From the NCBI GenBank assembly GCA_945928315.1, contig CAMENN010000020.1, positions 1 to 33,356 on the forward strand: a DNA stretch of 33,356 bases. Reading direction: 5' to 3'. The notes below the pieces were generated by a model. That model was given only the letters and a program-made list of their open reading frames with translations, was not told the DNA's origin and made no database searches. The translations under genes were made by a program, and so were the position numbers. The stretch's first letter is position 1. Every line of letters begins with the position of its first letter. This DNA is from an uncultured Clostridia bacterium (GTDB taxonomy: Bacteria > Bacillota > Clostridia > Christensenellales > Aristaeellaceae). Of this stretch, positions 1 to 33,356 are shown one piece after another.

Positions 1-6
1 GGCGCT

Positions 7-13
7 CTCCTTT
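7..13 (-). promoter_or_regulatory. Possible ribosome binding site of a gene off the left edge
   Basis: Read on the minus strand, the last bases before the window edge contain AAAGGAG followed by about six bases. This is the right spacing for a start codon lying at or just beyond the edge. No coding sequence is visible, so this rests on the motif alone. Confidence 0.3.
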
Positions 14-115
14 TGAGGTGTTCTTCGGTGTTGCACTTGCTTGACAATCTACCAACGCCCCTTGGCAGGTTTCAGGGCGGCAGCCCTGAACATCCCCCAG
101 TTCCCCCAAAAAACA

Positions 116-159
116 AGAACCGGCAGTCGCCCCGGCGGCGGGGCGACGAAACCGGTTCT
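116..159 (-). terminator. Nested hairpin terminator, minus strand
   Basis: AGAACCGG (116-123) pairs with CCGGTTCT (152-159), and inside it GTCGCCCC (126-133) pairs with GGGGCGAC (140-147). On the minus strand the stem is followed by TTGTTTTTT, as in an intrinsic terminator. It would end a minus-strand transcript entering from the right, or act as a second terminator behind the hairpin at 296-327. I see no credible gene in 1-533. Confidence 0.6.
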
Positions 160-295
160 GACAGCGCCGGTTGAAGGCGGCGCGAAGGCCTGCAGAAAGC
201 GAAGCGACGTTTCTTCATCAACCTGCGCCGCCCGCCGGACCAAAAACCATATCCCACTCCGGGCAGCGCAAACCCGCAACAATCACAAGACAAAA

Positions 296-327
296 CCGCC
301 CGCCGGAACAGATGTTCCGGCGGGCGG
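296..327 (-). terminator. Intrinsic terminator downstream of the GH13 gene
   Basis: A perfect 14-bp stem (CCGCCCGCCGGAAC, 296-309, with its complement at 314-327) has a 4-base loop. On the minus strand it is followed by TTTTGTCTTG. It lies about 200 bp past the stop of the minus-strand glycosidase gene, beyond the repeat at 376-525, and is the best candidate for the end of that transcript. Confidence 0.75.
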
Positions 328-375
328 TGCTATACAGTTTTCGCAGCAGGGCACGCGGCAGCTTCAAGCAGCCTA

Positions 376-525
376 GCCGCGGCCGTAATGGTCGCCTTCG
401 GCTCCGCTCCGGCCTGCGTTCATGACTGGAAGCGTTAGGGCTGCCGCCCTAAAACCTGCTTGAGGCGCCGCCCCAACCCCCGCAAGGGGCTAAGCCCCTT
501 GACCCTTCCTCGCTTCGCACCTGTT
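376..525 (-). repeat. Hairpin-rich intergenic repeat, copy 1 (partial)
   Basis: On the minus strand this reads GCGAAGCGAGGAAGGG, then a hairpin CAAGGGGC/GCCCCTTG, then TTAGGGC/GCCCTAA between GGTTT and AACG, then a block shared with 6268-6308. It begins just after the stop codon of the GH13 gene. Linkers match the other copies in the window while stem bases differ but still pair. The conserved TIR-like ends seen in other copies are not recognisable here. A further plus-strand fragment of the second hairpin (CAGGGC/GCCCTG) lies at about 68-95. Confidence 0.75.
378..418 (+). repeat. 41-bp dispersed repeat, first copy
   Basis: The block starting CGCGGCCGTAATGGTCGCC and ending CTCCGGCCTGCG recurs at 6268-6308 with a single C/T difference. 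Both copies sit at the same side of a hairpin-rich repeat, so this is probably an extra module of that family. Confidence 0.85.
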
Positions 526-533
526 TGAAGATT

Positions 534-2489
534 TTATTGCTGCATAACCTCGCAGGCTGCGTTCGCCTTGAACAGCGTCAGCCCGCGCATGCCGCGCAGG
601 TGAATCGTAAACGCTCCGCCGCGCGCACAGCACGTCTCGCCGTCCTCGCCGCGCAGCTCCTGCGCGCCGCTCAGCTCCTCCGCACTCAGATAGATGTCCA
701 GCGCGCGCGCACTGCGGTTGATCAGCGTCACCGCGCACGCGTCCTGCGCCGGATGCCCCAGCGCATCCTGTCCGCCCTCGATCGTGCGGATCACGCCAAA
801 AACGTCGTCACACGGCGCGATGAACCGGCATTCGCCCACCGACAGCACCGGATTCTCCCGCCGCATCGCGATCATCCGGCGATAGTACGCCAGCAGCTCC
901 GCGTCCTCATGCCCCCAGGGATAGGTGCGCCGGCAGAACGGGTCCGCACAGCCCTCCAGCCCCGCCTCATCCGCATAGTAGATGCACGGCATGCCCGGCA
1001 TGCTCATGATCATGCGCAGCATCAGATGCTCGCGCAGCGTGCCCATCATCCGCTCCTCCTGCGTGAGCCGGTGCTCGGCGCGGCGGGAGCGCAGCAGATC
1101 GCTGCCGTCGTTTCCCGCCAGCACGTTCAGGATGCGCGGCCGGTCGTGGCTGCCCATCAGGTTCATCAGCGCATAGAAGAATGGCCGCGGATAGTTCTGC
1201 TGCAGCGCCTGCAGGCTGTGCACGACGGCTCCCGCGCGGACCTGCCCCATCAGGAAGCCCACCAGTGCCTCCCGCAGCGGATAGTTCATCACGCTGTCCA
1301 GCGTGTCGCCCATCACATAGGAGCGCATCGCGCCGTAGGAGACCTTGTGGCTGGCGTCCTCCCAGACCTCGCCCAGCACCGCCGCTTCGGGATTCGTCGC
1401 CTTCACCTGGCGGCGCAGCTCGCGCAGGAACTCCATCGGCAGCTCGTCGGCCACATCCAGCCGCCAGCCGCTCGATCCCGCGCGCACCCAGTGCTTCACC
1501 ACGGCGTCCTCGCCGCTGAGCACATACCTGCGGAAGTCCTCGTCCATCTCATTGACGTTGGGCAGCGTGCGGAAGCCCCACCAGCAGTCGTACTCCTCCG
1601 GCCACTTCTTGAAGCTGAACCACTTCGCGTAGGGCGAGTCCGGATCGCGGTAGGCGCCGGTCTTCTCACCGTGCGTGCCGCGGCGGTTGAAGTAGACGCT
1701 GTCATCGCCCATGTGGGAGAACACGCCGTCGAGCATCACGCGGATGCCCAGCTTCTTCGCGTCCTCGCACAGGCGGGTAAAGGCCGCCTCGTCGCCGAAC
1801 ATCGGGTCGATCTGCATGTAGTCGCCCGTGTCGTATTTGTGATTGGTGCGCGCCAGGAAGATCGGGTTGAAGTAGATGACACTGACGCCCAGCTCCTTGA
1901 GATAGGGCAGCTTCTGGCGCACGCCCTCCAGGTTGCCGCCGTAGAAATCGCTGGCGAAATTGTCGCCGTTTTCGGAGATGTTGAGGAAGGGCATCTCGTC
2001 CCATTTTTCATGCAGGCACTGGCCCTCGCGCGCCTTGAACAGCGCGTCGGTGCCCTCGCCGTGACAAAAGCGGTCCACCATGATCTGATACATGACGCCG
2101 CCGGCCATCCAGTCCGGCACCTCGTAATCCTGATCGTAGACGGTGATCTGGAAGTCCGTGGTGCTGTCCATCCTGCCCTCGCCGCAGCCGGTGTCGTCCT
2201 GCGCGCCGAGCACATAGCGCGTGCCTCCGTCCGTCACCTCGAAGCGGTACCAGCACAGGCAGGGCGTCTGGGGCACGGAGATCTGCGCCTCATAAAAGAA
2301 GCTCCCCGCGCGCAGGCCGAGCGGACGCATCGGATAGCGATGCTCCGCGCCATCCCATGTGCGCAGCTCCACACACTGTATGTCCTGCCCGCCGCGCAGC
2401 GCGACGCGCAGGCGCACCTGCGAGCCGGTCTTCAGCGCGCCGAGGGGAGCGCGATAAAACGCATCCGTTGAACAATGCTCGAGGATCAT
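534..2489 (-). CDS. GH13 alpha-glycosidase (neopullulanase/cyclomaltodextrinase-like)
   Basis: Probable alpha-glucan hydrolase of 651 residues without a signal peptide, so cytoplasmic. It probably acts on imported maltodextrins, pullulan fragments or cyclodextrins. Residues 1 to about 120 look like a CBM34-type N-terminal domain (opening MILEHCSTDAFYR). The GH13 barrel follows: conserved region I DGVFSH, the nucleophile Asp345 in GWRLDVADE, the acid/base Glu374 in GEVWEDA, and the third carboxylate Asp449 in GSHDRPR. All three catalytic acids are present. I chose the ATG at 2489 because homologues begin this way and a GGAG lies about 11 bases upstream; an in-frame ATG at 2543 lacks a ribosome binding site. 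A TTGACA-N17-TAAAAT promoter lies upstream. Exact substrate preference cannot be read from sequence. Confidence 0.93.
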   Translation of the reverse strand: MILEHCSTDAFYRAPLGALKTGSQVRLRVALRGGQDIQCVELRTWDGAEHRYPMRPLGLRAGSFFYEAQISVPQTPCLCWYRFEVTDGGTRYVLGAQDDTGCGEGRMDSTTDFQITVYDQDYEVPDWMAGGVMYQIMVDRFCHGEGTDALFKAREGQCLHEKWDEMPFLNISENGDNFASDFYGGNLEGVRQKLPYLKELGVSVIYFNPIFLARTNHKYDTGDYMQIDPMFGDEAAFTRLCEDAKKLGIRVMLDGVFSHMGDDSVYFNRRGTHGEKTGAYRDPDSPYAKWFSFKKWPEEYDCWWGFRTLPNVNEMDEDFRRYVLSGEDAVVKHWVRAGSSGWRLDVADELPMEFLRELRRQVKATNPEAAVLGEVWEDASHKVSYGAMRSYVMGDTLDSVMNYPLREALVGFLMGQVRAGAVVHSLQALQQNYPRPFFYALMNLMGSHDRPRILNVLAGNDGSDLLRSRRAEHRLTQEERMMGTLREHLMLRMIMSMPGMPCIYYADEAGLEGCADPFCRRTYPWGHEDAELLAYYRRMIAMRRENPVLSVGECRFIAPCDDVFGVIRTIEGGQDALGHPAQDACAVTLINRSARALDIYLSAEELSGAQELRGEDGETCCARGGAFTIHLRGMRGLTLFKANAACEVMQQ

Positions 2490-2588
2490 ATCGTCAGCCA
2501 CTCCATCCGTCAGATTGCCGCCACAAAACGCATGCCCATGCACCGTCCGGGGCCGGACATCCGTCCCAAAAGGTACCGCAGCCTTTTT

Positions 2589-2617
2589 ATTTTAACCCAC
2601 TTTACAGCGCATGTCAA
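2589..2617 (-). promoter_or_regulatory. Promoter of the GH13 gene
   Basis: On the minus strand, TTGACA (2612-2617) is followed after 17 bases by TAAAAT (2589-2594), close to the sigma-A consensus. The predicted transcript has a leader of about 90 bases before the ATG at 2489. Confidence 0.75.
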
Positions 2618-2684
2618 ACCCCCGCGAGGCGAAGATTTCACAATTTTGTTGCAATCCGATTGCTTGCCTGCTACAACTGCGGTT

Positions 2685-2690
2685 TATAAT
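2685..2690 (+). promoter_or_regulatory. Candidate -10 box for the 2722-3318 gene
   Basis: A perfect TATAAT lies 31 bases before the start codon. Upstream hexamers resembling -35 (TTGCTT, TTGCCT) are at spacings of 19 and 15, so the match is incomplete. The divergent GH13 promoter is next to it. Confidence 0.4.
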
Positions 2691-2721
2691 GGCCTCACTG
2701 CATGAAAAGGAGGAGGACAGC

Positions 2722-3318
2722 ATGCGCAGACACCCATGGATACTCCTGTGCTCGGCGGGCGCAGCCGTCCTGTTCTCCTGCGCGCTCGCGCTGCGCACGC
2801 TGCCCCAGGCCGATCCCGCCGGCACGGCCGCTCCGGAGCCGACCGCCACGTGCGGCCCGGCCTCCATCGCGGACGAGGCGGATGCCTACGCGCTCTTTGC
2901 GGATCTGGCGGACGGGAGCGTCACGCGGCTCTCGGTCGTCACGGCGGAAAGCCAGTACATCTTCAAGTGCTCGGAGGATGCGCGCATCAGCGTGAACGGC
3001 CAGAAGGCCGACCGGGACGTCTTTCTGACGCTGCTCGATCAGATCCTGACGATGCCGGTGGTGACGATTCCGCCGTTTGTTCCGGCGGACGAGGCAACGG
3101 TGACGCTGACGCTCGTCACGGACAGCGCGCAGTACACGGCGGCGTTCTACCGGGACGGGGACGAGGAGAGCCCGTACATAAGCATCATCTCCGGCGGGAC
3201 GGACGCGCCGTGCTACCAGCGGACGGACCGCTGGCGGCTGGGCACGATGCTGCTGGCGTGCGAAGGCACGCGGATTCAGGACGAGCAGGGCGCGGAGACG
3301 CCGATGGGGAATGACTGA
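2722..3318 (+). CDS. Membrane-anchored or secreted protein of unknown function
   Basis: I do not recognise this 198-residue protein. It starts MRRHPWILLCSAGAAVLFSC, a positively charged start followed by a hydrophobic segment that is either an uncleaved N-terminal anchor or a signal peptide. The cysteine in LFSC is a poor lipobox. A Pro/Ala-rich linker follows, then a soluble domain with alternating hydrophobic residues (for example SVVTAESQYIFKC and VTLTLVTDSAQYTAAFY) that suggests beta structure. The ATG at 2722 is preceded by AAAGGAGGAGGACAGC, a very strong ribosome binding site; the in-frame ATG at 2611 has none. It stands alone, divergent from the GH13 gene and followed by a repeat copy. 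Confidence 0.8.
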   Translation: MRRHPWILLCSAGAAVLFSCALALRTLPQADPAGTAAPEPTATCGPASIADEADAYALFADLADGSVTRLSVVTAESQYIFKCSEDARISVNGQKADRDVFLTLLDQILTMPVVTIPPFVPADEATVTLTLVTDSAQYTAAFYRDGDEESPYISIISGGTDAPCYQRTDRWRLGTMLLACEGTRIQDEQGAETPMGND

Positions 3319-3340
3319 TCGAATTACCTGATAGAGGCGA

Positions 3341-3480
3341 ACTATAAGCGCGAAGCGAGGAAGGGAGTCTGAGGGACAATGTCCCTCAGGCAGGGGTATG
3401 GGGGTAAGACCCCCATCGTTCCCAATCGCGAAGCGATCAAAGAAAAAGCCGTCAGGGAGCGAAGCGTTACCTGACGGGGC
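3341..3480 (+). repeat. Hairpin-rich intergenic repeat, copy 2
   Basis: The order of modules is TAAGCGCGAAGCGAGGAAGGG, hairpin CTGAGGGAC/GTCCCTCAG, hairpin ATGGGGGT/ACCCCCAT, hairpin ATCGC-GAA-GCGAT, then GTCAGG/CCTGAC enclosing GAGCGAAGCG. It contains three GCGAAGC sequences. It begins 22 bases after the stop of the preceding plus-strand gene. Confidence 0.85.
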
Positions 3481-3538
3481 GGAGCTCCTGGCTGTTTCTG
3501 TTTGACGGCCATGCAAAACGCTTTCCAAAGCGCAAAGC

Positions 3539-3911
3539 GGGGCTGTCAGGCTAATTCCGAACATTCCATAAAGCAATTTTACTAAGAATAATTGGCTTTT
3601 TTGAGCTTGGGGCTCTGCGACCTCCGCCCCGCCAAAGGGCTTTCCGATCGGTCCGGGAATTGCAATCGTCGCAGCAAGCTGCTCCTTTGCAATTCCGACG
3701 CTCCGCCTGCCTTCATCCTCCGGGGAACCCACATAGTCGCGGCTTTCGCCGCTCCTTGTGGTTCCCGACGTTCCGCCTGCCTTTTTCCCGCACAGCGGGC
3801 GGCAGGCTCCAGTCCCACTGGCGGCGGCAGGCTCCGGTCCCTTTGGAAACCTTCGGGCGCAAACCCTCTTAGTATTGCTTGGAAAGTTTGGATTCTTAGC
3901 CTGACAGCCCC
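3539..3911. mobile_element. MITE-like element with long imperfect terminal inverted repeats
   Basis: GGGGCTGTCAGGCTAA at 3539-3554 is exactly complementary to 3896-3911. Similarity continues inward for about 30 more bases with small gaps: CC-AAC-TTCC, AAGCAAT and ACTAAGA occur in the same order in both arms. The 373-bp element encodes nothing credible and carries two covarying hairpin modules plus a larger hairpin. No transposase is in the window, and I could not define a target duplication. The rest of the gap between genes (3481-3538, 3912-3948) holds no gene that I can see. Confidence 0.65.
3656..3815 (+). repeat. Array of two covarying hairpin modules plus a large hairpin
   Basis: Module one: GGAATTGCAA (3656-3665) pairs with TTGCAATTCC (3687-3696), with inner stem GCAG/CTGC. 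Module two: GGGAACC-C-ACA (3723-3733) pairs with TGTGGTTCCC (3757-3766), with inner stem GCGGC/GCCGC. Both share GTCGC on the left, CTCCTT on the right, and are followed by GACG-TCCGCCTGCC. A larger hairpin, CCGCCTGCC and CCCGC pairing with GCGGG and GGCAGG, closes the array. The third copy of the module is at 32588-32633. Confidence 0.75.
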
Positions 3912-3948
3912 ATATCGTTCGGCCAAAAGCCGCTTTGTTCAAAGGCCC

Positions 3949-4602
3949 TTATTCCTTCACCACGCTGCCGGCCTTCTCCATCTCCTCCAGCTCGTGCATG
4001 TACTTGTACACGGTGTAGCGGGAGACGTTCAGCCGCTCCGCGACGATCGCCACGGACTTCTGGTAGGTGAACGCGCGGCGCTTGTACAGCATGCGGATGA
4101 TGCGCATGCGGTCGGTCTTCTTCATCGCCTCCGGCTCCTTGCCCACGGCGCTGATGCACTCGCGCAGCAGCTCCTCCAACTGGCTGCGGGCATCCTGCAT
4201 GAGCGTCTGCTGCAGATCGCCGCTGGTCGCCGTCATCTCCGCCATCATCTGCTGGGCGCGCACCATGTTGGTGATGTCCAGATTGATGCCCAGCGCGAAG
4301 TGATAGTCCTCACCCACGACGTTGAACGTCGTGCTCTTGAGTGTGCGCCCGTCGCGCGAGAGCACGAGCTGATTGGTGTAGTCCTTGTTCTTGTAGACCG
4401 TCTCGTCGTAATCGCCGATGTCGCCGAAGATGTCCGCGGTGGAGCCGACCTCTCTGCCGGTCACCGTGCCGTTGTAGATGGCCAGAATCGGGTGGCCCGG
4501 ACGGGTCATGTCATGCACGAGCGTCTCGCAGTTCGGGCCGAACATCGTCGCGATGCCCTTGGCCTCATTTTTCAGGAACGTGAGCATATCCTCTCGGGTC
4601 AT
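3949..4602 (-). CDS. YheO-type PAS/helix-turn-helix transcriptional regulator
   Basis: DNA-binding regulator of 217 residues, the usual size for the family. Residues 1-115 form a YheO-like PAS sensor domain (FGPNCETLVHDM, VVGEDYHFALGINLDITNM). A linker helix follows, and residues about 155-208 form the HTH_22 domain (AIVAERLNVSRYTVYKYMHELE). The family includes E. coli DauR and YheO; the ligand is usually unknown. No obvious target operon is adjacent, and the upstream gene is a glycosyltransferase-like protein whose last codons contain this gene's promoter (TTGCGA-N17-TATAAT). The start at 4602 follows a purine-rich GGAGGGAG stretch. Family assignment is firm; the regulated genes are unknown. 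Confidence 0.92.
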   Translation of the reverse strand: MTREDMLTFLKNEAKGIATMFGPNCETLVHDMTRPGHPILAIYNGTVTGREVGSTADIFGDIGDYDETVYKNKDYTNQLVLSRDGRTLKSTTFNVVGEDYHFALGINLDITNMVRAQQMMAEMTATSGDLQQTLMQDARSQLEELLRECISAVGKEPEAMKKTDRMRIIRMLYKRRAFTYQKSVAIVAERLNVSRYTVYKYMHELEEMEKAGSVVKE

Positions 4603-4650
4603 GGAAGCTCCCTCCGTTCATCATATTGGTTCTATTCAAATACCGATTCC

Positions 4651-4679
4651 ATTATACACACGATTTTTGCGCTTCGCAA
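4651..4679 (-). promoter_or_regulatory. Promoter of the YheO-type regulator
   Basis: On the minus strand, TTGCGA (4674-4679) is followed after 17 bases by TATAAT (4651-4656). It overlaps the stop codon of the upstream gene. The -35 box lies in TTGCGAAGCGCAA, itself a short inverted repeat. Confidence 0.75.
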
Positions 4680-5998
4680 GCCCTTTTTGCGTCAAATGCG
4701 GTGAGGACGATCGCCGCGAGCATCATGACCGACGTATCGCGCAGCGGGATGCCCAGATCCAGGACCGTCGAGAGCGACGCCAGCTCGATGAGCACGGCGG
4801 CGGGCAGCGCGCGGCGGCTGCGGGCCGCGAGAGCGACGGCGAGCGCGCCGGCCAGGAAGAAGTAGCGCTCGTGCATGCGCGGCAGGCAGAAGACGACGAG
4901 CAGGACCATCAGCAGCGCGGTGCGCAGGAAGTCCTCCGCGTCCATCCGCCGCGCGCGCGGCAGCGCAAATGCCAGCAGTGCCAGCAGCGCACCCATCGCC
5001 AGCGCGATGCCGAAGCTGCCGTAGGCATAGACGTTCAGCCCGGCGGTGTTCATCAGCCCGAAGAGCGTCGGCGCGTTGTAGGTCAGGCCGGTGTACAGCC
5101 CCGTTTGCCCCATGTAGATGGCGAGGATCTGCCCGACGCCCTTGCCGCCGAGCAGCGCGGGCAGCGCGGTGAGCACGAGCGTGCCGAGGAAGACCAGCGC
5201 GTCGGAAAGGCGCAGCCGCCCCGCCGCCCAGAGCACGGCGACGATGGGCAACAGGAACACGGCCTGCAGCTTGAACGCCAGCGAGAGTGCAAAACACGCC
5301 GCGCTCCCGGCGGGCTTCCCGCGCAGCGCCAGCGCGAGGCCCCAGAGCGCGCAGGCGGCATACAGGCTGTCGCACTGGGCGAACATACCACCGTCGAGCG
5401 CGCAGGTGGGCAGCAGCAGCACGGCGCACAGCGCCAGCGCGCCGTGGTGCTCCTCCTCCCCGGCGAGACTGGCCGCCGCGCCCGCGAGGAAGGCGTCGCC
5501 CAGGAAGCTGACGGCCTTGACGGCGTAGAGCGCGGGCACGGGCAGCCGGGTGATGGCGAAGAGGATGTACTGATAGAGCACGTTGTACTCGCCAATGCTC
5601 GCGCGCATGCCGTCGCCAAACGAGCCCGCGGCGAGCCTTTGCAGCCAGTCGGCGAGGTAGATTTCGTAGTCGCTGGACACATGATCGAGGAAGCACACGC
5701 GCAGCAGCATGCCCATGGCGCAGACCCCGGCGAGGCAGGCATGCCCGAGCAGGCTCATCCCGCGCCCGGCGCGCTGCGCGAACGCGAGCATGACACACAG
5801 CGGCGCGCAGAGCATGAGCACGGTGAGCACGCGGACGCCCAGGCCAGCCCCGGCCAGCTGGCCAAGCGAGTGGGTCATGAGCACGAGCGCAAACGCAGCA
5901 ACGGCGCAGGCGTCGAGCATCAGAAGCAGCGCGCAACCCGGTGCTTCGAGCAGAAAAGCGCGCAGGCGGTCGTCGGCGCGGGTCAGCAGGTGATTCAT
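4652..5998 (-). CDS. GT-C superfamily glycosyltransferase-like membrane protein (Gpi18-like)
   Basis: Integral membrane protein of 448 residues with roughly ten or more hydrophobic segments. It resembles predicted mannosyltransferases related to Gpi18 (COG5542), which use polyprenyl-phosphate sugars to glycosylate an extracytoplasmic acceptor. Diagnostic segments are the first outer loop VSSDYEIYLADWL, holding the acidic pair expected of GT-C enzymes, then GMFAQCDSLYA, SLAFKLQAVFLLP and LPRMHERYFF. The two genes to the right share every one of these in order, so the three are paralogues. The ATG at 5998 is preceded by AGGAGG at good spacing; an in-frame ATG at 6034 is not. Acceptor and donor are unknown. 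Confidence 0.88.
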   Translation of the reverse strand: MNHLLTRADDRLRAFLLEAPGCALLLMLDACAVAAFALVLMTHSLGQLAGAGLGVRVLTVLMLCAPLCVMLAFAQRAGRGMSLLGHACLAGVCAMGMLLRVCFLDHVSSDYEIYLADWLQRLAAGSFGDGMRASIGEYNVLYQYILFAITRLPVPALYAVKAVSFLGDAFLAGAAASLAGEEEHHGALALCAVLLLPTCALDGGMFAQCDSLYAACALWGLALALRGKPAGSAACFALSLAFKLQAVFLLPIVAVLWAAGRLRLSDALVFLGTLVLTALPALLGGKGVGQILAIYMGQTGLYTGLTYNAPTLFGLMNTAGLNVYAYGSFGIALAMGALLALLAFALPRARRMDAEDFLRTALLMVLLVVFCLPRMHERYFFLAGALAVALAARSRRALPAAVLIELASLSTVLDLGIPLRDTSVMMLAAIVLTAFDAKRACEAQKSCV

Positions 5999-6038
5999 GG
6001 GCGGCCTCCTGGACGGTGATGGGAAATGATGCAAAAAA

Positions 6039-6215
6039 ACGAGCCATAAGCGCGAAGCGAGGAAGGGGCTGGGGACATTGACCCCAGGCAGGTCTGAGCG
6101 GCAGCCCAGCGTAACCTCATCGCGAAGCGATTGAAAAAAGCAGTCAGGGAGCGAAGCGAAACCTGACGGTGAATTTTCTCACCGCCCGGCTCCATTTGGG
6201 ACTCGTATCAGGGAT
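6039..6215 (+). repeat. Hairpin-rich intergenic repeat, copy 3
   Basis: Same module order as copy 2: ATAAGCGCGAAGCGAGGAAGG, CTGGGG/CCCCAG, a degenerate second hairpin, ATCGCGAAGCGAT, and GTCAGG/CCTGAC around GAGCGAAGCG. It sits between two minus-strand genes, in plus orientation and head-to-head with copy 4. No gene is visible in 5999-6404, and the space is almost wholly repeat. Confidence 0.8.
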
Positions 6216-6267
6216 TGCGATTCAGCTCCGGCTTTACAGCATAATACGCAGCGTCAAGCGGCGTCAG

Positions 6268-6410
6268 CGCGGCCGTAATGGTCGCCTTTGGCTCCGCTCC
6301 GGCCTGCGGTTTTGGGGCTGCGCACGGGTGACGTTGGGGGATTTCATCCCCCAAACCCCTAGCCTGGGGGCCAGTCCCCAGACCCCACTTCGCTTCGCGC
6401 GGTTTCAAGC
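6268..6410 (-). repeat. Hairpin-rich intergenic repeat, copy 4, including the 41-bp block
   Basis: On the minus strand: GCTTGAAACCGCGCGAAGCGAAG, hairpin CTGGGG/CCCCAG, hairpin TTGGGGGAT/ATCCCCCAA followed by AACG, then the 41-bp block (6268-6308) also found at 378-418. The first bases overlap the end of the upstream gene, whose stop codon TGA lies inside GCTTGAAACC. Confidence 0.85.
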
Positions 6411-7757
6411 GGCTTTGGGCGCCTTGAGCTTTTGCACAAGCTCCAGCGCGATCGCGGTCGCCGCGGCGATGGCCACGAGGCTCAGTGTGCTCATCGGCAT
6501 GACCGTCAGCCCGAACACGGCCTCCATATAGCTGCACAGCGACACGGCCTCCAGCGCCACCGCCGCGGCCAGCCGCTTCGGCGTATCCGCCAGCGCAAAC
6601 GCCAGCATGCCCGCCAGATACAGGCTGCGCGCGTTCATCTGCGGCAGCACGAGCGGCAGGCCCGCTGCCAGCAGCAGCGCGGCGAGCAGCAGCGTCTCAT
6701 CGCAAAGCGGCTGCCCCCTGCGCAGCAGCGCCCACACGACGATCAGCGCGCAGGCGATACCCAGATACAGCCCCATGCCGCTGAACTCGCGCACGGAGGC
6801 GACCTTCATCAGCCCGTACACGCCGGGCGCATGATCGGACAGGCCGATGGTCCCGCGCGCGCTTTCGAGCTGCTGGGCATAGCGCCCGAGCACCGCCGCC
6901 AGCCCCTGTCCGTCGAGCAGGATCGCGACCTGGGAGAGCAGATACGCCCCGGCCAGCGCGAGCAGATGGCGCAGGGAGACACGCCGGTTCATGAACAGCA
7001 CGATGAGCAGCGGGAAGAGGAACGCGCTCTGCAGCTTCGTGCCCAGCGCCAATCCCCAGAGCACGCAGCCCGCCAGCGGATGGTCCTCCATCAGCAGCGC
7101 AAGCCCCCAGAGTGTCAGCATCGCGAACGTCGCGTCGCACTGCGCCCAGCAGCCCGCATTCATCAGCATCGTCGGCGCGAGCACGCAGGCCAGCATGCCG
7201 CCGATGCACGCTGCCGCGGACGCCCCGCGCCGCTTTGCCAGCCGCACGACAGCCGCGCCGCACAGGCACTGGCAGATCATGTCAAAGAGCTTGACGGCGT
7301 AGAGCTGGGAGAAGGTCTGCAGCCGGGAGATCAGCGCGCAGACGATCATGTACACGCCGGACCAGGCATCATCCTCCCAGGCCAGGGCGGTGATCATCTC
7401 GTAATTCCACATGTCCTCAAACAGAGGCGCGAGCATCTTCGTGTAGCGGCCGGGCCTGATGTCCAGCATCGCCAGATGCGCCGCCACGGCGAGCATGCAG
7501 GCCGCCGCCGCGCAGATCCACACGAGCGCGGGCTCCTTCGTCCCGCGCAGCACCTGCGCAAGGCCCCACAGCAGCGCCGCAAGGCCCAGCGCACCGCACA
7601 GCGCGATCACCGCCGCGCCCTGCATCTCCCGCAGCATCGCATAGGCCGCCGCGGCGAACACCGCGCACAGCGCCGCGCAGAGCATCCCCGCGCTGCGTCC
7701 CTGCGGCACGGCCATCATCGCGGTGCGAAGCGGGTCGCGCCAGAAATCCTTCTTCAT
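6405..7757 (-). CDS. GT-C superfamily glycosyltransferase-like membrane protein (Gpi18-like)
   Basis: Polytopic membrane protein of 450 residues, paralogous to its neighbours. Shared landmarks are the first-loop segment ending in MWNYEMITALAWEDDAWSG, NAGCWAQCDATFAMLTLWGLAL, ALGTKLQSAFLFPLL and LPQMNARSLYLAG. The expected aspartate of the first outer loop is less clear here (the DYxIYL pattern of the neighbours is replaced by MWNYEM), so activity may differ. Its ATG shares one base with the upstream stop (TGATG), preceded by GGAGGTG, so translation is coupled. The last codons and the TGA lie inside repeat copy 4. Confidence 0.86.
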   Translation of the reverse strand: MKKDFWRDPLRTAMMAVPQGRSAGMLCAALCAVFAAAAYAMLREMQGAAVIALCGALGLAALLWGLAQVLRGTKEPALVWICAAAACMLAVAAHLAMLDIRPGRYTKMLAPLFEDMWNYEMITALAWEDDAWSGVYMIVCALISRLQTFSQLYAVKLFDMICQCLCGAAVVRLAKRRGASAAACIGGMLACVLAPTMLMNAGCWAQCDATFAMLTLWGLALLMEDHPLAGCVLWGLALGTKLQSAFLFPLLIVLFMNRRVSLRHLLALAGAYLLSQVAILLDGQGLAAVLGRYAQQLESARGTIGLSDHAPGVYGLMKVASVREFSGMGLYLGIACALIVVWALLRRGQPLCDETLLLAALLLAAGLPLVLPQMNARSLYLAGMLAFALADTPKRLAAAVALEAVSLCSYMEAVFGLTVMPMSTLSLVAIAAATAIALELVQKLKAPKAA

Positions 7758-9163
7758 CACGCCTTCACCTCCATCGCGCCGTTGCCCGCGCGCAGCGTGC
7801 GCGCCAGCTCCACGGCCGTCAGCACGATCGCCGCCAGCTGGAACAGCGCCGCCCACCGCAGCGCCATGATCGAATCGCCCGGCAGGCCCGCCGTATAGCA
7901 GATATACGACGCGAGGCCGAACAGCAGCGGCAGCGCGATCCGCCGCGGCGCAAAGACGCACAGCGCCAGCGAGAGCACGTCCGCGCCGAACGTGTAGCGC
8001 TCATGCATCTTGGGCAGCACGAACGCCACGGACGCGAGCGTCAGCGTCGTGAACAGCAGCGTGCTCTCCGCGTTCAGGCGGTCCCTGTGCACGCAGACCG
8101 GCAGACAGCAGGCCGCAAGCACCGCAAAGCCCAGCGCCATCGCCATCGGGCTGAACATCGCGTAGAGCACGTTGCCGTCGATTTCCGCCATCGGGAAGAG
8201 CTGATACAGGCACGGCGCGTTCACCGTCAGGAAGTTGTACTGTCCCGCCTGCTGCATGTAGCAGGTGAGCACATGGTGCAGCGACTTGCCGCCCCACAGC
8301 GCCGGGAGCATCATGACCATGTACATCGCGGGGATGAGCGGCAGGTGGCGCAGCTTCACCTTTTTCTGCAGCCAGAGCGGCAGCAGCGCGGGCAGGAAGA
8401 ACACCGTCTGCAGCTTGAAGGAGAGCGCCACGCCGAAGCAGAGCATGCTGCGGCAGGGCCTGTCCGAGAGCGCCAGATAGAGCGCCAGCAGGCAGAAGCC
8501 CGTGTAGATCGCATCGCACTGGCCCCAGTACGCGCCGTTGAACATGACGGTCGGCAGGATCATCGTCATATGATAGAGCAGGAGCGGCACGCCCTCGCCC
8601 CTGGCGCGCAGCGTCGCCAGCCGCAGCATCGCGTAGGCCATGAGCACCTCGAAGAGCAGCGAGATGAGCTTGACCATGTAGAGCCACGGATAGTCCGGGA
8701 AGCGCGAGATGACGAGCATCAGGTACAGGTACGGCGGCGTGTAGTCGCTGCCGATGTAGGAGCCGAGGCCCTCGCGGATGCCCATTTGCGCATATTCGGA
8801 AATCCAGTTGTTCAGGAAGATCGTGTAGTCGTCGCTGACATAGTCGAGCAGCGAGACCTTCGCGAGCACCACCGCGCCGGTGACCACGGCCAGCAGCAGG
8901 CAGACGGACAGCGGCTGACTCCTGGCGAAGCGCTGCTGCACGCCGAAGGAGAGCGCAAACACGGCCGTGAACATGACGGCAGTCATCAGCAGGAGCTCGT
9001 CCATTTGCCAGGAGCCGTAGCTGTCGAGCGTCGCATAGCGCGCATGCCAGGCAAAGCCGAAGAACACCGCGGTGCTCACGGCCAGCAGCAGCGCGCGCAT
9101 CCAGGGCGCGGCCTTCCGGTTCAGCGCGCCGCGCAGCATCTCGCTGGGATAATCCTTTGTCAT
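7757..9163 (-). CDS. GT-C superfamily glycosyltransferase-like membrane protein (Gpi18-like)
   Basis: First gene of a two-gene unit, 468 residues, many transmembrane segments. Family landmarks in order are LLDYVSDDYTIFLNNWISEY (first outer loop with acidic residues), GAYWGQCDAIYTGFCLLALYLAL, VALSFKLQTVFFLPAL, and LPKMHERYTFGADVLSLAL. The enzymes of this fold transfer a sugar from a lipid-phosphate carrier outside the membrane. The role here, perhaps decoration of a cell-surface polymer or protein, is inferred from the family only. The ATG is preceded by AGAGGTC. A TGTACA-N17-TATAAT promoter lies about 75 bases upstream. Confidence 0.9.
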   Translation of the reverse strand: MTKDYPSEMLRGALNRKAAPWMRALLLAVSTAVFFGFAWHARYATLDSYGSWQMDELLLMTAVMFTAVFALSFGVQQRFARSQPLSVCLLLAVVTGAVVLAKVSLLDYVSDDYTIFLNNWISEYAQMGIREGLGSYIGSDYTPPYLYLMLVISRFPDYPWLYMVKLISLLFEVLMAYAMLRLATLRARGEGVPLLLYHMTMILPTVMFNGAYWGQCDAIYTGFCLLALYLALSDRPCRSMLCFGVALSFKLQTVFFLPALLPLWLQKKVKLRHLPLIPAMYMVMMLPALWGGKSLHHVLTCYMQQAGQYNFLTVNAPCLYQLFPMAEIDGNVLYAMFSPMAMALGFAVLAACCLPVCVHRDRLNAESTLLFTTLTLASVAFVLPKMHERYTFGADVLSLALCVFAPRRIALPLLFGLASYICYTAGLPGDSIMALRWAALFQLAAIVLTAVELARTLRAGNGAMEVKA

Positions 9164-9241
9164 ATTGACCTCTCAAAGCGTGTTTTGTATGGACCGGCGC
9201 GGGGCGGGCACAGCCGCTCCCCCCGCATCCCCATCTCCGTT

Positions 9242-9270
9242 ATTATACTGAAAAAACCGTCCGCTGTACA
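9242..9270 (-). promoter_or_regulatory. Promoter of the two-gene glycosyltransferase unit
   Basis: On the minus strand TGTACA (9265-9270), 17 bases, TATAAT (9242-9247). The -10 box is perfect and the -35 box weak. The remaining divergent spacer (9164-9485) also holds a 14-bp palindrome CCCGGCATGCCGGG at 9438-9451, upstream of the plus-strand alarmone synthetase gene. I found no convincing promoter for that gene. Confidence 0.6.
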
Positions 9271-9485
9271 GCAAAACCTTTCCCGGCCGCGCCCGGTTTC
9301 CGCCTCTGTCCGTGCATAACCCGCGAAACCGGTGCATATGCTGTCGTGAAGTCAGGTTTTTTCCATCATCGCTCACATTTTTGTTCGGTTTCCTTCACGC
9401 TGCGGCCCCGCCGCCGCGTTACGATGATCCCATCAGGCCCGGCATGCCGGGTGCTCCATTCCAAAAAAGCATGAGGTGAAGCGCT

Positions 9486-10037
9486 GTGAATCCATCCACT
9501 GCCGCACAAAAGACACGCACGGGGGATGAAGCCGTGTTCTCCTCTTCGTTCTATCAGCCCTATGCCGTGGCGGTGCAGACCGTCTTTGTGCTGCTGTGCG
9601 CCCTGCGCGACGACCGCCGCGCCGCCGGAGAGGACCCCGGCGTGGAGGCGCTGACCTTCCGGCTCAAGACGCCGGCCTCCATCGGCGGGAAGCTGCGCCG
9701 CAAGGGGCTGCCCGTCACACCCGCCGCCGCGGGCAGCGCGCTGCACGACATCGCCGGGCTGCGCGTCGTGCTGTCCGACACGCAGCAGGTCTACGCCTTT
9801 GCGCGGCTGATCTGCGGCTCGCCGGTCGTGGAGCTGTGCGGCCTGCGGGACTATATCGCGCACCCGAAGCGCAGCGGCTACCGCAGCCTGCATCTGATCC
9901 TGCGCGTGCCGGTGACGGTGGGCCGCGAGCAGCTGCTCGTCCCCGTGGAGGTGCAGCTGCGCACCGCCGCCATGGACATCTGGGCGAGCATCGAGCACGA
10001 CATCGTGTATAAGCCTTCCTGCTGCATAAATGCTTGA
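9486..10037 (+). CDS. Small alarmone synthetase, (p)ppGpp synthetase of the RelQ/YjbM type, short C-terminus
   Basis: RelA/SpoT synthetase domain protein of 183 residues, expected to transfer pyrophosphate from ATP to GDP or GTP. Conserved elements are RLKTPASIGGKLRRKG (59-74), the metal-binding HDIAGLRV (87-94), DYIAHPKRSGYRSLHLIL (122-139) and EVQLRTAAMDIWASIEH (155-171). There is no hydrolase, TGS or ACT domain, so it is a stand-alone synthetase. Family members such as B. subtilis YjbM are about 210 residues and continue for roughly 50 residues after the IEH...YK segment. This one stops after about 12, with its TGA inside a palindromic repeat. It may be a truncated but active form or a decaying gene. 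The start is GTG, with GAGGTG about 8 bases upstream. Confidence 0.88.
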   Translation: MNPSTAAQKTRTGDEAVFSSSFYQPYAVAVQTVFVLLCALRDDRRAAGEDPGVEALTFRLKTPASIGGKLRRKGLPVTPAAAGSALHDIAGLRVVLSDTQQVYAFARLICGSPVVELCGLRDYIAHPKRSGYRSLHLILRVPVTVGREQLLVPVEVQLRTAAMDIWASIEHDIVYKPSCCINA

Positions 10038-10106
10038 AGCCGCGCAAAGTGAGGAAGGGTCAAGGGGCATTCCCTTGACCCTTCCTCATTTCACGCGGCA
10101 TCAAGC
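10032..10106. terminator. Long palindrome, bidirectional terminator, repeat-related (copy 5)
   Basis: A perfect 17-bp stem (TGAGGAAGGGTCAAGGG at 10050-10066, complement at 10072-10088) is extended by weaker pairing out to GCTTGA (10032-10037) and TCAAGC (10101-10106). It lies between two converging genes and includes the stop codon of the alarmone synthetase. The start, GCTTGAAGCCGCGC, matches the first bases of copy 4. Confidence 0.75.
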
Positions 10107-10115
10107 CTCTTTACC

Positions 10116-10346
10116 TTATCTCATGATGAAGAAGTACCCCGCCGCGGCGAGAATCGCCAGCACGATCAGGCACACCGGCACGATGGTGATCATCGCGGCG
10201 ATGACCATCGCGCAGCCGTCGCCCTTCTCCATCATGTCGCAGGGCGCGTCGTCCTCGCCAAAGCCCGCGGCGCGGTCGCGCAGGTCGCGCTGCTCGCGCT
10301 CAAACCGGTTGGCCCGCTCAAAGCGCCCATGGAACGGCAGCCGCAT
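10116..10346 (-). CDS. Small single-pass membrane protein at the end of the opp operon
   Basis: I do not recognise this 76-residue protein. The first 45 residues are highly charged (RFERANRFEREQRDLRDRAAG, then an acidic GEDDAP). Residues about 47-74 are one hydrophobic helix, ending FFIMR. The ATG follows the oppF stop by three bases, and the AAGGAG overlapping the end of oppF serves as its ribosome binding site, so it is translationally coupled to the transporter. That placement suggests an accessory role, such as stabilising the permease, but this is inference. Confidence 0.7.
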   Translation of the reverse strand: MRLPFHGRFERANRFEREQRDLRDRAAGFGEDDAPCDMMEKGDGCAMVIAAMITIVPVCLIVLAILAAAGYFFIMR

Positions 10347-10349
10347 GGC

Positions 10350-11898
10350 TTACTCCTTCCCCTCGAGCGGGTGGTGGCACGCGACGAAGTGATTCGGCGC
10401 GATCTCCACCCACTCCGGCACCGCGTGCTTGCAGATCTCCGTGCAGTGCGCGCAGCGCGTGTGGAACTTGCAGCCCTTCGGCGGATTCACCGGGCTGGGA
10501 ATGTCGCCCTCCAGGATGCGCAGCTCCTTGTCCGCGTCGATGTCCGTCGTCGGAATCGCCGCCATCAGCGCCTCGGTGTAGGGGTGCTTCGGGTTATCAA
10601 AGAGCTCCTGCGTCGGCGCCAGCTCGACCATGTTGCCCAGGTACATGACGCCGATGCGGTCGGAGATGTACTTGACGACGGACAGGTCGTGCGTGATGAA
10701 CAGATAGGTCAGGTTGCTCTGCTGCTTGAGGTCGTAGAGCAGATTGATGATCTGGGACTGGATGGACACGTCCAGCGCGGAGACCGCCTCGTCGCAGACG
10801 ACGAACTTCGGCTTCACCGCCAGGCTGCGGGCGATGCCGATGCGCTGGCGCTGGCCGCCGGAGAACTGGTGCGGGAAGCGGTGCAGGAAGTAGCTGGCCA
10901 GGCCCGCGTCCTCCATCGTCTTGACGATATACTCCTGCATGCGCTCGTCGTTCTTCTTGAAGAAGCCGTGCGCCAGCAGGCCCTCGCCAATGATGTTGCC
11001 CACGGTCATGCGCGGGTTCAGCGAGGAATACGGGTCCTGGAAGATCAGCTGCAGATCGCTGCGCAGCGTGCGGATCTCCTTGTACTGCAGGCGCGCCAGG
11101 TCGATGCCCTCGTCGCGCAGCGCCTCGTATTTGGCGAACTCCGGGTCGTCCATGTGCGGCGCGCGCAGCTTGTCGAGCGCCTCGCGCACCTCGGCGATCT
11201 GCCCGTCGATGCCCGAGATCGTGCTGTCAAGCATCTGGGCACGCTGCTCATGCGCGTAGATCTTCTTGTCGTAGCCAGCGCGGCTCTTGCCCGCCTTTTC
11301 GGCCTTCTCGGCGTAGAAGCGCGCATCGTCGAGGTCGAGCTGCACGTCCTTGCGCTTCTCGCGCAGGCTGCGGCGCTGCCTGGACAGGCTGTGCTCCCGC
11401 AGGAACAGCGCGACCGGCTCCTTGATGTCGGGCACGGCCACAAAGCCGCCGATCAGGTTCGCCATGTCCAGCAGGGCGTCATTTTCCTCCTTGCGGGCAC
11501 GGGTCAGCTCGTTGAACTTCTTGTACTTCTCCTCGCCGTCGGGCATGGCGTCGTAGGCCTTCTGCTCGGCCTGTGCCTTGCGGGAGAGCTCCTTCCAGGC
11601 GGCGCGGCGCTTGTCGATGGTGCGCAGCGTCTTCTCGACGTAATCCGGGGCCACCTCGTCGAGCGTGCGGCCGTAGTACATGGTGCGGCCGTCGGTCTGG
11701 CGGTAGAGCTGGAGCAGCGTGCGGCCGAAGGTCGATTTGCCGCAGCCGGACTCGCCGACCAGGCCAAACGTCTCGCCCTCGTAGATGTCCAGCGTGATGC
11801 CGTCGTTCGCGCGGACGAACAGGCCCTTCTTCTTCAGCGGGAAATATTGCTTGAGGTTGCTGACGCGCAGCAGCACCTTCTTGCCCTCGTTCGGGTTG

Positions 11899-11915
<17 letters not shown>
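10350..11915 (-). CDS. oppF: Oligopeptide ABC transporter ATPase, OppF type, with a large coiled-coil insertion
   Basis: ATP-binding subunit of a peptide importer, 521 residues against about 320-340 for the family. Walker A is GESGCGKST (54-62), the Q-loop glutamine is 293 in IFQDPYSSLNPR, the signature SGGQRQ is 352-357, Walker B is FVVCDEAVSALD (371-382) and the switch histidine is 409. All are intact. The excess lies between Walker A and the Q-loop, residues about 95-283, mostly charged helix (for example KKFNELTRARKEENDAL and RRSLREKRKDVQLDLDDARF) that should form coiled coil. The C-terminal oligopeptide-transporter domain carries a four-cysteine motif (482, 488, 491, 495). The start is GTG after AAAGGAGGAGC, 17 bases inside oppD. 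Confidence 0.93.
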
Positions 11916-12894
<979 letters not shown>

Positions 12895-12907
12895 GCTTTA
12901 ACCTCCT

Positions 12908-14764
12908 TTACCGTTCAAGCGCCTTGGGATCGAGCGCGTCGCGCAGGCCGTCGCCGATCAGGTTGATGCAGATGGTGCACACGCCGAAGATCGCCGCCGG
13001 GAACACCCACTGCCACCAGTACTGCTGGATGACGATGGAGTTGTTCGCGCCGTTGAGCAGGTTGCCCCACGTCGGCGTGGGCAGCGGGATGCCGAAGCCC
13101 AGGTAGGACAGCGTCGATTCGGTCAGCATGCAGGTTGCGAAGTCGAGCGTCATGGAGACGATCAGCAGGGAGATGACGTTGGGCAGGATGTGCCTGAAGA
13201 CGATCGTCCCCTCGCGGATGCCCATCGCCTTGGCGGCGGTGACGTACTCCATCTCGCGCTGGGCCAGGATCTGCGCGCGCACGAGGCGGCAGGTCGGCAC
13301 CCAGGAGAGCACGCCCAGCACGACCATGATCAGGTACATGCGCTGCGTGGGGTCAAGCCGCGTGCCGATGACGGCGGAGAGGATCATCGCGAACGGGATA
13401 AACGGCAGTCCGCCGACGATCTCCGCGATACGCATGATCAGGATGTCCAGCTTGCCGCCGAAATAGCCCGCGATGCCGCCGAAGAGCACGCCCAGAATGG
13501 TCGCGATGATGACGGAGATCGCGCCGACGGTCATCGTGACGCGGCCGCCGTTGACGATGCGCGTCAGCATGTCGCGGCCGAGGCTGTCGGTGCCCAGCGT
13601 GAAGCCCTTGAGGCCCCAGGTGTAGAGCTTGCCGTCGCTCCCCAGTGCGTAGTTCTGATAGTTGCTCACGAAGATGCGCTCGATGTTGTCCGCGCTGTTC
13701 ACGGCATCCGGCACATCGATCTGGTGATACTTGTTGTTGCCCCAGGAAACGACGTCGCCGTTCTCCAGCAGCGCGGTGTAGTGGTAGCGGCCGCCGTAGA
13801 GGTGCACCGGCTTGCTGGAAAGCGCCGGCACGTCCGCCTCGCCCTTGGTCGCGTTGCCCCAGACGATGATCTCGCCGTCCTCGGTCACCGCGGCGACAGA
13901 CTTGCTCGTGGAGGCGATGTCCACGACGGTCTTGCCCTTGAGCTCAGCCGGGATCTTGGCGAAGGGGGAGTTCTTGTCCTTGTAGCCCGTGTAGGCGACG
14001 GTGCCGTCGGTCAGCAGGCAGATGTACTCGTTCTCGGTGAGCGCCACCTTGGCGATCTTGCCCTCATACTTGCTGCGCAGCTTGATGTCGGCCATGTTGC
14101 CGTTGCCCCACAGATAGAGGTTGCCGTCCGAGGTAACGATGGCGGAGAACTGGTTGCTCGCCTCCAGCTGGATGACGTCCCAGGCGTCGCCGCCCTTCTT
14201 CATCGCCTTGGTCATGTCGGTGGTAAACTTGTCCTGCTGCAGGCGCGTGTTGCCCCAGACGTAGACCTGTCCGTCCGCCGCGACGGCGACGCAGTGGTCG
14301 GTGCCCGCAGCGATGTAGGTCAGATCGGCGTCCTGCACCTCCTGCGGGATGTCCGCCATGTCGATCTTGTCGGTCACGCGGGTCTGGCCCCAGATGTAGA
14401 GCTTGCCGTTCACATCCGTGCCCAGGCCGTAGGTGTTGCCGGAGGCGATGTCGGCCACGCCGGCGGCGAGCATCTCCTTCGGGACGGACATCATGTCGCG
14501 GGAGGGCGGCAGGTTCGTCAGCGAGGCGTCCTGATCGGACAGGTCAAGCGGCCAAATCTTCGGGCCGACGAGCACAAACACGAAGATCGCCAGGAAGACG
14601 ATCAGGCCCATCATGGCCAGCGGCTTGTGCACGAAGCTCGAGAGCATCGCCCGCATCGGGGTCTGGATGCGCTCCTCCTCCTCGGTGGACAGCTCGGAAC
14701 GGTCGCCAAGGAAGCAGCGCTTTGCCCAGCGCACGAGGAAGAATTCCTTTTTCTTGTTGCTCAT
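12908..14764 (-). CDS. oppC: Oligopeptide ABC transporter permease, OppC type, with an extracellular seven-repeat RCC1-like propeller
   Basis: Permease subunit of 618 residues, twice the usual length. Residues 1-47 are cytoplasmic and 48-68 are TM1. Residues about 100-387 are an insertion, after which the normal family sequence resumes at GFTLGTDSLGRDMLTRI, TM2 onward. The EAA loop is EYVTAAKAMGIREGTIVFRH (506-525). The insertion holds seven copies of an RCC1-like motif (Asp/Asn-Gly, then a hydrophobic pair and Trp-Gly): LYIWG 122, VYVWG 167, LYLWG 216, a degenerate VAYTG about 255, IIVWG 299, VVSWG 338, LYTWG 380. Spacing is 39-49 residues, as expected of a seven-bladed beta-propeller. With the N-terminus inside, the propeller faces outward. 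A GAGGAGG ribosome binding site precedes the ATG. Confidence 0.95.
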   Translation of the reverse strand: MSNKKKEFFLVRWAKRCFLGDRSELSTEEEERIQTPMRAMLSSFVHKPLAMMGLIVFLAIFVFVLVGPKIWPLDLSDQDASLTNLPPSRDMMSVPKEMLAAGVADIASGNTYGLGTDVNGKLYIWGQTRVTDKIDMADIPQEVQDADLTYIAAGTDHCVAVAADGQVYVWGNTRLQQDKFTTDMTKAMKKGGDAWDVIQLEASNQFSAIVTSDGNLYLWGNGNMADIKLRSKYEGKIAKVALTENEYICLLTDGTVAYTGYKDKNSPFAKIPAELKGKTVVDIASTSKSVAAVTEDGEIIVWGNATKGEADVPALSSKPVHLYGGRYHYTALLENGDVVSWGNNKYHQIDVPDAVNSADNIERIFVSNYQNYALGSDGKLYTWGLKGFTLGTDSLGRDMLTRIVNGGRVTMTVGAISVIIATILGVLFGGIAGYFGGKLDILIMRIAEIVGGLPFIPFAMILSAVIGTRLDPTQRMYLIMVVLGVLSWVPTCRLVRAQILAQREMEYVTAAKAMGIREGTIVFRHILPNVISLLIVSMTLDFATCMLTESTLSYLGFGIPLPTPTWGNLLNGANNSIVIQQYWWQWVFPAAIFGVCTICINLIGDGLRDALDPKALER

Positions 14765-14776
14765 TGCTCTTCCTCC

Positions 14777-15799
14777 TCACTTGTCCACGCGCACGCGCGG
14801 GTCAACCAGGCCGTAGCTGATGTCCATGAGCAGCGAGCCGACCAGGGAGACGATGGTGTAGAACATCTGGATGGCCAGCACCAGCTCAAAGTCCAGGTTG
14901 TTGAGGCCCGTCCAGTAGAGCTTGCCCATGCCGTTCAGGGAGAACGTGTTCTCGATGATGACCGAGCCGGAGAAGATGCTGATGAACCAGCCGATGATCG
15001 AAGTGATGATCGGCAGCAGCGCGTTGCGCCACGCATGGGAGTAGATGACGACCTTCTCCTTGAGGCCCTTGGCGCGCGCGGTGCGGATGTAGTCCATGCT
15101 CAGCGCGTCGATCATCGCAGAGCGGACGTAGCGGGTCATGCCGCCCAGGGACGCGAACGTCATGACGATGACCGGCAGCGTGATGTGATAGAGCATGTCG
15201 ATGAACTCATCCCACCGGGTCGCGTAGATCGCGCCGGCCGTCTTCGTGCCGGAGATCGGGAAGATGCGCCAGTGCACGCAGAAGAAGAACATGAAGATCA
15301 GCGCGATGATGTAGATGGGCAGGCTGTAGCCCAGCATCGTGACGACCTGCACGCCGTTATCGATCTTGCGCCCCTTGTGCACGGCACAGTAGATGCCCAG
15401 CGGGATGGTGATGCCCAGCGCCAGAATGGTGGAAAAGATGTTGATGAAGATCGTGTTGCCCATGGGCGCGGAGATGACGTCCACCACGTCCTTCTTGAAG
15501 AACTGGGAGTAGCCGAAGTTGCCCTGCAGAAGGCCGTTGAAGCCGCTGCCGTCCACGTCGGGCCACAGGCCCATCCAGCGCATGTAGCGCACGACCAGCG
15601 GGTCGTCCAGGCCCATCTTCTGACGCAGCTGCTGATACATCTGCTCATACTCGGCGGGCTTGAGACTCATCTTCTGCGCCTCCAGCTCCGCGCGGGCGGG
15701 GTCGGTGGGAATCAGGTTATACAGGGAGTACATCAAAAATGAAACGATGAGAAACACCAGCGCCATGTAGCCGATACGCTTGGCGATATACTTGCCCAT
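14777..15799 (-). CDS. oppB: Oligopeptide ABC transporter permease, OppB type
   Basis: Permease subunit of 340 residues with about six transmembrane segments. TM1 is at residues 7-30 (IGYMALVFLIVSFLMYSLYNLIP). A long outer loop includes MGLDDPLVVRYMRWM, LLQGNFGYS follows, and the EAA loop is DYIRTARAKGLKEKVVIYSHAWRNALLP. Length and motifs are normal, so the large insertion is confined to its partner OppC. Two ATGs occur three codons apart; the one at 15799 has GAGAGG at 8-base spacing, whereas the one at 15808 directly abuts that motif. It is 12 bases upstream of oppC. Confidence 0.94.
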   Translation of the reverse strand: MGKYIAKRIGYMALVFLIVSFLMYSLYNLIPTDPARAELEAQKMSLKPAEYEQMYQQLRQKMGLDDPLVVRYMRWMGLWPDVDGSGFNGLLQGNFGYSQFFKKDVVDVISAPMGNTIFINIFSTILALGITIPLGIYCAVHKGRKIDNGVQVVTMLGYSLPIYIIALIFMFFFCVHWRIFPISGTKTAGAIYATRWDEFIDMLYHITLPVIVMTFASLGGMTRYVRSAMIDALSMDYIRTARAKGLKEKVVIYSHAWRNALLPIITSIIGWFISIFSGSVIIENTFSLNGMGKLYWTGLNNLDFELVLAIQMFYTIVSLVGSLLMDISYGLVDPRVRVDK

Positions 15800-15960
15800 C
15801 TCATCCATCCTCTCTATGTTGTTATGGGGAAAATCGTCCGGGAACAAGGACTCTGCCTTTATCCGTGCGGCAGAGGATGCTCCTTGGCAAGGGCACAGCC
15901 CTTATTCCGGGATCGGATGCAGCGCCTTCATCCTCGAAAACGCCTGCGGACGATATGGAA

Positions 15961-16040
15961 CCGGCGAAGCGCCGGGAGCTTTCAAATTCAGAGACTTCTC
16001 GAAAAGAGAAGAAGAGGGCGGGCGAAGCGCCCGCCCTCTT
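15961..16040 (-). terminator. Hairpins between oppA and oppB, probable attenuator
   Basis: A perfect 13-bp stem AAGAGGGCGGGCG (16012-16024) with its complement (16028-16040) is followed on the minus strand by CTTCTCTTTTC. A second hairpin CTTCTC/GAGAAG (15995-16011) and a third CCGGCG/CGCCGG (15961-15975) follow. In peptide transporter operons such a structure after the binding-protein gene commonly lets oppA be made in excess. The 265-base spacer (15800-16064) contains no gene. Confidence 0.7.
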
Positions 16041-16064
16041 GCGTTTTCCGGGGTATGGATGGGA

Positions 16065-17966
16065 TTACTCGGCGACGGTGCAGTAGAGGATCGCCTGGTT
16101 GAAGTCCCAGAAGGAATCCTGCTCGTAGCCCTCGAGCCAATCCGGGTAGACCGTCATGTACACGTTGGAGTACAGCGGGATCTGCGGCAGCTCGTTGTTC
16201 CAGAGCATGATGAAGGCCTTCCAGTAGGTCATGTAGGTGTCCACATCGTCGGACTCCACGCCGTAGACCATGTTCATGGACAGGGCATCGAGGGACTCGT
16301 TCAGGAGACGGTTGAGGTTGTAGCCCTGCGCGATCATGTCCGGATCGAGCGTCCACTCGTAGGACTGGTCATACGCCGGGGTGAAGTTGGAAGCCAGGTT
16401 GTACATGCCGTAGGTCGGAACGGCGTACTTGTCGCCCTGGGAAGCGTCGCGGTAGTAGTAGTTGAGCAGCTCGGTGAACGTCATGACGTTCTGGTTGATC
16501 TGCATGCCCGCGGCAGCGGTCTGCTCGCCCTGCGCCAGCATGACGTTGAGCAGCTCGGACACCGGGTTGCCGTCGGAGGAGGACCACTCGATGATCAGCG
16601 GCATCAGGATGGTGCCGTCGGCCAGGGTCACGTTGTGCACATAGTTGCCAGCCTCGGCGGCGGTAACCTTCTTGTGGCGGATGTGGCCCTCGGTCCAGTC
16701 GGCGCCGGTCTCGTCATAGACCCAGCCGTCGTTGACCAGCAGCTCCACAGCGCCGTTCGGATCGTACTCGTAGGTGTTCAGGGAGAGCTCAAGCCACTCC
16801 TCGGCATCCTGGAACTGCCACAGGCCGGTGCCGTACGGGCCGTTCACGACGGAGCCCCAGCCCTTGCAGAAGGTGTTGGCGAACTCGTTGCGGTCCAGCA
16901 GCTTGGCGATGGCATGACGCACAGCCTTGAACTGGGTCGGGCCAAAGTCGCACTGGAAGTTGATCATGCCGTAGCCCGGACGGTCGAAGGTGGTGTAGCC
17001 GAAGCCGCCCGCCTCGACGATGTCCATCGCGTTGTTGATGTCGTCGCCATCGGTGATGGTGTCATAGAAGTTGAACGCGCCGGTCTTGAGCTGGTCCGCC
17101 CAGGTCGCATCCTCAGCACGGAGAATGACGATCTTCTCGATGGACGGCTTCTGGCCCTCGAAGTTGCCCGCGTAGTTCTGGTTGATGGTGAAGGTCGCCT
17201 GCAGGGCCGCCTTGTCGAACTCGACGAGGTTGTACGGGCCAGCGGAGACACGGTCCTCACCCGCGTTGAAGCGGGCGAACTCGAGCTGCTTGGAGATGGC
17301 GTCCGCGGTGAAGTCGCCCGCGATATAGGCGCCCTCGCCGTCGTCCTTCACATCAAGGCCCTCGCCCAGCCAGTACTTGAGGCTGAAGGGCATGTCCGCC
17401 ACGTAGGCCAGATCGTAGAAATACGGGATCTTGTCGGCCACGATGGTGACGGAGTAGGTGTAGTCGTCAATGAGGCGGATGCCGGAGACGGCGGTCGCGT
17501 TGCCGTCATAGTAATCCTGGCCGCCGACGTAGGTCAGGTAGCCGGTCAGCTTCGCGCCGGTATCGGTGGCCACCTTGGAGCAGGAGAAGATCATCGGCCA
17601 CACGAAGTCCTTCGCAGTGATGGCCTCGCCGTTGTTGTACACCAGGCCCTCGTTGATGGTCACGGTGTAGGTCTTGGAGCCGTCGTCGTTGACGACGCTG
17701 TCAAGGTTGGCGCAGATGGTCGGGTTGATGATGTACTGGCCGCCCTGATCGGTGGTGGTGACGGCGTAATCGTTCGTCATGTCACGGATCATCTTGTCGG
17801 TGGCGTTGTTGGTCCACCAGGCGCCCGGGGCGAAGTCGCCGCCGATCTCGGTGGAGGTACCATAGATGATGGTGCCCTTTTCCGAGGCGGTGTTCTCAGC
17901 AAACGCCACGACGCTCATGGAAGCGAGCAGGGCGATCGCCAGAAGAACGGAGAGAAGCTTCTTCAT
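16065..17966 (-). CDS. oppA: Oligopeptide-binding protein, OppA type, secreted without a lipid anchor
   Basis: Extracellular solute-binding protein family 5, 633 residues. The signal peptide is MKKLLSVLLAIALLASMSVV followed by AFA-EN, a signal peptidase I site. There is no cysteine in the first 30 residues, so no lipobox. The mature protein has family features: NPTICANLDSVVNDDGSKTY, NEGLVYNNGEAITAKDFVW, SAGPYNLVEFDK, and a C-terminal MTYWKAFIMLWNNELPQIPLYSN. It should capture peptides and deliver them to OppB/OppC. In a monoderm bacterium an unanchored binding protein would diffuse away unless retained, and the propeller in OppC is a candidate docking site (inference). The ATG follows CAAGGAGG. 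Confidence 0.95.
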   Translation of the reverse strand: MKKLLSVLLAIALLASMSVVAFAENTASEKGTIIYGTSTEIGGDFAPGAWWTNNATDKMIRDMTNDYAVTTTDQGGQYIINPTICANLDSVVNDDGSKTYTVTINEGLVYNNGEAITAKDFVWPMIFSCSKVATDTGAKLTGYLTYVGGQDYYDGNATAVSGIRLIDDYTYSVTIVADKIPYFYDLAYVADMPFSLKYWLGEGLDVKDDGEGAYIAGDFTADAISKQLEFARFNAGEDRVSAGPYNLVEFDKAALQATFTINQNYAGNFEGQKPSIEKIVILRAEDATWADQLKTGAFNFYDTITDGDDINNAMDIVEAGGFGYTTFDRPGYGMINFQCDFGPTQFKAVRHAIAKLLDRNEFANTFCKGWGSVVNGPYGTGLWQFQDAEEWLELSLNTYEYDPNGAVELLVNDGWVYDETGADWTEGHIRHKKVTAAEAGNYVHNVTLADGTILMPLIIEWSSSDGNPVSELLNVMLAQGEQTAAAGMQINQNVMTFTELLNYYYRDASQGDKYAVPTYGMYNLASNFTPAYDQSYEWTLDPDMIAQGYNLNRLLNESLDALSMNMVYGVESDDVDTYMTYWKAFIMLWNNELPQIPLYSNVYMTVYPDWLEGYEQDSFWDFNQAILYCTVAE

Positions 17967-18041
17967 GGAAAAAAACCTCCTTGAAAAATTTTATATCTTG
18001 TCGCCGGGGCGTGCCCGGCCTCAAAATATACGAAGGAAAAA

Positions 18042-18257
18042 TCACGCGTCGCGCTGGTTTTCGTCAAGCTCGATGCCCAGCTCCGAGGCGATTTTGGGGA
18101 TCTGCTCGCGCCCGGGGCGCTTGCCGTGCAGGATGCGGCTGATCTGCACCGGGCTGGTGCCGACCCGGCGGGCAAGCTCTGAGGCGTCCATTCCCCGCTC
18201 AAGCAGGCGGATTTTGACCTGCCGCCCGAACGGCGTGAGCTCGCTTCTCTTGCCCAT
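18042..18257 (-). CDS. Cro/C1-type helix-turn-helix regulator heading the opp operon
   Basis: A 71-residue protein that is little more than one HTH_3 domain: VKIRLLERGMDASELARRVGTSPVQISRILHGKRPG, with the recognition helix around SPVQISRIL, then IPKIASELGIEL. There is no ligand-binding or dimerisation domain beyond the fold. The ATG is preceded by AGGAGGC. It is the first gene after the TTGACA promoter and is followed 75 bases later by oppA. An inverted repeat overlaps the predicted start of its transcript. Together these suggest an autorepressor controlling the transporter, but the signal is unknown. Confidence 0.85.
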   Translation of the reverse strand: MGKRSELTPFGRQVKIRLLERGMDASELARRVGTSPVQISRILHGKRPGREQIPKIASELGIELDENQRDA

Positions 18258-18307
18258 CGCAGCCTCCTGTTCCCCGAAATGCTCCTGAAATGACGCGGTG
18301 AAAATGT

Positions 18308-18353
18308 TTAACCGGACCGCGGCAAACGCGCGCTCCGGTTAAGCAAATTAACC
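18308..18353. promoter_or_regulatory. Inverted repeat, candidate operator of the HTH regulator
   Basis: TTAACCGGA (18308-18316) is exactly complementary to TCCGGTTAA (18334-18342), and a third TTAACC lies at 18348-18353, next to the -10 box. The centre spacing is 17 bases. Its position, straddling the expected transcription start and leader, suits a repressor site. Confidence 0.6.
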
Positions 18354-18360
18354 ATTCAAT

Positions 18361-18389
18361 ATCATACATGCTTTGCGGGGAACTGTCAA
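18361..18389 (-). promoter_or_regulatory. Promoter of the HTH-opp operon
   Basis: On the minus strand, a perfect TTGACA (18384-18389), 17 bases, then TATGAT (18361-18366). This is the best promoter match in the window and sits directly upstream of the candidate operator. The leader to the HTH start codon is about 95 bases. Confidence 0.85.
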
Positions 18390-18430
18390 GCGGATTATGT
18401 GAATTCGTTCAATTTTACATTGCGGAAAAT

Positions 18431-19447
18431 TCACCCTTTTGCCGCATCCGTGATTTTTTGCCACGTTTCCTCCGTCACGGGGATACCCTCGCGCAGGTTT
18501 CTCTGCCGCGTGGCTGCAAGGTTTTCGCCCGGGGCATGCACGCCGTGCACGCCGTCCTTCGGGGGCAGGGCGGAAAGGAAGGCGACGGTGCGCTCGATCT
18601 GCGCGTCCATCTCCCCCGCGTCGACGACGGCGGCGGGGTTCAGGCAGATGAAGACCTGGCTCATGCCCTTTTCACCGTCTCCCGGCCTGCCGATGTCAAG
18701 CGACGTGCGCCCGAGCGAGAGCGAGGCGGCCATCAGGTCGAGCATGATGGACAGCGCGCTGCCCTTCCACAGCGCCATGGGCATCATCAGCTTGCTCCGG
18801 TTGATCTCGCGCGGGTCGCACGTCAGGTTGCCCTCCGTGTCGTAGCCGCAGGGCGTGTCGAGCATCTTCCCCTCCTGCGCCATGATCTCCAGCTTGCCAA
18901 AGGCGTACTGGCTGACGGCCATGTCCATGACCAGGCTGCCGGCCCGGCGCGGGACGGCGAGGGTGATGGGGTTGTTGCCGGTGGAGGGCTCCGTCGTGCC
19001 GTAGGCGACGAGGTTCATGCAGGTGTTGGTGAAGCAGATGCCCATCATGCCCGCGTCGGCCATCATCAGGCCGTAGCGCCCGGCGCGCAGCCAGTGGCTG
19101 TTGTTGCGCAGGGCGACGCAGGCGATGCCATGCTCGCGGGCGAGGTCGATAGCGCGGCACGTCACCTGCTCGGCGATGAGCGGACCGACGCCGAAGTGCG
19201 CGTCCCACACCTCCAGCGCGCCGAAGCCGGAGACGCGCTCCGCCTGCGTGACGGTTCTGTCGCACAGGCCCTTGTCCATATCAGAGAGGTAGCGCGGGTA
19301 GCGGTTCATGCCGTGGCTGTACACGCCGTCGAGCGAGTTCCCGGCGAAGATCTCCGCAAAGCGGCGCGCCTTGTCCTCCGGCAGGTAGCGGAGCAGGCCG
19401 GCGGTCATTGCGGCGACCGCCTCGTCATAGGTTACATGCAGCATCAT
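18431..19447 (-). CDS. 2,3-diketo-L-gulonate reductase-like oxidoreductase (malate/L-lactate dehydrogenase family)
   Basis: NAD(P)H-dependent dehydrogenase of the Ldh_2 family, 338 residues, full length. It follows E. coli DlgD (YiaK) closely by eye: GVYSHGMNRYPRYL holds the catalytic histidine, His44 if counted from the second ATG, the same number as in YiaK. Other shared segments are IACVALRNNSHWLRAGRYG, GICFTNT, GNNPITLAVP, and LPMALWKGSALSI in variant form (MMPMALWKGSALSIMLDLMA). The likely reaction is reduction of a 2-keto acid sugar such as 2,3-diketo-L-gulonate, but no other ascorbate-pathway gene is nearby, so the substrate is unsure. AGGAGG precedes ATG ATG; either may be used. Confidence 0.88.
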   Translation of the reverse strand: MMLHVTYDEAVAAMTAGLLRYLPEDKARRFAEIFAGNSLDGVYSHGMNRYPRYLSDMDKGLCDRTVTQAERVSGFGALEVWDAHFGVGPLIAEQVTCRAIDLAREHGIACVALRNNSHWLRAGRYGLMMADAGMMGICFTNTCMNLVAYGTTEPSTGNNPITLAVPRRAGSLVMDMAVSQYAFGKLEIMAQEGKMLDTPCGYDTEGNLTCDPREINRSKLMMPMALWKGSALSIMLDLMAASLSLGRTSLDIGRPGDGEKGMSQVFICLNPAAVVDAGEMDAQIERTVAFLSALPPKDGVHGVHAPGENLAATRQRNLREGIPVTEETWQKITDAAKG

Positions 19448-19538
19448 CAGCGTCCTCCTCTGCAAAAAGCTGCCGCCTCACGGGCGCGATCCGTTCAAGA
19501 GGCGCAGCCTTCGGCGGCGTTTCTTCTATATATGTGGA

Positions 19539-20246
19539 TTATTTTCTGCGCCTTGCGCTCAGGCGCGAGACGAGGGCAAACAGCCGCTCCTCGATCTGCC
19601 GGCTGTACTTCATCGCCAGCACGAAGATCACGGCCAGCACGCCAACCAGCACGGCCCAGCCCCAGGCAGGCAGGGACAGCTCCCCACTGCCCAGCAGCGC
19701 CGCAAAGATCAGCCCCCACGGCCGCGCCAGCAGCATGATGCCCGCAAAGCGCGCGGTGGGCATGCTCGTCAGCCCGGCGAGGATGCAGAGCATGTCGTCC
19801 GGGAAGAACGGGAACAGCAGCGTGAGAAAGAGGAACATGTCCTGCTTTTCCTCGATCACGGGCAGGTATTTCTCCATAATGCCGTGGTCCATCCAGCGCT
19901 GCACAGCGCGGTGTCCGAGCCTGCGCGCGAGCAGGAACATGAGCATCGACCCGGCCCAGATCGCCGCGATGCCCAGCAGCATCGCCTGCCAGAAGCCCAG
20001 TGCCAGCGCCCCGGCCATCATCGTCACATTGCTGGGGATGGGCGCGATGATCACCGTGAGCATCTGCAGCAGGAAAAAGACGATGCCCGCAAACGCCCCG
20101 GCCCTGTCGATGAGCGTGCGCAGCTCCTCCACCGAGTCGATGCGCTCAAACCACCCGTTCCGGTACAGGGCAAACACGCCCGCCGCCAGGGCGAGCACAA
20201 CAAGCACGGCCAGCGCAATGCGCCGCGCGCGTTTCTTTCCTTCCAT
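19539..20246 (-). CDS. TVP38/TMEM64 (DedA-like, VTT domain) membrane protein
   Basis: Polytopic membrane protein of 235 residues. The VTT-domain signatures are QMLTVIIAPIPSNVTMMAGALALGFWQAM and FPFFPDDMLCILAGLTSMPTARF. A charged N-terminus is followed by TM1, and a basic tail (LSARRRK) ends it. The family is linked to lipid scrambling or transport across membranes; the substrate here is unknown. The ATG at 20246 has GAGGGG at good spacing, better than the ATG four codons upstream. It lies 18 bases after the mannosyltransferase-like gene, so probably one operon. Confidence 0.9.
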   Translation of the reverse strand: MEGKKRARRIALAVLVVLALAAGVFALYRNGWFERIDSVEELRTLIDRAGAFAGIVFFLLQMLTVIIAPIPSNVTMMAGALALGFWQAMLLGIAAIWAGSMLMFLLARRLGHRAVQRWMDHGIMEKYLPVIEEKQDMFLFLTLLFPFFPDDMLCILAGLTSMPTARFAGIMLLARPWGLIFAALLGSGELSLPAWGWAVLVGVLAVIFVLAMKYSRQIEERLFALVSRLSARRRK

Positions 20247-20264
20247 AATTCCCCTCAAAACCGG

Positions 20265-21533
20265 CTAGAGCACCTCGATGGCGATCGTGTAGCCGAAGAT
20301 CCAGACCAGCAGCAGCGCCACCGAGAGCGTCAGCGCCAGCGCATGCACGCCGGGGCCCTTGTGTGCGCGCGCCTGCAGCAACGGCAGCGGGGCCAGCGCA
20401 TAGAGATAGCGCGGGCCGGAGAGCAGCCACGTCGGCGCGAGCACCACCGCCACATAGACGAAGCTGTAGGCCGCCAGGTCAAACGGCAGCCGCCTGTGCC
20501 CGAGCGCCAGCAGCGCATAGACGTAGAAGATGCACAGCAGCTGGAAGCCCCAGGTGTAGAGCCAGTCGCCGTCTCCCATCGTCGTGAGGAAGTAATGCAT
20601 CGTCGTGCGCGTCGTATCCCAGAACGTGCCCGGCATCTGGTACCAGTTCTCCCGCTGGTACGTCATGTAGGTCATCGGATCGCCGGTGACCAGCCAGTTG
20701 ATGCCCCAGTAGGCCAGCAGCCCGCCAAAGACGATCAGCACCTGCGCGATGCAGGCGAGCACGTCCCGCGCGCGCAGCCGCCTCTCCCCGAACCGCCCGA
20801 TGGCCGCGAGGATGAACATCCCCGCGACGATGACGCCCGGCATCCGGGTAAACGCGCTGAGCATGCCGCACAGCGCCGCCCACCAGGGATGTCCGCGCCG
20901 CAGGAGCACCATCGCCCCCAGCGTCAGGCAGATGAAGAGCGACTCCGTGTACGCGCAGCACAGGAACACGCTCAGCGGGCTGAGCAGGAAATACGCCACA
21001 GCCAGCCGCGCCGTGCGCCGCCCGCCGTAGGGATAGCAGAGCATCGTGAGCAGGCCCGCGCTGCCCGCCGCGCACAGGAGCGACACGAGCAGCCCCGCGC
21101 AGAACGCGTCCCCGCCGGTCAGCGGCGAGAGCAGGCGCATCAGCAGCGGATAGAGCGGGAAAAACACCAGCCGCAGGCGCTCGTCGCCCACGCTGGTGTA
21201 GCCCTCCTGCGCGATGCCGATGTAGTGCCGCGTATCCCAGTGCACCCACAGCGGCCTGAGCGAGGCGAGGAATCCGTCCGTCCCGCCCATCGCGCGGTAC
21301 ATCCCGTAGGCGATCAGGTAGATGAGCACGCGGGAGAGCAGCGCCGCTGCCATCGCCAGGGCGATCTCCCGCGCGCTGGCCTGTGCTCCTTCATTCGCCA
21401 GCCCGTCGGCCGGCTCCTGCCCGCACAGCACGCGGGTCAATCGATAGCACAGCCCCACGCCGCACGCGCCCATCAGCAGCAGCGACAGCAGGGCCGCCGC
21501 GTCCGGCAGGCGGTCCATCACCGTTTCAAGCAC
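20265..21533 (-). CDS. PIG-V-like mannosyltransferase family membrane protein
   Basis: GT-C type membrane protein of 422 residues. The diagnostic motif is WVHWDTRHYIGIAQEGY in the first outer loop, matching the W-D-x-x-x-Y pattern of PIG-V (GPI mannosyltransferase 2) relatives; then FFPLYPLLMRLL, LLSPLSVFLCCAYTESLF and SAFTRMPGVIVAG follow in family order. It should transfer a sugar from a polyprenyl-phosphate donor outside the membrane; the acceptor is unknown. It belongs to a different subfamily from the three paralogues at 4652-9163. The start is GTG with GAGGG 7 bases upstream, 30 bases after the previous gene. Confidence 0.9.
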   Translation of the reverse strand: MLETVMDRLPDAAALLSLLLMGACGVGLCYRLTRVLCGQEPADGLANEGAQASAREIALAMAAALLSRVLIYLIAYGMYRAMGGTDGFLASLRPLWVHWDTRHYIGIAQEGYTSVGDERLRLVFFPLYPLLMRLLSPLTGGDAFCAGLLVSLLCAAGSAGLLTMLCYPYGGRRTARLAVAYFLLSPLSVFLCCAYTESLFICLTLGAMVLLRRGHPWWAALCGMLSAFTRMPGVIVAGMFILAAIGRFGERRLRARDVLACIAQVLIVFGGLLAYWGINWLVTGDPMTYMTYQRENWYQMPGTFWDTTRTTMHYFLTTMGDGDWLYTWGFQLLCIFYVYALLALGHRRLPFDLAAYSFVYVAVVLAPTWLLSGPRYLYALAPLPLLQARAHKGPGVHALALTLSVALLLVWIFGYTIAIEVL

Positions 21534-21563
21534 GGAATTCCCTCTTTCTCACCCTTGAGAGCA

Positions 21564-22799
21564 TCACCGCTTCGGCGGCTTCTTCGCGGGGCGGTAGGCC
21601 TCGCCCGGGTCCACCCGCGGCGGCAGCGACGTGATGCCCGAAATCTCCTCCTGCTCCGGCTCGATCATCCGCGCCATCTTCTCCATGCCCCCGCGCAGCA
21701 GGCCCTTCTTCCCGGGCTTCGGCTTCTCCGCTTCGGGAGCGGGCCGGGGCGCAGGCTTCTCCATCTGCGTCCAGACCGGCGGATCGGGCAGCTCACTGAC
21801 GTCCTCCCCGCCGACGTAATCGCTGTAGGTCGCGTTTGCACGCCGTCTGCGGCGCGCGGGTGCGGCGTCCGGCGCCGGCTCCTGCGCGGCCTCCATGTCG
21901 ATATTCTGCCGTGCCATGGCCGCGTCGTATTCGGCCTTCTGCCGCTCATACTCGGCGAGATCGCGCTCATACTGCGCCTTCTGACGCTCGTACTCGGCCA
22001 GCTGGCGCTCGTATTCCTCCTGTGCCAGCCGCTGCTGCTCCGCCTCATAGGCCTCCTGCGCCAGCCGCTGCTGCTCCGCCTCGTAGGCCTCCTGCGCCAG
22101 CCGCTGCTGCTCCGCCTCGTAGGCCTCCTGTGCCAGCCGCTGCTTCTCCGCCTCGCGGGCGGCGCGCTCGGCCTCGGCCCGCTGACGGGCCTCCTCCTGC
22201 ATCTGCAGCTGCCAGGCGTCGATCTCCGCGCGGCGGCGGTTCACCTCGGCCGCGCCGGGCCCCTCCGCGTGCACGGCGGCATAGCGGCGCGTGCCCTCCA
22301 TGTCCTCCTGCGGCGCTTGTGCGGCCGCGCGGCTGTCATAGCGCATGCCGGGGTACTGCCCCAGCGTCTCGTCCGGCACGCTCTGCGCGGCCATCATGGC
22401 CTCCTGCTCGTCCGCCTCGTCGAGCGTCGGCGGCTCCGGAAGCCAGTTTTCCTCCTCCGGCTGCGAGGCATACGTTTCCTCCTGCGCCGCCGGCGGGGCA
22501 AAGCGGCTGATGTCCTCCGCGGGCGCCTCCGCTTCGTCCTCTTCCTCCGGGTCCCCGATGTGCAGCATCCTGCGCACGCGCATGGCCAGCAGGTGATACG
22601 GCCGCCAGCGGATCAGCCAGACCAGCCTGTCCACCACCAGCCCCACGGCGATGATCACCAGCGCGATGGCAATCCAGTGCTTGCCCAGGAATCCGAGCAG
22701 CGTCGTGCCATCGGAGGAAAACAGCGCCCAGATGGCGTTCACCAGCGCGCGAACCCAGCTCATCAGCACCGTAAACAGCGAATCTGCAATCGTACCCAT
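21564..22799 (-). CDS. Membrane-anchored coiled-coil protein with 12-residue tandem repeats, unknown function
   Basis: A 411-residue protein that I cannot assign to a family. Residues about 1-65 contain hydrophobic segments, including a strong helix HWIAIALVIIAVGLVVDRLVWLI. An acidic, Pro-rich region follows. Residues about 190-300 are predicted coiled coil built of four near-perfect 12-residue repeats (QRLAQEAYEAEQ) and then of AEYERQK-type repeats. The C-terminus is Pro/Lys rich and ends KKPPKR. The layout resembles cell-envelope scaffold proteins, but no enzymatic domain is visible. The ATG at 22799 has GGGAG 9 bases upstream. It heads the group of genes down to 18431. Confidence 0.8.
   Translation of the reverse strand: MGTIADSLFTVLMSWVRALVNAIWALFSSDGTTLLGFLGKHWIAIALVIIAVGLVVDRLVWLIRWRPYHLLAMRVRRMLHIGDPEEEDEAEAPAEDISRFAPPAAQEETYASQPEEENWLPEPPTLDEADEQEAMMAAQSVPDETLGQYPGMRYDSRAAAQAPQEDMEGTRRYAAVHAEGPGAAEVNRRRAEIDAWQLQMQEEARQRAEAERAAREAEKQRLAQEAYEAEQQRLAQEAYEAEQQRLAQEAYEAEQQRLAQEEYERQLAEYERQKAQYERDLAEYERQKAEYDAAMARQNIDMEAAQEPAPDAAPARRRRRANATYSDYVGGEDVSELPDPPVWTQMEKPAPRPAPEAEKPKPGKKGLLRGGMEKMARMIEPEQEEISGITSLPPRVDPGEAYRPAKKPPKR
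22002..22145 (-). repeat. 36-bp in-frame tandem repeat (four units)
   Basis: Four 36-bp units encode QRLAQEAYEAEQ-like 12-mers in the coiled-coil protein. Units 1-3 are nearly identical at the DNA level and unit 4 diverges. Such arrays change copy number by slippage, giving rod-length variation between strains. Confidence 0.85.
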
Positions 22800-22852
22800 G
22801 TGGTCACACTCCCTGAAACTCCCGCGGCCCGCGTACAGGCCGCGTGCGAAAA

Positions 22853-22877
22853 GTCCGGTCGCAGTCAGCGGCCGGAC
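22853..22877 (-). terminator. Possible intrinsic terminator after the cdaA-cdaR transcript
   Basis: GTCCGG pairs with CCGGAC (six bases each side plus an inner CGC/GCG), followed on the minus strand by CTTTTCGC. The stem is short and the T-run weak. It lies between repeat copy 6 and the next gene. Confidence 0.35.
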
Positions 22878-22885
22878 AGAGCGCA

Positions 22886-23080
22886 TATACCGCTCTCAGA
22901 TCAAATCGGGCTATGCAGTAACTCCCCGTCAGGTAACGCTTCGCTCCCTGACTGCTTTTTTTCTGATCGCTTCGCGATAGGAGAACGTTGGGGGATTTCA
23001 TCCCCCAAACCCCTTGCCTGGGGACTTAGTCCCCAGACCCCTTCTTCGCTTCGCACTTATAACCGCTTCTCTGTGAGAAA
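22886..23080 (-). repeat. Hairpin-rich intergenic repeat, copy 6
   Basis: On the minus strand: TTATAAGTGCGAAGCGAAGAAGGGG, hairpin CTGGGGAC/GTCCCCAG, hairpin TTGGGGGAT/ATCCCCCAA then AACGTTC, hairpin TATCGCGAAGCGATC, and GTCAGG/CCTGAC around GAGCGAAGCG, ending AGCCCGATTTGATCTGAGAGC. This tail matches copies 7 and 8. It starts just after the cdaR stop and fills most of the 302-base gap, where I see no gene. Confidence 0.85.
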
Positions 23081-23101
23081 AGCATCGCGCGCGAATGATC
23101 C

Positions 23102-24424
23102 TTATCTGGCCCGGATGGTCACCGTGATCTCCGGCGAGCTGAGCGCACAGGCAAACTCCGGCGCGTTGTCGATGCTGATCTGCACCGGCACGACGTGCGT
23201 GCCCTCGCCGAGACCGTTCACATCGACAAACAGGCGCACGTCGCTCTGCGACAGCCCGTTGATGAACGTGTAGGGGCCGGTCAGCTGCACGGTCTGCTTC
23301 TCGCGCGAGAGCGAGGCGCGCAGGCTGTCGTCCAGCCCATCCACCTCGACCTGCACCTGGCGCAGCGTGCGCTGTGCGGTCATCTCGCCGATTCTGGCCG
23401 TCACCGTGACGTCGTAGGGCACGGTGTTCTCGATGCCGGTCGGCCGGCGCAGGCGCACGGTTCCGGTCACGTCCTGCGTCGCGCCCTCGATGCTCAGCGG
23501 CTGGTCGGTCGTCAGCACGGTGATGGCGTCCAGCACCTCATCCGCGGCAGCGATGAGCAGGCTCTCCTGCGAGACGGTGACCTCCAGCAGCTCGTAGCCC
23601 TCGGCCGGCTCGCCCGTCACCAGCGATTCCACCTCCAGCGGCACCTCGCGCATCGGCACCAGCTCGGTCTCCACGACCACGGTGTCGGTGAGGACCGTCT
23701 GGTTGGTGATCTCGATCAGATCGGATTCCACGGTGTTGCCCGCGGCGTCCTGCAGGCGGATCTGCACGGAGTTGCGGTCGCTGCGCCGCTCGCCGGAGAG
23801 CAGGCTCACGTCGATGGACGCCACGGCGCGCGCCACCTGCGACACCAGAGACTGCGGGCCGGAGACGGAGAGCATCGTCGGGTCGGTCTTGGCAGAGTCG
23901 AGGTAATACCCCGGCAGCCCGCCGGATGTCTCCAGCACGACGGGCACGCGCCTTGTGATGTAGCGCTCCACGTTCACCCTGACGCTCGACGGCTCACAGG
24001 AGACGACCGGGCCGTAAAGCTGGCTGGAAAATGCGACGTTCAGCACGTTCTCTCCCTCGCCCGTGACCTGCGTCAGATCGATGTGCGGGTTGTAGGAGGT
24101 GCCGCTCACGCGGCTGTAGTTGCTCTGGGTGACCTCCACGGTCAGCTTCACGCCGGAGATGAGCGAGTCCAGATCGTCCATGACGATATAGCCCCGGCTC
24201 TTGAGCGTCGATTCGCCGGTGACGCTCACGGCGACGTTTTGAAACGTCTTTTCGCGGGTGAGCGTGCCGTCGGAGGCGACGAGGATGCTCCAGAAGACGA
24301 CGGCCGTCAGCAGCGAGAGCGCCATGAGAAAGGCGCGGCTGCCGAGGATGCGGCTGATCGCCCTGCGCAGCTCGCGGAACGGGCCGCGGGGGGCGTCAGG
24401 CTTTTTTGTCGGTCGGCTGTTCAT
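23102..24424 (-). CDS. cdaR: CdaR, YbbR-domain regulator of the diadenylate cyclase
   Basis: Extracytoplasmic protein of 440 residues. A short basic cytoplasmic segment is followed by one transmembrane helix (AFLMALSLLTAVVFWSILVAS), then a series of YbbR domains rich in beta strands (for example KSRGYIVMDDLDSLISGVKLTVEVTQ, ERYITRRVPVVLETSGGLPGYYL and PLEVESLVTGEPAEGYELLEVTVSQ). CdaR proteins bind CdaA and modulate c-di-AMP synthesis. It overlaps the end of cdaA by 29 bases. An AAAGGAGG lies upstream of adjacent GTG and ATG codons; the GTG at 24427 may be the true start. Confidence 0.93.
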   Translation of the reverse strand: MNSRPTKKPDAPRGPFRELRRAISRILGSRAFLMALSLLTAVVFWSILVASDGTLTREKTFQNVAVSVTGESTLKSRGYIVMDDLDSLISGVKLTVEVTQSNYSRVSGTSYNPHIDLTQVTGEGENVLNVAFSSQLYGPVVSCEPSSVRVNVERYITRRVPVVLETSGGLPGYYLDSAKTDPTMLSVSGPQSLVSQVARAVASIDVSLLSGERRSDRNSVQIRLQDAAGNTVESDLIEITNQTVLTDTVVVETELVPMREVPLEVESLVTGEPAEGYELLEVTVSQESLLIAAADEVLDAITVLTTDQPLSIEGATQDVTGTVRLRRPTGIENTVPYDVTVTARIGEMTAQRTLRQVQVEVDGLDDSLRASLSREKQTVQLTGPYTFINGLSQSDVRLFVDVNGLGEGTHVVPVQISIDNAPEFACALSSPEITVTIRAR

Positions 24425-25289
24425 CACGGGCGGCTCGCCTCCTTTGCTTGAAATGGAGCAGGGACGCGGCCAGGCGGCCGTCCTTTTCGTCCTTCTTCTC
24501 GTAGATGCCCTGCAGAATCTGATGGAGGGACGCCTCGTCCAGATGCCGGACCAGATGGCCGTCCTTGGCCATGGAGATGATGCCCGTCTCCTCGGAGACG
24601 ATGAACACGGTGGCATCGGAGACCTCGCTCACGCCCAGGCCCGCGCGGTGGCGGGTGCCCAGGTCGCGGCCCACGCCCGTGGTATCCGACAGGCGCAGCA
24701 GACATGCCGCGGCGACGACGCGGTCCCCGCGCACCACGACGGCGCCGTCGTGCAGGGGGGTATTCGGCTCGAAGATGTTCTCAATCAGCGGCTGGGAGAT
24801 GACGCCGTCCACCATGGTGCCGGTGGAAATGACGTCGTTGAGGCGGGTCTTCTGCTCGATGACGATCAGCGCGCCCACGCGCCGGCGCGCCATGTGCTCG
24901 AGCGCGAGGATCATCTCGTCGATGATCAGCTCCGTGTTGCTCAGCTCCTGCATGCGCGAGGTCGAATCAAACAGCGAGGTCGTGCCCAGCTCCTCGAGAA
25001 TGCGCCGGATCTCCGGCTGGAAGAGCACGATGAGCAGCACCGGTCCCGCGTTGATCACCCAACTGAGCAGCGCGTGGATCGTGCGCATGCCGATCAGGTC
25101 GCTGACCCAGGTCGCCGCCAGCAGGATGACGATGCCCTTGATGATCTGGGAGATGCGGGTCTGGCGGGTGTGGTTGAGCAGCGTGTAGATGATGAACGTG
25201 AGCAGCAGGATGTCCACGGCATCCACCAGGCGCGGCCTGTGCGTGATGTTCCACAGAATCGCGGAAATTTGTTCAGTCACCGAGCTCAC
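24396..25289 (-). CDS. cdaA: CdaA, membrane diadenylate cyclase (c-di-AMP synthase)
   Basis: Makes c-di-AMP from two ATP. It has 297 residues, somewhat longer than the usual 270-280. Three N-terminal transmembrane segments lie at about residues 22-38, 47-66 and 78-90. The DAC domain has both catalytic motifs, DGA (181-183, LHDGAVVV) and RHRAG (213-217, GTRHRAGLGVSE). A charged C-terminal tail follows. c-di-AMP controls potassium, osmotic and wall homeostasis in Gram-positive bacteria. The start is GTG, preceded by GGAGGG. Its cotranscription with cdaR is the standard arrangement; glmM, often third, is not present here. Confidence 0.97.
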   Translation of the reverse strand: MSSVTEQISAILWNITHRPRLVDAVDILLLTFIIYTLLNHTRQTRISQIIKGIVILLAATWVSDLIGMRTIHALLSWVINAGPVLLIVLFQPEIRRILEELGTTSLFDSTSRMQELSNTELIIDEMILALEHMARRRVGALIVIEQKTRLNDVISTGTMVDGVISQPLIENIFEPNTPLHDGAVVVRGDRVVAAACLLRLSDTTGVGRDLGTRHRAGLGVSEVSDATVFIVSEETGIISMAKDGHLVRHLDEASLHQILQGIYEKKDEKDGRLAASLLHFKQRRRAARDEQPTDKKA

Positions 25290-25322
25290 AGGCGTCCCTC
25301 CGTTTACAGATCAAGTCATCTT

Positions 25323-25328
25323 ATTATA
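25323..25328 (-). promoter_or_regulatory. -10 box of the cdaA promoter
   Basis: A perfect TATAAT on the minus strand lies 33 bases upstream of the cdaA start codon. The hexamer 17 bases further up (TGTCGC) is a poor -35. Confidence 0.5.
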
Positions 25329-25383
25329 CACCATCATCAACCGTTGCGACAGGGGATAACACCTGGTTTTTGAGTAAAATTTT

Positions 25384-25435
25384 GCCCCGCTCAGCCGGGG
25401 CGCATGGCCCGGGGCAGAGCGGGGCAGAAAAGCTT
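25384..25435 (-). terminator. Strong hairpin after the DUF378 gene
   Basis: GCCCCGCTC (25384-25392) pairs with GAGCGGGGC (25427-25435), with a further inner GC-rich stem. On the minus strand it is followed by AAAATTTT. It closes the yycJ, 88-aa, DUF378 unit before the cdaA promoter. Confidence 0.65.
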
Positions 25436-25445
25436 CAGCGCATCC

Positions 25446-25667
25446 TCACGCGCTCACGCTGTCGGCGGTGTGCGCATGGCTGTGCTCGCGGTCAAACAGC
25501 AGGGAGATGCTCCACAGTCCGGCCGCGCCGATGATGGCGTAGAGGATGCGCGAGATCATCGCGCCCTGTCCGCCGAAGAGGAAGGCAACCAGGTCGAACT
25601 GGAACAGCCCGATCAAGCCCCAGTTGATGGCGCCGATGATGACCAGCACCAGGGATAAACGATCCAT
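25446..25667 (-). CDS. DUF378 family small membrane protein
   Basis: A 73-residue protein with two transmembrane helices. The family signature is IGAINWGLIGLFQFDLVAFLFGG followed by a second helix ILYAIIGAAGLWSISLLF. The C-terminus contains a histidine-rich tail (REHSHAHTADS). Function of the family is unknown. The ATG at 25667 is preceded by AAAGGAGTGGATCAC. Confidence 0.88.
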   Translation of the reverse strand: MDRLSLVLVIIGAINWGLIGLFQFDLVAFLFGGQGAMISRILYAIIGAAGLWSISLLFDREHSHAHTADSVSA

Positions 25668-25713
25668 GTGATCCACTCCTTTCAGGGAGCAGGATGCACC
25701 AAAGCCGCGCGGA

Positions 25714-25980
25714 TTATTCCTCACCCGCGCGCTCTCTGCGCGCGAAGGCGAGCACCTTGCCGCCCGTGCCCGTGCCGCGCAGCGCCTGCGCCTCCCCGCG
25801 CACGTCCTGCGGCCAGGCGCGCAGCGGCGTATCGGCAATCAGCCCCTCGCGCGCGCACGCGGCCACCAGCCGGATGGCGTATTCCGCCGTCATCTCCGGC
25901 GTGAATCCGAGCGAATCCGACAGGCGCAGCAGCTCCTGCGCGGCCTCGCCCGTCAGACAAAGCGTGATCTTTTCCTCCAA
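25714..25980 (-). CDS. Small protein of unknown function, TTG start
   Basis: An 88-residue soluble protein that I do not recognise. The N-terminal half (EEKITLCLTGEAAQELLRLS, then TPEMTAEYAIRLVAACARE) has a short strand followed by two helices, reminiscent of small ribbon-helix-helix proteins, but this is only a resemblance. The start is TTG with AAGGAGG about 8 bases upstream. It lies 25 bases after yycJ and 46 before the DUF378 gene, probably one operon. Confidence 0.7.
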   Translation of the reverse strand: MEEKITLCLTGEAAQELLRLSDSLGFTPEMTAEYAIRLVAACAREGLIADTPLRAWPQDVRGEAQALRGTGTGGKVLAFARRERAGEE

Positions 25981-26005
25981 GGAAGCGCCTCCTTCCGTGC
26001 CGCGC

Positions 26006-26818
26006 TCAAACGGCGTCGGCCTCTTCTCCCTCTAAAATCAGCATGTCCGAGACGCGGTCGCGCCGCGCCACGGTCACGCTGATGTCGCTGCCCACGGCGT
26101 AGCCCGCGCCCGAAAGCGCCTCACACACCGTATTATATGCCAGTTCCGGTAAATTATTGTCAGCAGAAAGGTGCGCAAGACTGACTGCACGGGTGCCTTT
26201 TTTCGCCAGCTCCAGCAGCGCCTTCGCGCAATCCGCGTTGCACAGGTGTCCGTTGCGCCCCAGAATCCGCCGGCGCAGCCGCTGGGGATACGGCCCGCGC
26301 TCCACCATCTCCACGTCGTGATTGGCCTCCAGCACCAGCGCCTGGCAGCCCGACACCGCGTCCATCCAGCCACTGCTGATGTGGCCGATGTCCGTCGCCA
26401 CGCCGCAGCGCATGCCCTGGCAGGAGAAGGCAAAGCCCACCGGCTCGTTCGCGTCGTGCGGGATGGCGAACGGGCGCACATCAACGCCGCCGATGTAGAA
26501 GTCCTCCCCGGTATAGAACGTGCGCACGCAGCGCGCCGGAATGCCCGATTCCTTCTCGAGAATCCCCTGCCAGGTGCCCTCGTTGGCGTAGACCGGCAGG
26601 CCATACTTGCGGCAGAGCACGCCCAGCCCGCGCACGTGGTCCACATGCTCGTGGGTCACCAGCACGCCGTCCAGCTCGCGCACATCCACGCCGATCTCCC
26701 GCAGCGCGGCCTCCTCGCGCGCGGCGCTCATCCCCGCGTCCACCAGCAGCCGCACGCCGCCGCAGGACAAAAAGATGCTGTTTCCGCTCGAACCGGAAAA
26801 CAGCGGGCAAAGTGTCAT
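26006..26818 (-). CDS. YycJ/WalJ-type metallo-beta-lactamase fold hydrolase
   Basis: Metal-dependent hydrolase of 270 residues, the size of B. subtilis YycJ (WalJ), which is linked to cell-wall and DNA-repair phenotypes. It begins with the characteristic LFSGSSGNSIFLS. The metal motif is THEHVDH (HxHxDH, residues 55-61 from this start), with further ligands in ATDIGH, LEANHD and SLAHLS. The usual neighbours walK/walR are absent. I chose the ATG at 26818 because AAAGG lies at the correct distance and YycJ proteins begin there; the ATG at 26824 would add two residues. A TTGACT-N17-TATAAT promoter precedes it. Confidence 0.9.
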   Translation of the reverse strand: MTLCPLFSGSSGNSIFLSCGGVRLLVDAGMSAAREEAALREIGVDVRELDGVLVTHEHVDHVRGLGVLCRKYGLPVYANEGTWQGILEKESGIPARCVRTFYTGEDFYIGGVDVRPFAIPHDANEPVGFAFSCQGMRCGVATDIGHISSGWMDAVSGCQALVLEANHDVEMVERGPYPQRLRRRILGRNGHLCNADCAKALLELAKKGTRAVSLAHLSADNNLPELAYNTVCEALSGAGYAVGSDISVTVARRDRVSDMLILEGEEADAV

Positions 26819-26873
26819 CCGCATGCCTTTACAAAATCCTCGCTATCCGTTACAATCTTGTTGATCCTTGCAC

Positions 26874-26902
26874 ATTATAGCGCATTTCTTGCGTCAAGTC
26901 AA
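26874..26902 (-). promoter_or_regulatory. Promoter of yycJ
   Basis: On the minus strand TTGACT (26897-26902), 17 bases, TATAAT (26874-26879). It lies in the divergent spacer before the plus-strand genes; a plus-strand promoter there is less clear. Confidence 0.75.
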
Positions 26903-26921
26903 AGAAACCGGGGGAATCCGC

Positions 26922-27224
26922 ATGGAAAAAAGCCGCCTTTGGGGCCGCATCATCAACAACCACCGCATCGAGCGCAGCGAGACGGTCGAGATCGAGGACG
27001 GGGACATCGAGGCCGCGTTCGTGGAGATCTGCCGCCGCTTCGACGTGCAGCGCCCGATCCAGCTGCCCAAGCACAACCGGGAGTTTGAAAAGTTCGGCCG
27101 CACGTTCTATACGAAGGAGCACTTCACCGAGCCGATCCGCTTCCAGAAGCTGGAAATCGAGCTGCTCGCGCCCGAGGGCGCCAGAAAGAGCAGCGGCCCG
27201 CGCACGCCGCTGATGGACGCGTGA
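26922..27224 (+). CDS. Small protein of unknown function coupled to gluQRS
   Basis: A 100-residue protein without membrane segments or signal. It begins MEKSRLWGRIINNHRIERSE and has an amphipathic helix with EDGDIEAAFVEICRRFDVQRPIQL, then PKHNREFEKFGRTFYTKEHF. I think similar small proteins occur in other Clostridia, but I cannot name a family. The ATG at 26922 has GGGGGA upstream. The stop overlaps the next start as GTGA, so the two are translationally coupled. Confidence 0.78.
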   Translation: MEKSRLWGRIINNHRIERSETVEIEDGDIEAAFVEICRRFDVQRPIQLPKHNREFEKFGRTFYTKEHFTEPIRFQKLEIELLAPEGARKSSGPRTPLMDA

Positions 27225-28138
27225 GCCGCGTCACCGGGCGCTTCGCCCCCACGCCCAGCGGACGGCTGCACCTGGGCAACGTGCTGTGCGCGATGCTCGC
27301 CTACCTGAGCGCGCGCAGCGCGGGCGGACGGTTCCTGCTGCGCATCGAGGACGTCGATATCCCGCGCTGCCCGCGCAGCCTCGCCGCGGCCTGCATCGAG
27401 GACCTGACCTGGCTCGGCTTTCACTGGGACGAGCCGCCGCTTTTCCAGAGCGAGCGCGGAGACATCTACCGGCAGCACCTGGACCGCCTGCGCGCGATGG
27501 GCCGGGTGTATCCGTGCTTTTGCACGCGCACGCAGCTGCACGCCACGCAGGCCCCGAATCTGGGCGATCACGAGCCGGTCTATCCCGGCACCTGTGCGCG
27601 CCTGACCCCGGAGGAGATCGCCGCGCGCGAGGCGACCCGCCGCCCGGCGCTGCGCCTGCGCGTGCCGGATGAGACGGTCGGCTTCACGGACGGGCACTAC
27701 GGCCCGTTTGCCGAGCAGCTCGCGCGCGACTGCGGGGACTACATCATCCGCCGCTCGGACGGCCTGTGGGGCTATCAGCTGGCGGTGGTCGTGGACGATG
27801 CGCTCTCGGGCGTCACGCAGGTGGTGCGCGGGCGGGACATTCTCTTTTCCACGCCGCGCCAGATCGAGCTCTTCCGCGCCTTTGGCTACGACGTCCCGCA
27901 GTTTTATCACATCCCGCTGCTCACGGACAGCGCAGGCCGCCGCCTCGCCAAGCGCGACCGCGACCTCGACCTGACCGCGCTGGCCAGGCGCCACACGCCG
28001 CAGGAGATCCTGGGCATGCTCGCCTTCGCCTGCGGCATCCTGCCGGAGGCCCGGCCGATGGACCTCGAGGCGCTGGTGCGCGTGTTCGACTGGGCAAAGG
28101 TGAAGACGGAGGATGTGCGGGTGACGGAGGGGTTCTGA
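27221..28138 (+). CDS. gluQ: Glutamyl-Q tRNA(Asp) synthetase-like protein (GluQRS)
   Basis: A 305-residue paralogue of the glutamyl-tRNA synthetase catalytic core without the anticodon-binding domain. GluQRS attaches glutamate to queuosine in tRNA(Asp). The HIGH-type motif is PSGRLHLGN (12-20), the KMSKS-type loop is RLAKRDRD (241-248), and a probable zinc site is CFC (99-101) with Tyr121 and Cys125. LRIEDVDIPRC and GYQLAVVVDDALSGVTQVVRG are typical of this group. The start is GTG, overlapping the preceding stop. It is better known in Proteobacteria, and no queuosine gene is in the window. Confidence 0.92.
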   Translation: MSRVTGRFAPTPSGRLHLGNVLCAMLAYLSARSAGGRFLLRIEDVDIPRCPRSLAAACIEDLTWLGFHWDEPPLFQSERGDIYRQHLDRLRAMGRVYPCFCTRTQLHATQAPNLGDHEPVYPGTCARLTPEEIAAREATRRPALRLRVPDETVGFTDGHYGPFAEQLARDCGDYIIRRSDGLWGYQLAVVVDDALSGVTQVVRGRDILFSTPRQIELFRAFGYDVPQFYHIPLLTDSAGRRLAKRDRDLDLTALARRHTPQEILGMLAFACGILPEARPMDLEALVRVFDWAKVKTEDVRVTEGF

Positions 28139-28140
28139 TA

Positions 28141-28339
28141 CTCTTCTCAGATAAGACGAGCAATAAGCGCGAAGCGAAGAAGGGAGTCTGAGGGACTGTG
28201 TCCCTCAGGCATGGGTATGGGGGTAAGGCCCCCATCGTTTCCCATCGCGAAGCGATCAAAGAAAAAAGCAGTCAGGGAGCGAAGCGATCCCTGACGGTCG
28301 GTAATCGAACAGCCCGGTTCTATTTGAGAGCAGTATCAT
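28141..28339 (+). repeat. Hairpin-rich intergenic repeat, copy 7 (full length)
   Basis: Left end CTCTTCTCAGATAAGACGAGC and right end GCCCGGTTCTATTTGAGAGC form imperfect terminal inverted repeats. Between them are GCGCGAAGCGAAGAAGGG, hairpin CTGAGGGAC/GTCCCTCAG, a hairpin of GGGGG with CCCCC, ATCGCGAAGCGAT and GTCAGG/CCTGAC-like arms around GAGCGAAGCG (here one base is altered, ATCCCTGAC). Its left end lies two bases after the gluQ stop. Confidence 0.88.
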
Positions 28340-28344
28340 ACCGC

Positions 28345-28378
28345 AAACGAGGCTGTCCCTTTCGGGACAGCCTCGTTT
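28345..28378. terminator. Bidirectional terminator between gluQ and the WG-repeat gene
   Basis: A perfect 15-bp stem, AAACGAGGCTGTCCC (28345-28359) with its complement (28364-28378), and a 4-base loop. A and T runs at the stem base allow termination in both directions between these convergent genes. Confidence 0.85.
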
Positions 28379-28395
28379 CTGTCTTTGCCTTATGC

Positions 28396-30024
28396 TTACA
28401 GCAGCGTCTCCACCGAGCGCAGCAGCGTCACCGCGGAGGCCGCGTTCGCCGCAGCGTCCGCCTCGATCAGCGTCTTCACGCTCGTGACGATCGTCTGCAC
28501 GCTCGCGTTGTCCGTCAGCACCAGCACGTCGTCCAGCAGCATCGTGATGGTCAGCTTGTTCGCCGCGGCATCCGCCTCCAGCAGCGTGATGACCGAACCC
28601 ACGATCACCTTCGCGTCCGTCAGGCCGGAGGTGGTCTGCACCGGGACCTCAACCGCCGGGGCCTGCTGCTCCTGCGTGCCGCTCGTCAGGCTGCTGATCG
28701 CCGAGCGGGCATTCGCCGCGCCCTGGGCGGCGGCAGCGGTCTGCGCGGTCGCCGCGGTTCCCAGGCCGTAGTCCACGGAGAACAGCTCATAGCTGGACTT
28801 GTAGTCCTTGCGCACGAGCAGGTACGCGCCGTCGCCGGACATGTTGATGCTGTCATACTCGCACGGGAACACCAGCTCGCCATGCCAGTCGATCACGCCG
28901 TAGCCGTTGCCGTCATACACCTTGAAGAGCATGCCGGAAGCGCCCTCCAGGCCCAGAATGCTCTTGTAATCGACCACCACGTCGTTGCCGTCCGCAGCGA
29001 GCAGATGGCGGTTATTCTCCATGTCGGTGTACAGCGCGGAGGCGCCGTACAGATCCATGATCTTCTCGGAATAGCGCGGCTCGCAGGTGACCTCGCCATC
29101 CATGTTCGCGAAGCCGACCTTGCCGTCACTCAGCACGCAGAAGTAGCCCGCCGCCTCATAGCTGTCGCTGCCGGTCTTTTTGTCGTACGGACCGTAGTAG
29201 TTGCGGCGGATGCGGTCGAACTGCGTCGGCAGCACCAGCTCACCCTTTGTGTTGATGAGGCCGTATTTCTCACCGTTGTACACGGTGGCGTAGTCGCCGT
29301 AGAACGCATCAATGGAGGAGTAGGACGGCTCCATAACGATGTTGCCCGCCGCGTCCTTGATGCCGTAGCGTCCGTTCTCGCGGTATGTGGTGTACTCCGG
29401 CGTCGCATAGTCGTCGTCGAAGGAATACTTCACCGTGCCCAGCGCGTTGAAGTCCGCATCATAGGAGGTGATCACGCCCTTGCGGTCCTCGATGTTGATG
29501 ACGTTGTACGCATCGTCCGCATCCTTGTAGCCATCGCGCGCAAGCGTCCCGACGCACGCGCCCTTCGTCAGGTTGTAGATGTCCACGCTGTCGATGACAA
29601 AGTGCTTGGTGTTGTCGCTCGAAGCGGTGTAATCGTAGTCCGTGCTGCTGGTCTCGGAGATCTTGATGGCGACCACCCAGTCCTTGCTCAGGATGTCCAC
29701 GACGCCGTACTGGTACGGGACGAGGAGATTGCCCTGCTCGTCGAACACGCCGGAGCTGTTCAGGCCGCCGTTCGCGAGCGCAGCGCAGACGTAGCCATAC
29801 GCATACGTGAAATTGCTGCTGTACGCCTCGCCGGTTACGTCCGTGCCGTCGATGCGCAGCACGTGATAGCCGTCGTTCTGCTGCACGCGGATCAGGCTGG
29901 AATCGTAAATGAACCGACCATCGCTCATCGTGGCGATACTCGTGAACGTCACCTCAGCCAGAGCGGTGCAGGTCAGGCACAGGCAGAGCGCCAGCGCCAG
30001 AAGCAGGGAAAGCGCCTTCTTCAT
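28396..30024 (-). CDS. Secreted WG-repeat protein
   Basis: Exported protein of 542 residues. The signal peptide MKKALSLLLALALCLCLTC ends near ALA-EV. Residues about 60-440 hold WG-type repeats, each with a glycine-turn-hydrophobic pattern: GRYGIKDAAGNIVMEPSYSSI, EKYGLINTKGELVLPTQFDRI, GKVGFANMDGEVTCEPRYSEKI, NGYGVIDWHGELVFPCEYDSI. An Ala/Gln-rich linker (ATAQTAAAAQGAANARS) follows. The last 90 residues contain a duplicated motif, LLEADAAAN and LIEADAAAN, of unknown role. WG proteins are thought to mediate binding; no enzymatic site is seen. The ATG has a CAGGAGG ribosome binding site and a TTGACT-N16-GATAAT promoter. Confidence 0.9.
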   Translation of the reverse strand: MKKALSLLLALALCLCLTCTALAEVTFTSIATMSDGRFIYDSSLIRVQQNDGYHVLRIDGTDVTGEAYSSNFTYAYGYVCAALANGGLNSSGVFDEQGNLLVPYQYGVVDILSKDWVVAIKISETSSTDYDYTASSDNTKHFVIDSVDIYNLTKGACVGTLARDGYKDADDAYNVINIEDRKGVITSYDADFNALGTVKYSFDDDYATPEYTTYRENGRYGIKDAAGNIVMEPSYSSIDAFYGDYATVYNGEKYGLINTKGELVLPTQFDRIRRNYYGPYDKKTGSDSYEAAGYFCVLSDGKVGFANMDGEVTCEPRYSEKIMDLYGASALYTDMENNRHLLAADGNDVVVDYKSILGLEGASGMLFKVYDGNGYGVIDWHGELVFPCEYDSINMSGDGAYLLVRKDYKSSYELFSVDYGLGTAATAQTAAAAQGAANARSAISSLTSGTQEQQAPAVEVPVQTTSGLTDAKVIVGSVITLLEADAAANKLTITMLLDDVLVLTDNASVQTIVTSVKTLIEADAAANAASAVTLLRSVETLL

Positions 30025-30066
30025 GGTTTTGTCCTCCTGTATTGACAGTGTGGTGTTATGTCTCCC

Positions 30067-30094
30067 ATTATCTACAAAAATTGGAAAAAGTCAA
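30067..30094 (-). promoter_or_regulatory. Promoter of the WG-repeat gene
   Basis: On the minus strand TTGACT (30089-30094), 16 bases, GATAAT (30067-30072), in an AT-rich stretch. It lies 43 bases upstream of the ATG. Confidence 0.75.
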
Positions 30095-30126
30095 GGAAAT
30101 TTCCGCTCAATCAGCGCACATTTTCG

Positions 30127-31314
30127 TCAATCGAGCATTTGCAGCCAGAGGCTCTTGAGATAGTGGCTCTCGGGATAGCCCGCGAGCACGGGGTGGTCGA
30201 TGTCCTGGCGGCGCAGGGTGATCACGCGCACCTGCCGGTGGAGGTCCTGCGCGGCGGAGAGCACGGTGTTCACGAACACGTCCTCGGGCATGTGATAGGA
30301 GCAGGAGTGCGTCGCCAACACGCCGCCGGCGGGGAGCAGGCGCATCGCGGAGAGGGCGATTTCCTTGTAGCCGCGGCAGGCGTTGGCCATGTTGGCGTGG
30401 GCCTTGGTGAAGGCGGGCGGGTCGAGCACGACGACGTCGTAGCGCTCCCCGGCCTTCACCTGCGCGCGCAGGTAGTCAAAGCAGTTCGCGCAGACGGCCT
30501 CCACCTGCATGCTGTTGAGCTGCGCGTTGCGGCGGATGCGGGAGACGGCGTCCTCGCTGATGTCCACGGCGGTCACCTCGCGCGCGCCGCCCGCCACGGC
30601 ATTGAGCGCGAACCCGCCGATGTAGGAGAAGCAGTCGAGCACGCGGGCGCCGTTGCAGAACTGCCGCAGGAAGAGGTGGTTGTCCTTCTGGTCGAGGAAG
30701 TAGCCGGTCTTCTGCCCGCCCATGACGTCCACGGAGAGGCGGATGCCGTTCTCGCTGATGACAACCTCCTCCGGCAGCGCGCCGTGGAGCACCTTCGTGA
30801 AGCACTCCATGCCCTCCTTGCGGCGGATGGCGTCGTCATTCTGGAGCAGGAGGCACGCGGGCTGCTCAGCCTCAACGAGCGCGTCGGCGATGACCTGCGT
30901 ATAGCGCTCCATGCCCAGCGCGAGGACCTGCAGCACGATCACCGGGCCGAAGCGGTCGGCGATGACGCCGGGCAGGCGGTCGGCCTCGCCGTAGATGAGG
31001 CGGCAGGAGTCGGTGCCGGGGCGCTGCATGACGAAGCGGCGATAGGCGCACGCGGCAGCGACGCGGGAGGCGATGAGCGCGTCGGTGATCTCCTCGCTGC
31101 GGTGGGTGAGCAGGCGGACGGTGATCAGCGAGCGGCTGTTGTAGAAGCCGGTGCCCATATAGCGGCCGCGGAAGTCGACGACGGTGACGAGGCCGCCGTC
31201 CTGCGGCTCGCCCTCGACGCGCTCGATTTCGTTGCCGTAGACCCAGGGATGGCCCTGCAGCAGCTTTTTCTGGCGGCCGTTGATGACGTGAATGACGGGA
31301 AGCGTGTTGTCCAT
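30127..31314 (-). CDS. Class I SAM-dependent rRNA methyltransferase, RlmI-like
   Basis: A 395-residue 23S rRNA (cytosine-5) methyltransferase-like protein, normal family length. An N-terminal PUA domain (residues 5-75, KKLLQGHPWVYGNEIERVEG) precedes a central domain (RLIYGEADRLPGVIADRFG) and the Rossmann methyltransferase: QKTGYFLDQKDNH, the SAM-binding DCFSYIGGFAL, TAVDISEDAV, and the catalytic-site VLDPPAF. THSCSYHM carries the conserved late cysteine. E. coli RlmI modifies C1962. The ATG is preceded by GAAGGGA, with its own promoter. Confidence 0.93.
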   Translation of the reverse strand: MDNTLPVIHVINGRQKKLLQGHPWVYGNEIERVEGEPQDGGLVTVVDFRGRYMGTGFYNSRSLITVRLLTHRSEEITDALIASRVAAACAYRRFVMQRPGTDSCRLIYGEADRLPGVIADRFGPVIVLQVLALGMERYTQVIADALVEAEQPACLLLQNDDAIRRKEGMECFTKVLHGALPEEVVISENGIRLSVDVMGGQKTGYFLDQKDNHLFLRQFCNGARVLDCFSYIGGFALNAVAGGAREVTAVDISEDAVSRIRRNAQLNSMQVEAVCANCFDYLRAQVKAGERYDVVVLDPPAFTKAHANMANACRGYKEIALSAMRLLPAGGVLATHSCSYHMPEDVFVNTVLSAAQDLHRQVRVITLRRQDIDHPVLAGYPESHYLKSLWLQMLD

Positions 31315-31349
31315 CTGATGATCCCTTCATTTTTCAAAATTGCGTTCAC

Positions 31350-31378
31350 ATTATATCATCAGGCGGGCGATGTGTAAA
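31350..31378 (-). promoter_or_regulatory. Promoter of the RlmI-like gene
   Basis: On the minus strand TTTACA (31373-31378), 17 bases, TATAAT (31350-31355), 36 bases before the ATG. Confidence 0.75.
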
Positions 31379-31411
31379 CCGGAATGTAAGGGGATGCAGC
31401 GGTTTTTCCTT

Positions 31412-32512
31412 TTATTTGACGATAACATTCGGAGCAGCGATCTCCGGCAGGGCATCGACCGGCACAAGCACATGCTTCGTCCCCTTCGTATCCAGATACC
31501 CCGCCTCCGATTCCGCAAAGATCGCGCCGTCCTCAGCCGCGCGCCGCAGCGTAAAGCTGTAATCCGGGCGGCAGGAAAAGTCCCTCGCCGTCGCGGAGAG
31601 CAGCGTCCCCTCCGGGCTGATGCGCAGATGCACGACGTCATACACGCCCTTCGACTTCGACACGCCGCGCGCGTCCACGGTGACCGCCCTGCCGTCCCAG
31701 CCGAGGATCGCGCTGCTCATGATCAGCCCGTCCAGCGCAACGGTCTTCTCCCAGCGCGGCGTGCCGGTCGCGTCGATGGCGACCATCCTTCCCGTCCTGT
31801 AATCGCCGTCGTCCGCCTTCATGAAGTACGCGCCGCCCGTTCCGTCGCCGGTCAGCGCTGCATAGGTGTTGTTGAGGCCGACCGGCAGGAACGAGCGCCA
31901 TCTCTCGCGCCCGTCTCCGCCGACGGACACGATAAACACGCCGTTTACGCCCTGCCGCTTATCCTCCGCGAAGACCGCGGCGAGGAAGCCGTCCCCGTCC
32001 GCGACGATGCCGCGCAGATAGCCGGACACGTCCTCATCGTCGTCTACGCGCACCCTTCCAAATTCCCGGCCGTGCAGGTCGAGAAGATGCAGCGTGCCGT
32101 CATGATAGCCCGCGACGGCCTCGCCCGCACAGCGCAGGGATTTGAGCTGCTGATCGAGCGCAACCGGCTCGGTGAAGGAGCCGTCCGGCTTCCACAGCAG
32201 AAGCTGGCGCTCCGTTCCGTTTTCGACGACTGCCTCCGTGCGGAAGAAGCCGATGGTGCCGCCGGGTGTGGCAAACGGGCTGAGCACATCGCCGTCCGCC
32301 GCACGCTGTCCGGCACGGGTGATGCCCTCGGGCGTATGCAGCGCGACGCGGAAAGCCGTTTCGCCGCGGGCAACCTCCACCCACGCGTTCCGGCTGACGG
32401 GGCAGACCGCACTGCCGTCGCTCAGCGCATAGGGCGACAGGTCGAACGCCAGCGCACAGCCGCACAGCAGCGCGAAGCAGAGGGTGAGCAGGGCGGTGAT
32501 TCGGGTTTTCAT
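31412..32512 (-). CDS. Secreted protein, probable beta-propeller, unknown function
   Basis: Exported protein of 366 residues. The signal peptide MKTRITALLTLCFALLCGC is followed by ALA-FD. Cleavage at ALA is likely; the cysteine in LCGC could instead be a weak lipobox. The mature part consists of repeated strands with Gly/Asp turns (LLLWKPDGSFTEPVALDQQ, LHLLDLHGREFGRVRVDDDED, MVAIDATGTPRWEKTVALDGL, AVTVDARGVSKSKGVYDVVHL), a pattern seen in PQQ-like or similar propellers. I cannot assign a family. The ATG has AGGAGGAGT upstream. It is followed 97 bases later by the RlmI-like gene. Confidence 0.82.
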   Translation of the reverse strand: MKTRITALLTLCFALLCGCALAFDLSPYALSDGSAVCPVSRNAWVEVARGETAFRVALHTPEGITRAGQRAADGDVLSPFATPGGTIGFFRTEAVVENGTERQLLLWKPDGSFTEPVALDQQLKSLRCAGEAVAGYHDGTLHLLDLHGREFGRVRVDDDEDVSGYLRGIVADGDGFLAAVFAEDKRQGVNGVFIVSVGGDGRERWRSFLPVGLNNTYAALTGDGTGGAYFMKADDGDYRTGRMVAIDATGTPRWEKTVALDGLIMSSAILGWDGRAVTVDARGVSKSKGVYDVVHLRISPEGTLLSATARDFSCRPDYSFTLRRAAEDGAIFAESEAGYLDTKGTKHVLVPVDALPEIAAPNVIVK

Positions 32513-32530
32513 GGCGGACTCCTCCTGTTT

Positions 32531-32812
32531 CTCTTCTCAGATAAAACGAGCTATAAGCGCGAAGCGAAGAAGGGGTCCGGGGACCCGGGAAACTCGCATA
32601 GTCGCGCCGTAAACGGCACTCCTTGCGATTTCCGACGCTCCGCCTGCCTGTTTCCCGCACCGCGGGCGGCAGGCTCCGGTCCCAGGCGGGGTTTTAGGGG
32701 CGAGGCCCCTAACGTTCCCATATCGCGAAGCGATCAAAGAAAAAGCAGTCAGGGAGCGAAGCGTTACCTGACGGTTGGAGATCGAACAGCCCGGTTTTAT
32801 TGAGAGCAGTCT
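32531..32812 (+). repeat. Hairpin-rich intergenic repeat, copy 8, with a nested hairpin module
   Basis: Ends match copy 7: CTCTTCTCAGATAAAACGAGC on the left, and GCCCGGTTTTATTGAGAGCAG on the right forms the imperfect inverted partner. The loop of the first internal hairpin (CCGGGGACC with GGTCCCAGG) is expanded by about 90 bases holding a covarying hairpin module (32588-32633) and the large CCGCCTGCC/GGCAGG hairpin also seen at 3772-3815. The second internal hairpin is TTAGGGGC/GCCCCTAA before AACGTTCCC. Nothing else is coded in 32513-33118. Confidence 0.88.
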
Positions 32813-32884
32813 GATTTCATGTTCTTTATATACAGGACGAGAGAGAACGGGGAAATGTTTCACGGTTTTGGAAAAATATGGAAA

Positions 32885-32912
32885 GCCGCTCCCCGGTTAG
32901 CCGGAGAGCGGC
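32885..32912 (-). terminator. Terminator downstream of the RNase J gene
   Basis: GCCGCTC (32885-32891) pairs with GAGCGGC (32906-32912), with inner CCGG/CCGG. On the minus strand it is followed by TTTCCATATTTTTCC. It lies about 200 bases past the RNase J stop, beyond repeat copy 9. Confidence 0.7.
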
Positions 32913-32992
32913 CTTGATTGTTACTTTGCACTTTCGCCGCCGTAGACCGCCTTCGGCGACAACGGCAAATCGGGAGTTTGGAATATACGGTA

Positions 32993-33114
32993 AACATGAA
33001 ACCGAGGAGACGTTGGGGCTTTGCCCCAAACCCCACAAGGAGCTTCGCCCCTTGAACCCACCAGGGACATTGCCCCTGGGCCCTTCTTCGCTTCGCGCGG
33101 TTTTAAGCAGGCTT
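32993..33114 (-). repeat. Hairpin-rich intergenic repeat, copy 9 (partial)
   Basis: On the minus strand: GCTTAAAACCGCGCGAAGCGAAGAAGGG, hairpin CCAGGG/CCCTGG, an extra hairpin CAAGG/CCTTG around GGGCGAAGCT, then TTGGGGC/GCCCCAA followed by AACGTCTCC. It begins about 5 bases after the RNase J stop codon and lacks the right-hand modules. Confidence 0.8.
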
Positions 33115-33118
33115 TCCC

Positions 33119-33356
33119 TTAATCCACCTCGATGAGGTTGATCATCACGACCGGGCGGCGCTTGGTGCGCTCATAGAGAAAGGAGCGCAGCTGGCCCTGA
33201 AGCTGTCCGCTGGCGACGGCCTCGCTCAGCTTCTTGCCGGAGGCCACCGTGCGCGAGACCGCGTTCGCCACGTTCTGGCGGCACGCCGCCTCGATCTTCG
33301 CGTGCTCGCTGTCGTAGAGGAAGCCCATCGCGCTGACGACCGGCTGGGCCATCATC
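33119..33356 (-). CDS. rnj: Ribonuclease J, C-terminal fragment (runs off the window)
   Basis: The last 78-79 residues of a longer protein whose start lies beyond the right edge. The region GFLYDSEHAKIEAACRQNVANAVSRTV and the ending LRSFLYERTKRRPVVMINLIEV resemble the C-terminal domain of RNase J, which ends with a helix, then FLYxKTKRxPxxxPxxxEV. RNase J is a metallo-beta-lactamase/beta-CASP exo- and endonuclease that turns over mRNA in Bacillota. Its active site is not in view, so the assignment rests on this domain. Confidence 0.75.
   Translation of the reverse strand, partial: MMAQPVVSAMGFLYDSEHAKIEAACRQNVANAVSRTVASGKKLSEAVASGQLQGQLRSFLYERTKRRPVVMINLIEVD

What the first reader, a model, noticed from the sequence alone, without database searches (positions are those of the whole stretch)
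12908..14764. Peptide permease with a complete seven-repeat RCC1-like beta-propeller in its extracellular loop
Seen directly: an OppC-type permease whose TM1-TM2 loop contains about 290 extra residues with seven Trp-Gly repeats at 39-49 residue intervals, then resumes exactly at the conserved LGTDSLGRDML segment. Seven repeats fit a closed propeller. Established: RCC1/BLIP-II type propellers are protein-binding platforms, and OppC normally has only a short loop here. Inference: the permease carries its own outward-facing docking or sensing domain, which I do not know as a described transporter architecture.
Basis: partly seen in the sequence, partly recalled or inferred. Interest (0 to 1): 0.88.

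Follow-up and report, generated by a model that had tools for sequence, protein, structure and literature searches.

The report
Peptide importer permease with built-in beta-propeller
A bacterial peptide importer carries, in an outward loop of one of its membrane subunits, a ring-shaped binding domain of the kind known from RCC1 and BLIP-II; the same design recurs in many related bacteria and may help the importer hold its own peptide-catching protein.

Summary
Window 12908-14764(-) encodes a 618-aa OppC permease with a ~295-residue, seven-repeat RCC1/BLIP-II-type domain between TM1 and the LGTDSLGRD segment. It is no assembly error: all 80 fetched relatives match in the insert, 76 as one frame of 600 aa or more. 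oppA-B-C-D-F stand in this order in 65 of 81 loci; the other 16 lack end genes on the DNA held. A core-only tree puts all 57 propeller OppCs in one clade, 99/99. Of 398 phylum genomes 14 have it; its OppA subfamily (E <= 1e-45, three candidates scored per genome) was found in 13 of these 14 and in no other. I found no printed description.

Best explanation: an outward docking arm for the cognate OppA, like MalF-P2 of the maltose importer. Propeller divergence tracks OppA more than its own permease core (partial r 0.44, 0 of 4999 permutations); a second set is less clean (OppA 0.30, OppB outer loop 0.41). Structure prediction was off: the fold rests on profiles, the function is inferred.

The parts
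12908..14764 (-). oppC: permease with inserted propeller, 618 aa
   Evidence: ORF; Pfam OppC_N + RCC1_2 + BPD_transp_1; 80 relatives
14504..14662 (-). OppC_N region (residues 35-87) with TM1 (about 49-67)
   Evidence: Pfam, own-genome search, hydropathy
13604..14485 (-). Seven-repeat RCC1/BLIP-II-type propeller (about residues 94-387); the repeat register can be closed by the N-terminal VPKEM segment
   Evidence: closure is inference from the repeat register
12911..13600 (-). Permease core (residues 389-618; GTDSLGRD starts at 391), with BPD_transp_1
   Evidence: highest identity 95% (L004) in the core tree
14777..15799 (-). oppB partner permease (likely ATG start at 15799; the listed ORF runs to 15847)
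   Evidence: OppB frames of about 338-344 aa in many relatives
16065..17966 (-). oppA substrate-binding protein, 633 aa, signal peptide without lipobox by a pattern test
11899..12894 (-). oppD ATPase
10350..11915 (-). oppF ATPase with an extra ~195-residue segment between Walker A and the next conserved ATPase part
11088..11669 (-). The OppF insert (residues 83-276), no Pfam match
   Evidence: alignment to insert-free L068 OppF; Pfam of window 11088-11672

Best explanation
This is the OppC permease of an oligopeptide-type ABC importer. A seven-bladed RCC1/BLIP-II-type propeller is inserted between TM1 and the short segment before TM2. Shown by sequence: the architecture, one clade of origin, retention in every clade member found, and the five-gene operon. 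Inferred: the propeller stands on the outer face of the OppBC pore and acts as a docking arm for the cognate OppA. It would catch or orient OppA over the translocation path, and so raise its local concentration or restrict which binding proteins may dock, much as the MalF-P2 loop does for maltose-binding protein. Both tethers leave from the face that carries the GxxH hairpins and the post-WG loops (an argument from antiparallel blade topology), so that face would look toward the pore and the docked OppA.
For: (1) The OppC frame is 600 aa or longer in 76 of 80 relatives; three of the rest are cut by contig ends and one is split by a frameshift. (2) On a tree of the permease core alone, all 57 propeller rows form one clade, 99/99, one change of state. 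(3) In 398 genomes, propeller OppC occurs in 14; the OppA subfamily (E <= 1e-45) in 13, all among those 14; the 14th (G306) has OppC at a contig end. (4) Distances over 30 loci: the propeller's best partial correlate is OppA, 0.44, 0 of 4999 permutations, top in 292 of 300 subsamples; OppF core 0.19, OppB core 0.15, OppC core 0.11, OppD 0.03, OppB outer loop -0.12. The same matrix gives OppB core-OppC core 0.52 and OppD-OppF core 0.41, which are known contacts (recalled). (5) A second set of 22 loci, at most 72% identical in OppC to any of the 30: OppA 0.30 (40 of 1999 permutations reach it), OppC core -0.02. (6) Sixteen other RCC1-type proteins of the phylum show at most two hydrophobic stretches, most with one near the N-terminus, as secreted or anchored proteins would; 10 of the 16 frames are cut by the locus ends.
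Against: No structure could be predicted and no contact is shown. In the second set the strongest correlate is the OppB outer loop (0.41, 0 of 1999), which was -0.12 in the first, so a shared outer environment could explain part of the signal. In the first set the OppB core link, 0.15, is also rarely reached by permutation (20 of 999). The column bootstrap for OppA, 0.19-0.49, overlaps that of the OppB core, -0.05 to 0.33. The matrix also shows a link that is no established contact (OppC N-terminal part with OppF core, 0.34). Polar conservation of the 'top' loops over the 'bottom' loops is not significant (12 of 120 against 2 of 68, p 0.089). The genome searches scored only the best 3 or 6 candidates per genome.
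Confidence: 0.5

Rival explanations
1. The propeller binds another cell-surface or secreted partner (a peptidase, a cell-wall protein, a host or food protein) and ties the importer to a source of peptides; OppA docks as usual on the permease.
For: [quoted passage not shown] The propeller diverges fast (mean pairwise identity 0.49 against 0.74 for the core), as a partner-facing domain might.
Against: Divergence tracks OppA (weaker). The chain enters and leaves on the face with most conserved polar loops, which points inward (inference). Genes beside the five opp genes were not compared across loci, so a constant neighbour that could be the partner was not looked for.
Confidence: 0.22
2. The propeller is part of the substrate path: it forms an antechamber or lid over the pore, selects peptides by size, or binds peptides itself.
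For: It sits directly before the core, with only 6 residues between the last WG and GTDSLGRD. Polar residues invariant in 37 aligned sequences (D156, Q177, Q205, H328) lie in loops or hairpin ends of the assumed top face.
Against: No ligand-binding signature was tested; no structure; RCC1 propellers are mainly known as protein binders (recalled).
Confidence: 0.13
3. The propeller only adds stability or spacing (for example protection of the pore or reach through a thick wall) and has no specific partner.
For: Another OppC of the class holds an unrelated insert of about 220 aa in the same loop (L119), so the loop tolerates bulky inserts. The propeller sequence varies more than the core.
Against: 27 invariant positions among 301 in 44 non-redundant sequences, and conserved polar residues that are not part of the repeat consensus as I read it (R174, Q205, R326, Q370, N371). 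No propeller-less member of the clade was found, within the candidates scored.
Confidence: 0.12
4. The domain replaces a lipid anchor for OppA: it tethers a secreted, unlipidated OppA.
For: The window's OppA and 33 of 66 relatives lack a lipobox by a simple pattern test.
Against: The other 33 of 66 relatives with the same propeller do match the pattern, and 7 of the 10 SBP_bac_5 proteins of this genome, window's OppA included, do not, although the other OppCs have no propeller.
Confidence: 0.03

Closest known systems
Oligopeptide/dipeptide ABC importer permease OppC/DppC (solved: 8z21, 8z1v, 8j5q, 8wd9)
   Same: OppC_N, BPD_transp_1, operon oppA-B-C-D-F; the core aligns along its length
   Different: The aligned solved chains have 287-302 residues against 618 and match only the core. 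The NCBIfam Opp4C cut-off is not reached (291 against 350 bits)
BLIP-II and the RCC1 superfamily
   Same: Seven repeats with the Trp-Gly/Val-Pro register, profile E 8.7e-46 to BLIP-II. BLIP-II is a seven-bladed propeller with three-stranded blades (PMC6121496, passages)
   Different: BLIP-II is a free secreted protein; here the domain is inside a polytopic membrane protein
MalF-P2 loop of the maltose importer MalFGK2
   Same: Outward domain in a permease loop that contacts the binding protein; the interaction is stated in titles seen in a reference list only (PMC3328499)
   Different: Different permease family, loop and fold (recalled); here the contact with OppA is inferred, not shown
OppC with another insert in the same loop (L119)
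   Same: Same insertion site, same kind of transporter
   Different: Insert of about 220 aa with no Pfam match

Membership tests
OppC-type permease (oligopeptide-type importer) | OppC_N and BPD_transp_1 over Pfam cut-offs | tested here: met
   39.0 against 23.9 bits and 110.2 against 26.4 bits
OppC-type permease (oligopeptide-type importer) | Encoded with OppA, OppB, OppD, OppF | tested here: met
   Order A-B-C-D-F on one strand in 65 of 81 loci, window included; the other 16 lack end genes on the DNA held
OppC-type permease (oligopeptide-type importer) | Imports peptides | not testable with these tools
   Substrate unknown; the best solved OppA relative is called peptide-binding OppA (9p48)
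NCBIfam Opp4C equivalog | Score over 350 bits | tested here: not met
   291.2 bits, matching only residues 388-614
RCC1/BLIP-II propeller | RCC1 repeats over Pfam cut-offs | tested here: met
   RCC1_2 97.8 against 22 bits, five stretches; RCC1 24.6 against 21.7 bits, though no single stretch of RCC1 passes alone
RCC1/BLIP-II propeller | Whole-domain model WD40_RLD over its cut-off | tested here: not met
   125.1 against 150 bits
RCC1/BLIP-II propeller | Seven repeats that can close a ring | tested here: met
   Seven anchors; the N-terminal VPKEM segment supplies the piece missing after the last WG; closure itself is inferred
RCC1/BLIP-II propeller | Propeller fold in a model or structure | not testable with these tools
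   Structure prediction switched off
MalF-P2-like docking loop (works like) | Outward domain in a permease loop | tested here: met
   Hydropathy: one TM before the insert, no hydrophobic stretch inside it (maximum 0.86), TMs after it; orientation recalled for OppC
MalF-P2-like docking loop (works like) | Contacts the binding protein | tested here: inconclusive
   Co-occurrence and co-divergence only
MalF-P2-like docking loop (membership) | Homologous to MalF P2 | not tested
   No MalF sequence was compared; different permease family and fold by recall

The most novel reading that the evidence does not exclude
A class of ABC importers in Bacillota, many from animal guts, in which the permease carries its own protein-binding propeller as a dedicated receptor for one OppA subfamily. 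Binding protein, propeller and pore would form a standing complex, with the propeller ring over the pore deciding which binding protein, and so which peptides, gain entry: a fold known from a nuclear exchange factor and a beta-lactamase inhibitor, reused as a built-in part of a transporter.
Probability: 0.3. Interest if true: 0.78.

Novelty: new variant of a known kind. Interest (0 to 1): 0.6.

Why it matters
Outward permease domains that manage the binding protein are known from few importers, MalF-P2 being the textbook case (recalled). A second, unrelated solution in peptide importers would show that binding-protein docking can be handed to a modular domain. It also gives a portable, soluble-looking domain whose partner can be sought directly, and a natural handle on why importers with many paralogous binding proteins do not mix them up.

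Tried and rejected
Chimera or assembly error: rejected, all 80 relatives kept match in the insert. Lipid-anchor replacement: largely rejected. The lipobox pattern is met by 33 of 67 OppA N-termini tested, window included, and by 3 of the 10 SBP_bac_5 proteins of this genome (L093, L098, L100). Cut OppA starts and the second piece of the split L020 OppA were left out of the 67. The pattern is loose: it calls L047 lipobox-less although by eye it may have one, and the three own-genome matches also have ordinary cleavage sites by eye.

Conserved face: I expected more conserved polar residues on the top loops; 12 of 120 against 2 of 68 is not significant (p 0.089; without Asp 10 against 0, looked at afterwards). 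Blade boundaries were set by hand.

OppF insert tied to the propeller: mostly but not strictly. 12 of 398 genomes have OppF with insert (E <= 1e-150): 11 of the 14 propeller genomes plus G184, whose OppD-OppF pair lies beside genes that are not oppABC. L068 has a propeller and an OppF of 352 aa without insert.

Co-divergence: 57 of 81 loci had complete five-gene sets, reduced to 30 by identity. The 22 are 40-72% identical in OppC to their nearest among the 30.

Literature: eight searches. Searches returned none; the three papers listed are not about this, judged by title and abstract start. Only open-licence PMC papers were searched.

Full report
Observation. The minus-strand ORF 12908-14764 encodes 618 aa. 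Pfam finds OppC_N (35-87), RCC1_2 repeats (97.8 bits, cut-off 22; five stretches) and BPD_transp_1 (425-614). Against solved structures, the core matches E. coli OppC from residue 387 (E 2.1e-51) and the insert matches BLIP-II (E 4.1e-21). A profile of 44 propeller segments reaches BLIP-II at E 8.7e-46, by three repeat-shifted stretches, then HERC2, RCC1/SRM1 and UVR8. Anchors are W125, W170, W219, T259, W302, W341, W383, each followed by Gly. The insert starts with a VPKEM segment that has no WG before it and ends with a WG that has no VP after it, so seven units close if the two ends meet in one blade (inference). That also brings the ends together, as an insertion into a loop requires.

Topology. 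Hydropathy shows one TM at 49-67, no hydrophobic stretch in the insert (maximum 0.86), and further TMs from about 403. With the usual OppC orientation (N-terminus and EAA loop inside, recalled), the insert is outside. Because blades are antiparallel meanders, the GxxH hairpins and the post-WG loops lie on one face, and both tethers leave from that face (inference).

Spread and origin. A scan of genome contigs gave 104 candidate stretches, 88 relatives, 80 kept. All 80 match in the insert; 76 hold one frame of 600 aa or more, L076, L078 and L080 are cut by contig ends, and L077 is split by a frameshift. Many record titles name animal gut or rumen samples; organism names are mostly Clostridia/Clostridiales, Christensenella, Oscillospiraceae, Ruminococcus, Erysipelotrichaceae and Solobacterium, with a few others (Chloroflexi, Anaerolineaceae, Petrimonas) that may be misnamed bins. 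In 398 genomes of the phylum, 14 have a full-length match (599 bits or more); the next match has 292.7 bits and covers the core only. In 200 genomes of the order, 19 match at E <= 1e-88: 18 with the propeller and one cut at a contig end; in the window's family 5 of the 13 listed genomes match, the cut one included. So the system is patchy. On an 82-row tree of the core alone, the 57 propeller rows form one clade (99/99, one change); the treekit output warns that several non-propeller rows have long branches. The other seven OppC_N loci of this genome lack the propeller, and RCC1_2 is found in only one other place of the genome.

Is the propeller found in other permeases? With the propeller profile, 55 of 398 genomes match at E <= 1e-12. 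The 14 OppC propellers score 229.9 bits or more; the next is 122 bits and partial. Of the others I inspected the 16 for which loci were fetched: each shows at most two hydrophobic stretches, most with one near the N-terminus, so none looks like a permease in the part seen; 10 of the 16 frames are cut by the locus ends. The remaining matches were not inspected.

Operon. oppA-B-C-D-F stand in this order on one strand in 65 of 81 loci (window included); the remaining 16 lack end genes on the DNA held. The OppA subfamily (E <= 1e-45) occurs in 13 of 398 genomes, all propeller genomes; in the fourteenth, G306, OppC lies at a contig end. These searches scored only the best three candidates per genome, so the absence elsewhere is not exhaustive.

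Co-divergence. From 57 complete loci, 30 non-redundant ones were used (propeller-OppA 0.46, leave-one-out 0.41-0.49). With OppB split, partial correlations give OppB core-OppC core 0.52, OppD-OppF core 0.41, OppA-OppB core 0.39, but also OppC N-terminal part-OppF core 0.34, which is no established contact. The propeller's top partner is OppA, 0.44 (0 of 4999 permutations; 292 of 300 subsamples of 20 loci). The rest: OppF core 0.19 (not permuted), OppB core 0.15 (20 of 999), OppC core 0.11 (109 of 999), OppD 0.03, OppF insert 0.00, OppC N-terminal part -0.09, OppB outer loop -0.12. The OppC N-terminal part and the OppF insert diverge as fast or faster than the propeller but show no link, so speed alone is not the cause. 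In 22 other loci the OppA link is 0.30 (40 of 1999) and the OppB outer loop gives 0.41 (0 of 1999), with the own core at -0.02. I read this as: the propeller evolves with the outer parts of the importer, OppA being the only partner seen in both sets. A shared outer environment is not excluded.

Conservation. The propeller has mean pairwise identity 0.49 against 0.74 for the core, with 27 invariant positions of 301 in 44 sequences. Residues at 90% or more that are not part of the repeat consensus as I read it include D156, R174, L175, Q205, N223, E309, R326, Q370, N371, L385 and K386. Most lie on the assumed top face, but the top-bottom contrast is not significant.

Comparison with the known. 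BLIP-II is a seven-bladed propeller with three-stranded blades and picomolar binding to TEM-1 beta-lactamase (PMC6121496, passages). A 2022 survey names RCC1/BLIP-II as the third most populated group in its set of highly repetitive propellers; 'permease' and 'transporter' do not occur in its main text (PMC9218822, passages). MalF-P2 is the precedent for a permease domain that contacts the binding protein; I saw only titles in reference lists (PMC3328499; PMC7756565, passages). Searches for RCC1 with permease terms gave no paper on this architecture.

Verdict. A real domain insertion, of one origin as far as the tree shows, and conserved; new variant of a known kind; function most likely docking of the cognate OppA, at about even odds.

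Noticed in passing
11088-11669 (-) and relatives: OppF of this operon carries a charged insert of about 195 aa (coiled-coil-like by eye) after Walker A, with no Pfam match. It is present in most propeller operons, absent in L068, and present in G184 without a neighbouring OppC.
   Followed up: partly
L119 (G069), frame 688-2280: Another OppC with a different insert of about 220 aa in the same TM1-TM2 loop, no Pfam match: the loop seems to be a site for added outer domains.
   Followed up: partly
16065-17966 (-) and L093-L102: By a loose pattern test 7 of the 10 SBP_bac_5 proteins of this genome, the window's OppA included, have signal peptides without a lipobox; OppAs of the Oscillospiraceae and Erysipelotrichaceae loci mostly have one.
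   Followed up: partly
28396-30024 (-): A 542-aa protein with WG_beta_rep repeats (PF14903), another repeat family with Trp-Gly, in the same window.
   Followed up: no
23102-25289 (-): A CdaA-type diadenylate cyclase gene next to a YbbR-like gene.
   Followed up: no
L091 (G000 C35): A second RCC1_2 match in the window's genome, in an open frame of about 309 aa.
   Followed up: no
L150 (G328 C28): A second, more distant OppA-like protein in one propeller genome, with no other opp gene found on its 7.5-kb contig.
   Followed up: no
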